A stretch of DNA of 64,000 bases from Bacteroidota bacterium (GTDB lineage: Bacteria > Bacteroidota > Rhodothermia > Balneolales > HLUCCA01). Position 1 is the first letter of the stretch. Every line of letters begins with the position of its first letter. A program made the position numbers and the translations under genes. The stretch spans positions 1 through 64,000 of the forward strand of contig JAFIEZ010000005.1 in NCBI GenBank assembly GCA_020832235.1. The letters run 5' to 3'. Of the stretch, positions 1 through 64,000 are shown in pieces. The notes below the pieces were generated by a model, which saw only the letters and a list, made by a program, of their open reading frames with translations, did no database searches and was not told where the DNA came from.

Positions 1-78
1 CTGCTAATATTGTTTTCCTTCTGGTCTTATTGGAAGGTGGATAAGGTGTACAAGCAACTTCTGAAACAACGTGAGTGA
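1..78 (+). CDS. C-terminal fragment of a membrane protein
   Basis: The window opens inside a gene. Frame 1 reads 25 codons without interruption to TGA at 76-78: a hydrophobic stretch (LLILFSFW) followed by a basic tail ending KQLLKQRE. This is the shape of a last transmembrane helix plus a cytoplasmic tail. The small membrane protein at 1415-1708 ends in the same way (hydrophobic helix, then a short basic tail), so this could be a related gene of a previous cassette, but 25 residues are too few to prove homology. The reading is short and could be chance; the hairpin immediately after the stop supports a true gene end. Confidence 0.4.
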   Translation: MLILFSFWSYWKVDKVYKQLLKQRE

Positions 79-104
79 ATCCTACTTTCTTTACAAAGTA
101 GGAT
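79..104 (+). terminator. Hairpin directly after the partial gene
   Basis: A perfect 10-bp inverted repeat (79-88 with 95-104, loop of 6) begins one base after the stop codon of the upstream fragment. There is no run of T after it, so it is only a probable terminator or 3'-end stabilising hairpin. Confidence 0.4.
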
Positions 105-540
105 GTACGTATACCTCCTGTTGACTATATAAAAGGTTGTACAGCTAGGGCTTCAGGGAGAGACTTCCTGGAGCCTTACTTGTGTGCTAAATCGTCTATG
201 TATGCCATACATATTCTTAAGCGGTACCAAAAAAAGTTACACTTTCTCACTAGGTCTCGGCATTTATCTGTGTGGACTAACGCTAAGATTATAGACCAAG
301 AAAATATGACTACCAAAAAGCTGCTGCGAAAAACGTTTCATGTAGTGTTATAATGGCCGATTTATGTGGGTGTTGAAAAAAAAAGTTGAATTTTTTTTGT
401 AACAAATGGCCTCCGAAATACTCTTACAGATAGCTGCATGCAAAAGGATGCACTATTGTCCATGCGTATGCATGCAGGGTCATCATGGTTCGTCACCCAA
501 GGTGACGGGCTGTCAAAATAACCTAAATTCAAATTCAATT
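105..540. other. Gene-free region upstream of the phase-variable lipoprotein
   Basis: No convincing gene is seen in these 436 bases. The stretch is AT-rich with A and T runs around 377-403. It contains a 9-bp inverted repeat (434-442 with 469-477) and a 7-bp hairpin (491-497 with 501-507), both within about 110 bases of the ATG at 541, so the promoter and control region of the next gene probably lies here. An open frame from 406 runs into the ATG at 541, but its N-terminal part has no protein-like features. Confidence 0.5.
434..477. promoter_or_regulatory. Inverted repeat ctgcatgca / tgcatgcag
   Basis: Nine bases at 434-442 are repeated as an exact reverse complement at 469-477, separated by 26 bases. 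Each arm is itself built on the palindrome tgcatgca. The position 64-107 bases upstream of the ATG at 541 suits a repressor or activator site, or an mRNA leader hairpin. Which protein would bind is unknown. Confidence 0.35.
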
Positions 541-1396
541 ATGAAAACAAAAACATTCTCTCTCTCTCTCTCTCTTAGTCGTAGTCTTGCTTAGTTTAGT
601 CACCATAAAAGCCTGCAATCCGGTGGTCAATGCCGGAGAGGAAGCCGACTGGTTAGCGGAGTATCAGCAGACGCTCAGGCAGGTCCTGACTCAGGCCACG
701 GAGTCCAATCAGCACATGGACATCACCGAAATGGATCAGTTTGCCGCCAACATTCGTCAGGCCTACATCGATGTACTGGGGAATCATGCCGATATGGAAG
801 CCTTCGAAAACGGCTATCGTATGGCAGCTACCCGCGATGTAAGAGCCAAGGAAACCGATACGCAAGCAGAGTCAGTGGTTCAGGACATCATCCGTGAGTC
901 CGATACGCCCGAACAGGCTTTGGAATTGCTCGATGAGCTGTTGGCAAGCCGTGATCTGGATGACAGCCAGCGCCTGGAAGCCATCAACACCCGTGAGTTT
1001 CTTGTCTTTCTTGCAGAAAACAGCGAACTGATTACCCAGCTGCGTGCCTCAAACGTACTTGCGAAGGGAGTGGGGGGTGTTGTAAATCAACCAACATGCT
1101 TTCAAGAAATACAAATACCGAATCAAGAGACTGGAACCGTTACAGTTATTCGTGTAGAAGTGCCTTGTGACCCCGATGATGGTACCCTCGGTGGTGGCGG
1201 GGGTGGTACCGATTGGAAGTGTGCTTTAGTCGTGATAGGCTCAACAGGTTCTGCAGCTTATGGAGCATGTGTCGCTACAGCTGCTTTATTTGCTTTGCCG
1301 ACACTTGGTTTAGGTGCACCAGCGGGTTGCGCAACGGGTGCACTTGTGGGAGGTTTTTTTGCACTTATAACGAGTGTAGGACTAGTTTGTCTTTAA
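541..1396 (+). CDS. Phase-variable lipoprotein with glycine-rich hydrophobic C-terminus (out of frame here)
   Basis: The ATG at 541 begins a lipoprotein-type signal peptide (MKTKTFS, then Leu/Ser repeats), but it stops at 592-594 in this sequence. The frame that continues to 1396 is open from before 587 and supplies the rest of the signal (LLSLVTIKAC, lipobox Cys). The break is at a (CT)9 tract; 10 or 7 units would join both parts into about 285 residues. The alternative TTG start at 587 would leave a stunted signal peptide. After the Cys comes a roughly 160-residue acidic helical region, then two Cys (PTCFQ, VPCDP), a six-Gly linker, and a last 62 residues that are Gly/Ala-rich and hydrophobic with Cys at about 212, 228, 248 and 268 of the 269-residue open frame. 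No family is recognised. The tail resembles hydrophobic bacteriocin or glycine-zipper domains; that is inference. A sequencing error in the CT run would also explain the break. Confidence 0.7.
557..575. repeat. (CT)9 dinucleotide tract inside the lipoprotein signal peptide
   Basis: Nine uninterrupted TC/CT units lie 16 bases inside the gene that starts at 541. Gain of one unit or loss of two puts the start codon in frame with the long downstream frame. Tracts of this type are known slipped-strand contingency loci in surface-protein genes. Confidence 0.9.
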
Positions 1397-1414
1397 CTAA
1401 AAGTGAAAATAGAA

Positions 1415-1708
1415 ATGAATGATCAAAATAATATGAAGTTAACGCCAGAGAAGATGTACAAGAACTTGTTAATCTTTTATGTAGGATTAATAGGCCTCAT
1501 TTCTTTGATTTACGGATTTTATTTCTGGAATGGTAACCTCTACAATGCGCTGCTTGTAGAGCAGCATAAGGGGCTTAAAGAATGGCTCATCATAATTGGA
1601 TCAATTGGTATATCTCCGCTCATTTTTATGATTCTGATAATGAATGTAAAGATAGTCTGGAGTGGTTCATTGTTCACTGAGGAGTTTACTCTACGCAAAA
1701 AAAACTAA
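1415..1708 (+). CDS. Small membrane protein with two predicted helices; possible immunity partner
   Basis: A protein of about 97 residues starting 18 bases after the lipoprotein stop; a GTG at 1403 is an alternative start giving 101 residues. Two hydrophobic segments are visible, one rich in Leu/Ile/Gly/Phe (LLIFYVGLIGLISLIYG) and one around WLIIIGSIGISPLIFMILI, followed by a short basic tail (TLRKKN). The family is not recognised. Small two- to three-helix membrane proteins encoded directly behind pore-forming bacteriocins are often immunity proteins, and the upstream gene has a bacteriocin-like tail, so immunity is a reasonable but untested guess. It could equally be an unrelated small membrane protein. 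Confidence 0.65.
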   Translation: MNDQNNMKLTPEKMYKNLLIFYVGLIGLISLIYGFYFWNGNLYNALLVEQHKGLKEWLIIIGSIGISPLIFMILIMNVKIVWSGSLFTEEFTLRKKN

Positions 1709-2226
1709 AGTTTTCATCATAAAACCGTACAGAAGGGCACTGTGAGGTCTGAGACTTGCGGTGACCTTCTACATCCCTTCGGAATAATTCAAGGCTAATG
1801 TTGGGGAGTATCAAACTCACCGTGGCTCTTCTTTAATAAATGCATTCTTTAGTGCTGGATTTTTTGGAGGTCTAAGCAAAAATGCCCAATTATTCACCTA
1901 TTGAGGGAGGGTCTCAGATAATGAGGTAAGGTTTCGGGAGGGCTACCATCGGGTTAGGGGAGGTTGCAACTAGTTAAGTAATGATACATCTAGCTAAGTA
2001 GGGTAATATCTGATTAAGTAGAGGTTGTAACGGTTTGTGCCGTCAGGTATGAATATGAGTCGTGTTCTGTATTGCGATAAATATTTATTGATATTCAATA
2101 ATAATTTATCTATAATCATGGTGTGATGAAACAATCAGACTACCGGTATTTACATTCCGGTCTGATGTCAACCTGACCGTTTTATACCTCAACGCAGATA
2201 CCCAACGTATTACCAATCCTTCTGAT
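1709..2226. other. 518-base gene-free stretch with a large palindrome
   Basis: No gene is supported. Between about 1970 and 2030 there are degenerate direct repeats of the type taGTTAAGTA / taGCTAAGTA / GATTAAGTAG. A 35-bp palindrome lies at 2076-2110, and an interrupted inverted repeat (atcaga...ccgg / ccgg...tctgat) lies around 2136-2165. The part after 2070 is very AT-rich and probably contains the promoter of the gene pair starting at 2227. Confidence 0.5.
2076..2110. promoter_or_regulatory. 35-bp near-perfect palindrome upstream of DUF2975/XRE pair
   Basis: The bases are symmetrical around 2093: an inner arm ttattga-tat-tcaataa (2085-2101) and an outer arm gataaat / atttatc (2076-2082, 2104-2110), with only the two positions between them mismatched. 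The two levels share one centre, so the whole is one palindrome. It lies 117 bases before the ATG at 2227. XRE proteins bind dyad-symmetric sites, so autoregulation by the protein at 3330-3554 is the simplest idea. Confidence 0.5.
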
Positions 2227-3330
2227 ATGAATCCCGAATCTCCAAATCAAACACATAACCCCCAATCGCCGAAAGGGGCGCTTAACGCGAATAACGGACC
2301 AGTCCCGGCGAAGGCACCGAAACGTATAACAGCGCTTGTGTGGCTGGTTAACATCAGCATCGTCATACTTGTACTTGGTTTTGCTTTGGCCATCGCTGTG
2401 CTCGTAACATTTCCACGTTTAGTCGACCACTCGCCGAATCTCACTGGTGCCACGCAATACAGTTTTAATGCGCATACCACGTTGTTGGGGAGGTCTTATC
2501 GATATGAATACAGACTAGATGGTCCTGGTCAGGAGCCTGTACAGCAGGTTCTCAAATTCGATCGAAGAAACCTGTTTGAGTTCTCTGTGAGGGATTCGGT
2601 CATGGTGAACTTGCCGCGACTTGAGGATGCATCTAACGATGAAATACTAAAAGGTTTTTTAGATGGTGTCACTTTTGGAAGCAACGCCGGCAAAAATGAA
2701 CTAAGTGCGTATTCAGAAAATTCAGACAACGAAATTAATTCCCTGTTAAATGAAATAGAAAGTACCCTATCTGTAGGGGGTAATGTCGACATCACTGCAT
2801 TGCAACGGGAAGTGGAGAGGGTGGTGGTTGAGGGAGGAATAGCCGATATCGCTAAACTGAGCAATTTGAGGGGCTTAGCATCGGTAAATATGAAGATATT
2901 CAATAGAAGCGAGTCCGTTCCTGTACGTATCGGTCATCCGGGAATTCCGCTAACGGTGGATGAGTTCAAGCGGGAGGTGCGTATCCTCGCTGTGGGATTG
3001 GCCCTTACGATGATCTACCTCATAGTGGTGATGTGGTACATCCGAGGATTCATTACCGGACTTCGCAACATGACGTTCTTCACCGAGGATAACCTCCGAA
3101 AACTGAATATCGCCGCCATTATGCTCACCGTAGGTCCCTTGTTATATGGACTATTCTCGATAATTTTCATCCCTCAATACCCTGATGTGTACAATGCCTC
3201 TTCCTGGGAAACGGGTCCGTATATCAATAACGGCGTGATTGTATTCCTGTTCGGATTACTTTTGCTGGCAATCAGCTGGTGTTTCCGCTATGGTGTTGAC
3301 ATCCAAAAAGAACAGGAGTTTACCGTATAA
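2227..3330 (+). CDS. DUF2975 membrane protein
   Basis: A 367-residue protein with a Pro/Asn-rich cytoplasmic start, a first membrane helix at about residues 34-60, a roughly 190-residue extracytoplasmic region, and three helices near the C-terminus (about 255-275, 290-312, 333-350). The C-terminal third ends in GVDIQKEQEFTV, the typical end of DUF2975 proteins. It overlaps the next gene by one base (TAATG). DUF2975 genes are usually followed by a small Cro/CI-type regulator, as in the Bacillus YoaS/YozG pair; their molecular role is not known. The long extracytoplasmic part is larger than in the usual roughly 160-residue members, suggesting an added sensor region. Call from the C-terminal domain and the partner gene. 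Confidence 0.8.
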   Translation: MNPESPNQTHNPQSPKGALNANNGPVPAKAPKRITALVWLVNISIVILVLGFALAIAVLVTFPRLVDHSPNLTGATQYSFNAHTTLLGRSYRYEYRLDGPGQEPVQQVLKFDRRNLFEFSVRDSVMVNLPRLEDASNDEILKGFLDGVTFGSNAGKNELSAYSENSDNEINSLLNEIESTLSVGGNVDITALQREVERVVVEGGIADIAKLSNLRGLASVNMKIFNRSESVPVRIGHPGIPLTVDEFKREVRILAVGLALTMIYLIVVMWYIRGFITGLRNMTFFTEDNLRKLNIAAIMLTVGPLLYGLFSIIFIPQYPDVYNASSWETGPYINNGVIVFLFGLLLLAISWCFRYGVDIQKEQEFTV

Positions 3331-3554
3331 TGGCCATCATCGTAAATCTCGACGTAATGCTTGCCCGACGAAAAATGTCGCTCACGGAGCTGTCGGAGGC
3401 AGTTGGTATCACCATGGCCAACTTGTCTATACTTAAAAGCAACAAGGCCAAAGCGATACGATTCAGTACCTTAGAAAAAATATGCGAGGTACTGGACTGT
3501 CAGCCCGGCGATATTCTGGAGTTTTCGGCGGATGTGGATGCAAACCCAAAATGA
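3330..3554 (+). CDS. XRE-family (Cro/CI) small transcription regulator
   Basis: A 74-residue single-domain helix-turn-helix protein. MSLTELSEAVGITMANLSIL forms the helix-turn-helix, and the end reads FSTLEKICEVLDCQPGDILE, the standard signature of the YozG-like HTH_26 group. The start codon overlaps the DUF2975 stop by one base, so the two are translationally coupled. It probably represses or activates its own operon, with the palindrome at 2076-2110 as a candidate site, and the membrane partner may control its activity. Nothing in the sequence shows what signal is sensed. Confidence 0.85.
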   Translation: MAIIVNLDVMLARRKMSLTELSEAVGITMANLSILKSNKAKAIRFSTLEKICEVLDCQPGDILEFSADVDANPK

Positions 3555-3718
3555 AGCCGAAAGTCGAAGCGAACAGCTTGGCTCAATTAAGGACCTATCT
3601 TTTAACGTGCCAAAACGAGAGTTATTCGACAACGATGTAAAAAGAGAATCACTTTGACGTACTAACAGACGATTCGGTTTGTGCAAACGTTGGATATATG
3701 GAACAAATGTAATAATAT

Positions 3719-3728
3719 TGTTATAACA
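3719..3728. promoter_or_regulatory. Palindrome tgttataaca before the AbrB-Doc operon
   Basis: A perfect 10-bp palindrome 19 bases before the antitoxin ATG, inside an AT-rich stretch that also offers a TATAAC-like -10 element. SpoVT/AbrB antitoxins repress their own promoters by binding short palindromes here. The site is short enough to be chance. Confidence 0.25.
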
Positions 3729-3747
3729 TAAATTAGTCCACGAACCT

Positions 3748-3969
3748 ATGGAAGCAAAAATTCGAAAAGTCGGAAACAGCCTGGGTGTTATTTTACCCAA
3801 GCAGATGATTGAGGAACTTCATCTAAAACCCGGGGATAAATTACGTATAGAACGAAAGGGAGGGAATCTCGAGCTTCATCCTGTTGACCCTGAATTTGAA
3901 GACTGGTCTGAAGCATACCGTCAACTTAATTCAGATTATAAGGACGTACTAAAAGCCTTGGCAGAATGA
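3748..3969 (+). CDS. AbrB/MazE-type antitoxin
   Basis: A 73-residue protein whose N-terminal half is a clear SpoVT-AbrB swapped-hairpin DNA-binding domain (IRKVGNSLGVILPKQM, then LKPGDKLRIER). The C-terminal 30 residues (DWSEAYRQLNSDYKDVLKAL) are predicted helical and should be the toxin-binding tail. Its last bases overlap the Doc start (ATGA, 3966-3969), the usual coupling in toxin-antitoxin operons. It is expected to neutralise the downstream toxin and repress the operon. The pairing of an AbrB-fold antitoxin with Doc, rather than a Phd-fold one, is known in many genomes. Confidence 0.9.
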   Translation: MEAKIRKVGNSLGVILPKQMIEELHLKPGDKLRIERKGGNLELHPVDPEFEDWSEAYRQLNSDYKDVLKALAE

Positions 3970-4355
3970 TCCGTTTTTTGGACAAAGCTACCATTCTGTT
4001 ATTCCATGGCGATCAACTTGAGCGTTATGGAGGAGCTATGGGAATTCGCGATGAGGCGTTATTGGATTCAGCGCTGGCACAGCCTCAAGCCAGTTTTGAC
4101 GGTTCCTATGTACATGAAGATATCTTTCACATGGCAGCTGCATACGCTTATCATCTATGTCAAAACCATCCATTTTACGATGGGAATAAGCGAACAGCAT
4201 TAATCGCAGCTTATACCTTTCTATATGTAAATGGATATCAGCTTGTGGCTGATAAAAAAAGTTTGTTCGCTATTATGATGGATCTAGCTAGTGGAAAGGT
4301 CTCGAAAGAAGAGTTAAGGTTGTATTTCAAGAAACATTCCATAAAAAGGGCGTGA
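3966..4355 (+). CDS. doc: Doc-type (death-on-curing, Fic-fold) toxin
   Basis: A 129-residue Fic/Doc protein of normal Doc length. The active-site motif reads HPFYDGNKRTA, with Lys where Fic AMPylases have the second Gly; this is the Doc signature. The characterised P1 Doc phosphorylates elongation factor EF-Tu and stops translation. The N-terminal HxxxLERYGGAMGIRD and the helix DIFHMAAAYAYHLCQNHPF also match Doc proteins. All catalytic residues visible by eye are present, so the toxin looks intact. It is co-transcribed with the overlapping antitoxin gene and is a chromosomal stabilising or stress module; its actual target here is unknown. Confidence 0.92.
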   Translation: MIRFLDKATILLFHGDQLERYGGAMGIRDEALLDSALAQPQASFDGSYVHEDIFHMAAAYAYHLCQNHPFYDGNKRTALIAAYTFLYVNGYQLVADKKSLFAIMMDLASGKVSKEELRLYFKKHSIKRA

Positions 4356-4517
4356 TTCGTACGACTTCTGAGCTTCGTTTGTATAACGTAGTATAGTCTT
4401 GCTGGCTTACTTTTTTAAACCGCTACGCTTCCAGTCAAGCGGACAGCGGTTACTTATTTGTTTTGATGCATCTTGCAGGCAATAACAATTATGAATCAGC
4501 ATAAACGCGACAAGATG

Positions 4518-5846
4518 TTACCCCCGCATCCAAGCTTCGATGTCGGCGCGGGACTTCGGCACATCGGTCAGGTTTTCATGTCCGTCTTCGGTGATAATCA
4601 AGTTATCTTCGATGCGAATGCCTCCGAAATCGAGGTAACCGCGCAACGACTCTACATTCAGAAATCGAGCTTGTTCCGGATTCTCGAAAGCCGGCTCAAG
4701 CAGCGCCGGGATGAAATAAATGCCGGGCTCAATGGTGATCACCATGCCGGGCTCCAGCAGGCGTCGCGCGCGCAGATAACGCAGTCCGGGACGATCAATA
4801 CGGTCTACACCCTTCGGATATCCGCCCACATCGTGGGTATCGAGTCCGAGAAAATGCCCCAAACCGTGCGGGAAAAACAGGGCGAAGATATTCGCCTCCA
4901 TGAGTTCGTCAACTTCACCACGAACCAGTCCCAGATCAAGGAAACCCTCCAGCAGTAATCGGGCGGCTTTCAGATGAAGCTCCTCCATTTCCACGCCCGG
5001 ACGAGCATCAGCGATGCAGCTATCGAGCATGTTAAGGCAGATATCGTAGATGGCGGCTTGACGTTCGTTGAACACCCCGTTAGCCGGATACGTGCGGGTG
5101 ATATCGGCCGCATACCCATTGCTTTCCGCGCCGGCATCCAGCAGAAAAAGATCGTTTTCGTCCACCACGCGATTGTTATCGACATAATGCAGCACCGCCG
5201 CGCCCTTGCCGGAGGCAAAAATACCGGAATACGGTTGATGTCGCATACCGCTGCGGGTGCAGGTAAATTCGTGAATTGCCTGTAATTCGCACTCGTTCAT
5301 GCCCGGGCGGATGGATTTCATGACCTCGCGATGGGCGATATTCGCTACATTGGCGGCCTTTCGCAGTTCAGCCTTCTCGCCGTCGGACTTGATGACCCGG
5401 CACCAGGCCAGCGCATCGGCCAGAATACTTTGATCGGGAGTATAGCCGAGCTCGCTGACGCGGGCGGCGTCGGTGTCGTTGATTACATGCACCGACTCGG
5501 GTTTTAGCGAAGCGAGCAGGTCGCCCAGCTCATCGGTGAAATGGATGTGGTCGGGGTTGTAAGCCTGTTTCAGCTGGTCCTGCGTGCGTACAAATCCCAT
5601 CCAGACGGCAAACATGGCATCGCGACGGGGAGAGAGCAGGTGGTAGGCGCCGGTTATGGGCACCAGAATGAGAGCAAAGTCGGGTTCCTGCACACCGGTG
5701 AGGTATAAAAAGTTCGATTCCTGTCGGAAAGGGTATTCGAAATCGGTGTTGTAGCGATGCGAAACGGCCGCTCCGGAGATGTATATAATATGTCCGGGTT
5801 TGTCGGCGTACAGGCTTGCGAGTCGGGTGCGATGTTCGTTAAACAT
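4518..5846 (-). CDS. pepP: Xaa-Pro aminopeptidase (M24 family)
   Basis: A 442-residue cytoplasmic enzyme that removes N-terminal residues followed by proline. The N-terminal creatinase-like domain covers about residues 1-170 and the pita-bread M24 catalytic domain the rest. The five metal ligands are visible: Asp in LLDAGAE, Asp in ADITRTYP, His in HGLGHFLGLDTHD, Glu in TIEPGIY and Glu in GGIRIEDN. Length and the HGLGHxLGLDxHD motif match AMP/PepP rather than methionine aminopeptidase or prolidase. There is no signal peptide, unlike the second M24 protein at 15393-16721. The gene stands alone on the minus strand, convergent with the toxin operon. Confidence 0.93.
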   Translation of the reverse strand: MFNEHRTRLASLYADKPGHIIYISGAAVSHRYNTDFEYPFRQESNFLYLTGVQEPDFALILVPITGAYHLLSPRRDAMFAVWMGFVRTQDQLKQAYNPDHIHFTDELGDLLASLKPESVHVINDTDAARVSELGYTPDQSILADALAWCRVIKSDGEKAELRKAANVANIAHREVMKSIRPGMNECELQAIHEFTCTRSGMRHQPYSGIFASGKGAAVLHYVDNNRVVDENDLFLLDAGAESNGYAADITRTYPANGVFNERQAAIYDICLNMLDSCIADARPGVEMEELHLKAARLLLEGFLDLGLVRGEVDELMEANIFALFFPHGLGHFLGLDTHDVGGYPKGVDRIDRPGLRYLRARRLLEPGMVITIEPGIYFIPALLEPAFENPEQARFLNVESLRGYLDFGGIRIEDNLIITEDGHENLTDVPKSRADIEAWMRG

Positions 5847-5907
5847 AGAGTTTCGGATGCTGATGGTGGAATTTATCTTGCTTTCACCCGAAAATATTCA
5901 AATTGCT

Positions 5908-6015
5908 GATGGATTGCCGATTAAATTCTCGATGGATTGCCGATTGCCTGTTGCCTGTTGCCTGTTGCCGATTACCGGCCCCCGAATCACGATGATGTTT
6001 GATGGATTACCGATT
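5908..6015. repeat. Degenerate gatggattgccgatt repeats and (ttgcctg)3
   Basis: The 15-mer gatggattgccgatt occurs at 5908-5922 and 5931-5945, and with one change at 6001-6015. Between them the 7-mer ttgcctg is repeated three times head to tail (5944-5964). The gattgcc and gattacc motifs continue in weaker form to about 6075. No coding frame is plausible. Confidence 0.75.
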
Positions 6016-6118
6016 ACCGATAATGTATGGTTGATCACATAGAATAGACGATTGATGCTCGATGCCCGATTACCTATGCCCGAAACGCGATTTCCGCTAC
6101 TCAAAAGAAAAGAAAAAA

Positions 6119-6167
6119 GGTTGCCCGTTTGCGCCCGCGTTCTCTCTCTCCTCGGGCTCGGGCAACC
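6119..6167 (-). terminator. Hairpin followed by a T-rich run on the minus strand
   Basis: ggttgcccg (6119-6127) pairs with cgggcaacc (6159-6167), and an inner gcccg/cgggc pair (6133-6137, 6153-6157) extends the stem. Read on the minus strand it is followed by ttttttcttttctttt, the form of an intrinsic terminator. No minus-strand gene lies upstream of it, so it either ends an unrecognised small RNA or has another role. Confidence 0.45.
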
Positions 6168-6415
6168 ATGTTCATATTAACGACGCAGACTTACTAAATC
6201 TAAACCGTTTGCGATGAAATGCGAACACGATACGAACAAGCTCTATTTGTAAAAAATGAGCGATTTATTAACTAATCTTTGTTCGTAATGATCAACTTGT
6301 ATACATTATACATCAAGTAAAAAACGGTTTCTTAGTTTTTTTTACACAAAAAGGTCGTCAAGTATTTCAATGTTTTTCCTACTTGTAAATTATCGCTGTA
6401 TAAAATAGGTTACGC

Positions 6416-8104
6416 ATGGTTAGTAAGAGGATTTGCTGGATTGTATTGGGAATTCTTTTAGTCACACTATTCCTCCTACCCATAAAGGTACATTCAAATG
6501 GTGATACGAACCCTACTGCCGGTGGGTTGATTCAGGTAGAATACGGTACACATCTTTTCCATGTACCTCTCACTCGTTTTGTAACAGATCGACGAGGCAT
6601 TCTGTTTTCATACGGAGCACGGACCAACCACTTTTATGTAAGGTTATTCTACGACCATTCTTCTCTGCATCAGTTTTCTATGGTTGATGGTGTTCGAGAG
6701 TCATTTCCGCTTCAGGATGTACCTCGCACGACCCGATTATTCGCCGAAGATCCCTCCACAGGTGAAGTTTTATTATGGGATGATTCTGTTGGACAGGTGT
6801 ATGTACTAACTCAGGACGGTGACATCACCCGTTTAGATCAGTCATTCACACATAGAAATCAATATGGCCACGCCTCCTGGATCAACACAGATGGCTCTAT
6901 TTTTGCATTTGGTGGGTACGGACTATTTACCTCAAAGTCTATTGTAACCTATTTCACCCGCTCCAACAGGTCATGGTCGTTGCTTCATATAGCAGACATG
7001 GAAACGGCACCACCGCCTCAGAGTGAAGCGCTAGCTATATCAGATTTGCAGAGAAACCAGGTGTATATTGTTGCAACAAAAGATCCTTTACATGCCACAT
7101 CATTGACGCCTGGTTCCATGGATAATCAAGGTGTGTGGCGACTATTGCTGGATGCGAATCGATATGAATTTGTAGGTGATTTGCCGTTTTCGCGAATCCA
7201 TTCTAATTACTCTCAATCTATGCATCCCTCCGGTGCATTCTTTTTAATGGGTATTTCAGTACCCGGATCTAATTCACACGACCTGATTGCATACTTCCCG
7301 GAATCTGGCAGGTCTATTCAATTCAGTGATCTTGGCATTCGCACGCATGTCACCGATGGAATCTTTAGTGTGTTCTGGTCTGATGTAGATGATGCATTTT
7401 ACTTTGTACATAGTAAATGGTTGGTTGCCGCGGATGAATATAGTGTAACCCTAAATCGTATTACCATACCCGACCCGGAAGCATTCGTACAGGCTTATGG
7501 ACTTCCCGAAGATACCATCCCCCTGGTGCGGTATCTGTTTATTGGAGCGCTCTTTGTGTTCGCTATCGTAGTACAATGGATGCGAAAGCGTGATTCAAAA
7601 GATGAGGAAAGTATGAGCGCAGATGATGTTGATCAGTTAGTAGACACCCCTCCAGCGCAGAATGTGTCCATTTCGGATGACGATGATAATCTTGAGAGTG
7701 GCTTTCTTGAAAAAGGTGGTTATGATGAAACACCATTTCCTATAGAGGATGGCTATGTATGTCGGGTGGTGATTCCGGAAGGCCACAGTTGTGCGTATCT
7801 GTATACGTCTAAGGGTGGTGAAATAGAAATCAATACTCCTAACGAAATTAAGCTTCTGAAGCTTTTAGTAGCGCATCACAATGAAAATCCGACCAGGTAC
7901 ACTACCAGCGATGAAATCGACGCTGTATTGATACCTGATCACCCTAGTCCGGATTACATCCGACGTATTCGCAATCTTACTATCAACCGCTTGACTGAAA
8001 TACTGGATGAATCTGGTGAGCAAGGCTTGTTGCTTCGGCGCAAAGTAAAAATGGATAAACGTAAGGTGGAATATCGATTGAGTGACCGAGTGCAGACATA
8101 TTAG
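6416..8104 (+). CDS. Membrane-spanning one-component regulator: extracytoplasmic propeller-like sensor and cytoplasmic winged helix
   Basis: A 562-residue protein. A signal or anchor segment (about 6-27) is followed by about 340 residues rich in beta-strand-like repeats (GxxxFAFGGYG, DGIFSVFWSDVDDAFYF), suggesting a beta-propeller. One membrane helix (about 371-389, YLFIGALFVFAIVVQW) is followed by basic residues, an acidic linker (SDDDDN) and a C-terminal domain of about 110 residues. That domain begins with TPNEIKLLKLLVAHH and contains YIRRIRNLTINRLTEIL and a final wing (KVEYRLS), the pattern of OmpR/ToxR-type winged helices (LTxxExxLLxxL ... VxxHIxxLRxKL ... GxGYxL). The topology is sensor outside, DNA-binding domain inside, as in ToxR/CadC but in the reverse order. 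The target and signal are unknown. The next gene, an OmpA-like lipoprotein, is a candidate target. Confidence 0.7.
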   Translation: MVSKRICWIVLGILLVTLFLLPIKVHSNGDTNPTAGGLIQVEYGTHLFHVPLTRFVTDRRGILFSYGARTNHFYVRLFYDHSSLHQFSMVDGVRESFPLQDVPRTTRLFAEDPSTGEVLLWDDSVGQVYVLTQDGDITRLDQSFTHRNQYGHASWINTDGSIFAFGGYGLFTSKSIVTYFTRSNRSWSLLHIADMETAPPPQSEALAISDLQRNQVYIVATKDPLHATSLTPGSMDNQGVWRLLLDANRYEFVGDLPFSRIHSNYSQSMHPSGAFFLMGISVPGSNSHDLIAYFPESGRSIQFSDLGIRTHVTDGIFSVFWSDVDDAFYFVHSKWLVAADEYSVTLNRITIPDPEAFVQAYGLPEDTIPLVRYLFIGALFVFAIVVQWMRKRDSKDEESMSADDVDQLVDTPPAQNVSISDDDDNLESGFLEKGGYDETPFPIEDGYVCRVVIPEGHSCAYLYTSKGGEIEINTPNEIKLLKLLVAHHNENPTRYTTSDEIDAVLIPDHPSPDYIRRIRNLTINRLTEILDESGEQGLLLRRKVKMDKRKVEYRLSDRVQTY

Positions 8105-8332
8105 TATTAATAAAAGAAGTTTAAAAGTAGTCACTTGTGTTCTGAAACTTGTTCTGAGTGTGATGGCAAGTCGGTCAGGTGAGGTTGCTCCAAAGCCTCT
8201 GTGATATATGTAATGTACATCTGCATAGCTGTAATAGACTTCGTTCATAATAGTTGGATTATTAGAGAGGTGATAATTCACTATCTATGCCGACCCTTAC
8301 GGATAGCTACCAACTTTATACCGGAGTAAACT

Positions 8333-9054
8333 ATGAATATATATTGCAAACTAACTGTAAGTATGGTTGGTTTCGTAGTATTTGCGGCCTGTGCAAGTAC
8401 TAATCCCCCCAATCAACAGCTCACCGAAATGCCGCCAATGCAGAAATATCTCGCAGTGAAGTCGAAAGGCAGCAGGTTTTGCTGGATGTTCGCCAAAGTG
8501 AGGTTGAGCGTTCAGAAGCCAGAGCCAGGCAATCACAGCAGGATGCGAGCAGAGACAGAGCTTCGGCCGATTCGGCTCGTCAACGTGCGGATGAATCCCG
8601 TGTATCTGCTGAGGATGCCCGTCGACAATCGGCACTACTTGCAGAACGTATAAGCGAACTGGAGGCCCGTCCTACCGATAGAGGATTGGTGCTAACTCTC
8701 GGCGATGTGCTCTTTGAGTTCGGTAAGTCTTCTATGCGATCAGGCGGAATGAAAAGCATTGATGATCTTGCAGCTTTTTTGAATGAATATCCGGAGCGCA
8801 AAATTATGATTGAGGGATTTACCGATAATGTGGGTTCAGAGGCGTTCAATTTGGAGCTCTCTAGAAACCGAGCAAACGCAGTGAAATCAGAGCTGGTTTC
8901 CAGAGGTATTAGCGGAAATCGAGTTGATACCATTGGTTACGGATTTCAATTTCCGGTTGGCAATAATGCAACAGATGCCGGTCGACAACAAAACCGCCGT
9001 GTAGAAATCATCATTTCCGATGACAGTGGAAATGTCTCGAGGCGATCTCAATAA
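8333..9054 (+). pseudogene. Frameshifted OmpA-family peptidoglycan-binding lipoprotein
   Basis: The ATG at 8333 starts a good lipoprotein signal (VGFVVFAACASTN) that runs out of frame after about NQQLTE at 8429. The continuing protein is in another frame: from about 8425 it reads NAANAEISRSEVERQQ, a long charged coiled-coil, and a C-terminal OmpA domain (about 8680-9020) with the peptidoglycan-binding pattern GFTDNVGS ... NLELSRNRANAV ... GYGFQFPV ... NRRVEI. Intact relatives of the DUF4398-OmpA type would read LTEARNAANAEI at the join, so a 7-base deletion between two cgaa repeats would explain the break. A TTG at 8479 could start a cytoplasmic remnant, but that would lack export. Either a pseudogene or a sequencing error. 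A strong terminator follows at 9171-9209. Confidence 0.75.
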
Positions 9055-9170
9055 CTCATTTAACGAACAATTACGGCGCAGCCTATCGATTCAGTAAACG
9101 GATGGTTGTGCCGAGTTGAGCGTTTCCCCACCGTACTTTACCCCCCCGAAGTGGCTTCCTAGCTGCTTGA

Positions 9171-9209
9171 TAGCTGGCTTTTTGGTTCAGAAAAGTCAGC
9201 TATTTTTTT
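9171..9209 (+). terminator. Intrinsic terminator after the OmpA-like gene
   Basis: tagctggctttt (9171-9182) pairs with aaaagtcagcta (9191-9202) over 12 bp with one G-T pair; the loop is 8 bases and seven Ts follow at 9203-9209. Confidence 0.85.
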
Positions 9210-9303
9210 GTCTTGAATTGTCAAAAAACGTCACAGCATTTGTAATTACAGTCATTTAGGCTATTATAGTTTTTCGTCAACGGGGAACAACTATATATTG
9301 ATT

Positions 9304-10488
9304 ATGCATTTCAGACCGTTAAAGATTTTTTTGAACTTTGGGATGAGCGTCCTTTTCATGTGTGGGTTAGTCGGGTTAGGCAGTGCGCAAGCTCAGCACG
9401 GTCACCAAGGTACCCATCACGCAGATACCACTTTGCATCATGGTCATGGTACTCATCACGCGGACACCACTTCGCATCATGGTCACGGTACTCATTACGT
9501 GGATACCACTTCGCATCATGGTCCCGGTACCCATCACGCGGATACCACTTCGCACCATGGTCACGGTACTCATCAGGCGGACCGGCACCGGTCCCACACC
9601 GCGCAAACAGGCACAAATGGCAGAACAGCCGCTGAGCTAGAAGCCCTCTTCATGCAGCGACGTCAGAACGACCGCATGAATTTTGTGGCGGCAGATGTAC
9701 ATTTCATGGAAATGATGATTCCGCACCATGCCCAGGCACTGATTATGTCGAAGCTGGCACCCGAAAACGATGCCAGTCCGGCCGTTCAACGCCTAGCCGC
9801 TCGTATTTATGGTGCCCAGAAAGATGAAATAGCGCTGATGCAGACCTGGTTGCGCGATCGGGCACAGGCTGTGCCGATTATCCATTTCGACGGGGTGTAT
9901 ATGCATGTGGGGATGGAAATGCCGGAGGGTGTTGATGCACATTCGGTGCATGGCGGGCATGCCAATCACGGCTCACATTCAACCCATCATGATCACCATA
10001 GCGGGCATTCAGCTGAGGGTGTACACGAAGAACACCATCAGGAACATGACCACCGGAGCCATGAAGGTCACCGAGACGGGCATCAGGGGCACACAATAGA
10101 GCATACCCATAGCGGGCATGAGTCCTCGTCAGCAGATACCGGTCACTCCGGTCATTCGGGGCATGATGCACAAATTGATAGACACGCTTCCGACAACCAT
10201 CGTTTCGAAGCACTGGGACACAACCACCTCCACGACCATCACGACATGCCCGGCATGCTCACCCAGGAGCAACTCTACGAACTCGCCACTGCTGAAGGAC
10301 GTGAATTCGACCGCCTTTTCCTCACCTTTATGATTGAACACCACCTCGGAGCTGTCATCATGGTCAACGACCTTTTTGCCACAGACGGAGGCGCGCTCGA
10401 CCGCGAAGCCTATCGACTTGCAACCGATATCTATGCCGAACAAATTACCGAAATCGATCTCATGCGTCTCATGCTCAGAGATTATTAA
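9304..10488 (+). CDS. Exported His-rich protein with a split DUF305 domain
   Basis: A 394-residue secreted or outer-membrane-facing protein. The ATG at 9304 fits the signal peptide (FLNFGMSVLFMCGLVGLGSAQAQ) better than the TTG at 9298. Four 13-residue repeats (consensus HHADTTSHHGHGT) follow directly. The DUF305 four-helix fold appears in two halves: FMEMMIPHHAQALIMSKLA ... ALMQTWLRDR (about 135-185) and FLTFMIEHHLGAVIMVNDLF ... DLMRLMLRDY (about 343-394). Between them lie about 140 residues extremely rich in His, Gly and Ser (HSTHHDHHSGHS and similar). His clusters of this kind bind transition metals such as Cu, Zn or Ni; DUF305 proteins are often found near metal-handling genes. A role in extracytoplasmic metal binding is inference. 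It is followed after 33 bases by the LVIVD lipoprotein, probably in one operon. Confidence 0.85.
   Translation: MHFRPLKIFLNFGMSVLFMCGLVGLGSAQAQHGHQGTHHADTTLHHGHGTHHADTTSHHGHGTHYVDTTSHHGPGTHHADTTSHHGHGTHQADRHRSHTAQTGTNGRTAAELEALFMQRRQNDRMNFVAADVHFMEMMIPHHAQALIMSKLAPENDASPAVQRLAARIYGAQKDEIALMQTWLRDRAQAVPIIHFDGVYMHVGMEMPEGVDAHSVHGGHANHGSHSTHHDHHSGHSAEGVHEEHHQEHDHRSHEGHRDGHQGHTIEHTHSGHESSSADTGHSGHSGHDAQIDRHASDNHRFEALGHNHLHDHHDMPGMLTQEQLYELATAEGREFDRLFLTFMIEHHLGAVIMVNDLFATDGGALDREAYRLATDIYAEQITEIDLMRLMLRDY
9415..9570. repeat. Four 39-bp in-frame tandem repeats encoding His-rich 13-mers
   Basis: Units start at 9415, 9454, 9493 and 9532, each 39 bases with a few substitutions; a partial fifth copy starts at 9571. 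Because the unit is 13 codons, copy-number change keeps the DUF305 gene in frame and only alters the number of His repeats. Confidence 0.9.
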
Positions 10489-10521
10489 TCCATTACAAAC
10501 CATAGCTTTAGTCGTCAAAAC

Positions 10522-12507
10522 ATGATAAACATTATCAAAAAATCAGCCCTGCTGACCTCCGCTGCCTTACTGGTAGTGCTGCTCAGCCAATGCGCATCCT
10601 CCAGGTCCGAAATCCCCGCTTCCATGCAAGCCGAAGAACGCCAGCTTCAACCCATAGAACGCATTGGATTGCCATCGCCCGATCCGCGGGTTGGACTTCG
10701 GGCCGGATTATTCGACGCTGAAGAAGCTATTCTCAACCTCAGAATGATATCAACCACCCCTCCACCCGACGACTTCATCGGTTCGTTCAACACCGACCTC
10801 GCGTTCAAAGACAACTACGTCATTCAAGGCAACTACAACGGATTCATGATCTGGGATATCAGCAATCCTGAAGCGCCCGAACTGGTTGTGGATTTTCTTT
10901 GTCCTGCCTCCCAAAGTGATGTTTCCGTGTATGGAAACCTCCTTTTTGTGAGCGGGGAAGGACTTGAAGGTCGACTCGATTGCGGTGTGCAGGGCGTAGA
11001 TACCCGGGTGAGTGACGTGCGCCTTCGTGGAATACGCATCTTCGACATCAGCGATATCCGCAATCCCGAGTACATCTCCAACGTGCAAACCTGCCGCGGA
11101 TCACACACGCATTCCGTGCTTGTAGATCCAAACGACGACGAAAACATCTATATCTACATATCCGGTTCTGCGCCGGTACGGCCTGACGAAGAGTTGCCGG
11201 GATGTTCAACTGGTCTGCCTGATGACAATCCAGAAACCGCAATGTTCCGCATCGAAGTCATCAAAGTACCACTCGCAAACCCCGAAAATTCACATATTGT
11301 GAGTTCGCCGCGTATTTTTGAAGGGTTGGAAGCTCCCCCAGTTCACGGACTTGCTCCCGACGACATCGCAGCACTCGAAGAAGCCCGTGCGGCCGGAGCG
11401 TTGATTGCCAGTGTTCGTGGCATTGACCGTGTCATCTCTGCGGGATTTGAGCGCAGATTACTTACCCTTGCCGCAGAACGCCGCGGAAACACCGGTGAAC
11501 CCACCGCAGCCGATCGTGAGTACCTCGTAGAAAACCTGCAAAGCATCGTAGACTCCATGTTCGGGTCGGCCGATGCGGAAGTTCGTCCTGGTCCGAACCA
11601 GTGCCACGACATCACGCTATATCCCGAAATCGGTCTGGCAGGAGGAGCCTGTGAGGGGATGGGGCTTTTACTCGACATCCGCGACCCTGAAAACCCGTTT
11701 CGACTCGATGCGGTAGCGGATTCCAACTTCGCCTATTGGCATTCGGCCACGTTCAACAACGACGGAACCAGCATTGTGTTCACCGATGAGTGGGGAGGCG
11801 GAACCCAGGCCAAATGCCGGGCCAACGATCCGATGGAATGGGGTGCCAACGCCATTTTCACCATCGAAAACGGCAAGATGGTGTTTCAGAGCTACTTCAA
11901 AATCCCGGTAGAGCAGACGGTAAACGAGAACTGCGTAGCGCATAACGGGTCGCTCATTCCGGTGCCCGGTCGCGACATTATGGTACAGGGATGGTATCAG
12001 GGCGGCATCACGGTATTCGATTTCACCGATCCGGCGAATCCTATCGAGATGGCGTATCACGACCGTGGTCCGATTTCCGATGAGCGCCTCGAAGTAGGCG
12101 GCAGCTGGTCGGTGTACTGGTACAACGGACTCCTGATCAACTCCGAAATCGCCCGTGGTCTCGACATATTCGAGCTCGTGGCCAGCGAATTCATCACTCA
12201 AAACGAAATCGATGCGGCCAACACCGTAGATGTGAGCAAGTTCAACGCTCAGGGACAGTTTCGCTTCGTGTGGCCCCCGAGTTTTGCCAAAGCCCGCGCC
12301 TTTGCCGATCAGCTGGAGCGCAATCGCGAGCTGGATATGGCCAGTCTAACGGTAATTCGTTCGCAGCTGAACGCAGCGGAGAACGCCAGCGGAAGTGCGC
12401 GCCGCTCGGCACTAAGCGCATTGGAAACAACAGTTACGAACATGGTGCCTCTATCTGGGAATCCGACCAAAGTACGTATGCTGGCCGACGCCATCGCGGA
12501 GCTTTAG
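10522..12507 (+). CDS. LVIVD-repeat lipoprotein (propeller-like)
   Basis: A 661-residue exported lipoprotein: signal peptide LLTSAALLVVLLSQCASS with Cys at about residue 24. The body contains LVIVD-type repeats, recognisable as GFMIWDISNPEAPELV, GIRIFDISDIRNPEYI, LLLDIRDPENPFRLD and ITVFDFTDPANPIEM, each a blade of a predicted beta-propeller. Conserved His residues (GSHTHSVL, YWHSATFN, CVAHNGS) cluster as in family members proposed to bind metals. A helical stretch (about 575-661) ends the protein. DUF305 and LVIVD genes frequently occur together in Bacteroidota and Gemmatimonadota, so these two exported proteins may work on the same substrate. The biochemical function is not established. Confidence 0.85.
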   Translation: MINIIKKSALLTSAALLVVLLSQCASSRSEIPASMQAEERQLQPIERIGLPSPDPRVGLRAGLFDAEEAILNLRMISTTPPPDDFIGSFNTDLAFKDNYVIQGNYNGFMIWDISNPEAPELVVDFLCPASQSDVSVYGNLLFVSGEGLEGRLDCGVQGVDTRVSDVRLRGIRIFDISDIRNPEYISNVQTCRGSHTHSVLVDPNDDENIYIYISGSAPVRPDEELPGCSTGLPDDNPETAMFRIEVIKVPLANPENSHIVSSPRIFEGLEAPPVHGLAPDDIAALEEARAAGALIASVRGIDRVISAGFERRLLTLAAERRGNTGEPTAADREYLVENLQSIVDSMFGSADAEVRPGPNQCHDITLYPEIGLAGGACEGMGLLLDIRDPENPFRLDAVADSNFAYWHSATFNNDGTSIVFTDEWGGGTQAKCRANDPMEWGANAIFTIENGKMVFQSYFKIPVEQTVNENCVAHNGSLIPVPGRDIMVQGWYQGGITVFDFTDPANPIEMAYHDRGPISDERLEVGGSWSVYWYNGLLINSEIARGLDIFELVASEFITQNEIDAANTVDVSKFNAQGQFRFVWPPSFAKARAFADQLERNRELDMASLTVIRSQLNAAENASGSARRSALSALETTVTNMVPLSGNPTKVRMLADAIAEL

Positions 12508-12731
12508 GGGAGTAATGGCACGGATTAATGGCGTCTTTTTGCCGAAACAGCTGATTTTCTAATGATTAAACCACATTCGTGAAGGAAGGCCTCAGCATGG
12601 CCTCCGTCACGGGTGCTGTTTCCCTTTGCGCAACGCAAGCCTTTCTTACGGAAATTGAGAAGAGTTAATTCCGACCTACGTTGAATTGGTTTTATCCGTC
12701 TCACAAGTGACCTAACATCCATCACAAAGTG

Positions 12732-15242
12732 CTACAACTGCCGAAAAAGCGTGATTTTCATAATGGCCTGCTGGTCGGTCAGGCGGCGAACCGGCATCAG
12801 CGGATCGGCAACATCCCTGCGGCTATCGTTCAGCACGATGTATAAGAACGACATCGGCAAGTATTCCCATTGCAGTCGGCTGTTCACTATATGCAGCTGC
12901 GATTGGGTATTGTACTGATAAAAGGTAATCCACTGAAATCGGGCGTTCAGCGCCACCCGACTTTCGAGTCCGGCGATCTCCGCGCGGATGTCTTCACCGT
13001 TGGCGCCCATGCCAATCAGGCGATTAAACGTGTACGATCCGGTTAGCATAAGCTGGGGGATGGGTGCAAAACGCGACTCCGTTCTAAGCGTGCGAATCCG
13101 GCCGTTGAAATACCCTCCCTCCCTCATCGTGATACTCGCTGCAACCCGACGGGAATAATCGCTCGTGAGCTGCACCTGCTGCAGCCAATATCGGTAGCTG
13201 CCGGGCGGGATGACGGCTCCCAATGGTCTGAACGTGGACTCGAGATTCTGCCAGTGAGCCTCCATCGACCATTTCAGGCGGGATGCATCGCGTCCTATAA
13301 TCGACAGCGGCGTAACGGTAAGCACCGCCTCGCGAAATCTTAGATCGTCGTATGAGCGAAAATGTGTGCCTTCGGCCGAAGGCTCCAGTTCCTGTATGAC
13401 GGATGGAAGCCAATGGGGCTGGAGGGTGAGGGTATACTCGGCCGATGCCATGACGTAGTTCCGGTCGTCGATGAAACCTGTACGCGGATCGTACGTATCC
13501 GATACCGCAGCGGTTGTGAGTTGAAACCGGTTCCGATTATCGCGGTACTCGCCGAACAAGACACTCGACCAGCCGTGCTGCAGCAGGTTTTCGTCGGTAT
13601 TATTGGTGTACGACAGCATGTAATGCGAATACACGGTGTTGCTGAAGCGCGAAAAGCCATCTGCGGTAAGGGTAAGGTTGGCGTTTGCCGGAAGGGTGTT
13701 GTTATTTTGTGTCGTGTTTAGGGCAACCTCACCAAGTTGTGAGGATTGGGAATTCGTTGATGAAGCGTTACTCAAACTGTGTTGACTGAAAGATGGTATG
13801 ATGAACGCCTCGTCATGTCGCAAGGATGCCATGATACCCAGACGGTTACCGGGATTCACATTTCGGGTGTATCGTGCTACGGTGAACCAGGCAGCGCCCG
13901 ATGACTCGCCGGCAGATTGACGCATCACCATTCCGCCTATGGACTGGTTCGTGCCCCGTCGCGTAAATCGCGCGCCACCGTTCAATGCCACCGGATTTCC
14001 TTGCTCATCGAGGCCAATTCGGCGCGAAAAGAAGGGCTGGATCAGGTCCCGCGCCGACATGGTGTAGATTTCGTTGCCCTCCAGGAAGAATTGGCGTTGC
14101 TCTGGAAACTGCACGGAAAAGCGCGTGAGATTCAGCACCTGCCTGTCGGTGTCAACCTGGGCAAAGTCAGTATTCCAGGTAACATCCAGCACCGAGCGGG
14201 TGTCGATGGCCCATTTAATTTCACCGCCCGCTTTGAGTTCGGGATCGCGCCAGCCCATGTTCGACGGGCCGCCATTAGAGCCTGTGCCCGATTCGCTGTT
14301 TGCGCTACCACCGCCGTTTGTACCGCTTCCCGCACCTCCGCCGGAACCATTGCCCGAGCCAGTCCCCCCATTCATCGCAGCGCTTCCCGATTGTTCGCTC
14401 GCCGACACCAGCACATAAGGGTTGACAATGATATTAGACGAGGGCGGCGGCGGACGTAACCCGGTAATCAATGCCCCATAGTCCATCCGGTAGGGATTCA
14501 TAGCCCGGGGCAGGGCCGGCCAGGTAGCCCGCTCGTTCAGCCGACGTATAATGCGCATCAGAATCACCCGCATTTCGGTGGCCCCCTCCTCGTAGCGGAT
14601 GCTTTTCCAGGGAATCGCAATTTCTGTGCTCCAGCCCCAGTCGTCGATGTGAGAAGCGACCACCCACAGCGTTTGCCATTGGCGGTTGAATGTGGTGGCA
14701 TCGAGGGAGAGCAATTCGCGCTGAGCACCATACGGATTCGTCTGAAAAACCATGGAATTTCGTCCGTCGTTGAGTCCGTCCAGGGCAATGCTGAACAAGT
14801 CGTTCTCGAAGTAATCGAAATCGCGACGGATTACCGGTACACGGATTCCAGCCCTGCCCAGCGTATCGTACATGGTAGCACCGAAATACAGGTATTCATC
14901 ATCAAACATGATGCGCACTTCGGTGGGCAGACTTACGGGTCCGCCCTGGTTCGGCTGAAACCTAGTAAAGGAGGTAATCACCTCAGCGCGTTGCCAGTCA
15001 GACTCATCCAGTCGACCATCTATACGAACCGGCTCAAGGGCACGAATGGCACGTACCTCGGGCAGCTGCGCGGGAGGCGGGAAGATATCCTGCGCGCGGG
15101 CCGGAACTGCAGCTACCAAAAAAAGCAGTGTAACCGTAACGACCCATTTTTCGAAGCTATTAAAAAGAAGACACAGACAGTAAACTAAACCCATAAAACG
15201 TTCACATTGGCGGGAAAAACCTCGCTGGATGGGTGCGCTCAT
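12732..15242 (-). CDS. DUF5916 outer-membrane protein with N-terminal CBM9-like domain
   Basis: An 836-residue exported protein. The ATG at 15194 (residue 17, MGLVYCLCLLF) is an equally good start; both lead into a signal peptide ending AAVPARAQ. Residues about 65-255 form a CBM9-like domain (RIDGRLDESDWQRAEVI, TEVRIMFDDEYLYFGATMYD, GWSTEIAIPWKSIRY), the hallmark start of DUF5916 proteins. The remaining 570 residues are an alternating amphipathic pattern ending in an aromatic or hydrophobic residue (KITLFRQL), expected of an outer-membrane barrel. A Gly/Ser/Asn linker of about 38 residues is inserted near residue 300. Substrate and role are unknown for the family; sugar or glycan binding is guessed from the CBM9 fold. 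Confidence 0.85.
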   Translation of the reverse strand: MSAPIQRGFSRQCERFMGLVYCLCLLFNSFEKWVVTVTLLFLVAAVPARAQDIFPPPAQLPEVRAIRALEPVRIDGRLDESDWQRAEVITSFTRFQPNQGGPVSLPTEVRIMFDDEYLYFGATMYDTLGRAGIRVPVIRRDFDYFENDLFSIALDGLNDGRNSMVFQTNPYGAQRELLSLDATTFNRQWQTLWVVASHIDDWGWSTEIAIPWKSIRYEEGATEMRVILMRIIRRLNERATWPALPRAMNPYRMDYGALITGLRPPPPSSNIIVNPYVLVSASEQSGSAAMNGGTGSGNGSGGGAGSGTNGGGSANSESGTGSNGGPSNMGWRDPELKAGGEIKWAIDTRSVLDVTWNTDFAQVDTDRQVLNLTRFSVQFPEQRQFFLEGNEIYTMSARDLIQPFFSRRIGLDEQGNPVALNGGARFTRRGTNQSIGGMVMRQSAGESSGAAWFTVARYTRNVNPGNRLGIMASLRHDEAFIIPSFSQHSLSNASSTNSQSSQLGEVALNTTQNNNTLPANANLTLTADGFSRFSNTVYSHYMLSYTNNTDENLLQHGWSSVLFGEYRDNRNRFQLTTAAVSDTYDPRTGFIDDRNYVMASAEYTLTLQPHWLPSVIQELEPSAEGTHFRSYDDLRFREAVLTVTPLSIIGRDASRLKWSMEAHWQNLESTFRPLGAVIPPGSYRYWLQQVQLTSDYSRRVAASITMREGGYFNGRIRTLRTESRFAPIPQLMLTGSYTFNRLIGMGANGEDIRAEIAGLESRVALNARFQWITFYQYNTQSQLHIVNSRLQWEYLPMSFLYIVLNDSRRDVADPLMPVRRLTDQQAIMKITLFRQL

Positions 15243-15392
15243 TTAAAAAATGGTAATGATAAAAATCTGGCAGTATATCCTATAGACCGATTTCAATGCA
15301 GAATCCCCCAAAAAAAGAATATCAAGTCGGCCAGAAAACACCAATATTTGTTATACTAATACCGTTCAAGAAATCCCAAACCAATAGTAAAC

Positions 15393-16721
15393 ATGATGTT
15401 ATCAGTCCGTCACCTTGTTCCTGCGCTCATCCTGGCAGCACTCTTATTCTCCTGCGCGCCCGCCTCCACCAGCGAGCAACCGTTTGCCGGACCTAACCCG
15501 TGGCCCGACATCCGTCAGGAGCGTATAACCACACTGCTTCCGGCAGCGATGGAACAGGCCGGTGTTGACGCATGGGCAATATTATGCCGCTCGAATAACA
15601 ACGATCCCCTTGCCCGCCATGTGGGCTGCGAAAATGCCGTAGCTCCGGCCGTATTTTACTTCGAAAAACGGGGGGCTGAGGTATATTCCATCGTATTCAC
15701 GCCGCCGGGCGAGGCAACAGCCCTCATCGAAATAGGACTTCACGACAGTGTTGCCGTGGCCGGACCGGGGTCGCCGGGCTCCCTGGCAGAAGCCGCGCTT
15801 TACATTACCCGTAATCAGCCGCGCACGCTGGCACTCAATTTCTCCGATCAGCTGGAAATTGCAGACGGCATCAGTCATTCTCAATATCGCCAGTTTACGG
15901 GATTACTGCCCGAATCGATGTGGAGTCGGGTGGTTTCATCCGAGAATCTGGTCTATCACTGGTTGTCGGTGAAGCTCCCGGCCGAGGTTGAAATCATGCG
16001 ACGTGCCGCCGAACTCACCTCCCAATGGCAGTACGAGGTATATGCCACTGTAGTGCCGGGCGTTACCACCGATCGGGATGTGGCCGATTTCCTGAAAGCG
16101 CGTATGCGGGATGCGGGCGTGACCGATGCCTGGGCGCCGGACCAGAATCCCGCGGTGAACTCGGGACCTGACCGTGGCCACGCACATCCCACAGATCGCA
16201 TCATCCGTGCCGGGGACGTTATTCAGATTGACTTCGGTATCCGGGTCTATGACACCTGGGTGACCGACATCCAGCGCTTTGCCTACGTGCTGCATCCCGG
16301 TGAAACCGAGCCTCCAGCCGAAATTCAGCGGTATTGGGAGGTGGCTCGTGAAGGAAATCGCAGGGCACTCGCCGCAATGCGTCCCGGCGTAACAGGTATT
16401 GAGGTCGACCGTGTTCAACGCGAGTGGATGCGCGAAAACGGGTCGATGGAGGTGCGCTGGAACACCGGACATCCCGTGGGGTATGTGGCCCATGATATTG
16501 GTCCGAGCCTCGGCGGTGCTCAACGCAACCGCACGCCACACGCAACCGCCTTTATGGAGCTTCAGCCAGGCAACATGTTTGCGTTCGATGGCTTCTACAT
16601 GTGGGAGATTGAAGGCGGCACCAAAACCATATCGGTTGAGGAGATGGCCGTTGTGACCGAAACCGGCGCTGAGTACCTCATTGCTCCACAAGAAGATCTT
16701 ATTTTGATTCGATCGCGGTAG
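15393..16721 (+). CDS. Exported M24-family metallopeptidase lipoprotein
   Basis: A 442-residue lipoprotein: the signal peptide ends LLFSCAPAS with Cys at about residue 21. An N-terminal creatinase-like region (about 40-195) precedes the M24 pita-bread domain (about 200-440). Candidate metal ligands are Asp in IQIDFGIR, Asp in WVTDIQRF, His in NTGHPVG and the Glu residues in MWEIEGG and SVEEMAVV; the spacing matches prolidase-like enzymes but the motifs are more diverged than in the PepP at 4518-5846. It should act in the periplasm or at the cell surface on proline-containing peptides. The gene is monocistronic; the terminator at 16786-16813 belongs to the convergent katG. Confidence 0.8.
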   Translation: MMLSVRHLVPALILAALLFSCAPASTSEQPFAGPNPWPDIRQERITTLLPAAMEQAGVDAWAILCRSNNNDPLARHVGCENAVAPAVFYFEKRGAEVYSIVFTPPGEATALIEIGLHDSVAVAGPGSPGSLAEAALYITRNQPRTLALNFSDQLEIADGISHSQYRQFTGLLPESMWSRVVSSENLVYHWLSVKLPAEVEIMRRAAELTSQWQYEVYATVVPGVTTDRDVADFLKARMRDAGVTDAWAPDQNPAVNSGPDRGHAHPTDRIIRAGDVIQIDFGIRVYDTWVTDIQRFAYVLHPGETEPPAEIQRYWEVAREGNRRALAAMRPGVTGIEVDRVQREWMRENGSMEVRWNTGHPVGYVAHDIGPSLGGAQRNRTPHATAFMELQPGNMFAFDGFYMWEIEGGTKTISVEEMAVVTETGAEYLIAPQEDLILIRSR

Positions 16722-16785
16722 TTAATTTCTCACTACACCTAAAGCAAGTACCAACACAGGTGGTGTTGATAGACACCATAAAAAA

Positions 16786-16813
16786 AGCCCGGTATGGAAA
16801 TCCATACCGGGCT
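16786..16813 (-). terminator. katG intrinsic terminator
   Basis: agcccggtatgga (16786-16798) pairs perfectly with tccataccgggct (16801-16813). On the minus strand it is followed by seven or more Ts and begins 23 bases beyond the katG stop. It may also stop transcripts arriving from the convergent peptidase gene. Confidence 0.9.
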
Positions 16814-16835
16814 TGGCTAAACGGAAATCCGCATA

Positions 16836-19360
<2,525 letters not shown>

Positions 19361-19957
19361 TTACGATCGTGCAAACACCAACAGTGGTGCAATATCTCCG
19401 GCATCTGCTTTTCGTACGGCTTGAATATATATTTGCCTCATATACCCCTGACCAGATAACGACTCCATACCCCAGCTAAAGAGTGGCTTACCATGAATTT
19501 TATCAATAATTATATCGGCCATGATTCTACTATGTCGACCGTTTCCATTTGGAAAACAATGTATAGATACAATGCGGTGCTTAAAACGTATAGCAACTTC
19601 ATCAGGAGGATATGTATTGTTGTTAATCCAGTAAAGCGTATCATCGCATAATTGCTTTAATGCAACTGAAATCTGCCATTTATCCACACCAATATTCTTG
19701 TTTGTTGATCTGAAGTTTCCGGCCCAACTCCATACTTGGCCATACATTCGTTTATGGAGATTACGAATAAACTTTTCGGACAAGATGGTTTCAGTACTTA
19801 GTTTTTTACCCAAAACCCACTGTAATGCTTCTTCAATATTTTGTTGCTCGAATTCATCTAACTCACCGCGTGTAGTTACAGTCGGTATCAATAAGCCTAC
19901 TTTCTCATTTTCGTCCAGTGGAGTTTGCCCGTCAATAAAACCCAGATTTAATCCCAT
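19361..19957 (-). CDS. Mobile mystery protein B (Fic-fold)
   Basis: A 198-residue Fic-domain protein matching the mobile mystery protein B family from end to end (LNLGFIDGQTPLDENE at the start, MYGQVWSWAGNFR in the middle). The Fic loop reads HCFPNGNGRHSR: the catalytic His, Phe and GNGR are present, but Asn replaces the usual acidic metal-coordinating residue. Fic proteins transfer AMP or related groups to hydroxyl side chains. It overlaps the partner gene mmpA by 10 bases. The pair is widespread and was named because it appears sporadically on mobile DNA; a toxin-antitoxin-like role is suspected from the arrangement, not shown. Confidence 0.9.
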   Translation of the reverse strand: MGLNLGFIDGQTPLDENEKVGLLIPTVTTRGELDEFEQQNIEEALQWVLGKKLSTETILSEKFIRNLHKRMYGQVWSWAGNFRSTNKNIGVDKWQISVALKQLCDDTLYWINNNTYPPDEVAIRFKHRIVSIHCFPNGNGRHSRIMADIIIDKIHGKPLFSWGMESLSGQGYMRQIYIQAVRKADAGDIAPLLVFARS

Positions 19958-20406
19958 AGCGATTTCGGAAGCTCTTTCTTGATTAAATCGGTTCGCTCTT
20001 CGATGGCCTTAAGTATTCTTTCTTTTGAGTTCTCCTGTTCTTCCAATTTCATGTTATTTGAGGTACGAAGGACAATCCTCGTGGCTAATTCATGCGCTTT
20101 TTTGTCGATGTGATTATCTAGAGAGCCTTCCAAGGGGACAAAACCATAAACAAGTTCCATATCCATAGCCCGTGCTGTTTCTCGCAATGATTTTAGTGTA
20201 ATGGATCCTTCTTTTTCTCTGAGCTCAATTTCTCTGGCACCCTGCTTTGTCATCGACAGTTTATTGGCCAATTGCAATAATGTCATTCCCAATGCCAATC
20301 GAATGGCTCGAATCCATCCCGTAGCCGGTGCAGGGTAAATCTTAGCTTGAGCAAGAATATGTATTCTTCTATCAAGCTGTTGTATCTGAATCTTTTTCTT
20401 ATCCAT
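19948..20406 (-). CDS. Mobile mystery protein A (XRE regulator)
   Basis: A 152-residue protein with a Cro/CI-type helix-turn-helix at about residues 30-85 (IRLALGMTLLQLANKLSMTK, then IELREKEGSITLKSLRETA) and a charged helical tail. The family signature GWIRAIRLALGMTL and the phrase ALDMELVYGFVP-type (here AMDMELVYGFVP) identify mobile mystery protein A. It lies directly upstream of, and overlaps, the Fic partner. It very probably represses the operon; a 14-bp inverted repeat (20439-20495) sits just in front of the start codon. Confidence 0.9.
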   Translation of the reverse strand: MDKKKIQIQQLDRRIHILAQAKIYPAPATGWIRAIRLALGMTLLQLANKLSMTKQGAREIELREKEGSITLKSLRETARAMDMELVYGFVPLEGSLDNHIDKKAHELATRIVLRTSNNMKLEEQENSKERILKAIEERTDLIKKELPKSLWD

Positions 20407-20438
20407 TAGTAAGTATATGCATTGACTAAATTACATCA

Positions 20439-20495
20439 AAAGTAAACATATATACTTTTTAATGCAAGATAGATGTAATTCTATATGTTTACTTT
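20439..20495 (-). promoter_or_regulatory. Operator-like 14-bp inverted repeat in front of mmpA
   Basis: aaagtaaacatata (20439-20452) is repeated as an exact reverse complement at 20482-20495. The near arm lies 33 bases before the mmpA start. Between the arms, on the minus strand, there is TTGCAT and a TATATATG stretch that could serve as -35 and -10 elements, so bound protein would cover the promoter. Confidence 0.6.
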
Positions 20496-20598
20496 GTGTC
20501 GTAGATTTATGTGGTATAGGTAGCAATGCAAACCACGACCATGCGCACATTCCTTGTTTTAGGGGCGATATCCTGAACTGCAAAAAAAATTTATCCCC

Positions 20599-20742
20599 TT
20601 AAATCGGCTCGCTCTTAAGGCACCACGCCATGCCTTTTTCCAGCAGAAGCATGCGTTCTTTGCTGCGTGCCGTGTGCATGAGGTACCAGGATGCGAAAAA
20701 TGCGGCTATGAGGGTAACGCCGAGAATGGTAACGTAAATCAT
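20599..20742 (-). CDS. 47-residue single-span membrane protein
   Basis: ATG at 20742, TAA at 20599-20601. The peptide has one membrane segment at about residues 4-22 (VTILGVTLIAAFFASWYLM) and a charged tail containing SKERMLLLEKGMA. The phrase ERM-LLxEKGM following a single helix is common in small uncharacterised Bacteroidota membrane proteins of the DUF6249-like kind. Codon use (GTT ACC CTC ATA GCC GCA) looks like neighbouring real genes. There is no strong ribosome site, as for most genes here. Role unknown; it is not in an operon with a recognisable gene. Confidence 0.6.
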   Translation of the reverse strand: MIYVTILGVTLIAAFFASWYLMHTARSKERMLLLEKGMAWCLKSEPI

Positions 20743-20995
20743 AAAATGTTGTTTTTGGGAGGGTTCTTGTGTGCTCTAACCCTTAGATGATCTCCGCGCC
20801 GGAAAGGTTACAAGTTATTTTTGTTGGATGTAGACTCATCTGGTCGCAATCGAAAATCACGTGCTAACCAAGGTTTAGTTCAGCAACTGCTCAACGTAGG
20901 TGGTATAGATTAGTCCGACTCGGATTCGGTATTTGTTCACTCTCAATTGACGGATAAAAAGTCAAGAAACAAACCCTTAACGAATTTGCAATGTT

Positions 20996-21526
20996 TTAAG
21001 ATCTTGACTCCAATCGTGCCGCGGCTAACAGATCCAGATATGCGCCCTCGACCAGCCAATCGCCGTCAATACCCAGCTGTTTCATAATACGTTGGGCTTC
21101 TACCACGCCGGACTCGTACGCATCTCCATCCGCCAGAACGACTTCCAGTTCGAGGTAATCTCCGAGCCCTTCTAACACGTCGAGGTGTATCCGCGTGCGA
21201 CCGACTAGATACAACCTGCGTTTTTTACGAACCCGGCCCAGTTCACCCCATGCCAGCGCGAGGGCTTCCCGCATCCCGGCCGGATCGGGCACCGGAGTTC
21301 GCACATAAAACGAGGATTTCGGACCTTTGTCATCGTCCCGCTTGTAGAAAATCAGCTCAGCGGAGCCGTCGGCGAACTCTCGCAGTTTGAGTCGACCATC
21401 CGAACACCGAAAAAAAGTGTCATCCTGCTGCAAATCAATCGGACCTTCGGTAGCGATGGATGCGGCGGCGGTCTCGATGGTTTCCACTGAAGGGATGCGG
21501 GCCTTGATTTCAATGTTTTGGGGCAT
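20996..21526 (-). CDS. CYTH-domain protein (class IV adenylate cyclase-like)
   Basis: A 176-residue CYTH (triphosphate tunnel) protein. The ATG at 21526 (MPQNIEIKARIPS) starts exactly at the first strand, so the upstream in-frame start at 21547 is unlikely. The tunnel motif usually written ExExK reads NIEIK here, as in several class IV cyclase-like members. Further tunnel residues appear in RLKLREF, LIFYKRDD, RRLYLVGRTRIHLDVLEGLGDYLELEV. The fold hydrolyses or cyclises nucleoside or thiamine triphosphates; the reaction for this protein cannot be told from sequence. It begins 17 bases after the PIN-domain gene on the same strand and may be read through with it. Confidence 0.85.
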   Translation of the reverse strand: MPQNIEIKARIPSVETIETAAASIATEGPIDLQQDDTFFRCSDGRLKLREFADGSAELIFYKRDDDKGPKSSFYVRTPVPDPAGMREALALAWGELGRVRKKRRLYLVGRTRIHLDVLEGLGDYLELEVVLADGDAYESGVVEAQRIMKQLGIDGDWLVEGAYLDLLAAARLESRS

Positions 21527-21543
21527 GGGTATTGCTCTTAATC

Positions 21544-21978
21544 TCAACTGTTAACGGTATAATCACGTAAGAAATCGGCTGGACCCACTACTCGGATGTT
21601 CTCATTGTGCCCACGATAGTCGCTTAGGTTTCGGGTTATCAGAACAGCACATTGTGCATGAATAGCGGATGCATACTGAATAGCATCTTCAAGGTCATTC
21701 CAATTCAGCGACAGGGCGTGATCAATGACGTGGTTGTCTACTGTTGCTATGTTCAGAATCTTCCGAAGATTGATGATGATTCCGGTTATTTGCTTCGGAG
21801 AGTGATTTTTTCGGAGGAGAAAAGAAAGTGTATCAACGCTGATTGCAGCCATGTATGCATCAATACGTCCTTCCTCAGCCATGGAGATTATTTTGGACGC
21901 ATCTTCACACCATGGAGTTCGTTGATAGAGTGCATCCATAATGATATTTATATCCAGAAAAACGGATTCTTTAGCCAT
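21544..21978 (-). CDS. PIN-domain ribonuclease toxin (VapC-like)
   Basis: A 144-residue PIN-domain protein, normal VapC length. The acidic metal-binding residues are visible: Asp in VFLDINIIMDAL (about residue 9), the DLEDAIQYASA helix (about 93-103) and Asp in ITRNLSDYR. PIN toxins are magnesium-dependent endoribonucleases that cut tRNA or rRNA. It overlaps the antitoxin gene by 8 bases, so the pair is translationally coupled. By sequence it belongs to the DUF6364-associated PIN group rather than the classical enteric VapC. Confidence 0.88.
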   Translation of the reverse strand: MAKESVFLDINIIMDALYQRTPWCEDASKIISMAEEGRIDAYMAAISVDTLSFLLRKNHSPKQITGIIINLRKILNIATVDNHVIDHALSLNWNDLEDAIQYASAIHAQCAVLITRNLSDYRGHNENIRVVGPADFLRDYTVNS

Positions 21979-22225
21979 ATTTTTCGCGAATGGCTCTTTC
22001 TTTTTGGACTTTATAGTCGCCGTCGTCTTGTGGGTCAGCTTTGGCGACTCCCAGGAGTGATGCTGTTACGCTGTTAGTGGGCGGGGACCAACGTTGAGAT
22101 GTCCCCGAAACTTGCGCCAAATACACTTCTACCAATTCGGAAACACTGATTCCTTGCTGGTGTGCAAATCGCTTTGCTTGTTCGGTTACTTGTTCGTCAA
22201 CCAATAGGGTGAGTTTCTTTTTCAT
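21971..22225 (-). CDS. DUF6364-type ribbon-helix-helix antitoxin
   Basis: An 84-residue protein with an N-terminal ribbon-helix-helix (MKKKLTLLVDEQVTEQAKRF, then GISVSELVEVYL) and a Pro/Ser-rich linker leading to a basic C-terminal helix expected to bind the toxin. The DUF6364 family is encoded almost always with a PIN toxin, as here. It should neutralise the toxin and repress its own promoter; the inverted repeat at 22250-22277 is a likely site. Confidence 0.85.
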   Translation of the reverse strand: MKKKLTLLVDEQVTEQAKRFAHQQGISVSELVEVYLAQVSGTSQRWSPPTNSVTASLLGVAKADPQDDGDYKVQKERAIREKYG

Positions 22226-22249
22226 AACGTCAAGATAACAAACCCCAAA

Positions 22250-22277
22250 GTACGTACAAAATATATTTGATACGTAC
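22250..22277 (-). promoter_or_regulatory. Inverted repeat gtacgta / tacgtac before the antitoxin
   Basis: Seven bases at 22250-22256 recur as reverse complement at 22271-22277, the arms being within the 8-bp palindromes gtacgtac. The site lies 25-52 bases upstream of the antitoxin ATG. Ribbon-helix-helix antitoxins bind such paired short palindromes. Confidence 0.5.
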
Positions 22278-22335
22278 GCGTCATTATTTTCTTGCTGAAA
22301 GTGATGAAAATCCGTTGCGAGAATCCAAACCCCGG

Positions 22336-23157
22336 CTACCTCCCGTCATTCAACGGTGTTTTGAACATGCCTTTGACGGACTGATGCTCGTCGTCGTCCA
22401 TATCGTCGAGGCCGAGCTCGATGGTTTCGGGCTTTTCGTTGATGCGGAAGGTCTTCGCCAGTCGATCCCAAACAGAGAACAGGGAGCTGTAATTGGAGTC
22501 GGTTTCGGGCTGCCAGCGGGAATGATGCACCCGATGCATGTTCGGCGTTACGATGATCAGCCTCAGTTTACGGTCCACCTTCTCCGACAGGCCGATGTTG
22601 GCATGGTGAAACTGAACTACGGCAAACATCAGGATTTCATACAGAACGAGCTCCCAAAAATACACGCCAAACAGGGCAATGAGCGGCAACCGCAGCAGGG
22701 AGGAAAACAGGATTTCGCCGAGGTGAAAGCGACTGGCTGTAGTGACATCCATTTTGTTGTCGGAGTGGTGAACGCGGTGAAATCGCCAGAAAAAGGGGAT
22801 TTCGTGATTCATGCGGTGCCAGGCGTAGGTCCAGGCATCGAGCAATAAAATGGCTCCCAAAGCGTGTGCCCATAGGGGAAGTCCAGCCGCGTCTTGCAGC
22901 CAGTGAAGGAGTCCGAAACGCTGTGCCTCGGCCCAATGAGCGACCGAAAACCAAAGGGCAACGAAAATTCCGGTTACGAGCAGCGCATTCGTGGCGCCGA
23001 CGACCAGGTTTCGAAAAGCATGTTTGCCCCGACTGCGCACGTCTCCACGGAAGTAGGAGAAAAAGGGACTCAACGATTCCCACGCGGCCATGACCACCAG
23101 TACGGCAATCAAGGTAATCAGCTGAGCGTCTTGAAGTATGTCGACGAAAGGGGGCAT
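22336..23157 (-). CDS. Sterol desaturase/fatty acid hydroxylase family membrane di-iron enzyme
   Basis: A 273-residue integral membrane protein with helices at about 13-33, 50-75, 92-110 and 150-185. The His clusters that hold the di-iron centre are all present: HRMNH, HRVHH, HHANI and a second HRVHH. The family inserts oxygen or double bonds into sterols, fatty acids, carotenoids or ether lipids; the substrate cannot be told from sequence. The C-terminal tail is acidic (DDMDDDEHQ). The gene is divergent from the membrane protein at 23268. Confidence 0.9.
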   Translation of the reverse strand: MPPFVDILQDAQLITLIAVLVVMAAWESLSPFFSYFRGDVRSRGKHAFRNLVVGATNALLVTGIFVALWFSVAHWAEAQRFGLLHWLQDAAGLPLWAHALGAILLLDAWTYAWHRMNHEIPFFWRFHRVHHSDNKMDVTTASRFHLGEILFSSLLRLPLIALFGVYFWELVLYEILMFAVVQFHHANIGLSEKVDRKLRLIIVTPNMHRVHHSRWQPETDSNYSSLFSVWDRLAKTFRINEKPETIELGLDDMDDDEHQSVKGMFKTPLNDGR

Positions 23158-23267
23158 TATTCAGTGGTTTTACGGGTTATCTAAAAAAATTGTAAGGAAA
23201 ATCAGATAACTCCGACATATTGATTGTATTCTAAAACTAACATTTTACAGCAGATATAGTTCAGATT

Positions 23268-23642
23268 ATGGCCGAACTTTGGCAACAATTACTGACGTGG
23301 TTTATGGCGCTTGGCGAACCCTACGGCGTGAATCCCATTGTATTCGGCAGCATTTATGTTGGTGCCATACCGTTTTTTTGGATGGCAATCACCTGGCTCA
23401 TTTATAACCTCCGCCGAGGCAAAAACGTTGCCGCACCCGTAGTGATGGCCTGTTTGTGCGCAAGTTCGTCGTATATATATCTGATTATTGTCGGACAAAA
23501 CGTGCCTATTTGGGTGTATTTCATCATCGTGGCGTTGATCGGTTACGCGGTTTGGTCCACCCTGGCAACCATGCGCAAAAAGATGAAAGCTATCGATGAG
23601 GCGCCCATCGAACAGCCGTACGATTATCCTTCAAACCCTTAA
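23268..23642 (+). CDS. Three-helix membrane protein of unknown function
   Basis: A 124-residue protein with three hydrophobic segments: about 25-47 ([20 protein letters not shown]), 55-75 ([20 protein letters not shown]) and 80-98 ([18 protein letters not shown]), then a charged tail ending in Pro/Tyr residues. I do not recognise the family. It ends 13 bases before the FAD-dependent reductase and so appears to be the first gene of the arsenosugar-type operon. It may be a membrane partner of the reductase or simply co-transcribed. Confidence 0.75.
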
Positions 23643-23655
23643 TAGAGCACGTTTC

Positions 23656-25101
23656 ATGAAGTATGATTTCGACATGATTGTGATTGGCGGCGGCGCGGCC
23701 GGACTCACCTCGTCGGGCGTTTCTGCCGGATTTGGTGCGAAAACCATGATGATTGAAAAAGATCGTCTGGGCGGCGATTGCACCTGGCATGGCTGCGTTC
23801 CCAGCAAAATTCTGCTGAATGAGGCAAAAAAACAATGGATTTCCCGCGGTAAAGCTGATTTTGCCAAGATTTCGGAAAAGCTGCATCATATCCGCGAGGA
23901 GGTGTATCGGGATGCCGATCATCCCGACATCTTCATCAATATGGGTATTGAGGTCGTTTCCGGTGACGCGCGCTTTGTTAGTCCGCACGAAATTGAGGTA
24001 AAAAGTAACGATGGGAGGGTGGTCACATATAGCTCCCGTTATTTCATCATCGCCGCGGGCAGTCGGGCCATGCTTCCTCCGATTCCCGGCCTAGCCGGCA
24101 CACCCCATCTCACCAATCACACCCTTTTTGAGCAGACATCCCTCCCGAAAAGTATGATGATCATCGGCGGCGGACCGATAGGCACCGAGATGGCCCAGGC
24201 GTTTAATCGACTGGGCACGAAGATTACCGTGATTGATATGGCACCGCAGATCTTGTCGAAGGATGAGCCTTCGCTGGCCGCAGAACTGCAGCAGATTCTT
24301 ACGGAGGAGGGTGTTCGTTTCGAAATGAATGCCCGTGTGAAGTCCGTGCAGGGCGACGGGCAGGAGGTTTCTCTGACCGTAGAACGCGATGGCGCGGAGC
24401 ATGTATTTCATGCGGAGCGACTGTTGGTGGCAGCCGGCAGGACCCCAAATGTGGAACACCTCGGGCTCAAAGCGGCCGGGGTTTCGTACACCAAAAGCGG
24501 GATTTCGGTCAACGCCCGGTGTCGGACCAACGTCTCGCACATCTATGCCGCCGGCGACATCACGGGGAAATTTCAGTTCACGCACATGGCCGAGCACACG
24601 GCAAAAGTGGCCGCAACCAATGCCCTGCTTAAGATTCCGATGAAGGTGGATGTTTTCCACATTCCCTGGAGTACATTCACAGATCCCGAGCTGGCCCACG
24701 TCGGCGCGACCAAAGCCGAACTCGACGAGAAAGGCACATCCTATACGGTTTACAGGTTTCCATTCAGCAAGATTGACCGGGCCATTACCGACGGACAAAC
24801 CAAAGGATGGATCATGGTGTATGCCCGCAAGTTCGATGGTCGCATTTACGGAGCCGATATCTTGGGCGCGCATGCCGGCGACCTGATCGGACAATTTGCC
24901 CTGGCCATGCGCAACGGCATAACTTTGCGTCAGTTCGCCGACACCATATTCCCGTATCCCAGTTACGCACTCGGAGCGCGCCGGGCGGCCGACCAGTGGT
25001 ACATCAAAAACCAGAGTCAGGGACTGGTGCGCTGGATCAAGCGAATGTTTCGATACCGGGGTGCGTTACCCGATGTAAGCGATCCGGACCGTATTGTTTA
25101 A
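23656..25101 (+). CDS. FAD-dependent pyridine nucleotide-disulfide oxidoreductase (MerA-like)
   Basis: A 481-residue flavoprotein. The ATG at 23656 is chosen because the FAD-binding strand [11 protein letters not shown] follows at once; an in-frame start at 23596 lies inside the previous gene. The redox-active disulfide is in [13 protein letters not shown] (about 41-53), the NAD(P)H site in [15 protein letters not shown], the second FAD motif in IYAAGDITG, and the interface domain ends with the His/Glu-type region [15 protein letters not shown]. The His-x-x-x-x-Glu pair of lipoamide dehydrogenase is not seen there. Such reductases are often found beside arsenosugar genes, where they may keep a thiol or arsenic species reduced; this role is inference. 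There is no N-terminal mercury-binding domain. Confidence 0.85.
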
Positions 25102-25287
25102 TTTATGGCCGAACAATGCTTAATGGCGCTTATCACTATAAATGTAACTACATGAGCAATTCCCGATTTAATATCAGTCATAAAGTCAACCTTTGCCCAG
25201 CGTTTTAGAATCGCCTTGAATAACAGTCGTTTTTTTTCAAATGAATCGCAGAACAACAAATCATAGAACACCAATAAAGAGTCCATT

Positions 25288-25623
25288 ATGAGCAACAGTT
25301 ATTATGACAAGTCCCACCTGGCAAAGTTTGGAAATATCACCGAGCTACAGGAAAAACTGGGCACCAAGTTTTTCGACTATTACAACGCCGTTTTTGAGGG
25401 AGGCGAACTTTCGGCGCGCGAAAAAGCCCTCATCGCCCTGGCCGTCGCCCACACCGTACAATGTCCGTATTGCATCGATGCCTACACCGAAACTTCCGTA
25501 AAACACGGCATATCCGAGCCGGAAATGATGGAGGCGGTTCACGTTGCCTGCGCAATCAGAGGGGGAGCATCCCTTGTTCATGGCGTGCAGATGATGGAGC
25601 AGGCCAAAAAACTGACGATGTAA
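25288..25623 (+). CDS. Arsenosugar-associated CMD-family peroxidase-like protein
   Basis: A 111-residue single-domain carboxymuconolactone decarboxylase/AhpD-like protein. The CxxC pair is in VQCPYCIDAYTETSVKHG, and the final helix has the conserved His in SLVHGVQMM. Gene context (ArsS 53 bases downstream) and close fit to the arsenosugar-associated peroxidase-like family (start YYDKSHLAKFGNI) identify it. The CMD fold with CxxC reduces peroxides or disulfides in AhpD; the exact reaction here is not established. Confidence 0.9.
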   Translation: MSNSYYDKSHLAKFGNITELQEKLGTKFFDYYNAVFEGGELSAREKALIALAVAHTVQCPYCIDAYTETSVKHGISEPEMMEAVHVACAIRGGASLVHGVQMMEQAKKLTM

Positions 25624-25676
25624 GTGCATACCTGCATCCATGATATTGCCGTATTAGCACAAATAGAGACATAGTA

Positions 25677-26720
25677 ATGAACAAGAACACCGTTGAAATC
25701 GATTTTCACCCCGAACTGGAGCTTCTTCGGAATCGAACGGAAACCCTTCGCAGTCTGCCGGCCTTCGACGAGAAACTGAACGAAACGGGACTGCATCCGC
25801 TAACCCCCACCGGTCTGGACATTCTGCAGGTGAATGTGGGCTACATGTGCAACATGACCTGTAAGCATTGCCATGTGGATGCCGGTCCGCACCGGAAGGA
25901 AATCATGCCGCGCAAAACCTTGCAACACTGCCTGGATGCGTACGATATGGGTGGATTCAAAACGGTGGATATTACGGGTGGTGCTCCCGAGATGAATCCC
26001 GATTTCCGGTGGTTCGTTGACGAGCTGCATCAGCGTGGGGCGCATGTCATTGTTCGCTCGAACCTGACAATACTGGTCACGAATCCGAAATACCGCGAAC
26101 TTCCGGCCTTTTTTGCAGAGAGAGGGGTGGAGGTCACCTGCTCGCTTCCGTTTTACAACAGGGTAACGACCGACCGGCAACGGGGGGAGGGAACCTACGA
26201 CCGTTCTGTGGAGGCGTTGAAGCTGCTCAATGACCTGGGTTATGGCAAAGATGGATCGGGACTGGAACTGAATCTGGTGTATAATCCGGCCGGGGCGTTT
26301 CTGCCTCTGCCCCAGCAGGAGCTCGAGGCCGATTTCAAACGCCAGCTTCGCGATAAGCACGGCGTCAGTTTCAATAATCTGTTCACGATTACCAACTTGC
26401 CGATCAGTCGCTATCTGGATTATCTTTTGCGTTCTGACAACCTCAATGACTACATGGTCACTTTGGTCAATGCCTACAATCCGGTTGCTGCTGAGAAAGT
26501 CATGTGCCGGAACACCATTTCCGTCGGGTGGGATGGCCGGATGTTCGATTGCGATTTCAATCAGATGCTGTTAATGCCGGTGGAGGCGGGTGATTCCAAC
26601 GCAACCTATATTCAGAATTTCGATACCGAAACCTTAATGAAACGCCGCATTCGCACCGGACAACATTGCTTCGGATGTACCGCCGGAGCCGGAAGCAGTT
26701 GCGGAGGGAGTCTGGCTTAA
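25677..26720 (+). CDS. arsS: Arsenosugar biosynthesis radical SAM protein ArsS
   Basis: A 347-residue radical S-adenosylmethionine enzyme. The iron-sulfur cluster motif is CNMTCKHC (Cys58, 62, 65). The C-terminal DUF3641 domain contains the additional Cys residues in KVMCRNTISVGWDGRMFDCDF and the end CFGCTAGAGSSCGG, all typical of ArsS. ArsS transfers the 5'-deoxyadenosyl group of SAM to a methylated arsenical, giving the arsenosugar skeleton. It is followed after 11 bases by a glycosyltransferase gene of the same pathway. The methyltransferase ArsM that would provide the substrate is not in the window. Confidence 0.95.
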   Translation: MNKNTVEIDFHPELELLRNRTETLRSLPAFDEKLNETGLHPLTPTGLDILQVNVGYMCNMTCKHCHVDAGPHRKEIMPRKTLQHCLDAYDMGGFKTVDITGGAPEMNPDFRWFVDELHQRGAHVIVRSNLTILVTNPKYRELPAFFAERGVEVTCSLPFYNRVTTDRQRGEGTYDRSVEALKLLNDLGYGKDGSGLELNLVYNPAGAFLPLPQQELEADFKRQLRDKHGVSFNNLFTITNLPISRYLDYLLRSDNLNDYMVTLVNAYNPVAAEKVMCRNTISVGWDGRMFDCDFNQMLLMPVEAGDSNATYIQNFDTETLMKRRIRTGQHCFGCTAGAGSSCGGSLA

Positions 26721-26731
26721 GCCATAGGAAC

Positions 26732-27400
26732 ATGAATACGTTTTCGAACCAACAATCGCCCTCAACGGAAAGCGAGGCAACACACAAAACCGGGGAAAAC
26801 GGGTTCAATCGCTGTGCCTTGATGGTTTTTTTGCGAAATCCGTCCCCGGGTAAGGTGAAAACACGCCTTGCCGCCGATGTTGGACCAGAAAAAGCGCTGG
26901 AGGTTTACCTTAAACTGGTCGATCATACCCTCGCGGTTTGCCATAATGCTCAAGCGGAGGTGCACCTGTTCTACGATCAGTCCTTGCCCGAACCGGCAGA
27001 GCGGATGCTAGGTTTTCACTACCATGTGCAGTCGAACGGAGATCTCGGTAAGCGCATGTTCGAGGCATTTCGTACGGTTTTAAGCACTGGCACCGATAAA
27101 GCCGTCATTATTGGCAGCGACTGCGCCGAGCTGACGGTAGATCATGTGAACGAGGCGTTTCACAAACTGGATAAAAAAGATGCGGTTGTTGGTCCGGCCC
27201 TGGACGGCGGATATTACCTGCTCGGACTTCGAAAAGTACATCCTGCGTTATTCACCGAAAAGGAGTGGAGCACTGATACGGTTTTGGAGCAAACCATGGA
27301 AGACATCCACCGACTTGGCTGGACGTTTTCGACCCTTAAGGCACTTCGCGATATTGATACGATTGATGATCTTAAGGAAGTGCGTCCCGACTGGCTGTAG
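26732..27400 (+). CDS. TIGR04282-family arsenosugar glycosyltransferase
   Basis: A 222-residue nucleotidyl/glycosyltransferase A-fold protein. The ATG at 26732 lies 11 bases after arsS; a start at 26666 would overlap arsS heavily. The signature MVFLRNPSPGKVKTRLA (phosphate-binding loop), IIGSDCAEL (metal-binding Asp) and VVGPALDGGYYLLGL match the TIGR04282 group. The family is regularly encoded with ArsS and a TIGR04283 enzyme and is thought to attach a sugar or headgroup to the arsenosugar. A non-conserved polar N-terminus of about 30 residues precedes the domain. Confidence 0.9.
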   Translation: MNTFSNQQSPSTESEATHKTGENGFNRCALMVFLRNPSPGKVKTRLAADVGPEKALEVYLKLVDHTLAVCHNAQAEVHLFYDQSLPEPAERMLGFHYHVQSNGDLGKRMFEAFRTVLSTGTDKAVIIGSDCAELTVDHVNEAFHKLDKKDAVVGPALDGGYYLLGLRKVHPALFTEKEWSTDTVLEQTMEDIHRLGWTFSTLKALRDIDTIDDLKEVRPDWL

Positions 27401-27445
27401 TCATTGTTAAGTTATGGCTACAATTATAAAAAGATGGATATTTTT

Positions 27446-27475
27446 GCCATAACTGCCATAACTGCCATAACTGCC
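27446..27475. repeat. Tandem 9-bp repeat (gccataact)3
   Basis: Three exact head-to-tail copies at 27446-27472 plus gcc, in the 102-base gap between the two glycosyltransferase genes. Confidence 0.85.
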
Positions 27476-27502
27476 AGTAATGCTACTATTTAACAAACGA
27501 AC

Positions 27503-28240
27503 ATGGCCCAACCCAAATTCTCCATCATCATTCCGACCCTGAACGAAGCTGCTGGAATTGCACGACATCTGGAGTATGTGCTCGCACTACCTGATGTAGC
27601 TTCCGATGTTGAAATTATCGTCGTGGATGGAGGAAGCTCCGACGAAACAACATCCATCGCAGGGAAGTATCCGGTTCGAGTGATACCATCGAAGCCCGGC
27701 CGGTCCCGACAGATGAATGTCGGCGCGGAGGCATCCCGAAGCGAGTACCTGTTCTTCCTGCATGCCGACTCTCTCCCGCCGCAAACCTTTGTGCGCGATG
27801 TGATGCAGTTGATCGAGTTCGGGGCTGTGGGCGGATGTTACCGCCTTGCGTTTGACGATCCCCATCCCTTGCTGAAATCCTATGCCTGGTTCACCCGCTT
27901 TGACGTACAAGCTTTCCGGTTTGGTGACCAGGGACTGTTTGTTCCGAAGCATGTATTTGCTGCCATCGGGGGATTTAACGAATGCTACATCGTAATGGAA
28001 GACAACGATCTGGTAGCGCGATTGAGGCGGTTCTACAGGAATAAGGAGGGGGGCGCTCTCACCGATTTCACCATCCTGCCTTACGACATGATAACCTCTG
28101 CGCGAAGGTACCGCGACAATGGAATCATCAAGTTGCAGCTGGTTTTCGCTGCAATTTATGTGCTGCATCATGCCGGCATCCCGCACAGTGAACTCAAACG
28201 GTTTTTCATAGAGTGGATTCACGGCAGACCGGTGGCGTAG
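27503..28240 (+). CDS. TIGR04283-family arsenosugar glycosyltransferase (GT2)
   Basis: A 245-residue family 2 glycosyltransferase. The start KFSIIIPTLNEAAGI is the nucleotide-sugar strand, EIIVVDGGSSDET holds the first Asp, FFLHADSLPP the DxD-like metal site, and GGFNECYIVMEDNDL the acceptor-side acidic pair. The sequence GRSRQMNVGA is characteristic of the TIGR04283 group. It acts in the cytoplasm or at the inner face of the membrane; the sugar donor is unknown. It is the last gene of the cluster that begins at 23268. Confidence 0.92.
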   Translation: MAQPKFSIIIPTLNEAAGIARHLEYVLALPDVASDVEIIVVDGGSSDETTSIAGKYPVRVIPSKPGRSRQMNVGAEASRSEYLFFLHADSLPPQTFVRDVMQLIEFGAVGGCYRLAFDDPHPLLKSYAWFTRFDVQAFRFGDQGLFVPKHVFAAIGGFNECYIVMEDNDLVARLRRFYRNKEGGALTDFTILPYDMITSARRYRDNGIIKLQLVFAAIYVLHHAGIPHSELKRFFIEWIHGRPVA

Positions 28241-28361
28241 TGTCAATTAAGTATCCCTTCCATATACTTTTGCAACCAATTTGTGATTAAGTTTCATCTT
28301 AACAGATAACTTTTTTTGAGAAGCTCTCCATTTTTCTACCGATTATATACGTCCTAATGCC

Positions 28362-29234
28362 ATGAATCGTGCAGTACTTACATTTTCATTATTAGCACTA
28401 ACCGGGTTACTCAGCTTTTCGTGTGATTCTTCAGCCTCAATCATCCAGGGCCCCGATGTCAGCGACCCGGCATGGCAACGTGCCCAAACGATATCATACA
28501 ACGATATTTCGGTGAATGTATTCATCGATAAGCCGGAAGGTCCTGTGAACACCGTATTGGTGGCTTATCATGGAACCGTCTGGTACGACAGCCTGATTAA
28601 CGGTGCTGCACGAAACATCACCATGGCCTTCAGGCGAATTTTAGACCAGGAGGGAATACTCATCATTGGCGTGGCTTATCCGCAACAGAACAAGTTGATG
28701 GGAGACGGACTTCGTGAGGCAGAAGCCGCGTTGCTATGGGTTAAACATCTAGCCTCAGAAGAGCTTAACCTGTCTATGGAGAGGATTTTTATAGGGGGGC
28801 ATTCCCAGGGGGGATATATCGTTACCCGTCTGAACACCATGCATGAAACCGATGGCGTGATTGCAAATGCTCCGGGTCCATTGGATTTTGAGTTTCGTTG
28901 CTTACTGGAAGAACGTGGACAAATTGCACCTGGCAGGGAATGTAATTTAATGCAGGCTGAGTTTGGTTTGCCCTCAGAATATCCGGATCCTTACATCGAG
29001 CGGTCGCTGTTATCCTTTACCGAAGGTTTTAAAGCCGACGTTCTATACGTTCAGGGCCTTAATGACGGACCTATACAAATGCGGTCGTGGCCGATGTTTC
29101 GTGATGCCATACAGCGCTGTACGAACTGCCAATATTCACAAATTGTGAATATTCCCGGGGCCGGACATGACGCGCTTTTTTCAAATGCACAGGCTAAGGG
29201 AGTCTTCAATACGTTTATTCAAAGCCGCAGATAG
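28362..29234 (+). CDS. Alpha/beta-hydrolase lipoprotein (esterase-like)
   Basis: A 290-residue exported protein; the signal peptide ends LLSFSCDSS with lipobox Cys at about residue 21. The alpha/beta-hydrolase core shows the oxyanion strand VLVAYHGTVW, the nucleophile elbow GGHSQGG (Ser about 149), Asp in YVQGLNDGP and the catalytic His in PGAGHDALF. It resembles dienelactone hydrolase or acyl-peptidase-type enzymes, but the substrate cannot be assigned. It is preceded by a weak hairpin with a T run (about 28287-28317) that may end the arsenosugar operon. Confidence 0.85.
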   Translation: MNRAVLTFSLLALTGLLSFSCDSSASIIQGPDVSDPAWQRAQTISYNDISVNVFIDKPEGPVNTVLVAYHGTVWYDSLINGAARNITMAFRRILDQEGILIIGVAYPQQNKLMGDGLREAEAALLWVKHLASEELNLSMERIFIGGHSQGGYIVTRLNTMHETDGVIANAPGPLDFEFRCLLEERGQIAPGRECNLMQAEFGLPSEYPDPYIERSLLSFTEGFKADVLYVQGLNDGPIQMRSWPMFRDAIQRCTNCQYSQIVNIPGAGHDALFSNAQAKGVFNTFIQSRR

Positions 29235-29318
29235 TCAATCTACTAATGGTACTCGCTTACAGTATTGGATTCGTTTAGACATATTATATTTCCACTCTGT
29301 TATATAGTAACATATGCT

Positions 29319-30245
29319 CTAATACAATGAACTCCAATTGATTAATTGCTCTATTGATACAAAGGTTAATAGTAACGATATGTCGGTGTCTTTGATTTTG
29401 TTGAAACGAAAAACGGGTTCATTCTTATCATTGGCCCGGGCCTGTAAAAGCCAAAGCTGTTGCTCCGAATCGATAAAAACTCCAGCAGCAAGATGACCGG
29501 TTTCGCCGACTTTTGTCCGTACAAAGGCGCCATTAATTCCCTTGATGAGGCTGTCTGCAATGGGAATGTACTGTGTTGTATCACCGAAGGTTGTCCAGAA
29601 GCGGGTAAGAAATGAAGCTATCGCTTCTTCAATGGGAACATTATTCGTGCCAACACCTTGAATAAGTGTCTTGTTGTTGGTCCATAGTCCACGCTCCTGC
29701 CAGTAGGTGATGGGGCGTGCGGAAATGATTCTGTTGCTGTCATCTGCATGTGCACTCCCTTCAGCGATAGTGCCCGGTTCAGTGTTTCCTTTCATCTTCA
29801 ACGGAAAAACCGACCTAAAATCGGGCACATAGCGTGTGCTTCCATCCTCCTGAATGGCAAACAGCAAATCCCGTATACCGTTTGTGAGCAAAATGTACGG
29901 TGCGCGAATCTGGAGGTTATACCTTGCGGCCTGCATGGCGGTCTGCTCGCTGAGTTTCACCGATTCGGCCTTGCACTCCACCAGCAGCAAGGGACGATGA
30001 AACTCATCGAAACACAGGATGTCGGCCCTGCCTGCTCGCTCGCTGGCCTGCATCGGAACCGGAGGTTCTGTGCTCATCCGATTGGCGGAAAATCCCGCCT
30101 CCCGCACTAAAAACTCAATCATGCGCAGACGAACCCGCTCCTCCGGACGGTCAGCGGCGCGTACTTTACTCACAGGATTAAACCACTTACGGACGCCATC
30201 CTCAAAGCGAACAATCGGAAAATGTGATGTAATGAGTGAGGCCAT
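29319..30245 (-). CDS. HsdR N-terminal-type (PD-(D/E)xK fold) protein
   Basis: A protein of 308 residues from the ATG at 30245 (MASLITSHFPIVRF); the longer frame to 30365 adds 40 residues with no homology. Residues about 35-140 match the type I restriction enzyme R protein N-terminal domain: RLRMIEFLVREAGF, then RADILCFDEFHRPLLLVECKAE, which carries the Asp and Glu-x-Lys of a nuclease-fold active site. There is no helicase part and no methylase or specificity gene nearby, so this is not a restriction system. Single-domain proteins like this are common in Bacteroidota and their role is unknown. The C-terminal 150 residues are a separate alpha/beta region. Confidence 0.85.
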   Translation of the reverse strand: MASLITSHFPIVRFEDGVRKWFNPVSKVRAADRPEERVRLRMIEFLVREAGFSANRMSTEPPVPMQASERAGRADILCFDEFHRPLLLVECKAESVKLSEQTAMQAARYNLQIRAPYILLTNGIRDLLFAIQEDGSTRYVPDFRSVFPLKMKGNTEPGTIAEGSAHADDSNRIISARPITYWQERGLWTNNKTLIQGVGTNNVPIEEAIASFLTRFWTTFGDTTQYIPIADSLIKGINGAFVRTKVGETGHLAAGVFIDSEQQLWLLQARANDKNEPVFRFNKIKDTDISLLLTFVSIEQLINWSSLY

Positions 30246-30582
30246 GTTATGTTGAAATCGAAGTGTTACGCTACGAATGTATGCATGCTTAGAACGCGTT
30301 GGGTTGCCACCTAAAGCCAATTTTGTCAGACAGCAATTGTTTACGGGATGTTCTGAACAAAACAAATGATGTCGGAAACCTGACCTTGCGCAACCGCATG
30401 ATGCACGGAAAGATAGTATAAAAAAAGGCAGTCCCGCGAATATGTGCAGAACGGCCTTATAAAGTGATGGATGAATGTTGTAACACCCCGGCGGATTAAC
30501 CCGGTATAGCAGGTGGGCACGTAGCAGTGTGAGAGGTCGACTGCAGTAAAAACAGTCGCCTCATCTTAGTTCTGCGCCGGAG

Positions 30583-32433
30583 TTACTTCCCTTTCTTGGC
30601 GTTCAACGCTTTTTTAGTCTCCGCCTTTTGCTCTTTCTCCATTTCACGTGCTTTCTTCTTGTCGATGCCTTCCATCATTTTTACGTGGTCGATTTTCTTG
30701 TTGATCATAAATTGCTGACCAATAGAAAGCACGTTGTAAACCAGGTAATACAGCGACAGACCGGAAGCAAAGCGGTTGAAAATGAACAGAAGCATTACCG
30801 GGAATACGTACTGAAGGATCTTCATCTGCGGGTTGGCCGCGCCACCCTGACCCGATACACGCATTTGAACCACCATGGCAGCGGTCATCAAGAGTACAAA
30901 TCCGGCCACGAAATCACCGAAAAATGGAATTTCGAAGGGAAGATTTAAAATCACATCCGGTGCCGAGAGGTCAGATGCCCACAGGAACGACTCCCCGCGG
31001 ATTTCAATGGCATTCTGGAAAAATTTCCAGAGCGTCACCAGAACCGGCAACTGCAGCAAGTTCGGCAAACATCCACCGAGCGGATTCACCTTGGCCTTCT
31101 TAAAGAGCTTAAGCGTTGCCTCCTGTTGTTTTTGAGGTTCATCCTTAAACTTCTCCTGAATGGCCTTCATTTCGGGCTGAAGTTCCCTCATGGCCGCCAT
31201 ACTTTCGAAACTCTTCTTCGTAAGCGGGTACAGCGCAATTTTGATAAGGAGTGCAAACAAAATAATAGCAATACCATAGTTGCCCGTCCAGTCGCCCAGC
31301 GTTGTGATAACCGGCAATACTACCCATCGTACGAATGGTCTGGAGAACCAGTTCAGCAATCGGTAACCCACATCCACCATTTCGTATGCGTTGGCTGCAA
31401 ATTCACGGATGGTGAAATACTCGAGCGGACCTACATATAGGTGCATGCGTAACACACCGGAATCCGGAACCCGTGTTCGCAGTGCGGTAGTGTAGATATG
31501 GTCGGTAAGTTCGCTGGAGGCATCTCCGGTAACTTCGCTGGTAACAATAGCACCGGTTCCGGGATTCTCAGGCTTGATAATCTGGGTGAAGAACTTCGTC
31601 TTTGTTGCCAGCCAGTCGACCGATCCGGTAATGATGCTCTCTTCGCGACCAGCACTGCTGAGATTGAACTCTTCAAGCACACCGCCTGAGTAAACGTAGG
31701 CTGCGCTGTACAAGGCTTCCGATGCTCTGCTGCGTTCGGTTGTATTTAAAGCCGACTTCCAGCCGAATTCAATATTACGGTCGCCCATATGCTGCTCAAT
31801 GCTGTCGAATTCAATATCCAGAATGATATCGTAATTGATGGCATTGAAACGGTAGGTTTTCACCAGGCGGGAGCCGTCTTCAAGCTCCAGTACATAGCTC
31901 AGCTCATGATTCTGAAGCCCATCCCGCTGCAGAGTAGTGCCGGTACCATAATTCGTTTGTGCAAACAGAATCTGGTTGGTCTCTATGTTGTAGTTCTGCG
32001 CAGACAGAAATCCGATAGAGTAGGCAGACCGGCTCGTATCGGCAATGAGTTGAACCGGGGTACCATCCCATTTATTAAAACGATTGAGGGTAAACTCAAC
32101 AGGTCCACCTCCAACATTGGAAAAGATAGCGGTATAAAAAGGCGTTTCAACGGTGTAAAAAACAGTGTCTGCAACAGTGGTTACACCAAATATGCCCATT
32201 TGCTCGAGAACTTGTTCCCGGTCGGGGGTTCTGCCGGTAATACGGGCGCCCGGAAGCTCGTCAATATCGTCTGGGAGGAAGCCGGTTTCAGCTTGAACGG
32301 CACGGATACTGTCTTGAACGCGTCGTTCTTCCCGCATTCTCTCCATTTCTTCCTGACTCGGTGTCATGTATGCGAACCATGCCATCATGATTCCGAACAT
32401 CAGGGTAAGTCCTATAATCGTATTTCTATCCAA
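30583..32433 (-). CDS. yidC: Membrane protein insertase YidC
   Basis: A 616-residue inner-membrane insertase. The N-terminal anchor (IIGLTLMFGIMMAWFAYM) is followed by the large periplasmic beta-domain (about 60-360) and the conserved 60KD_IMP core with five hydrophobic segments (about 370-585), including the cytoplasmic hairpin region MAAMRELQPEMKAIQEKF and LGGCLPNLLQLPVLVTLW. The C-terminal tail is strongly basic (KKALNAKKGK), suitable for ribosome contact. It follows yidD after 2 bases and ends the rpmH-rnpA-yidD-yidC operon, the classical arrangement. It works with or without SecYEG; secA is divergent nearby. Confidence 0.97.
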   Translation of the reverse strand: MDRNTIIGLTLMFGIMMAWFAYMTPSQEEMERMREERRVQDSIRAVQAETGFLPDDIDELPGARITGRTPDREQVLEQMGIFGVTTVADTVFYTVETPFYTAIFSNVGGGPVEFTLNRFNKWDGTPVQLIADTSRSAYSIGFLSAQNYNIETNQILFAQTNYGTGTTLQRDGLQNHELSYVLELEDGSRLVKTYRFNAINYDIILDIEFDSIEQHMGDRNIEFGWKSALNTTERSRASEALYSAAYVYSGGVLEEFNLSSAGREESIITGSVDWLATKTKFFTQIIKPENPGTGAIVTSEVTGDASSELTDHIYTTALRTRVPDSGVLRMHLYVGPLEYFTIREFAANAYEMVDVGYRLLNWFSRPFVRWVVLPVITTLGDWTGNYGIAIILFALLIKIALYPLTKKSFESMAAMRELQPEMKAIQEKFKDEPQKQQEATLKLFKKAKVNPLGGCLPNLLQLPVLVTLWKFFQNAIEIRGESFLWASDLSAPDVILNLPFEIPFFGDFVAGFVLLMTAAMVVQMRVSGQGGAANPQMKILQYVFPVMLLFIFNRFASGLSLYYLVYNVLSIGQQFMINKKIDHVKMMEGIDKKKAREMEKEQKAETKKALNAKKGK

Positions 32434-32435
32434 AA

Positions 32436-32693
32436 CTACTCCGGTAGATTAGTGGTATTCGGGTCTTCAGTATGATTTTCGGTGCCGGGAACGGGATCGT
32501 AACCGCCATCGCTCCAGGGATGACATCTTCCGATTCTCTTTGTGGCCAGCCAGCTGCCTTTCAGTGCGCCGTGTTTCTCCAACGCTTCAATCGCATAATG
32601 GCTGCACGTTGGTGTGTACCGGCAACTCGGAGGAAAATACGGGGAAATCATGATTTGGTAGGCTCTCACAAGCAACACAAGTACCGATTTCAT
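32436..32693 (-). CDS. yidD: Membrane protein insertion efficiency factor YidD
   Basis: An 85-residue protein of the YidD/UPF0161 family: [20 protein letters not shown] is the signature with its conserved Cys pair, followed by [17 protein letters not shown] and RIGRCHPW. It helps membrane protein insertion near YidC. The start codon overlaps the rnpA stop (ATGA). The C-terminus carries a short acidic extension. Confidence 0.96.
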
Positions 32694-33106
32694 GAATTTT
32701 CCTGAGAGTTATTGATGTGCGAACGCAATCGCTCAAGGAGGTTGCCAACATCAGTAAAAATTTGGTGATAGCTGCTGCGGGATGATTTCAGGATGAACGC
32801 AAGGTGCACATAGGTGTCATTTTGTTCATCAACCGGATCCAGGAAGTGCTGTTGGAGCCGATAAGCCTCTCTGAGGAGGCGTTTGCCGTGGTTTCGTTGT
32901 ACGGCGTTGCCTAATCTGCGGCCGGCTATAAAAGCAACTTTTAGCCCCCCGGCCGGATTCGGGTAAGAAACATACCGCAAATCGGCGTGTGTGCCTGCCA
33001 GGCGGATACCTTTTCTGAAAATCAACTCAAAAGAGTCTTTCCCCCGAAGTATACTCCTTCGGGGCAGACGGTATCCAGACCGGCTGTTACTTAGGTCCGC
33101 GCTCAT
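32690..33106 (-). CDS. rnpA: Ribonuclease P protein component
   Basis: A 138-residue basic protein from the ATG at 33106; the open frame extends to 33196 but that part lies within rpmH. Conserved elements are [22 protein letters not shown], the RNR-like basic motif [21 protein letters not shown], and the C-terminal DLxxLL-type helix (DVGNLLERL). It assists the catalytic RNA in tRNA 5'-end maturation. The chosen start overlaps the end of rpmH by 20 bases, so the two genes are closely coupled. The extra N-terminal residues before YRLP are unusual in length. Confidence 0.93.
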
Positions 33107-33242
33107 CGCTAACGGTGAGCTTGTGACGGCCCTTCGCACGACGGCGGGACAGTACATTGCGACCATTAGCCGTTGCCATGCGTAAGCGGAAGCCATGCTT
33201 GTTCGTGCGTTTTCTTCTGCTGGGTTGGAACGTGCGTTTCAT
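33087..33242 (-). CDS. rpmH: 50S ribosomal protein L34
   Basis: A 51-residue strongly basic protein, ATG at 33242 and TAA at 33087-33089. The sequence begins [18 protein letters not shown] and continues [20 protein letters not shown], the invariant L34 signature. It is the first gene of the rpmH-rnpA-yidD-yidC operon. A short C-terminal extension (SDERGPK) beyond the usual end overlaps the rnpA start. Confidence 0.98.
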
Positions 33243-33553
33243 TGTAGTTCGTCAGTTAAATATGCGTTGTTAAAAGATTGCCCATCGGCGCCCAAGCCCT
33301 CATCCCTTAAATTCGGTTTGATGATATGCAAGAGGCCAGGCCATTTTCTCGAAAGACCTCAAAAATACGATAAATATTTTTAAATTCGCACATCTATTTA
33401 AAGGCTAATTCCCGATTGTGAACGTTATTTCCTGCAAAAAGCCTTAAAACACACAAAATTCACAGTAAAAGAGGGCTGCCCGAGTTTGATGAAGCCCTGT
33501 TTTGGCCGTACCTTACGGCGTTATACCATTTTACCGATTCTATCAAAAACATC
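33243..33553. other. 311-base divergent promoter region between rpmH and secA
   Basis: No gene is seen. The region is AT-rich in its centre (about 33360-33460). It must contain the promoters of the L34 operon and of secA. rpmH often lies near dnaA and the replication origin, but no cluster of TTATCCACA-type DnaA boxes was seen here. Confidence 0.5.
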
Positions 33554-36500
33554 ATGTTAGATAAATTTTTCAGCAGTTTTGCCAAGTTATTCGGATCAAA
33601 GTCAGACAAAGATCTTAAAAAGATTCAGCCCATTGTTGACGAAATTCTGGCTTTCGATGAGCAACTCGCTGCCCTGAGCGACGAAGAGCTCCGCGCACAA
33701 ACGGATAAATTCCGGAAGGCCATTACAGATGCAACAAGCGAAACCGACCAGCGAATCAACGAAATTAAAGCGAAGCTAGACGATAACGAAAGTGATCTGA
33801 GTGTTGAGGAGCGCCGTACCCTGGGGGAAGAACTCGAAGAGCTGGATGAAGAATGGCTCGACATTTGCGAAGATGTACTCGACGAAATTCTTCCAGAAGC
33901 ATTCGCTACACTTAAGGAAACCTGTAGAAGATTTGTAGGTAAAAAATGGACTGTTGCAGGTAGTGAAATCGAGTGGAATATGGTGCCCTATGATGTACAG
34001 CTCATCGGCGCCATTACCCTGCACCAAGGTAAAATTGCCGAGATGAAAACCGGTGAGGGTAAAACCCTCGTTGCTATTTTCCCAGCTTACCTGAACGCAT
34101 TGGCCGGAAGAGGCGTACACGTAATTACCGTAAACACCTATCTGGCAAAACGGGATGCCGAATGGAATGAGCCAATTTTCAATTTCCACGGGCTGCGGGT
34201 AGACTGCATCGACCGGTATGAACCCAATACCGAAGATCGTCGTAAGGCCTATCACGCCGATATTACCTATGGAACTAACAATGAATTCGGATTCGACTAC
34301 CTGCGCGATAACATGTCGTTTACCGAAGACCAGCTTGTGCAGCGTGGACATCACTTCACCATTGTAGATGAGGTTGACTCTGTGTTGATTGATGAGGCCC
34401 GAACGCCGCTTATCATCTCCGGTCCGGTTCCGCAAGATAATCAGTCGCAGAAATACCTTGAACTCAAACCACGGGTAGCATCCCTTGTGGAAGCGCAGAA
34501 AAAGCTGGTGGCCAATTACCTTAGCAAGGTAGATTCCTATCTGAAAGAAGGTAATGAAGAGCAGGCTGGCCTCTATCTTTTCAGGGCCAGAAGAGGATTC
34601 CCAAAAAACAAGAAGTTTGAGAAGTTCATGCAGGAACCCGACATGCAGAAGCTCATTCAGCAAACGGAATACTTCTACCTGCAAGACAACGCTAAAAACA
34701 TGCCTTTTGTAGATGAAGACATGTACTATGCCGTTGACCTGAAACTGAATACCATCGAAATGACCGATAAAGGTCGTGATTTAATTACCGGAACTCAGGA
34801 AGACAAAGAGTTCTTCGTTATTCCGGATATGGGTCTTGAAACCTCCATCATGGAAGAGGAGCTCGAAGCCAAGCAGAAACAATTGCTTGATGAAATCGAG
34901 ACGAATGAAGCGTTTTCACCAGAGTACAGAGAGCAGCAAAAAGCTAAAATAACCGAAGATATTCGCCGCGAGAAGTCTGATAAAATGGCCGCGCTCTATC
35001 GTAAGTTTGCCGAGAAAAGTGAGCGTATTCACTCTATTAACCAATTATTGAAAGCTTATACCTTGTTTGAGCGTGACGATGAGTACATCGTTCAAGATGG
35101 CAAGGTAAATATTGTGGATGAGCACACGGGTCGCGTGATGGTTGGGCGACGATACTCCGATGGTTTGCATCAGGCAATTGAAGCCAAAGAAAATGTGAAG
35201 GTAGAAGCATCTACGCAGACATACGCAACAATCACCCTTCAGAACTACTTCCGTATGTATCACAAGCTGGCCGGTATGACAGGTACCGCTGCTACGGAAG
35301 AATCGGAATTTTTTGAAATTTATAAGTTGGAAGTAATTGAAATTCCAACCAACAGGCCCATCGCACGGCTCGATCATGAGGATCTGGTTTTCCGAACTAA
35401 GCGGGAGAAGTTCAACGCCTCCATCCAGAAAATCCGTGAGTATCATGAAAAAGGTCAACCGGTTCTGGTGGGTACTACCAGCGTGGAAGTCTCCGAGACC
35501 TTAAGCCGTATGCTTCAGCGAGCCGGTATTAAACACAACGTATTGAATGCTAAACAGCATCAACGTGAGAGCGAAATTGTTGCGGAGGCTGGTCGTCGCG
35601 GCGCGGTTACAATTGCTACAAACATGGCGGGTAGAGGTACCGATATCAAGCTTAACGATGAAGTCAAGGAACTGGGTGGATTAGCCATTTTGGGTACCGA
35701 GCGCCACGATTCCCGTAGAATTGACCTTCAGCTGCGCGGGCGATCGGGTCGGCAGGGAGATCCGGGCGAATCACAATTCTATGTTTCTCTGGAAGATAAT
35801 CTGATGAAGCTCTTCGGATCCGACCGTATCTCAAGTGTTATGGATCGTATGAAATTTGAAGAAGGTGAAGTTATTCAGCATAGCTGGGTAACCAAGTCGC
35901 TGGAGCGAGCTCAGGGCAAGGTAGAGCAGAACAACTTCAGCATCCGTAAAAAGCAGCTGGAATATGATGATGTTCTGAACAATCAGCGTAAGGTGGTCTA
36001 TGCCAGACGTCGCAATGCACTGATTGGCGACCGACTCAGCTCCGATATCTTCAATATGCTCCAGGATTTGGTAGATACCATATTGGATGACCATTACTCC
36101 ATGGCTGAGTATGAAAATATTCAGGAGAAACTGCTCCGAATGCTCGCTGTGGATGTGGAAATCGACCGCGAAAAATGGTCATCTGTTGGTCAGGACGGAC
36201 TCTCGGATCTCATTGTGGAGAAGGCACTTGAAGTGTACAAGGTGAAATCACGGTCGCTTACCGAGCCGTTCATGAATGTCCTTCGACAGATTCATGAAAG
36301 TGACATGCCGAATAAGCCAAAGCAGGTTCAGATGATATTTTCAGACGGCATTAAGCGCCTGCGTGTAGTGGTTGAAGTTGAGCAAGCCATGGAAACCAAC
36401 GGTCGCGAGCTGGTGAAATCACTCGAACGCTCTGCGGTTCTTTCTATTATTGATGACAAATGGATGGAACATCTGCGCGAGTTGGATTCGGTGAAAGAAG

Positions 36501-36913
36501 GTATTGGCTTGCGTGCTTTTGGTCAGAAAGATCCGTTACTCGAGTATAAGCGTGAAGCATTTAAGATGTTCGGCGTACTGGTTGAGGAAATGAACAGCGA
36601 AATTATATCATTGATCTGGAAGGCTATGCCTGAAGGTGCCAATGATAAGCAGAAGCTGATGGAGGCGAAGGCCCCAACTCGTCGCAAAATTGACTTTAAC
36701 AAGCTTAAAACCCAGCACGACTCACCGGTTGATATGGCGATGCGCTTCGATGGCGGAGGTCAGGGTGGCAATTCTGCTCAGCAGCAAATGGTTGCTGGAG
36801 GAAAGAAACAAAAGCAGGAGCCAGTTGTTGTAGGTGAGAAGGTTGGTCGAAATGATCCCTGCCCGTGCGGATCTGGAAAGAAGTATAAACATTGTCATGG
36901 GTTGAATGATTAA
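33554..36913 (+). CDS. secA: Preprotein translocase ATPase SecA
   Basis: A 1119-residue motor ATPase that drives proteins through SecYEG. The Walker A motif lies in MKTGEGKTLVA (about 163-173), the DEAD-like motif in VDEVDSVLIDEARTPLI, and the second nucleotide-binding fold includes NMAGRGTDIKL and LQLRGRSGRQGDPG. The C-terminal zinc motif CPCGSGKKYKHCHG, which binds SecB and the ribosome, is present at the end. It is about 200 residues longer than Escherichia coli SecA because of insertions near residues 65-115 and 290-450, normal for this phylum. The gene is divergent from the yidC operon. Confidence 0.98.
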   Translation: MLDKFFSSFAKLFGSKSDKDLKKIQPIVDEILAFDEQLAALSDEELRAQTDKFRKAITDATSETDQRINEIKAKLDDNESDLSVEERRTLGEELEELDEEWLDICEDVLDEILPEAFATLKETCRRFVGKKWTVAGSEIEWNMVPYDVQLIGAITLHQGKIAEMKTGEGKTLVAIFPAYLNALAGRGVHVITVNTYLAKRDAEWNEPIFNFHGLRVDCIDRYEPNTEDRRKAYHADITYGTNNEFGFDYLRDNMSFTEDQLVQRGHHFTIVDEVDSVLIDEARTPLIISGPVPQDNQSQKYLELKPRVASLVEAQKKLVANYLSKVDSYLKEGNEEQAGLYLFRARRGFPKNKKFEKFMQEPDMQKLIQQTEYFYLQDNAKNMPFVDEDMYYAVDLKLNTIEMTDKGRDLITGTQEDKEFFVIPDMGLETSIMEEELEAKQKQLLDEIETNEAFSPEYREQQKAKITEDIRREKSDKMAALYRKFAEKSERIHSINQLLKAYTLFERDDEYIVQDGKVNIVDEHTGRVMVGRRYSDGLHQAIEAKENVKVEASTQTYATITLQNYFRMYHKLAGMTGTAATEESEFFEIYKLEVIEIPTNRPIARLDHEDLVFRTKREKFNASIQKIREYHEKGQPVLVGTTSVEVSETLSRMLQRAGIKHNVLNAKQHQRESEIVAEAGRRGAVTIATNMAGRGTDIKLNDEVKELGGLAILGTERHDSRRIDLQLRGRSGRQGDPGESQFYVSLEDNLMKLFGSDRISSVMDRMKFEEGEVIQHSWVTKSLERAQGKVEQNNFSIRKKQLEYDDVLNNQRKVVYARRRNALIGDRLSSDIFNMLQDLVDTILDDHYSMAEYENIQEKLLRMLAVDVEIDREKWSSVGQDGLSDLIVEKALEVYKVKSRSLTEPFMNVLRQIHESDMPNKPKQVQMIFSDGIKRLRVVVEVEQAMETNGRELVKSLERSAVLSIIDDKWMEHLRELDSVKEGIGLRAFGQKDPLLEYKREAFKMFGVLVEEMNSEIISLIWKAMPEGANDKQKLMEAKAPTRRKIDFNKLKTQHDSPVDMAMRFDGGGQGGNSAQQQMVAGGKKQKQEPVVVGEKVGRNDPCPCGSGKKYKHCHGLND

Positions 36914-37037
36914 AAAGCAACATTAGCTTGAGGCCATTTTTAGCTAAAGCACTTGAAGTCAGTTCGAGCAAAAACGCTTGAGCTAGCTTCAGGGTATACA
37001 CTTGAAACCAGGTTTCAACAAATACATCAACATACAA

Positions 37038-37075
37038 AGAGCCTGACAAGTTAAATGCTTGCAGGCTCTCTTCGC
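37038..37075 (+). terminator. Probable secA terminator
   Basis: agagcctg (37038-37045) pairs with caggctct (37062-37069), with an inner caag/cttg pair lengthening the stem. The following run is only partly T (cttcgcttt). It lies 125 bases after the secA stop; the stretch in front has another inverted repeat, ttgaaacc-a-ggtttcaa. Confidence 0.6.
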
Positions 37076-37180
37076 TTTGTATTCATTAAAGTTATATCGA
37101 TGAAGACCCGTATACTCTTTTTTGGGCGTTGAACCGTTATATGCTCTTTTGATATCTGTACAATACCTTTCTATTGGGTA

Positions 37181-37486
37181 TTAGTCCATAACTTCTATTC
37201 CCTCAGGCTCAACTTCCTTGTCATCGACACTTGGATCGCGCTCTACAACAATTTTTGCCTCTGTCATCATCAGCGCAATAAATGCTACCGCTGAGAGGAA
37301 GGGGGCCAGCACGATGAGTCCGCCAATACCTGCAGCACCGAATGTGAGGGAGGTCTCTACAAGTATTTCGCCGCGATTATTCTTAATCATCAATCGACGG
37401 ATATTTCCTTTGCGAATGAGCTTTTTTACCTCCTTAAGCAGGTCTTCGCCGGTAACGATAAACTCTTCAAATATAGTTTTAGCCAT
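37181..37486 (-). CDS. DUF4342 protein
   Basis: A 101-residue protein. The N-terminal part (EEFIVTGEDLLKEVKKLIRKGNIRRLMIKN) is the typical DUF4342 helix and basic strand, followed by GEILVETSLTFGAAG and a hydrophobic stretch of about 24 residues (GLIVLAPFLSAVAFIALM), then an acidic tail. Family members are small, often membrane-associated and of unknown function. It stands alone, with an aggagg-like ribosome site just before its ATG. Confidence 0.88.
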   Translation of the reverse strand: MAKTIFEEFIVTGEDLLKEVKKLIRKGNIRRLMIKNNRGEILVETSLTFGAAGIGGLIVLAPFLSAVAFIALMMTEAKIVVERDPSVDDKEVEPEGIEVMD

Positions 37487-37702
37487 GTTGGCCTCCTTTT
37501 ACTGTGAAATTTGTGCAAAAAATGTAAGAAATCGATTTAATCTCACTCTATATGGTACGCAGTAGAAATTATAAAGTTAGCATGATTATCAGGTAGAGCC
37601 GGTGATATGTCGTAAGCATGATTGTATATAACGGTACCCGAATCGTTTTTGGTGCTGAATTCCGGTATGAACCGATCTTCATGCATTAAAATTTAAATTA
37701 AG

Positions 37703-39244
37703 ATGTTAGCTACCGTACCCTGTGCAACAACATATGGCGTAGATGCACACATAATTAGTGTTGAAACCAATGTTGCCTTTGGCCTGCCCAAATTTTTCCT
37801 TGTTGGTCTGCCCGATCGGGCCATTAGTGAATCTTCAAATCGAGTAGAGGCTGCACTTAGAAACAGCCAAAAAGACTTTCCCAGAGGAAGAATAACGGTA
37901 AATCTGGCTCCCGCCGACCTGCCCAAAGAAGGCAGTGCATTCGATCTGGCTATCGCTGTAGGATTGCTTGTGGCTTCCGGGCAGTTGAGAACCAGCCGAC
38001 TGATTGATACCGTGTTGTTGGGAGAACTCGCCTTAGATGGAGCCTTACGACCCGTTCGAGGAGTGTTGCCGGTGGCTCTGGAAGCAAGAAAAAAAGGATA
38101 TAAAAACCTGCTTTTACCATCGCTCAATGCAAAAGAAGCATCAGTTGTAGACGGTATTAACGTTTTTGGATTTAACAGCCTTCAGCAGGTGTGTGCCTGG
38201 CTGGAGCAACCGGAGTATGACTCAGCGGTAAGAGTTAACATTGAAACACTCTTTCGGGAAAATACTAACCGATTCATGGCCGACTTTGGGGACGTTCGTG
38301 GACAGGAAAATGTTAAGCGCGCGTTAGAAGTAGCCGCAGCAGGTTCGCACAACATTCTTTTGGTTGGTCCACCAGGCTCCGGGAAAACGATGATGGCCAG
38401 AAGATTGCCGTCCATTTTGCCACCGTTAACGGTAGAAGAAGCTCTTGAAACTACAAAAATCCACTCAGTTTCCGGATTAACAACCAAAGATGGTACGTTG
38501 GTTACGGTTCGTCCGTTCAGATCACCACATCATACTATTTCTGGTATCGCTCTGGTTGGTGGGGGAAGCGTGCCTATGCCCGGCGAGCTCTCATTGGCTC
38601 ACAACGGTATTTTGTTTCTGGATGAACTTCCTGAATTTCAGCGATCAGCGCTCGAGGTCATGCGCCAGCCACTTGAGGATGGATTCGTAACCATATCGAG
38701 GGCTAGAATTCGGGTTGACTATCCGGCCAGGGTTATGCTGGTTGCCTCAATGAATCCGTCGCCGGGCGGTGACTGGATTGACCCGGACCTTGCTTCAACT
38801 ACAGATCGCCTGCAAATGCAACGGTATCTGAGTAAAATCAGCGGACCATTGCTCGACCGTATTGATCTACATATTGAGGTGCGTAAAGTTCCTTACAACG
38901 AGTTAATGATGCACAGGGCTGGTGAGTCATCGGCCCACATTCGCGAAAGGGTATTTTTGGCCAGAGAGCGTCAGGCACATAGGTTTATGGGAATTAAAGG
39001 CGTGTTCTGCAATGCTCAAATGGATTCAAGATTAACCCAGATGTTCTGCAAACTAGATCAATCGGGCGAACAGCTGCTCAAACGCGCAATGAATACACTG
39101 AGCCTATCTGCACGTGCACACGGTAGAATATTAAAGGTGAGCAGAACGATAGCAGACCTCGATCAGAAGGAACATATATTGGCTGCGCACGTAGCGGAGG
39201 CAATCGGGTATAGAAATCTGGACCGACAGGGATGGTTAGGCTGA
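37703..39244 (+). CDS. comM: ComM/YifB family Mg-chelatase-like AAA+ helicase
   Basis: A 513-residue protein with the full ComM architecture: an N-terminal Lon-like substrate domain (about 20-170, RGRITVNLAPADLPKEGSAF), a central AAA+ Mg-chelatase domain with Walker A GPPGSGKT (about 220) and Walker B ILFLDELPEF, and a C-terminal Mg-chelatase domain with RVRADYP-like RIRVDYPARVML and the SARAHGRILKVSRTIADLD end. Characterised ComM is a branch-migration helicase that extends integration of incoming single-stranded DNA during natural transformation. No other competence gene is nearby. It overlaps the convergent hydroxylase gene by 9 bases. Confidence 0.95.
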   Translation: MLATVPCATTYGVDAHIISVETNVAFGLPKFFLVGLPDRAISESSNRVEAALRNSQKDFPRGRITVNLAPADLPKEGSAFDLAIAVGLLVASGQLRTSRLIDTVLLGELALDGALRPVRGVLPVALEARKKGYKNLLLPSLNAKEASVVDGINVFGFNSLQQVCAWLEQPEYDSAVRVNIETLFRENTNRFMADFGDVRGQENVKRALEVAAAGSHNILLVGPPGSGKTMMARRLPSILPPLTVEEALETTKIHSVSGLTTKDGTLVTVRPFRSPHHTISGIALVGGGSVPMPGELSLAHNGILFLDELPEFQRSALEVMRQPLEDGFVTISRARIRVDYPARVMLVASMNPSPGGDWIDPDLASTTDRLQMQRYLSKISGPLLDRIDLHIEVRKVPYNELMMHRAGESSAHIRERVFLARERQAHRFMGIKGVFCNAQMDSRLTQMFCKLDQSGEQLLKRAMNTLSLSARAHGRILKVSRTIADLDQKEHILAAHVAEAIGYRNLDRQGWLG

Positions 39245-40984
39245 ATACAAGTCCAGCCCCGTGGTAATTAACTCGTTCGTCTCAGGGTCGCGATTTCCGA
39301 TATTATACAGCTCTTTCTTTAATTCAGATATGAGTGAAGTTGCGTTGTGCCTGGAGGCCAGCTCAATAAGCTCCAGCCGGACTAGCCAGGCATCAGTGTG
39401 GTCTGTATGGAGTGCATGATGAAGGCGTTGAAGCTCAGTTGTACTTGTCGGAATGCGCCCTGCCCGCATGTCGTCTATCTGTTTATAGATTTCAAATAGC
39501 TTCAGCTGTTTATCGTTGTAAACTACTTTAATGGCTTTCTTTTCAGATTTAGGCGGGTATACATTGAACTTCTCCTTGTCGGCACTGCCAGAAAAGGCCG
39601 ATACAATGCTGCTACCAACAGCCATATCGAAAGTACCCCATTCAGGCTGGAATATGATGTTGTTATCGCCATCGGTCACGGTACAGTCAGTAAACGAGAG
39701 TAAAATCAGCTTGCCATCCTTACGTAGCGTATCACTTAGTATACCCCGAACAGTAAAACCAGACACGAACTCCAGGTGAGACACTTCACCTGATATCAAT
39801 CCAATACGGGCGAGATCCTCGTCAGCCAGCAAGTATAAGGGGGTATGAAGTCCTTTTACGGCACCCAATGGTGAAGAAAATCCGTCTAAGTGGTAGGCAA
39901 TACCGTGTCCATCAAGTTCTATATCCTGGTAAGCAAGAGAAGTTTCGGATCTTGTTTTGATGAAACTAACGTGTTTGTCACTACCCTCATCAATACGGTC
40001 AATTACACCAGAAATTTGCAGCCCTGAGTCCAGCACCACTGTGCCCACATTATCGGAAGCCATAACCTGTTTAACGGATTCAATACCTCCCTTCCGGAAG
40101 CACATGGAGTCAGCGAATTCCTCAAGCACTTCAAGTAAGTGTTCGAAAGAGGCGGCCACGAATAACTGAGGTTGCATGCGTGTAATGTCGTAGTCGACCA
40201 TTGCCGTTTCTACGGAGAGGGGGAGTTTTTTAACAGATGGATCCAGACACGCTTTACTCTCCCCAACAGAAGATAAAATACCTGCACCATAGATTTTGAA
40301 ATCATCGGTTTTGCCAATAAGCCCGTATTCTACGGTCCACCAGTGGAGGCGGGCCAGATAAGCTGATTCAGAAGGTACCGTATTGGCGGCAACCTTTTGC
40401 TCCAGCTCCTGTTCGGCTGCCGTGACTTCCTCAGCTGAAGCATCCGGGTATTCTTTAATAATGGATAGCTGTCTTATGGCTTCATAGATTTCATAGTCGA
40501 GTTTTGAGAATACTGATTTGGCGCCATATTCGCCTATTTTTTGTAAATATGCAGCATAGGTTTCATCTGCTATAATTGGTGCATGGCCGGCTGCTTCATG
40601 TATAATATCGGGTGCAGGGGTGTACAGAATATTTTTGATGTTCCGAATTTCTGCTGAAATCACAAGAATTTTATGCGCTTGAAACTCCATAAACGCAGCG
40701 GGAGGAACAAAGCCATCTACAACCACAGCCTTCCATCCAATCTTGCTCAGACGGGCATTCATGTCTTCAATATCAGGAATATAGTCAAGGCTGATTCCTG
40801 TTTTCTCAAGACCCGATAAATATGCAGGATGGGCAACTTTACTCAAAAAACTCAGGTTTCTGCGCATAACATACCGCCATACAGCATGATCTTGTGGTGT
40901 GTACTCATCATAATGCTGTAGAACCACAAACTGGCGTAAGTGAGAGGGTATAGACGCGATTACAGATTCCTGACTGAATGACAT
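39236..40984 (-). CDS. Aromatic amino acid hydroxylase (phenylalanine 4-monooxygenase type)
   Basis: A 582-residue pterin-dependent iron enzyme. The iron ligands are His129 and His134 in HEAAGH and Glu219 in HWWTVEYG; the preceding PAPDIIHEAAGHAP block is the family signature. The catalytic domain takes up about residues 1-290. The C-terminal 290 residues have no recognised domain but contain regular beta-strand-like segments (GTVVLDSGLQISGVIDRI); extensions like this are found in Bacteroidota relatives. The likely reaction is phenylalanine to tyrosine using tetrahydropterin and oxygen; tyrosine or tryptophan as substrate cannot be excluded. The pterin-recycling enzymes are not adjacent. Confidence 0.92.
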   Translation of the reverse strand: MSFSQESVIASIPSHLRQFVVLQHYDEYTPQDHAVWRYVMRRNLSFLSKVAHPAYLSGLEKTGISLDYIPDIEDMNARLSKIGWKAVVVDGFVPPAAFMEFQAHKILVISAEIRNIKNILYTPAPDIIHEAAGHAPIIADETYAAYLQKIGEYGAKSVFSKLDYEIYEAIRQLSIIKEYPDASAEEVTAAEQELEQKVAANTVPSESAYLARLHWWTVEYGLIGKTDDFKIYGAGILSSVGESKACLDPSVKKLPLSVETAMVDYDITRMQPQLFVAASFEHLLEVLEEFADSMCFRKGGIESVKQVMASDNVGTVVLDSGLQISGVIDRIDEGSDKHVSFIKTRSETSLAYQDIELDGHGIAYHLDGFSSPLGAVKGLHTPLYLLADEDLARIGLISGEVSHLEFVSGFTVRGILSDTLRKDGKLILLSFTDCTVTDGDNNIIFQPEWGTFDMAVGSSIVSAFSGSADKEKFNVYPPKSEKKAIKVVYNDKQLKLFEIYKQIDDMRAGRIPTSTTELQRLHHALHTDHTDAWLVRLELIELASRHNATSLISELKKELYNIGNRDPETNELITTGLDLYSA

Positions 40985-41238
40985 AGTAAAATCTAGTTAT
41001 GAATACTTTTTGACTATAGCGACGCCACAACCTTTTGGAAGCGCTTTTTTAGGTATATAGCGTTTAAAAATATGCATAAAACAAATAAACTCGCCCCACA
41101 CTTGCACACTAAAACATCTATTAACACGCCACGTTTATTTCTTTACAATGAAGTATTCGATTTGTATCGTATAGAATGTATAACTGACAGCCGTTTAAAC
41201 GTGTCATACTCAAGAGGAGTGGGCACATAGAAGAAACT

Positions 41239-42117
41239 ATGGAACAGAAGGCAATAGACAGGCTAATCGATGAGATTAGAGAAACCGACGTTTATAAGGA
41301 ATACGAGCAAGCGTATGCTGAAGTAACAAAACTACCGTTAATAATACGATCCAAAAATCCGGAGGAATTGATACCTGCCGGTATGGACAACGAAAATGAG
41401 TTTTGTGCCTTTATGCGAAAGCATAACGATAGCTGTAAAACATGCTTACATCTTGGACAGCAGCTTCCTGATGGACAAGATGTTTTGAAGCAGGTTTGTT
41501 TTGCCGGCGTTCACGTTGCTGCCGTACCCATAAGAGTCAACAAAGAAGTAATAGGATACCTGCAGACAGGGGAAGTATTGCTGGAAAAGAGTACATCCAT
41601 AAAGTTAGAAGATACAACGAAGCAATTGCTCGACTGGGGTATAAAACTAGATAAAAAAGAGCTGGAAATGCTTTTGGATGCAGGAGCATTACTATCACCC
41701 AAACAGTATGAAGCCGTAATTAAAATGCTTGAAATATTTGCTAAACATATTTCGGAGATTGCGGCCCGGTTATCTGTTATACCGGAAATGTCTGAACCAG
41801 ACGCTATACGGCGTTCACGTGAATTTATTAGAGATAACAGCAGCGATAGAATTTCTCTCGACCAGGTTGCCTCTGTTGCTAATATGAGTGCAAGTCACTT
41901 TTGCAGGGTCTTCAAAAAAGCGACGGATATGAACTTTTCTGAATATGTTGCTAGAGTGCGCATAGAGAAAGCAAAAAACATGCTTCTCGAGAGTAATTAT
42001 ACAATGACTCACATTGCATTCGATACCGGTTTCAATAGCGTTACAGACTTCAACCGAACATTCAAAAAACTAACGGGAGTTACCCCTACCGGCTTCCGAA
42101 AGCGCTCTACTACTTAA
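41239..42117 (+). CDS. AraC-family regulator with PocR sensory domain
   Basis: A 292-residue transcription regulator. The N-terminal PocR domain (about 10-170) has its Cys set in FCAFMRKHNDSCKTCLHL and QVCFAGVHVAAVPIRV, the pattern thought to bind a small hydrocarbon ligand or metal. The C-terminal AraC DNA-binding domain (about 190-290) has both helix-turn-helices: LDQVASVANMSASHFCRVFK and MTHIAFDTGFNSVTDFNRTF ending in GVTPTGFRKR. Spacing and length are typical of PocR-AraC regulators, whose founding member controls propanediol and cobalamin genes. Its target here is unknown; the adjacent kinase gene is 243 bases downstream on the same strand. Confidence 0.93.
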   Translation: MEQKAIDRLIDEIRETDVYKEYEQAYAEVTKLPLIIRSKNPEELIPAGMDNENEFCAFMRKHNDSCKTCLHLGQQLPDGQDVLKQVCFAGVHVAAVPIRVNKEVIGYLQTGEVLLEKSTSIKLEDTTKQLLDWGIKLDKKELEMLLDAGALLSPKQYEAVIKMLEIFAKHISEIAARLSVIPEMSEPDAIRRSREFIRDNSSDRISLDQVASVANMSASHFCRVFKKATDMNFSEYVARVRIEKAKNMLLESNYTMTHIAFDTGFNSVTDFNRTFKKLTGVTPTGFRKRSTT

Positions 42118-42360
42118 CACCAGATTAAGCTATTTTTACCGGTAATTTTGCAAGATAGCGAGGCTGTTGAAATTCCGGCAATGACGTAACTGATGAAGGG
42201 TTGAGTGGCGCCGGATGGAATCGGGTTAAACTCATGCACTGTAATTGTTAGAAAAGGAGTATGCTATTGTCGGATTAGCAGAAAGTAATATTTGATAATT
42301 AGTATCTTACGTACGATAATGTACCGCTAAGTTGACGTAAGAATCTTTAAGTCTTTTTTG

Positions 42361-44688
42361 ATGCAGAATCCCATTTCAATCTTATTTTGTGAAGACAGTC
42401 AAGATGACCATTTGCTGATGCAATTGGCATTGAAAGATCTTGACCTTCAAGTTACCGACGATGTAGTATCAAGAACAGAAGACTTACTTGAGGCACTTAA
42501 AGAGAACGAATACGATCTGTTCATCGTAGATTATAATATTCCGGGGTATCACGTTCACGACTTTCTGGATATCATCCATAATCACGACCCTAATGCCTCC
42601 ATAATTGTGGTGTCCGGTACTATTTCAGAAGATCAGGTAGTTGAAACGCTAAAGAGAGGTGCCAGCGATTACGTGATGAAAGACAATCTGAAACGGCTTC
42701 CGAATAGCGTCAGAAATGAGTATGTGAACGCTAAAATTCGAAGGAGACTCGACGTAGCCAGCAATCGTGCTAGCCGTACCAATGAACTTTTGCGTGTTTA
42801 CCTTGAAAATGTAGAAGATGTAATAGCAACACTTAGTCAGGAAGGTGAAATTCGATATGTGAGTCCATCCTGCCGGCTTATGTATGGGTATTCAGATGCT
42901 GAGTTTATTGAAATGGGATACTTTACGACCATTCATTCCGATGATCTTGTAACGGTTCAAGAGACCTTTTCTAAAGCTAAAACCCAGCAGATAGGTACCC
43001 GAACGTTACAGTATCGCCGTCAGCATAAAGACGGTTATTATATTTGGGTAGAGACTAAGGTTCGAGTTTCAATTGACCCACGTTCAGGCCAAAAAGAACT
43101 TATTTGCACCAGTAAAAACATCACGAAAATAAAAAATGCAGAATCAGCCCTGCAGTTGAGCGAGAAAAGATTCAAGCTGATTGTTGAAAACTCATCCGAC
43201 ATCTTTACAATGATCACACCACAAGGTAAGATGTTGTACAACAGCCCTTCTTTTTACGCCATTTTAGGGTACACGGAAGATGCGGTAATCAATAAAAACG
43301 GATTTGACTTTCTACATCCGCAAGACCGTGAAGCAGCCATTCAAGTGCTTTACGAAAAGTTGCCCGCCAATGGCTATGCCAGTGACTTCCACGTTTTTCG
43401 ATTCAGAGCGGCGGACGGTCGCTGGGTATACTTTGAAAGCCGCGCATCTAATCAGCTCGATGATCCGGATGTGGGCGCGATTGTTCTGAACTCCCGGGAT
43501 ATTACCAAGCGAGTTGAAACCGAAATGACAGCGGCTTACCAGGAGCGTAATATTGAACAGTTGTCGCAGGCTACTATTGGTTATCTCGATCTGGGTATCG
43601 ACGACGACTTGTATAGCTACATCGGTGAACAGCTGCAGAGCCTTATTCCGAACTCCATTATCTCTGTTAACAGCTATAATGCTGAAAGCAGATTATTGGT
43701 GTGCGAGTCGTTACGAGGTACGGAGGTACTAAATAAGACCCTTGCTAAATATGCCACACAAATATCGGAGGGAAGTGTGTTTTCTCCTACCGATGAAGCC
43801 CTGGAATGGTTTAAAACAGGCAAGCTTGAAGAGGTTGAAGGTGGGCTGCATACCCTGCTTTTCGGTGCGATTCCCCGCCGTATAAGTGAGTATGTGCAAG
43901 ATATGCTTGGAATCAGAGCCATTTATTCTATCGGACTTGTGTGGAAGGAGAGTTTTTATGGAAATGTGATAATTATTGCTCTGGATACCACTCCGTATAT
44001 CAATACAGGCGTAATCCAGACATTTGCCAATGTTGCCTCTGTGGCTTTGCAACGCAAATTTGCCGAGCGAAATTTGGTACAGTCGTTGCGAGAAAAAGAG
44101 GTTATGCTCAAAGAAATTCATCACCGTGTTAAAAACAATCTGCAAATAGTCAGCAGCCTTCTTGAACTGCAGGCATTTCAATTATCAGATCCCGTTGTGC
44201 GCCTGCTTTTCAATGAGAGCCAGACCCGCGTTCGGTCTATGGCCATGGTTCACGAGAAGATTTACCAGTCTGACGACCTCAGTAATATTAATTACAGAGA
44301 CTATATTGAGCAACTTATGGCATATCTATTTGAATCTTACATGCCTAAAAATATAAAAACAGAGATTGATGCAGATGATGTTATGCTCAATATCGATACA
44401 GCTGTTCCGCTGGGAATTATCGTAAATGAACTTATCACCAACAGTCTGAAGTACGCGTTTCCGGGAGGTGAAAAAGGTACTATTTATGCCCGTTTACGTA
44501 AAAGAGGTCCAAAGGTGGAGCTTGTTGTGGGAGACGATGGGGTTGGACTACCCGTAAGTATTCAGAATGGAGAAAAAACGACACTAGGATTGGAGCTGGT
44601 GAACGCGCTCATTCAGCAGCTGGATGCTGAGATGGAGATCAATACCGAAGAGGGTACCCGCTTCACCATACTGGTGGATAACGCGTAA
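42361..44688 (+). CDS. Hybrid sensor histidine kinase: REC-PAS-PAS-GAF-HisKA_2-HATPase
   Basis: A soluble 775-residue kinase; the ATG at 42361 is preferred to the TTG at 42358. An N-terminal receiver domain (about 1-120) has the phospho-acceptor Asp in FIVDYN (about residue 57) and Lys in VMKDNLK. Two PAS domains follow (about 140-260 and 265-385), each with a typical end such as RDITKRVETE, then a GAF-like region (about 400-570). The HisKA_2 phosphorylation box is KEIHHRVKNNLQIVSSLL, and the ATPase has NELITNSLKYAF (N box), GDDGVGLP and GLELV. No membrane helix is present, so it senses cytoplasmic signals and is probably itself controlled by another kinase through the receiver. It ends 20 bases from the convergent trxB. 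Confidence 0.93.
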   Translation: MQNPISILFCEDSQDDHLLMQLALKDLDLQVTDDVVSRTEDLLEALKENEYDLFIVDYNIPGYHVHDFLDIIHNHDPNASIIVVSGTISEDQVVETLKRGASDYVMKDNLKRLPNSVRNEYVNAKIRRRLDVASNRASRTNELLRVYLENVEDVIATLSQEGEIRYVSPSCRLMYGYSDAEFIEMGYFTTIHSDDLVTVQETFSKAKTQQIGTRTLQYRRQHKDGYYIWVETKVRVSIDPRSGQKELICTSKNITKIKNAESALQLSEKRFKLIVENSSDIFTMITPQGKMLYNSPSFYAILGYTEDAVINKNGFDFLHPQDREAAIQVLYEKLPANGYASDFHVFRFRAADGRWVYFESRASNQLDDPDVGAIVLNSRDITKRVETEMTAAYQERNIEQLSQATIGYLDLGIDDDLYSYIGEQLQSLIPNSIISVNSYNAESRLLVCESLRGTEVLNKTLAKYATQISEGSVFSPTDEALEWFKTGKLEEVEGGLHTLLFGAIPRRISEYVQDMLGIRAIYSIGLVWKESFYGNVIIIALDTTPYINTGVIQTFANVASVALQRKFAERNLVQSLREKEVMLKEIHHRVKNNLQIVSSLLELQAFQLSDPVVRLLFNESQTRVRSMAMVHEKIYQSDDLSNINYRDYIEQLMAYLFESYMPKNIKTEIDADDVMLNIDTAVPLGIIVNELITNSLKYAFPGGEKGTIYARLRKRGPKVELVVGDDGVGLPVSIQNGEKTTLGLELVNALIQQLDAEMEINTEEGTRFTILVDNA

Positions 44689-44707
44689 CCCTTTTCGCAA
44701 ATTAATT

Positions 44708-45655
44708 CTAGCCGTGTTGTGATTCCAGCCAGCGCTCCGCATCCATGGCAGCCATGCATCCGCTTCCTGCCGCCGTGATTGCCTGACGATAGGTATGGTC
44801 TTGGGCGTCGCCACAGGCAAATACACCTTCAACGTTTGTATAGCTGGACTTGTCTTTGGTAATGATGTACCCAGTTTCGTCCATGTCAACTACTCCCTTG
44901 AACAAATCGGTATTTGGCTTGTGACCAATTGCCAGAAAGACGCCGGTCACATCTTCAAGAACTTCTGTCGCGTCCGTTTTTAAGTTTTTCACACGAACAC
45001 CTTTTACAACTTCATCACCGAGAACGTCGTCCACAGCGCTATCCCATTTAACTTCAATTTTGGGATTGTCAAACAAGCGCTGTTGCATAACTTTAGAAGC
45101 GCGGAACTCATCACGTCGGTGAATAACGGTAACTTTACTGGCGAATTTAGTTAGAAATGTAGCCTCTTCCATAGCGGTATCACCCCCACCAATGACAACA
45201 ACGTGCTCATTACGGAAAAAAGCACCGTCACATGTAGCACAAGCTGTAACGCCTTTGCCGCGGAGCCGCTGTTCGTTTGGAAGGCCAAGCCATTTCGCTG
45301 AAGCACCGGTAGCAATGATTACAGATTCTGCAAACAGTTCATTTTCTTCATCAACAACGAGTTTGAACGGTCGTTTGCTCATATCAATATCTGTTACTAC
45401 TCCCCAGCGGCAATCAGCACCAAACCGTGTAGCTTGTTCGCGAAAATCTTGCATCATTTTCGGACCCATTACCCCATCCGGATAGCCCGGGAAGTTTTCA
45501 ACATCAGTTGTTGTGGTTAACTGACCTCCAGGCTCAGGACCTTCAAATACTATGGGAGCCAGATCTGCCCGCGCGGCGTAAAGGGCTGCCGTTAATCCTG
45601 CAGGTCCACTTCCCACTATCACCACTTTAAATGTTTTACCTTTGAAATCGCTCAT
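44708..45655 (-). CDS. trxB: Thioredoxin reductase
   Basis: A 315-residue flavoenzyme that uses NADPH to reduce thioredoxin. The FAD site is VVIVGSGPAGLTAALYAARA, the redox disulfide is CATC in TACATCDGAFF (about 145-148), the NADPH site is VVIGGGDTAMEEA followed by HRRDEFRASK, and the C-terminal FAD motif is GVFACGDAQDHTYRQA. Length and domain order are those of low-molecular-weight bacterial TrxB. It is a single gene on the minus strand. Confidence 0.97.
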   Translation of the reverse strand: MSDFKGKTFKVVIVGSGPAGLTAALYAARADLAPIVFEGPEPGGQLTTTTDVENFPGYPDGVMGPKMMQDFREQATRFGADCRWGVVTDIDMSKRPFKLVVDEENELFAESVIIATGASAKWLGLPNEQRLRGKGVTACATCDGAFFRNEHVVVIGGGDTAMEEATFLTKFASKVTVIHRRDEFRASKVMQQRLFDNPKIEVKWDSAVDDVLGDEVVKGVRVKNLKTDATEVLEDVTGVFLAIGHKPNTDLFKGVVDMDETGYIITKDKSSYTNVEGVFACGDAQDHTYRQAITAAGSGCMAAMDAERWLESQHG

Positions 45656-45982
45656 TTTAATTAAATAATTGGATTTTTTTGTTGTATTTGCTTTAAAGAT
45701 ACGGCTTTTCAGAGTACAGATTTATTTGGATGGGGGTTTTTAGCATTGAAACTGCAAAAATATGTTAACATGTAAATACAAGCTACTTGCAACAACGTTT
45801 GTTCACAGGGAAATCATGAAGAGTAGCCCAATAAAGCAAGGAGTGTAGCTCAATAAACCAATCAACCCGGGATATAGCAGTCAAACCAAGATTTGATGAT
45901 CATCCTAAGCCCCAGTAATACAAAACCCGGGATATGAAGACCATCCTAAGCGCCAGTAATATAAAACCGAAGAAATGCTTAC
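45656..45982. other. 327-base gap with imperfect direct repeats
   Basis: The trxB promoter should lie here. No gene is visible. The last 120 bases hold two imperfect copies of a segment containing acccgggatat and catcctaagc-ccagtaata. The rest is AT-rich. Confidence 0.45.
45901..45967. repeat. Direct repeat catcctaagcNccagtaatanaaaacc
   Basis: 26 bases at 45901-45926 recur at 45942-45967 with three changes; the element aacccgggatat lies before the first copy (about 45865) and between the two (about 45924). Confidence 0.7.
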
Positions 45983-47104
45983 TTAAACGATACCTTCTTT
46001 AGTTTCCTTAATGAGGTGGTCAACTACGGCTTTCATTTCTCCGGTTTGCTCAAATACTTTCAACTGGCGGTCGGCGGAGTTCCCTTCCGTAACAATATTG
46101 TGGATATACATCACTTCATCTCTGATACCAACTTCATCTACCACATCATCAACGAATGTTAATAGCTCGAAAATGAGTTTCTTGGCCTCAACTTCTCTTT
46201 TACGACCCAGATCAAGCAGTTTGCCATTAAGGCCATACCGCACCGCCCTCCATTTATTTTCCTGAATCAGTTCTTTACGGTATACTCTCCACGACATGTT
46301 GTTTCGTCTCAGCTTTAGAAGTTTTGCTACCAAGGCTACCTTAAGTGCACATATAGCAATGGCTTCGTCAACTTTTGTGCATACATCACAAATTCGATAT
46401 TCGAGTGTTGGAAACTTGGGCGATGGCCGCAAGTCCCATCGTATTTTGGTAGGTTCATCAATACAATTTGTGCGCATTGCCACATCGATATACTCCATAT
46501 AGTCTCCCCAGGAACGCATTTGTGGGGGTATCCCGGTACGTGGGAGAGCCTCAAATACAACAGAACGGTAGGATTGTAGGCCGGTATCGTATCCGTCCCA
46601 GAAGGGAGAGCTTGCAGAGAGGGCGAGAAGGTGAGGACAAAAATAACTGAGCTGATTCATCAGGTCGATGCGCAGATCATCATCTTCTAGTCCTATATGC
46701 ATATGCATGCCGCAAATCAGTAACTGGCGGGCCAACACCTTATTTTCCGTTACCAGTCCCAGGTACCTGGTTCGCTCCGTAATATTTTGATTGGCCCATT
46801 TCGAGAACGGGTGCGTTCCGGCAGCGATGATGGCCAATCCGTGGCTTTCAGCGATTTCATGTACCGTTCTGCGGGCATGAATAATTTTCTCGCGAGCTTC
46901 CTGAATCGATTCCGCCACGGGAGTTGCTACTTCTACCTGACACTGTAGCATTTCTGTTGCAATATGATTCCCCAGCTTATCGTGACCATCTTTGAGGATG
47001 TTTTCAATGGCGGAACTAAGTTCGCCTGTATTCGGATCCACAATCAGGTATTCTTCCTCAATACCTATAGAGAAATTGTTGATTTTGTGGGGTACTACTT
47101 TCAT
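45983..47104 (-). CDS. Carboxylate-amine ligase (GCS2/YbdK family)
   Basis: A 373-residue enzyme of the glutamate-cysteine ligase 2 family. The start SIGIEEEYLIVDPNTGEL carries the metal/ATP-binding Glu residues; GMHMHIGLEDDDLRIDLMN and LSASSPFWDGYDTGLQSYR are further family motifs, as is TLEYRICD. These ligases join an amino group to a carboxylate with ATP; characterised YbdK has weak glutamate-cysteine ligase activity. It lies 114 bases downstream of bshA on the same strand. As bacillithiol is a low-molecular-weight thiol, a part in thiol metabolism is suggested by this neighbourhood but not proved. Confidence 0.9.
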   Translation of the reverse strand: MKVVPHKINNFSIGIEEEYLIVDPNTGELSSAIENILKDGHDKLGNHIATEMLQCQVEVATPVAESIQEAREKIIHARRTVHEIAESHGLAIIAAGTHPFSKWANQNITERTRYLGLVTENKVLARQLLICGMHMHIGLEDDDLRIDLMNQLSYFCPHLLALSASSPFWDGYDTGLQSYRSVVFEALPRTGIPPQMRSWGDYMEYIDVAMRTNCIDEPTKIRWDLRPSPKFPTLEYRICDVCTKVDEAIAICALKVALVAKLLKLRRNNMSWRVYRKELIQENKWRAVRYGLNGKLLDLGRKREVEAKKLIFELLTFVDDVVDEVGIRDEVMYIHNIVTEGNSADRQLKVFEQTGEMKAVVDHLIKETKEGIV

Positions 47105-47218
47105 CTGATTGACTCCTGCCCGTAATTACCTGTTTCCCGTAACATGAATATGCATCGACACACGATGTTCGGCAATATAGTTAAAGATGTCAGAAATTCA
47201 ACAGGCTGAGGCCGTGAA

Positions 47219-48373
47219 TCAGGGCTGATAGGCAACTTTTTTTCGTAAACGAGCAACGATTTTTTCGTAATAAGCCTCGTACATAGCTACAACATGGTCC
47301 AGTTCAAACTCTTCTGCTCGTGTTCTTGCAGCTTTTTGCATACGCGCATGGAGGTCGTCATCCGAAAACATAGCGATCACTCTGTCGGCCATGGCATCTA
47401 CATCTTCAAGTTTGCATACGAAGCCTGTAACACCGTCGCGATTCAGCTCGGGTAGTCCTCCGACATCGGAACTCACAACGGGAACCCCACAGCTCATAGC
47501 TTCCAGCGCCGCCAGACCAAATGTTTCAGATGCAGACGGCATAAGAAATACATCCGACAGTGAGAGAATGTCTTCAACATTTTCTTGCTTGCCCAGAAAA
47601 CGAACATGTTCGCAACACCCCAATTCACGGCACAATGCCTCAACAGTAGATCGTTCCGGTCCGTCGCCAACAAAAAGTAGCTTAGCCTTAATTCCGGCGT
47701 TTAAAACGCGTGAAAAAACCTCTGCAACATCGGTTACACGCTTAACTTTTCGAAAATTACTCACATGGGTAATGATTTTTTCCCCATCCTGTACAATCGC
47801 TTTGCGGAAATGTTCTTTCACATTGCGTTTAAACCGAACCAGATCAACAAAATTGGGGATTACCTCAATAGCATTGTTAATTTCAAAACGCATATATGTT
47901 TCATCCCGCAGAAATCCGGATACTGCCGTTACCCCATCACTTTGATTGATAGAGAAATTGACCACAGGTAAATAGCTCGGGTCACTGCCTACAATCGTAA
48001 TGTCTGTACCATGGAGTGTGGTAATAATGGGTACATGTGCAGCCTTGGCACCCAGAATTTGCTTCGCTAAAAAAGCACTTGTGGTGTGAGGAATGGCATA
48101 GTGAACATGCAAAAGGTCCAGTTTCTGATACTCAATCAGATTTACCATATGGCTGGCCAATGCCAGATCGTACGGAGGGTACTCGAACAGGGGATAGGCG
48201 TTTATCGAGACCTCATGAAATGAAATATTAGTCTCAAATGCGTCGAGTCGCTGCGGTCTTGCGTAACTCATGAAATGTACTTTATGACCTCGCTGTGCAA
48301 GGCCTTTACTTAGCTCAGTAGCTACCACACCACTACCACCATAGGTCGGATAACCAACAATTCCTATGTTCAT
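47219..48373 (-). CDS. bshA: N-acetyl-alpha-D-glucosaminyl L-malate synthase BshA
   Basis: A 384-residue GT4 glycosyltransferase from the ATG at 48373 (MNIGIVGYPTYGGSG); the longer frame to 48421 adds 16 unconserved residues. The start loop GGSGVVATELSKGLAQRGH, the HVHYAIPHTTSAFLAKQ block and SDVFLMPSASETFGLAALEAM with the catalytic Glu residues are diagnostic for BshA. It makes the first bacillithiol intermediate from UDP-GlcNAc and L-malate. The later genes bshB and bshC are not in the window. It may be co-transcribed with the carboxylate-amine ligase. Confidence 0.95.
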   Translation of the reverse strand: MNIGIVGYPTYGGSGVVATELSKGLAQRGHKVHFMSYARPQRLDAFETNISFHEVSINAYPLFEYPPYDLALASHMVNLIEYQKLDLLHVHYAIPHTTSAFLAKQILGAKAAHVPIITTLHGTDITIVGSDPSYLPVVNFSINQSDGVTAVSGFLRDETYMRFEINNAIEVIPNFVDLVRFKRNVKEHFRKAIVQDGEKIITHVSNFRKVKRVTDVAEVFSRVLNAGIKAKLLFVGDGPERSTVEALCRELGCCEHVRFLGKQENVEDILSLSDVFLMPSASETFGLAALEAMSCGVPVVSSDVGGLPELNRDGVTGFVCKLEDVDAMADRVIAMFSDDDLHARMQKAARTRAEEFELDHVVAMYEAYYEKIVARLRKKVAYQP

Positions 48374-48520
48374 ATGCAAGAATAGGTTAGAATCAAAAAA
48401 AGTGTTCACTGTACCAATCAATATAACATTACTAACACACCGTCACACCGGTATTCGTTCCGTTTGGCTAAAGTAAACATCACAAATATCCGATAAATGC
48501 TATAATAATTAGCATATTGC

Positions 48521-49549
48521 GTGAATAAATTTGCTACTATTGAATTGAGTGAACCTACTACGTTATATCAAACGGGCCAAAACCGTATGAATCAGCCGGT
48601 ACCAACATATCTGGCCAATTCTTCTATACTATCTGTGGTCATCATGGATATTGAAGGCTACTATCGTTACGCAAATTCTGCCTTCTATACACAATTTCCG
48701 TTCTTATGTAATCCGGTGGATGGCCTACACTACAAACAGTCTATTCATTCGGCCGACTGGGATGCGCTAACCGATGCCGCCAGGTATTGTATTGAAAATC
48801 CGGGAAAGTCGGCCCATCTTCAGCTGCGCAAGGCTACGCCCGAAATGGCAGAATACAATTACAGTCACTGGGAGATATCGGCCCATCTCAACGAAAGCGG
48901 AGAAAGCACGGGATTTTTATGCATTGGTTACGATCTGGGTGTTTTAAATAAATCCCTTTACGACTCCGAAAACAAGCTAAGGGCCCTTCTTAACAGCACA
49001 TCCGACAGCAATGTGCTGCTCGACCTAGACAAACGCCTAATTTCCTTCAACACGGTAGCAGACGCTTATGCCCGAAAGTACCAGAACCAAACCTATCAGG
49101 TTGGTGAGTATTACGAAAAGTACGTCCTGCCCGATTTTAGAAGCGCATTTCATGCCAATTTTGATGCCGCCGCAAATGGTTCTACAGTAACATTTGAGCT
49201 TGAAGTTAATTTTGGTGACCGGCTAGGCTGGTTCTTCATGAAATATGTACCGGTTTACGACGAGAATAAGAAATTGATTGGGGTTAGTTACTCGGTCAGC
49301 GATATTACCGATCGTAAAAACCACGAGCAGCGTATCATGGAGCAGAATACGCTGTTGCGACAGATTGCCTGGGAGCAATCCCACACCGTCAGAAAGCCTC
49401 TGTGTAATTTGATGTCGATAATAGACCTGCTCATTGAGGAGCCACCTCAATCGTCACACACCTTATATTTAGAAGCACTTCGCAACGAAGCCATAAAACT
49501 GGATAAGATTATCAAGGGCATTGTTGACCTCACAGATGATACCAAATAA
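48521..49549 (+). CDS. PAS-PAS protein with a histidine-kinase H-box but no ATPase domain
   Basis: A 342-residue soluble protein from a GTG at 48521; the ATG at 48587 is an alternative giving 320 residues. Two PAS domains (about 35-145 and 150-270, the second ending VSYSVSDITDRKNHEQR) lead into a short helical segment LLRQIAWEQSHTVRKPLCNL followed by LMSIIDLLIEE. The SHxxRKP block matches the phospho-accepting His box of HisKA-type kinases. The protein ends about 50 residues later, where a kinase would continue into its HATPase domain; the stop is followed by noncoding DNA and then yebC, and no ATPase remnant is visible. It may be a dimerising signal or phosphotransfer partner of other kinases. 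Confidence 0.8.
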   Translation: MNKFATIELSEPTTLYQTGQNRMNQPVPTYLANSSILSVVIMDIEGYYRYANSAFYTQFPFLCNPVDGLHYKQSIHSADWDALTDAARYCIENPGKSAHLQLRKATPEMAEYNYSHWEISAHLNESGESTGFLCIGYDLGVLNKSLYDSENKLRALLNSTSDSNVLLDLDKRLISFNTVADAYARKYQNQTYQVGEYYEKYVLPDFRSAFHANFDAAANGSTVTFELEVNFGDRLGWFFMKYVPVYDENKKLIGVSYSVSDITDRKNHEQRIMEQNTLLRQIAWEQSHTVRKPLCNLMSIIDLLIEEPPQSSHTLYLEALRNEAIKLDKIIKGIVDLTDDTK

Positions 49550-49692
49550 CATCATATCGGTTGCTTAACTTCGTTTTGCTGTAAATATGTATCTTTCGGC
49601 AAATAAAAATCGTCTGAGTTGCCTGCCGTAATAATGGCTACCCGAAATGAGGCAATGACTACACAATCAGCAACAAAAGTTCTACAACACGT

Positions 49693-50448
49693 ATGGCTGG
49701 ACATTCGAAATGGGCTAATATCAAGCGACGTAAAGCTGTAGTTGATGCAGCTAAATCTAAGGTTTGGACCAAGGTAATCCGCGAAATTAATGTAGCAGCT
49801 CGTGAAGGGGGCGGAGATCCTGCCGGAAACCCGCGCCTGAGCCTTGCAATTGATGCGGCTAAGGCGGCTAATATGCCGAAAGACAACATCGAGCGTGCCA
49901 TTAAAAAAGGTATTGGCGACGATAAAGATGCCGCTCAATATGTAGAACTGCTCTACGAAGGGTACGGTCCGGGCGGTATCGCTTACATGGTGGAGGCGAC
50001 ATCCGATAATACCAATCGAACTGCTGGGGAAATCCGGCACATATTCTCGAAATACGGAGCAAGCATGGGTACCAGTGGATCTGTTGCCTATATGTTCGAC
50101 CGTATTGGTTTAATTACCATAAAACTGCAGGGGATTGATGAAGACGAAATCACCCTTGCAGCTATTGAAGCCGGTGCCGAAGACATCAAAACAGAAGACG
50201 AGGTATTTGAAATAACAACGCGCAGAGAAGACCTTTTTGCCGTTCGCAATGCCCTTGAGCAAGCCGGTTATACAATCGCCTCAGCTGAATTGCAGTACAT
50301 CCCGGGGACCATGGTTAAGGTTGACGAGGAAACGGCTTTGGGTAACTTTAAGTTGATGGAAAAGCTCGAAGAAAATGACGATGTTGCCAATGTCTTCAAT
50401 AATATGGAGCTCGACGAGACCGCTATGGCAGCAGCTGAAAAGCTGTAA
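49693..50448 (+). CDS. yebC: YebC/PmpR-family protein
   Basis: A 251-residue cytoplasmic protein with the invariant start MAGHSKWANIKRRKAVVDA and the block ARExGGDPxxNPRL / NMPKDNIERAIKKG. Family members are described as transcription regulators and, for YebC2, as factors relieving ribosome stalling. The length is normal and all three domains are present (helical N-terminus, two alpha/beta domains). It is followed after 69 bases by the bat genes. Confidence 0.97.
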   Translation: MAGHSKWANIKRRKAVVDAAKSKVWTKVIREINVAAREGGGDPAGNPRLSLAIDAAKAANMPKDNIERAIKKGIGDDKDAAQYVELLYEGYGPGGIAYMVEATSDNTNRTAGEIRHIFSKYGASMGTSGSVAYMFDRIGLITIKLQGIDEDEITLAAIEAGAEDIKTEDEVFEITTRREDLFAVRNALEQAGYTIASAELQYIPGTMVKVDEETALGNFKLMEKLEENDDVANVFNNMELDETAMAAAEKL

Positions 50449-50517
50449 CGCAACCCGGGCGTTGCGCAAAGCATTTTTGTATCATAAATCGACCGCTACA
50501 AACGTTACCCTCTCGCT

Positions 50518-51225
50518 ATGAAGATCCTGCTACTTTTACTGATGTTTCTGCAGCTGTCGGATGGTGCCCGAACAGGAAACGAAGCGTATAACCGCGGAGA
50601 TTTTGCGGCGGCAGAATCCGCATTCCGGGAAGCTATTGAGCGAAACCCCGATGATGCCCGACTGCACTTCAATCTAGGTAACGCATTAGCCCGTCAGCAG
50701 AAATTTGAAGAAGCTATTCAGGCCTACGAGCGGTTTAAATCACTAAGCGACAATGCGCAAGACCGTGCCCTGGCAGATTATAATATCGGCAACTTGTACG
50801 GGCAACAGGAAAATTGGCAACGCGCCGCCGACCAGTTCCGTAATGCGTTACGGCAAAATCCGAACGATGTGGAAGCCCGGTTCAATTTTGAATTTGCAAA
50901 CCGCAATCAACAACAGCAAGAGCAAGAGCAGCAGCCTGAAAGCGGTGATGATCAGCAGCAGCAAGACCAAAATCAAGACCAGCAACCTCAGCCTGATCAG
51001 GGGGAAACAGAGGGTGATTCCCAAGATCAGCAGTCCGATCAGAACGATAGCGAACCCTCAGACGATGGTCAGATGGATCAGCAGGCACAACCTCAGACCG
51101 GAGAGATGACAAGGGAGGATGCGGAACGACTGCTTAACGCCCTTGAAAACCAGGAACAGGACCTGCTAAGAGATTTTCATAAGAACCAAATACCACAGAA
51201 CCGTCGTCATGCCAAAGACTGGTAA
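50518..51225 (+). CDS. batC: BatC-like TPR protein
   Basis: A 235-residue exported protein with signal peptide LLLLLMFLQLSDGA, three tetratricopeptide repeats (about 20-135, e.g. ARLHFNLGNALARQQKFEEA and ALADYNIGNLYGQQENWQRA), a Gln/Asp-rich disordered stretch of about 60 residues, and the C-terminal EDAERLLNALENQEQDLL ... KDW, which is typical of BatC. Bat (Bacteroides aerotolerance) proteins form a MoxR-associated envelope complex. batD and batE follow in order; batA and batB, usually upstream, are absent. Confidence 0.9.
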   Translation: MKILLLLLMFLQLSDGARTGNEAYNRGDFAAAESAFREAIERNPDDARLHFNLGNALARQQKFEEAIQAYERFKSLSDNAQDRALADYNIGNLYGQQENWQRAADQFRNALRQNPNDVEARFNFEFANRNQQQQEQEQQPESGDDQQQQDQNQDQQPQPDQGETEGDSQDQQSDQNDSEPSDDGQMDQQAQPQTGEMTREDAERLLNALENQEQDLLRDFHKNQIPQNRRHAKDW

Positions 51226-51307
51226 TACACCACTATTGCAGGGGCTCGAGTGCTGTAATTGTAGAAACCTCAATCAATTCATTGTCGTGTTTATCTAAGC
51301 TAAAATT

Positions 51308-53164
51308 ATGAAAACAAGGTGGCTTCATGGTATTGGTACTAAGGCACATACATCCAGAATGGATAGCATTATCTATATGCTTGGATTATTGCTTGCTGTA
51401 CTTATAGCCCCACCACCCATTTATGCCAACGACATCAATGTTGTAGCAAACTTCTCGGAGACGCAGATTTTAACTGGTGAACGTTTTACCATCCGTATAG
51501 AGGTGCGGGGGAATAATTTTCGCAATGTAAACAGACCCACAATTCCATCCAATCTCAGAGGTGTACGGTCGATTTCGCTGCAACCATCCACAAGTACGCA
51601 ATATTCACTCATTAACGGAGTGGCGACACGAAGTTTCACCTATACCTGGACCTTCGTGGCGGAGTCGGCCGGAACGTTCGAGTTTCCTCCGGTTACCGTT
51701 GAGGTAGATGGAAACCGTTTCCGAACAGCACCGGTTTCGTACACCATTATCGATCGAAATGCATCGGCGGGAAGCTCTGGTCAGCAGGCAGCCGGTTCTC
51801 AACAGCAAGCCTCTGGTCGTCCTGATGTTTTTTTACAGATGGAGATTTCTGATCAAAACCCTGTAATTGGGCAGCAGATTTTTGCCAATCTGGTGATTTA
51901 CTTTAAAAATCCAGTGGAGGTGGTAAGTTATCAGGCAAGTTCGGCATGGAGCACAGACGGATTCTGGAAGGAAAACCTTTCGGATGGGAGTACGCCCCGG
52001 GCCGAATCTGTAATTCTCGGAGGCGAGCGCTACCGAAAGGCTGTTCTTTCCAGACACGCCCTTTTTCCTACGCGTGCAGGAAACCTTACCATTGGAGAGG
52101 CAACTATTACCACAACGGTACGGTCGGGCGCCCGGTCTAATGATCCGTTTAGTAGCTTTTTTAGTGGTTTCGGAACCAATCAGCGTACCATCGAACTCAA
52201 AACTGAGCCGGTTAACCTTTCCGTGCGGAGATTACCCGATGCGGGTGATAGAAAAACGATTGGAGCCGTAGGAAACTTCACCATTACCCGAAGAGTAAGT
52301 CCTTCCTCGGTAATGGCTGGTGAAGCCCTTGAAATTATAACGGAGATTCGTGGTAACGGGAATCTGGCGCTTATCAATAAACCTCAGTACGACCTGCCGG
52401 ATGAATTTGAAGTATTTCAGCCTCAGGAAACCCTGAATATTGTCAGAACCATGGATGGTATTGGGGGCAATCGAACCTTCAGGGATATCCTCATTGTACG
52501 ACGACCGGGTGTTTATGAACTTCCCCCTGTTGAAATCGCCTATTTTGATCCGGCTCGCCGCAGATACAATACACTGCGTCTGCCGGCAGAAGAAATACAG
52601 GTACGCCGCGATGAGGCAGCTGCCACAACGGCGGTTCGTGAACGCACGTTCAGTGTAAATCCCGTTACCGGTGTTGTACCCTGGAAGGCGGTATCGCACG
52701 GCTCGCTGCTTGGGAAATGGTGGATGTACGTTGGCCTGGTGCTGCCTGTTTTGCTGCTCATTCTTGCCTGGAAGAAGAAGCGGGAGGATGACCGCCTTCG
52801 TAACGACAGCAGCTATGCGCGAAGAGTTCGGGCCAGAGATAATGCAATGGAAGCCTTGCAGAAACTACGCAGCACCGTTCAGGAAGGAAATGCAGATGTG
52901 AAACAGATTATGACCGGTATTCATGCTGTTTTGTATCGGGTTGTAACAGATCGTCTGGATATTCAGGAGGCGGGTCACTCTGATGCAGATATCCTCCGGT
53001 ATTTACGCGAGCACAATGTACCGGAAGATACATCTAAGCGTATGGAGCGATTGTTGAATAAATGCAGTACGATACGTTTCGCACCGGTTACAGCACGAGA
53101 GAATCTCCCTTATGAGCTGGATCAGGCTGAGGAACTGGTTAATGAACTTGCAGGAGCACTATGA
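51308..53164 (+). CDS. batD: BatD (oxygen-tolerance) protein
   Basis: A 618-residue exported membrane-anchored protein. The ATG at 51359 (MDSIIYMLGLLLAVLIA) is an alternative start nearer the signal peptide. The extracytoplasmic part (about 40-470) consists of BatD immunoglobulin-like repeats, beginning VVANFSETQILTGERFTIRI and again FLQMEISDQNPVIGQQI and VSPSSVMAGEALEIITEI. A membrane helix at about 476-494 (MYVGLVLPVLLLILAW) is followed by a charged cytoplasmic helical domain ending in QAEELVNELAG. Its last 4 bases overlap batE, so both are coupled. The Bat system is linked to stress tolerance; the molecular function is not known. Confidence 0.93.
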   Translation: MKTRWLHGIGTKAHTSRMDSIIYMLGLLLAVLIAPPPIYANDINVVANFSETQILTGERFTIRIEVRGNNFRNVNRPTIPSNLRGVRSISLQPSTSTQYSLINGVATRSFTYTWTFVAESAGTFEFPPVTVEVDGNRFRTAPVSYTIIDRNASAGSSGQQAAGSQQQASGRPDVFLQMEISDQNPVIGQQIFANLVIYFKNPVEVVSYQASSAWSTDGFWKENLSDGSTPRAESVILGGERYRKAVLSRHALFPTRAGNLTIGEATITTTVRSGARSNDPFSSFFSGFGTNQRTIELKTEPVNLSVRRLPDAGDRKTIGAVGNFTITRRVSPSSVMAGEALEIITEIRGNGNLALINKPQYDLPDEFEVFQPQETLNIVRTMDGIGGNRTFRDILIVRRPGVYELPPVEIAYFDPARRRYNTLRLPAEEIQVRRDEAAATTAVRERTFSVNPVTGVVPWKAVSHGSLLGKWWMYVGLVLPVLLLILAWKKKREDDRLRNDSSYARRVRARDNAMEALQKLRSTVQEGNADVKQIMTGIHAVLYRVVTDRLDIQEAGHSDADILRYLREHNVPEDTSKRMERLLNKCSTIRFAPVTARENLPYELDQAEELVNELAGAL

Positions 53165-54003
53165 TGAAATCGATCAAAACGGGGCTTCCTTTCTATTTTT
53201 TAATGGTTCTTATCATCGTATCTGCTGGTAATACCGCAGCGGGTTTTAGCGTGGGAGAGGTTCAAGATGAGGAAACCGTAACAATAAGCGGATATGCATT
53301 GAGCGCGCAAGAGCGCTTCGCGGCTGCTAACAACCTCCTCAATGAACATCGGTACAATGAAGCTCTGGCAGCATTCCGTACGATTGTGAGAGAGGGTAAG
53401 CATAATGGCCCTCTGTACCTTAATATGGGAATTGCAGCCACCAGGCTAGACAGTCTGGGTCTCGCGCAGGTTTATTTTACGATAGCTTCCGGTTTTTCTG
53501 AAACGGTAAGAGCATCACAGGAAGGGCTTGATTTTGTCACAGATCAATTGGCTCGTAGAGGGGCTCAGCTTCCGGAGTTAGGCTGGATATCCATTCATAA
53601 CCTGTTCTATTTTCAAATCAATTACGCGGTGTGGCTGGCTGTGGGTGTACTTTTGGTTAATGTGGGTGTAATCTGGTTTATTCTAGTCTGGCTGCGCGAG
53701 CGGTACCGCCCTGTAAATCGAAATGCTGCTATTGTTACGTCGGCTGCAGGACTGTTAGTAGTTATGGCAAGTATCGCTTTCTCGCTGCAGGCCGACCGGT
53801 ATGAACAGGGTGTGCAGATTGTTAGAGAGGCCTCTGTTTATGTAACACCCGACTCAGAATCGGACGTAGTGCAGACGGCCTTCGAAGGATTCCGGTTTAT
53901 CGTGAGTATTCCGGAGTCCAATTCGTACGATGGCTGGGTGCGGGTTCGTATGGTGAATGGTGCCCGTGGTTGGGTGCGAGAGGAGACGATTTATCGGTTC
54001 TGA
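53161..54003 (+). CDS. batE: BatE (TPR and SH3-like) protein
   Basis: A 280-residue protein with signal peptide, TPR-like helices (about 50-125, AANNLLNEHRYNEALAAFR), two membrane helices (about 155-177 WLAVGVLLVNVGVIWFILVW, and 190-207) and a C-terminal bacterial SH3 domain (about 220-280) ending GARGWVREETIYRF. This is the standard BatE order. The last codons and stop are part of a tandem array of 39-bp degenerate copies (53998-54153) in which each unit repeats the sequence of this C-terminal end including an in-frame stop. Confidence 0.92.
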   Translation: MMKSIKTGLPFYFLMVLIIVSAGNTAAGFSVGEVQDEETVTISGYALSAQERFAAANNLLNEHRYNEALAAFRTIVREGKHNGPLYLNMGIAATRLDSLGLAQVYFTIASGFSETVRASQEGLDFVTDQLARRGAQLPELGWISIHNLFYFQINYAVWLAVGVLLVNVGVIWFILVWLRERYRPVNRNAAIVTSAAGLLVVMASIAFSLQADRYEQGVQIVREASVYVTPDSESDVVQTAFEGFRFIVSIPESNSYDGWVRVRMVNGARGWVREETIYRF

Positions 54004-54153
54004 ATCATGGTGCACCGGGATGAGGCGTTATATCGGTGCTGAATCATGGTGCACCGGGATGAGGCGTTGAATCGGTTCTGAATCATGGTACACCGGGAAG
54101 AGACGTTCAATCGGTTCTGAATCGTGGTGCACCGGGATGAGGCGTTATATCGG
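53998..54153. repeat. Four 39-bp tandem repeats derived from the batE 3' end
   Basis: Units begin at 53998, 54037, 54076 and 54115, with a partial fifth at 54154. Each differs from the next at a few positions. In the batE frame each unit reads as VHRDEALYR-like or VHREETFNR-like text and then TGA, echoing the true gene end VREETIYRF plus stop. The last 39 bases of coding sequence (53959-53997) share about 16 of the final 21 positions with the unit. Confidence 0.9.
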
Positions 54154-54297
54154 TGCTGAAACCTGCCGCCTCCGCACAGAGAAACTGTCGCGAAACTGCT
54201 ATATTGAAGGCATGAAATAAAAACATGGGGGCGGTTGTGGCGCGCAAGCATTGCCGGGCAGAAGCAACCTTATCCTACAACCTTTTGAAATACTATT

Positions 54298-55671
54298 ATG
54301 GCTGGTTATTTGAATTATATTGATGAGCATAAAGCTCGATTTGAGCAGGAATTGTTTGATTTGCTTCGGATTCCGAGCATCAGTGCGGTGAAGTCGCACA
54401 AGGGCGATGTACATCAGGCGGCGGAGTTTATCCGGGCGCAGTTTGAGCAGATTGGTCTGCAGGATGTGCAGCTGATTGAGACGCCGGGGAATCCGGTGGT
54501 GTATGGATCGTTTCTGGAGGCCGGACCGGACAAGCCGACGGTGTTGGTGTATGGGCATTATGATGTGCAGCCGCCGGATCCGCTGGAGTTATGGGAGACC
54601 GAGCCGTTTGAGCCCACGGTGCGTGGGGAAGATGTGTATGCGCGGGGCGCGAGCGACGATAAGGGTCAGGCCTACACCCATGTGAAGGCGATTGAGGCCT
54701 GGTTGAAGACGGAGGGTCGTTTGCCGGTGAATGTGAAGGTGATTATTGAGGGCGAGGAGGAGATTGGCTCGCCGAATCTGGTGCCGTTTTTGGAGGCGAA
54801 TAAGGAACTGCTGGCCTGCGATATGGTGCTGATTTCGGATACATCGATGTTTGATAAGGATGTGCCAAGTATTACGTACGGACTGCGCGGACTGGCGTAC
54901 ATGCAGGTGTTTGTTCAAGGGCCGAACCGCGACTTGCACTCGGGGACCTACGGCGGCGCGGTGCAGAATCCGCTGAATGCGTTGTGCGAGATTGTGGCCA
55001 AGCTGAAAGATGAAAATGGTGTGGTACAGATTCCGGGCTTTTATGATGATGTGATTGCCTTGTCGGATGAGGAGCGCGCGGAGTCGGCCAAGCTGCCTTT
55101 TGATGAACAGGCGTTCAAAGACTCGTTGGATATTGAAGACGTTTTCGGCGAGAAGGGATATACTACGTTGGAGCGGAAGTCTTCGCGGCCGACGCTAGAT
55201 GTGAACGGCATCTGGGGCGGCTATCAGGGTGAGGGCGCCAAAACGGTGCTTCCGGCGAAAGCGGGAGCGAAGATTAGTATGCGTCTGGTGCCCGACCAGG
55301 AGCCGAAGAAGATTGCCAAACTGTTTGCCGATTATGTGATGAAGATTGCGCCAAAGGGTGTGAAGGTTACGGTGGAAGAGCACCATGGGGGCAATGCGGC
55401 CATGACGGATCTGGGCTTTTATGGCCTCGAGGCGGCCTCGAAGGCGTTTGAAGACATCTATGGCAAGAAGCCGCTGTTTACCCGTGAGGGGGGCTCTATT
55501 CCGATTGTAGCCGATTTCAAGAAGGTGCTGGGAGCGAATTCTATTTTGATGGGATTTGGCTTGAACAGCGATGCGATTCACTCGCCGAATGAAAAGTTCT
55601 CTCTGGTCGACTTCCAGCGGGGTATTAAAACTTCGGCCCGCTTTTTTGAGGCCCTCGCGGAGATGAAATAA
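54298..55671 (+). CDS. M20-family dipeptidase
   Basis: A 457-residue cytoplasmic zinc peptidase. Metal and catalytic residues are in VLVYGHYDVQPPDP (His, Asp), YARGASDDKGQAYTHV (bridging Asp), EGEEEIGSPNL (general-base Glu and ligand Glu), SDTSMF (Asp) and NSDAIHSPNE (His). The dimerisation domain lies at about 195-330. It belongs to the ArgE/DapE/carnosine-dipeptidase-like M20 group acting on dipeptides or acylated amino acids. Its codons end in G much more often than those of its neighbours, giving the coding strand a strong G bias. Confidence 0.93.
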   Translation: MAGYLNYIDEHKARFEQELFDLLRIPSISAVKSHKGDVHQAAEFIRAQFEQIGLQDVQLIETPGNPVVYGSFLEAGPDKPTVLVYGHYDVQPPDPLELWETEPFEPTVRGEDVYARGASDDKGQAYTHVKAIEAWLKTEGRLPVNVKVIIEGEEEIGSPNLVPFLEANKELLACDMVLISDTSMFDKDVPSITYGLRGLAYMQVFVQGPNRDLHSGTYGGAVQNPLNALCEIVAKLKDENGVVQIPGFYDDVIALSDEERAESAKLPFDEQAFKDSLDIEDVFGEKGYTTLERKSSRPTLDVNGIWGGYQGEGAKTVLPAKAGAKISMRLVPDQEPKKIAKLFADYVMKIAPKGVKVTVEEHHGGNAAMTDLGFYGLEAASKAFEDIYGKKPLFTREGGSIPIVADFKKVLGANSILMGFGLNSDAIHSPNEKFSLVDFQRGIKTSARFFEALAEMK

Positions 55672-55801
55672 CGTATGGTATCCTGAAAGAAAAAATGAAC
55701 CTTCTTCGTGTATACATTAGCTGCGAACCCGAAGTTCATATTTGATACCAATTTGGTGTTTTCAACGAATAAAACACTTCATATTCCCTTACATTTCTTT
55801 C

Positions 55802-55836
55802 AAAGCACTGCCCTTCGTGGGTGGTGCTTTTTTTAT
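55802..55836 (+). terminator. Intrinsic terminator between the peptidase and the T9SS protein
   Basis: aaagcactgccc (55802-55813) pairs with gggtggtgcttt (55819-55830) using two G-T pairs, loop ttcgt, followed by a run of Ts. Confidence 0.8.
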
Positions 55837-55934
55837 TTTAATCATCTGGTAAAGATAGGATAGTTGTGCATATCATTTTGTTTTAGTATTGTGTGTTAAG
55901 CACTGTTTTATAACGAATTAAACTGAGGGTCTAT

Positions 55935-58900
55935 ATGGTCAATATGCTACAATCTGCCTTGAGAATATGGATGGTTGTATTGATCCCCGTTACGCTCTTT
56001 GGGCAGCAGGTTAATGATTATACGGAGTATCTGGAGGAGTTGCAGGGATACACCTATAATAGTAGCTTTAGTAAAGTGTCGGACACTGATGTGATAGCTA
56101 CGGGTGTAACTTTTTCGGAGGAGTTCTACAGCCCTGGATTTTCCTACATCATGTATGCGACGTATGCGGATGGTAATAATATCTATTTTGGTGGTACCTC
56201 CCGTTTTCTAGGTCAGACACAGATTAACGGTATCGCTCGGTTTACCGGTGGTAATTGGCTGCCAATGGGTTCGGGTTTCAACGGCTCCGTTGTACAGATA
56301 GCCGGGATTAACGGTGATGTATATGCTGTAGGCGGATTTACGGAGACAGGTTCCGGATCGGAAATGCGTCGCGTTGCCCGGTGGAATGGAACAGCCTGGG
56401 AGCAGGTGGGTGAAGGCCTCGACGTATTTGCCTTTTCTATAACTGAATTTCAAGGTGACATTTATATCGGTGTTGCAAATGGTGTTTTTCGTTGGGATGG
56501 ATCCTCGATGCAACGCATTATTACCACCTTTGCCGGTGTGGAGGCAATGGCTGTATATAATGATGCCTTATATATCGGCGGTTTGTTTACGGGAACTGTT
56601 GAAAATGCAGGTCTTCAATATATCGCCCGCTGGGATGGTACTACCTGGAGTGCGGTAGGACAGGGTCAATTGAATGGTTCGGTGCGCGCATTGGCTGTTT
56701 ATGATGGCAGCCTGATTGTTGGTGGTTCATTTACGGAAATTGGCGGAAGCCCACTAAACAGACTGGCAAAACTTGATGGTAACAACCTGGTATCCTTAGC
56801 TAATGCCCCAATTATTGAGTTTGGTAGTATACTTGCGCTTCAGCCTGTAGGGAATGATTTGTACATTGGGGGAAGCATTGGCACAGCCAGAGGGAGTAAT
56901 GCGATTAAATATACCGGGGATGACTGGAGTGGAATTGGTTTTATAAGTACAACGGTCTGGGACTTTTCACATGCAAATGGCACGACTTATCTGGCGGGTA
57001 ACTTTGCCTCAAGTGAGACAGCACGACTCAGTTTTGTTGCCGCTTATGATGGGAATCAACAAGTCCCGGTTCCAGGTTTGCCTGTAAATACAAGCGGATT
57101 AGGCCTGGGTGGTGATACATATTCAATATCATCTGGTCCTGGCAACCAGGTAGCCGTAGGTGGTTTCTTCTCTAATGCTGGTTCTAATGCAGCTTTTTCA
57201 TTTGCCCGTTTGGTGGATGATGACTGGATCGGTGGATTCAATTTTAATAATGGCAGAGTCGAAGCGGTGTACCGCACTGGCAATCAACAGTGGATAGTCG
57301 GCGGCAACTTTAATACCATAAACGGGTTTAGCCGAAACAGAATAGCACGGTTTAACGGTACCGCTTTCGAGCAGATGGGAACAGGCTTTCAAAGTGGCCT
57401 TGTTTATCACATCAATGAGTTTGAAAGTGATATTGTAGCTGTTGGCTCGTTCACCACAACCGGCGATGGAGGAACGGTTTTGAACAGCATTGCCCGTTGG
57501 GATGGTCAGCAGTGGCGACCTTTCGGAGAAGGCTTTAACAGTACCGTATTAAAGACGCACGTGTTCAAAGGTGAACTCTATGCAGTTGGTACGTTCACCA
57601 TGTCGGGATCGGATGCTGTTCGTGGCGTTGCCCGGTGGACAGGCAGCCGCTGGGCTCAGGTGGGTGATGCCGATTCACCCTTCTTAAACGGAGCACCCAG
57701 CCTGCAAATCTGGTCGCTCAGTGACTTTAATGGGCAGCTCGTTGCCGGCCGATTGAACAATCCGATGAATCCGGAGGAGGAACCCATCGGCGCGTTAGCT
57801 ACATTGAGCCCTCAGGGTGAATGGGTAACACTGGGTGATACCAAGTTGGCCGGCACCGTGTACGACCTTGAACGTGTAGGCAACAGTCTGTACATCGCAG
57901 GAAGTTACCGGGTCGAAGATTCAGGATTATCAAATCTGGTTAAATTCGACCTCGATGGATTTCAGTATGCGGGAAATCCGAACCGCGTGGTGTATTCACT
58001 CAGCTTCAGCGGGAGCACCTTGTGGGCCGCCGGAACCTTTGATTTGGTTAATGGCCTTGCTTCCTCCTCAATAGCTGCATTGGAGGGTTTCGAGCTGTAT
58101 GACATTGGTTTACTATCAGATAATCAAATGGTTACCCTTGGCGACACCCTTGCGCTTACCGTATATGTTGGTGGACCCAACAGGCCACTGAATAATTTGA
58201 GCGGTGTTGGATTTCAGTTGACTTATGATGCCGACGTATTTAGCTATATATCTGCGGAAGCTACCGGGCTATTCAACAACCAGAATGACCTCGAATTTGT
58301 ACATACCACCATAGATGGTACGGTTGCCATGTCGGTATCTAAAACGGGTAGCTCTACTTCACAGGGTAATGGAAACATTGCGGTGATATATTTGAAAGTT
58401 GACGATGTTGACCGTTTCTATGAGGCATACTTCAGTTTGCGTGAGTTCGAAGCAAGGGATGTGAATGGAAACGCATTTCTGCTGAACGACAAGTCGGTGA
58501 GTGTAGATGTGTTTGAGGTAGCCGTTTGGCCGGGTGATACCAACAACGACGGGACGGTTAACCAGAACGACGTACTCGTTGTAGGCCAGTTTTTTGGTAC
58601 AGAGGGCCCCGCTCGTAGCGAATCCACCGTATTCTGGGAAGCGCAACCTGCTTCTCGCTGGTATATTGACGGGCAGCAGAGCCCTGCTGTCTACGCGGAT
58701 GCAACAGGTGACGGACGTGTAAATCAAAACGATATTCTGCCCATTGGTATACATTTTGGCCGGTCGTTAAGTATGATGAAGTCTACAGATGTTGCTTCGG
58801 ATCCGCTTGCACGATTGACTATAGATACAGCCATGGGTCCGGGTGAGTCGTTCTACATACATATTGAATTGTCTGGCGACACCATTCCCGAAGTTCTTGG

Positions 58901-59516
58901 CATTGCCGGCAGTGTACAGTTTGAAAATCCAAATCTTTCGTTTGAAGATTTCTATCTGATGGGACCCATTTTGCCCGAAAATCCCTCACATTTGCTTGTT
59001 TTCTCGAATGAAGATGACGAAACCGGAACGTACAGTTTTGCAGCATCCCGCCGCGCTCAAGATGGACTGGTATCTTTCGAAAACAGCCAGGTCACGTTAC
59101 TTCTTACAACGACAGCTAACATTGTGGAGCCGTTTGATGTGATAATTAACGAAGTTGCATATAGTACACTCGGTGAAATTGTTGTCAATCCAGAAATAAT
59201 AGTCTCCTTTGTACACCTTGTTTCAATTGAAACGGGTGGAATTGATATTCCAATAGCATACGGTCTGGAGCAGAACTTCCCGAACCCGTTCAATCCTACC
59301 ACATCGATTACTTATCATGTTCCGAAAAGCGGAGAAATCCGACTAAGTGTTTTTGATATGTTGGGTCGCGAAGTTGCCGTTGTGGTTAACGGTACCGTAA
59401 ATGCAGGAACGCATACGGTAAATGTTGATGGTCGTTCGCTGTCGAGTGGAATGTATATCTATCGCCTGCAGGCCGGGAATCAGGTTATTACACGCAAGAT
59501 GACGCTTGTGAAATAA
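55935..59516 (+). CDS. Large secreted protein: beta-propeller repeats, cohesin, dockerin and T9SS sorting domain
   Basis: A 1193-residue exported protein with signal peptide (IWMVVLIPVTLFGQQ). Residues about 70-720 are many propeller-like repeats of the form GxLYVGGxFTxxGG ... IARWDGTxW. A cohesin-like domain (about 720-858, GVGFQLTYDADVFSYI) is followed by a dockerin (about 864-940) with two calcium-binding loops, GDTNNDGTVNQNDVL and GDGRVNQNDILPIG, then a second beta-sandwich (about 955-1095). The last 85 residues (NFPNPFNPTTSITY ... GMYIYRLQAG ... RKMTLVK) are a type A T9SS sorting domain, so the protein should be exported through the type IX system and anchored to or released from the surface. 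Ligand and role are unknown. Confidence 0.93.
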   Translation: MVNMLQSALRIWMVVLIPVTLFGQQVNDYTEYLEELQGYTYNSSFSKVSDTDVIATGVTFSEEFYSPGFSYIMYATYADGNNIYFGGTSRFLGQTQINGIARFTGGNWLPMGSGFNGSVVQIAGINGDVYAVGGFTETGSGSEMRRVARWNGTAWEQVGEGLDVFAFSITEFQGDIYIGVANGVFRWDGSSMQRIITTFAGVEAMAVYNDALYIGGLFTGTVENAGLQYIARWDGTTWSAVGQGQLNGSVRALAVYDGSLIVGGSFTEIGGSPLNRLAKLDGNNLVSLANAPIIEFGSILALQPVGNDLYIGGSIGTARGSNAIKYTGDDWSGIGFISTTVWDFSHANGTTYLAGNFASSETARLSFVAAYDGNQQVPVPGLPVNTSGLGLGGDTYSISSGPGNQVAVGGFFSNAGSNAAFSFARLVDDDWIGGFNFNNGRVEAVYRTGNQQWIVGGNFNTINGFSRNRIARFNGTAFEQMGTGFQSGLVYHINEFESDIVAVGSFTTTGDGGTVLNSIARWDGQQWRPFGEGFNSTVLKTHVFKGELYAVGTFTMSGSDAVRGVARWTGSRWAQVGDADSPFLNGAPSLQIWSLSDFNGQLVAGRLNNPMNPEEEPIGALATLSPQGEWVTLGDTKLAGTVYDLERVGNSLYIAGSYRVEDSGLSNLVKFDLDGFQYAGNPNRVVYSLSFSGSTLWAAGTFDLVNGLASSSIAALEGFELYDIGLLSDNQMVTLGDTLALTVYVGGPNRPLNNLSGVGFQLTYDADVFSYISAEATGLFNNQNDLEFVHTTIDGTVAMSVSKTGSSTSQGNGNIAVIYLKVDDVDRFYEAYFSLREFEARDVNGNAFLLNDKSVSVDVFEVAVWPGDTNNDGTVNQNDVLVVGQFFGTEGPARSESTVFWEAQPASRWYIDGQQSPAVYADATGDGRVNQNDILPIGIHFGRSLSMMKSTDVASDPLARLTIDTAMGPGESFYIHIELSGDTIPEVLGIAGSVQFENPNLSFEDFYLMGPILPENPSHLLVFSNEDDETGTYSFAASRRAQDGLVSFENSQVTLLLTTTANIVEPFDVIINEVAYSTLGEIVVNPEIIVSFVHLVSIETGGIDIPIAYGLEQNFPNPFNPTTSITYHVPKSGEIRLSVFDMLGREVAVVVNGTVNAGTHTVNVDGRSLSSGMYIYRLQAGNQVITRKMTLVK

Positions 59517-59550
59517 GATAAACACCTTTCATCGCAACAAAAGCGCGTAG

Positions 59551-59586
59551 AAAAGCGCCAGATCTGGTGGTCTGGCGCTTTTACTT
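59551..59586 (+). terminator. Terminator of the T9SS protein gene
   Basis: aaaagcgccaga (59551-59562) pairs perfectly with tctggcgctttt (59571-59582), loop of 8, and the stem ends in a T run. Confidence 0.9.
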
Positions 59587-59724
59587 TAAAAAAAACCTGA
59601 TTAGATTAGTGTTCACATCAAATCACAACGAGTTTTTACTCTGCCTATCGAATAATCGTTACAGATCGCAACTTTAAAACAATACGTGCTCTTGCTTTGA
59701 CGGCGTTAATCCATTTTGATCTGC

Positions 59725-60816
59725 ATGAAACGATTTCCTTTATTTAAGCTACTGTTTGTAATCCTGTTTGTATCCGTCAGTCTGGATGCGTGGGCACAGG
59801 GTTTTCAGCGTGTTACCAATGCCGATGATCTGTTTTCGGTAGGAGGTGGCGCCCGCGCATTGGGTATGGGCGGTGCACATGTTGCCCTCGTTCAAGATGT
59901 AACCGCGGGTTTCTGGAATCCTGCCGGCCTAAGCGGAATAACCAATCGCGAATTGGCCTATATGCACTCCGAACGTTTTGGCGGTATAGTGGCTTACGAC
60001 TACGGCGCTTTTGCCATGCCATTACGCAATGAAGGTGACGCCTTGGCAATAACCTTTTTCCGCCAGGGAGTAGATGGAATCAAAAACACACTCAATGCCT
60101 GGGACCGTGAGCGCGACCGTCCGCTTGCCAACCCACAAGACTTCATCACCGAGTTTTCCTCGGCAGATATGGCCTTTCTGGTATCATACGCTACACGATA
60201 CAATGAGCAACTCAGTTGGGGAACCTCCGTTAAACTGCTTTACAGCCGACTCGGACCATTTGCTCAAGGATTTGGTTACAGTGTAGACGTTGGCGGTCAA
60301 TACCGATCGGGCAGATTTATGGCAGGAGCAACCATCCATAATCTTACAACATTGATGAAGCTATGGAGTGTAAACGAAAGCGAGCTCGAGCCCTTGCGTG
60401 ACTTCTTCTCGGATGAAGCGCTGAACGCGAGTTTCCCAACCGGACAAAACGAATTATCTCTACCTTCTTTGCGGTCAGGTGTAGCATATTTCTGGGATAT
60501 ACAGGATTTTCGCGTACTCGGAGCGTTCGATATGGTAACTCATTTTGAAGGACGCAGAACCTATTATGTGAACGCCGGTCCGGTTAGTTTTCAGCCACAT
60601 GTCGGCACCGAAGTATCGTACAAAGAGGCTGTTTTTGTACGGTTGGGTGTTACTGATGTATTTACCGATTCAAGTTCCAGGCTGTATGCTTCGCCAACCC
60701 TAGGTGCCGGGCTCAACATAGGAATCGTAAAAATTGACTATGCTTTCAGCAGTTTTGCAGGAGCAAACTCAAATCTTGGTTATACTCACAGAGTTTCAGC
60801 TAACATCGGGTTTTAA
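59725..60816 (+). CDS. PorV/PorQ-like outer-membrane barrel
   Basis: A 363-residue outer-membrane protein from the ATG at 59725 (the TTG at 59716 is less likely). Signal peptide KLLFVILFVSVSLDAWAQG; the start of the mature part, SVGGGARALGMGGAHVALVQDVTAGFWNPAGLSGI, is the signature of the PorV/PorQ (UPF0164) barrels. The C-terminus ends with an aromatic residue (VSANIGF). PorV carries proteins with a T9SS sorting domain at the cell surface. Being next to a T9SS substrate gene supports this role, but several paralogues per genome are usual and no sorting gene such as porU is adjacent. Confidence 0.88.
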   Translation: MKRFPLFKLLFVILFVSVSLDAWAQGFQRVTNADDLFSVGGGARALGMGGAHVALVQDVTAGFWNPAGLSGITNRELAYMHSERFGGIVAYDYGAFAMPLRNEGDALAITFFRQGVDGIKNTLNAWDRERDRPLANPQDFITEFSSADMAFLVSYATRYNEQLSWGTSVKLLYSRLGPFAQGFGYSVDVGGQYRSGRFMAGATIHNLTTLMKLWSVNESELEPLRDFFSDEALNASFPTGQNELSLPSLRSGVAYFWDIQDFRVLGAFDMVTHFEGRRTYYVNAGPVSFQPHVGTEVSYKEAVFVRLGVTDVFTDSSSRLYASPTLGAGLNIGIVKIDYAFSSFAGANSNLGYTHRVSANIGF

Positions 60817-60833
60817 ACAGTCAACCCAAAAAC

Positions 60834-61787
60834 ATGCATCCTCGCCGAATCATAATTCTGGTCTTGGTCACTACGGTTTTGATAGCCTTATTACTCTCCC
60901 AGGCGGGTTGGGTTATTGCAATAAACAGGCTGGATGACGTCTTCGTACCTCGCCATTGGCCGCTGCTGGGAATGTCTGCAGCGTTCGTCATACTCCTTGG
61001 GGCAGCCTACCTGCTGTACCGGTATGTGCTTAGAGATGTCTATCGTGTTGGAGATGAATTAACGTTAATTCGTGCGGGAAAATCAGATGCTGCTATACAA
61101 CCGGTACGATTTCAGCCGCTGAACAGAGTTATTCAGCATATTAATCAGCTCCTTCATACGCATCATATCCAGCAACAGTCTGAACTACCCATCTGGCTTA
61201 CCCAACACACATTCGTTGTATTTGACACAGAAACGACGGGTCTGCGACCGTCACACGGCGATGAAATCATTTCAATAGGTGCAGTAAAAATAATAGGAGG
61301 AAAGCTTCAACCGCAGCTCTATTTTAACGAGATCGTACACCCTGGCAGAACCATTCCTGCTGAGTCACAGGCTATTCATGGCATAACGGATGCCCATGTT
61401 TCCGGAGCTCGACCTATTGAGCCGGTACTCACCGACTTCCACACCTATTGCTCAGATGCCATCCTTGTAGGCCACAATGTTTCATTCGATATGCGTTTCC
61501 TTCGTTTAAAAGAATCGCGTGCGGGGGTGGTCTTTAATACGGTTGTTCTCGATACACTCCTCTTGGCAAGTGTGCTGGGCAAACATCTCAAAAGTCATGA
61601 TCTGAACGAATTGGCGGGACTTTTGGGAGTTACGCTTGAAAATCGGCACGCTGCCTTGGGCGACGCCATCATTACTGCAAGGTTGTTTTTAATACTAGCG
61701 GAGATGGCAGAACAACAAGGCATAGAATCGCTCGACAGCCTGCAAGAAGCTATGAAATCTTCACCATATGCCGGACTATCTTACTAA
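60834..61787 (+). CDS. Membrane-anchored DnaQ-like 3'-5' exonuclease
   Basis: A 317-residue protein: two membrane helices (about 6-28 and 45-63), a linker, and a DEDDh exonuclease domain (about 125-300). Catalytic residues are in VVFDTETTGL (Asp, Glu), LVGHNVSFDMRF (Asp) and NRHAALGDAIITARL (His, Asp). The domain is like the DNA polymerase III epsilon subunit, but no polymerase partner motif is seen. Genes of this form are recurrently found next to a DUF294 nucleotidyltransferase and a DUF4212/sodium:solute symporter pair, as here. The membrane anchor is unusual for a DNA-repair nuclease. It starts 18 bases after the PorV-like gene. Confidence 0.88.
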   Translation: MHPRRIIILVLVTTVLIALLLSQAGWVIAINRLDDVFVPRHWPLLGMSAAFVILLGAAYLLYRYVLRDVYRVGDELTLIRAGKSDAAIQPVRFQPLNRVIQHINQLLHTHHIQQQSELPIWLTQHTFVVFDTETTGLRPSHGDEIISIGAVKIIGGKLQPQLYFNEIVHPGRTIPAESQAIHGITDAHVSGARPIEPVLTDFHTYCSDAILVGHNVSFDMRFLRLKESRAGVVFNTVVLDTLLLASVLGKHLKSHDLNELAGLLGVTLENRHAALGDAIITARLFLILAEMAEQQGIESLDSLQEAMKSSPYAGLSY

Positions 61788-61798
61788 TTGTTTTGTAT

Positions 61799-62791
61799 TC
61801 AAAAATATGCTCCAATTGCATTTCTGAGCATGGTTCTTGCCAGTAAAACCCCATCCAAAGCCTGTAATAGAACGGTTCTGTCGTCTGATGAGAGCGCGTT
61901 GTAACGAAGTGTATTTTTGGGTTCTTCCCCTGCTCTGATAGCAGTAATCTGTGCACGTAACCGAAGCCAGGTGAGTTGATCGTAAGCCGTGGCAAGCGTA
62001 TGTGCTTTCTCAGGTTGTAGTCGACTCAGATCAAACAATTCCTGTAATCTTCGCCCTGTATGTTGTTCCGTAATACCGTTCCGCAGCGCCATAATACGAG
62101 CAGCACTGCTGATAGGCAAACTCAGATGCTTAAGGTCAGGCTGAGGGTAAAACCAAAGCCATAACTTTCGCAATGAAGCCGGTGGCACCTGCACATTCAA
62201 CGAATTCTGGACCATGTGATAAAAAAATAGATCTTGTTTTTCGGAGAGCATATCAAGCATGAATAACTGAAGCTCCTGAGTAAGCTTGCGATCTCCCGCC
62301 CCGTGACGTATATCAAAAAAAATCGTACTTTGCATCACTGCCATCGGACTGGGTTCACGTACCCATCGTCTGAAATACTGCTTCCAGGTTGAAATAGGAA
62401 CACACCACTTCGTATTTCCTGCCATTATACCACCATTACAATACCGATAGCCCGAAGCGTTAAGTGCATCGTTCAGTGCTTTTCCGAAGGTTGTAAACCA
62501 CGCAATGATATCTGCATTATCAAGAGCCTCATCGCTGAGAATAATGGCATTGTCTTGATCTGTACGAAGAGTCTGCTCTTTTCTACCCTCACTGCCGAAC
62601 AACGCCAGCGCCCATGGTACGGGTGGCTCTCCCATTTCGCCGAGCAACTGTGCCAGGCGCTTTTGAAGCACTGAATCGGCGAAATCAGTTATGAGCCCGG
62701 TTGCTCTTTGCACATCGTCAGGATGTTGTAGAATATCGCTAAGCGGTTCTAACAACGCATAAAATTCGGGCTGCTCAGAAGGTTGTGTCAT
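61799..62791 (-). CDS. DUF294 putative nucleotidyltransferase
   Basis: A 330-residue cytoplasmic protein. The nucleotidyltransferase core is LFGSEGRKEQTLRTDQDNAI (about residues 64-83), with the Gly-Ser of the fold and the Asp-x-Asp metal site, as in GlnD/DUF294 proteins. The C-terminal half is the helical DUF294 C-terminal domain. Many relatives have cyclic-nucleotide-binding and CBS domains at the N-terminus; here only about 60 residues precede the core, so those sensing domains are missing. It faces the exonuclease gene, with 11 bases between the stops. Confidence 0.88.
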   Translation of the reverse strand: MTQPSEQPEFYALLEPLSDILQHPDDVQRATGLITDFADSVLQKRLAQLLGEMGEPPVPWALALFGSEGRKEQTLRTDQDNAIILSDEALDNADIIAWFTTFGKALNDALNASGYRYCNGGIMAGNTKWCVPISTWKQYFRRWVREPSPMAVMQSTIFFDIRHGAGDRKLTQELQLFMLDMLSEKQDLFFYHMVQNSLNVQVPPASLRKLWLWFYPQPDLKHLSLPISSAARIMALRNGITEQHTGRRLQELFDLSRLQPEKAHTLATAYDQLTWLRLRAQITAIRAGEEPKNTLRYNALSSDDRTVLLQALDGVLLARTMLRNAIGAYF

Positions 62792-62993
62792 AGGAACGCA
62801 TCAGGAAAATGAATACCACTGTTGTCTAATTTAATGATTGACTACTTGAATATTTTTTATTTGTTTATCGTGATGCTTCGCTCGCTGTTCATAGATGGGT
62901 ATGGCCTTGTCTTTTCTGGTGGTTGAACGTATAGTGAATGGCAGAAGTACGCATTATGGGTCGTTAATGGTAAAAACGTAATCGTCAATATCT

Positions 62994-63248
62994 ATGAATG
63001 AAATATATGCTCAATACTGGAAGCGGCATCTTCGCATCATTGGAGTTTTGCTATTTATCTGGTTTCTGGTCTCCTATGGATTTGGAATAATCTTCGCCGA
63101 TCAGCTTGATGCTATTCGCATCGGTGGATTTGGACTCGGATTTTGGTTTGCACAACAGGGGTCGATGTATGTCTTTGTGGTCATCATCTTCCTGTATGTG
63201 GTACTTATGAACCGACTCGACCGAGAATTCGGCGTAGACGAAGAATAG
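62994..63248 (+). CDS. DUF4212 small subunit of a sodium/solute symporter
   Basis: An 84-residue membrane protein with two helices (about 13-32 and 52-72). [43 protein letters not shown] and [10 protein letters not shown] are the DUF4212 signatures. It is always paired with the large symporter subunit, whose gene starts 11 bases downstream behind a good ribosome site. The pair transports organic acids such as acetate-like substrates with sodium. Confidence 0.95.
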
Positions 63249-63252
63249 GAGG
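63247..63252 (+). promoter_or_regulatory. Strong ribosome binding site aggagg
   Basis: A perfect aggagg seven bases before the ATG at 63259, overlapping the stop codon of the small subunit. It fixes the start of the symporter gene and stands out because most genes here lack such a site. Confidence 0.85.
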
Positions 63253-63258
63253 TACGCT

Positions 63259-64000
63259 ATGGATATTCAATTTTGGACGTTCCTTATTGTTGGTATAACG
63301 TTTTCTATTTATATCGGAATTGCCATCTGGTCGAGGGCTGGTTCTACCAGTGAGTTTTATGTTGCCGGTAAAGGCGTACATCCTCTGGCTAACGGAATGG
63401 CAACTGCAGCCGACTGGATGTCGGCAGCCTCATTTATTTCCATGGCGGGTATCATTGCATTTCTAGGCCGTGACGGATCTGTCTATCTGATGGGTTGGAC
63501 GGGCGGTTATGTTCTTCTGGCCCTGCTTCTTGCACCGTACCTGAGGAAGTTCGGCAAGTTTACGGTGCCTGATTTCGTAGGAGATCGATATTACTCGAGC
63601 ACGGCGAGAATGGTCGCTGTTGCATGCGCTCTGTTTATTTCCTTTACCTATGTAGCAGGACAAATGCGCGGTGTTGGAATTGTATTTTCCCGTTTTCTGG
63701 AGGTTGATATCAATACGGGAGTGGTTATAGGAATGATAATTGTGCTTATTTATGCTGTACTAGGTGGTATGAAAGGTATTACCTATACTCAGGTTGCCCA
63801 ATATTGTGTTTTGATATTCGCTTATCTGGTGCCGGTAATCTACATATCCATTATGATGACCAATAACCCCATCCCACAGCTTGGTTTTGGAGGTACGGTT
63901 GCCGATGGGTCGGGTCAGTACTTGCTGGATAAGTTAGATGGACTGCATATTGCGCTAGGTTTTGATGCCTATACATCGGGGGTGAGGCCTACGCTGGATG
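63259..64000 (+). CDS. Sodium:solute symporter (5' part, runs off the window)
   Basis: 247 codons are open to the end of the window. The N-terminal 200 residues show the SSS-family pattern: helices at about 4-25, 45-70 and 75-92, the signature [20 protein letters not shown], then [19 protein letters not shown], and [18 protein letters not shown] further on. With the DUF4212 partner it belongs to the VC_2705/ActP-like two-component group. The end of the gene lies beyond 64000. Confidence 0.95.

Follow-up and report, generated by a model that had tools for sequence, protein, structure and literature searches.

A CT repeat as the probable ON/OFF switch of a lipoprotein gene, OFF in this copy, in tandem cassettes of candidate envelope weapons

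The locus at 541–1396 of the window (the whole stretch of DNA analysed here, 64 kb long) is best read as a lipoprotein gene subject to slippage-driven ON/OFF switching at a CT repeat, with this copy OFF, a reading supported by the arrangement of its frames and by its paralogues. We further consider it probable that the locus belongs to a set of phase-switched tandem lipoprotein cassettes acting as envelope weapons and accompanied by protective partners. The source genome (G000) comprises 3.38 Mb in 20 contigs, and the window opens contig C11. The relevant features, with the basis of each in brackets, are as follows.

1–78, + strand: 3′ end of a small open reading frame (ORF) with two transmembrane (TM) segments (...LLILFSFWSYWKVDKVYKQLLKQRE), 91 aa, with its start on contig L028 (141-base overlap with L028)
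399–426, + strand: shared upstream element GTAACAAATGGCCTCCGAAATACTCTTA, promoter-like, presumed to be of the extracytoplasmic function (ECF) type (genome pattern search)
427–540, + strand: conserved 5′ leader of the family header (alignment of four copies)
541–594, + strand: short ATG-started ORF of 17 codons, the OFF product, with TAG stop at 592–594 (ORF reading)
557–575, + strand: (TC)9T slippage tract in the h-region of the signal peptide (pattern search, shuffles)
575–1396, + strand: body frame with the second half of the signal peptide, lipobox-like TIKAC, N-terminal domain and variable C-terminus (open frame, dN/dS, homologues)
815–1020, + strand: mosaic boundaries relative to the C2 copy and L028 copy a (steps in nucleotide identity)
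1187–1393, + strand: hydrophobic C-terminal domain rich in Gly, Ala and Cys, Gly-zipper-like and bacteriocin-like (alignment, hydropathy, sub-threshold PF10439 match on homologue L002 only)
1403–1708, + strand: small protein with two hydrophobic segments, an immunity-like partner, 6 nt past the lipoprotein stop (hydropathy, partner-family alignment, gene order in relatives)

The tract, TCTCTCTCTCTCTCTCTCT, is a perfect (TC)9T, that is, nine CT units. It begins 16 nt past the A of ATG 541, is pure, and has a repeat unit that is not a multiple of three. The 19-mer is present in 0/100 dinucleotide shuffles of the window and has an expectation of 6.5e-8 per 64 kb (first-order Markov estimate), and therefore we do not attribute it to chance. 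Translation from ATG 541 yields MKTKTFSLSLSLSRSLA, after which TAG 592–594 ends the frame. The body frame, which lies at +1 relative to the ATG, reads LVVVLLSLVTIKACNPVV... from TTA 575 (in a longer reading, LVVVLLSLVTIKACNPVVNAGEE...) and is open to 1396, over 273 codons; a 272-codon open run has P ~8e-7 at the base composition of the window. In this frame, TGA 542–544 overlaps ATG 541, and no ATG, GTG or TTG occurs between that TGA and TTG 587. The latter is the only start ahead of the lipobox-like TIKAC and would yield no signal peptide. By frame arithmetic, the two frames are aligned by the gain of one CT unit or the loss of two, and read together their halves form one predicted lipoprotein signal peptide. 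These readings agree with the original prediction, which had claimed a nine-unit CT tract at 557–575, a signal-peptide-like ORF from ATG 541 that stops at 592–594, an offset correctable by one extra CT or two fewer, and more than 260 further codons in the offset frame.

The tract is not peculiar to one gene. A DNA search of the 3.38 Mb genome finds two further headers at 90% identity, on contigs C2 and C14, and a pattern search places (CT)7 or longer at no more than three loci there, all of them headers of this family. With nine units, the C2 copy is out of frame, and its open body runs off the contig end; the C14 copy, whose ten units sit in a somewhat different context, is also out of frame and has its body shortened by a stop. 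A scan of public genomes additionally identified contig L028 (JAFIEY010000259.1, 3.7 kb, labelled as belonging to a Cryomorphaceae MAG), which carries two copies: copy a consists of an open body only, its 5′ end being missing, and copy b has a full header with (TC)11T, out of frame, followed by an open body. L028 also has a two-TM ORF after copy a, more TM ORFs and a degraded header remnant. Thus, of the earlier description of the tract as a feature of a lipoprotein gene, the tract stands and the single gene does not, the header being common to several paralogues.

The last 141 bases of L028 (3558–3698) are 100% identical to window 1–141. The name of L028 follows the pattern k141_..., which is typical of MEGAHIT, and neighbours in such a graph share exactly 141 bases. 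Because of this overlap and naming, we place L028 directly upstream of the window; it probably adjoins it and was misbinned, and it could represent one strain variant. The possibility that contigs break at the array because the tract is polymorphic was weighed and dropped, as L028 starts ~64 bases past the expected tract end. At L014:2238–3350, a header copy that is truncated precedes two small TM ORFs resembling orphan immunity genes; mnmE is near this copy, and the homologue in genome G033 is likewise close to mnmE.

Elsewhere in the window, 2227–3554 carries genes for a DUF2975 membrane protein and, after it, an HTH_26 regulator, and 3748–4355 encodes a MazE-type antitoxin followed by a Fic/Doc protein, likely a toxin–antitoxin pair. 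Arrays of a 39-base tandem repeat, ~4.4 copies each and with differing units, occupy 9409–9581 and 53992–54160.

Comparison of the copies suggests that the switch is live. Across the four paralogous headers (window, C2, C14 and L028 copy b), the unit numbers are 9, 9, 10 and 11, so that repeat number varies between homologous loci, and the tract is pure in all four though their flanks differ by 10–16%. None of the four is in frame, an outcome with a chance of ~0.2 for four random frames. The bodies of the window, C2 and both L028 copies are open despite the window, C2 and L028 copy b being out of frame. The N-terminal domain has a dN/dS of 0.19–0.23 in three pairs, and the 21 differences between the window and L028 copy a fall 4, 1 and 16 on the three codon positions (P 7e-5). 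Because bodies are open and dN/dS is ~0.2 while frames are off, a reversible switch is favoured over a dead gene. The phase-variation proposal is hence strengthened by pure tracts of variable length, open bodies under selection and the recurrence of CT tracts; a check for decay, the contrary outcome named in the original prediction, found paralogues that carry CT repeats and a gene that shows no decay.

Similar tracts occur beyond this family. (CT)8 or longer is present in 16/196 genomes of the wider group, and at least six other loci put a CT tract in a signal peptide shortly past the ATG, one in frame and five out (L051, L052, L056, L058, L059 and L070, in genomes G110, G115, G140, G172 and G154, the last with two). 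These six loci encode unrelated exported proteins, e.g. a Peptidase_S74 protein, and L058 and L059, which encode orthologous proteins of two species, have 15.5 and 8.5 units, respectively. No (CT)8 tract was found in the five genomes with homologues of the lipoprotein described below (G018, G015, G033, G074 and G040), for which reason the switch in the window family looks like a local addition.

The body frame has a lipobox, LVTIKAC, with its Cys codon at 614–616 and an atypical Lys at −2; the lipoboxes of homologues (TLGAC, MFGAC, NFSAC and LMSC) are of the canonical type. Nucleotide identity between the window and L028 copy a is 92–97% to ~1020 and then ~45%, and between the window and the C2 copy ~90% to ~815 and then ~50%; L028 copy b shares the header alone with the window. 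The header and N-terminus are therefore common to the window protein and its paralogues, and the remainder is exchanged. This retention of the N-terminus with a swapped C-terminus, at steps near 815 and 1020, is the arrangement of polymorphic toxins. The window protein could be assigned to no family in Pfam, NCBIfam or PHROGs, a PDB profile search produced chance matches only, and plasmids and viral contigs yielded nothing. AlphaFold on the window and L028 sequences gave a pLDDT of 38.7, too low to be of use.

A two-segment ORF follows the lipoprotein gene in every case examined (window, L028 copies a and b, G018 [two], G015, G033, G074 and G040), so that the adjacent small gene of polymorphic toxin–immunity systems is found here and in relatives. 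The homologues in G018, G015 and G033 are at 24–26% identity, with others in G074 and G040, and the C-termini of all five read WWxxWGxCxAGxxGGAGxGxxxGC...GAxxGxxxGA...C. G181, of another family, has an equal plan with a larger TM protein. The Gly-rich C-terminus of homologue L002 matches Bacteriocin_IIc (PF10439) with E 0.0013 and 19.2 bits, below the curated cut-off of 27.1; the window protein has no match to this model. The double-glycine leader typical of Bacteriocin_IIc is absent, a lipoprotein-type signal peptide being in its place. Weak matches in the class at L081 and L083–L086 were set aside as unrelated, being OmpA-like Gly-zipper lipoproteins without such a partner. The G074 cassette (L042) is flanked by a duplicated piece of the neighbouring transporter gene, which suggests insertion with duplication. 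From the Gly-zipper C-terminus, the two-TM partner, the sub-threshold Bacteriocin_IIc match and a parallel with ionophores of contact-dependent inhibition (CDI), we infer that the product is a membrane toxin with a lipid anchor and that its partner confers immunity, and we hold this less firmly than the switch.

Upstream of the leader lies a 28-base element, GTAACAAATN4TCCGAAATACTCTTA, which begins 142 bases upstream of ATG 541. A search that allowed three mismatches located it at five places in the genome, each an exact match, and the reversed pattern at none; it is also found upstream of L028 copy b. Three of the five places are the headers; the other two belong to a response regulator/TPR/CHAT locus and to a HlyD/MacA-like efflux gene, the latter of which has the element in a congener too. 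Coordinates noted for the element are window 399–426, C10:67314 and C14:184548. A Sigma70_r4 (ECF-like) gene (L094:3201–3764) lies just past the CHAT gene of the element-bearing locus, and the element sites are perhaps a small regulon of an ECF sigma factor.

Taken together, the locus would be one cassette in a tandem array of units, each a lipoprotein gene plus a small two-TM partner. A common header (promoter-like element, leader and (CT)n signal peptide) would open each lipoprotein gene, and slipped-strand mispairing would alter the unit number and thereby decide whether the signal peptide and the body share a frame. Cells would then differ randomly in the lipoprotein that they produce. The most probable role of the lipoprotein is that of a weapon, anchored in the envelope, which permeabilises membranes and has an exchangeable Gly-zipper C-terminus; the partner would most likely shield the producer. 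What we infer in this model is that slippage takes place in the living population, that the lipoprotein acts against bacteria, that the partner gives immunity and that control is of the ECF type. A more specific version, which we offer tentatively, is that these are a new phase-variable family of lipid-anchored pore-forming toxins with two-TM immunity proteins, in tandem cassettes with a header in common, composed of an ECF-type promoter, a leader and a signal peptide that holds the CT tract, such that a clone may stochastically display subsets of its weapons while being immune to all of them.

Other explanations concern either the reality of the switch or the role of the protein. It is very unlikely that these genes are decaying pseudogenes with the tract frozen out of frame and no reversible switching. 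Every copy seen is OFF, the C14 copy is truncated and L028 has the degraded header remnant, but four long open bodies with low dN/dS and a third-position excess, intact partner genes and pure tracts of differing length argue against decay. An error of assembly or sequencing in the repeat, with the gene always in frame in nature, is highly improbable: the assembly is a draft and the contig starts close to the locus, yet the tracts are short (19–23 bases), none of the four separate headers is in frame and their tract lengths differ, and out-of-frame CT tracts recur in other genomes. Scarcely credible is production of the body from the OFF sequence, either by programmed frameshifting at the tract or by restart at TTG 587. 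The TTG lies just ahead of TAG 592–594 and opens a 269-aa ORF, whose product, however, has no signal peptide. Programmed frameshifting was rejected, because the window and C2 copies need a different shift from L028 copy b and one site cannot serve both.

The remaining alternative accepts the switch and takes the lipoprotein to be a surface antigen, an adhesin or a phage receptor, with a C-terminus that varies so as to evade phages or grazers, and the TM ORF to encode an accessory protein; we regard it as unlikely, though a genuine contender. In its favour, surface proteins are classical bearers of phase-variable signal peptides (PMC3960876), the products of the other CT-tract genes in the class are exported proteins of unrelated kinds, the Peptidase_S74 protein among them, and no family match exceeds a cut-off. 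Against this, the conserved pairing with a two-TM gene, the Gly-zipper-like C-terminus with its conserved Cys and Trp residues, and the truncated C14 copy followed by TM ORFs fit toxin–immunity arrays better.

To our knowledge, host-associated pathogens account for most known signal-peptide switches driven by repeats. In the present case, the CT signal-peptide device recurs across a class outside such pathogens, and in the window genome it is confined to one family resembling competition weapons. Nothing observed here supports the pathogen setting in which the switch was originally placed: the DNA belongs to a draft genome, and the product under the switch resembles an interbacterial weapon more than a host-facing antigen. 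If the proposed reading is true, stochastic switching is tied to interbacterial warfare, and the reason for keeping costly weapons mostly OFF becomes testable. Annotation pipelines would call such genes truncated or begin them at a false TTG.

Several known systems share parts of this design. In Helicobacter pylori, slipped-strand mispairing in the CT tracts of oipA/hopH, hopZ, sabA and babA/B changes the frame (PMC3960876). The mechanism is the same; the targets there are outer-membrane adhesins of a pathogen, in contrast to a small lipoprotein with a two-TM partner in an unrelated lineage, for which switching is predicted from sequence. In the nap island of Neisseria gonorrhoeae, tracts that are likely phase-variable occur in genes for bacteriocin-like peptides, of which napC is mainly OFF, and an immunity-like partner is present (PMC11798529). 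It is a precedent for mostly-OFF bacteriocin-like genes, but it differs in having homopolymer tracts, GG-leader peptides and autolysis, and lacks a lipoprotein anchor or shared header family. The myxobacterial SitA/SitI systems, in the part of their description drawn on here, comprise lipoprotein toxins with N-terminal escort domains, a polymorphic C-terminus and an adjacent immunity gene (PMC8546572). SitA differs in that its C-terminal nucleases are delivered via outer-membrane exchange, that part of the source mentions no repeat switch, and the likeness is one of description only. The CDI ionophores of CdiA-CT type 10 depolarise membranes by means of helical domains in which a putative glycine zipper occurs, and their CdiI partners are polymorphic, predicted two-helix hairpins (PMC11630599); they differ in delivery by the large CdiA exoprotein and in having no repeat switch, and the resemblance is one of general plan. 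The likeness to class IIc bacteriocins (PF10439) lies in the Gly-rich C-terminus of homologue L002, over model positions 18–58, whereas the family described here has a lipobox, a large N-terminal domain and no double-glycine leader. Literature searches, with most subscription papers outside their scope, found no CT-tract lipoprotein toxin family. The type of switch is thus classical, and the gene family beneath it appears new.
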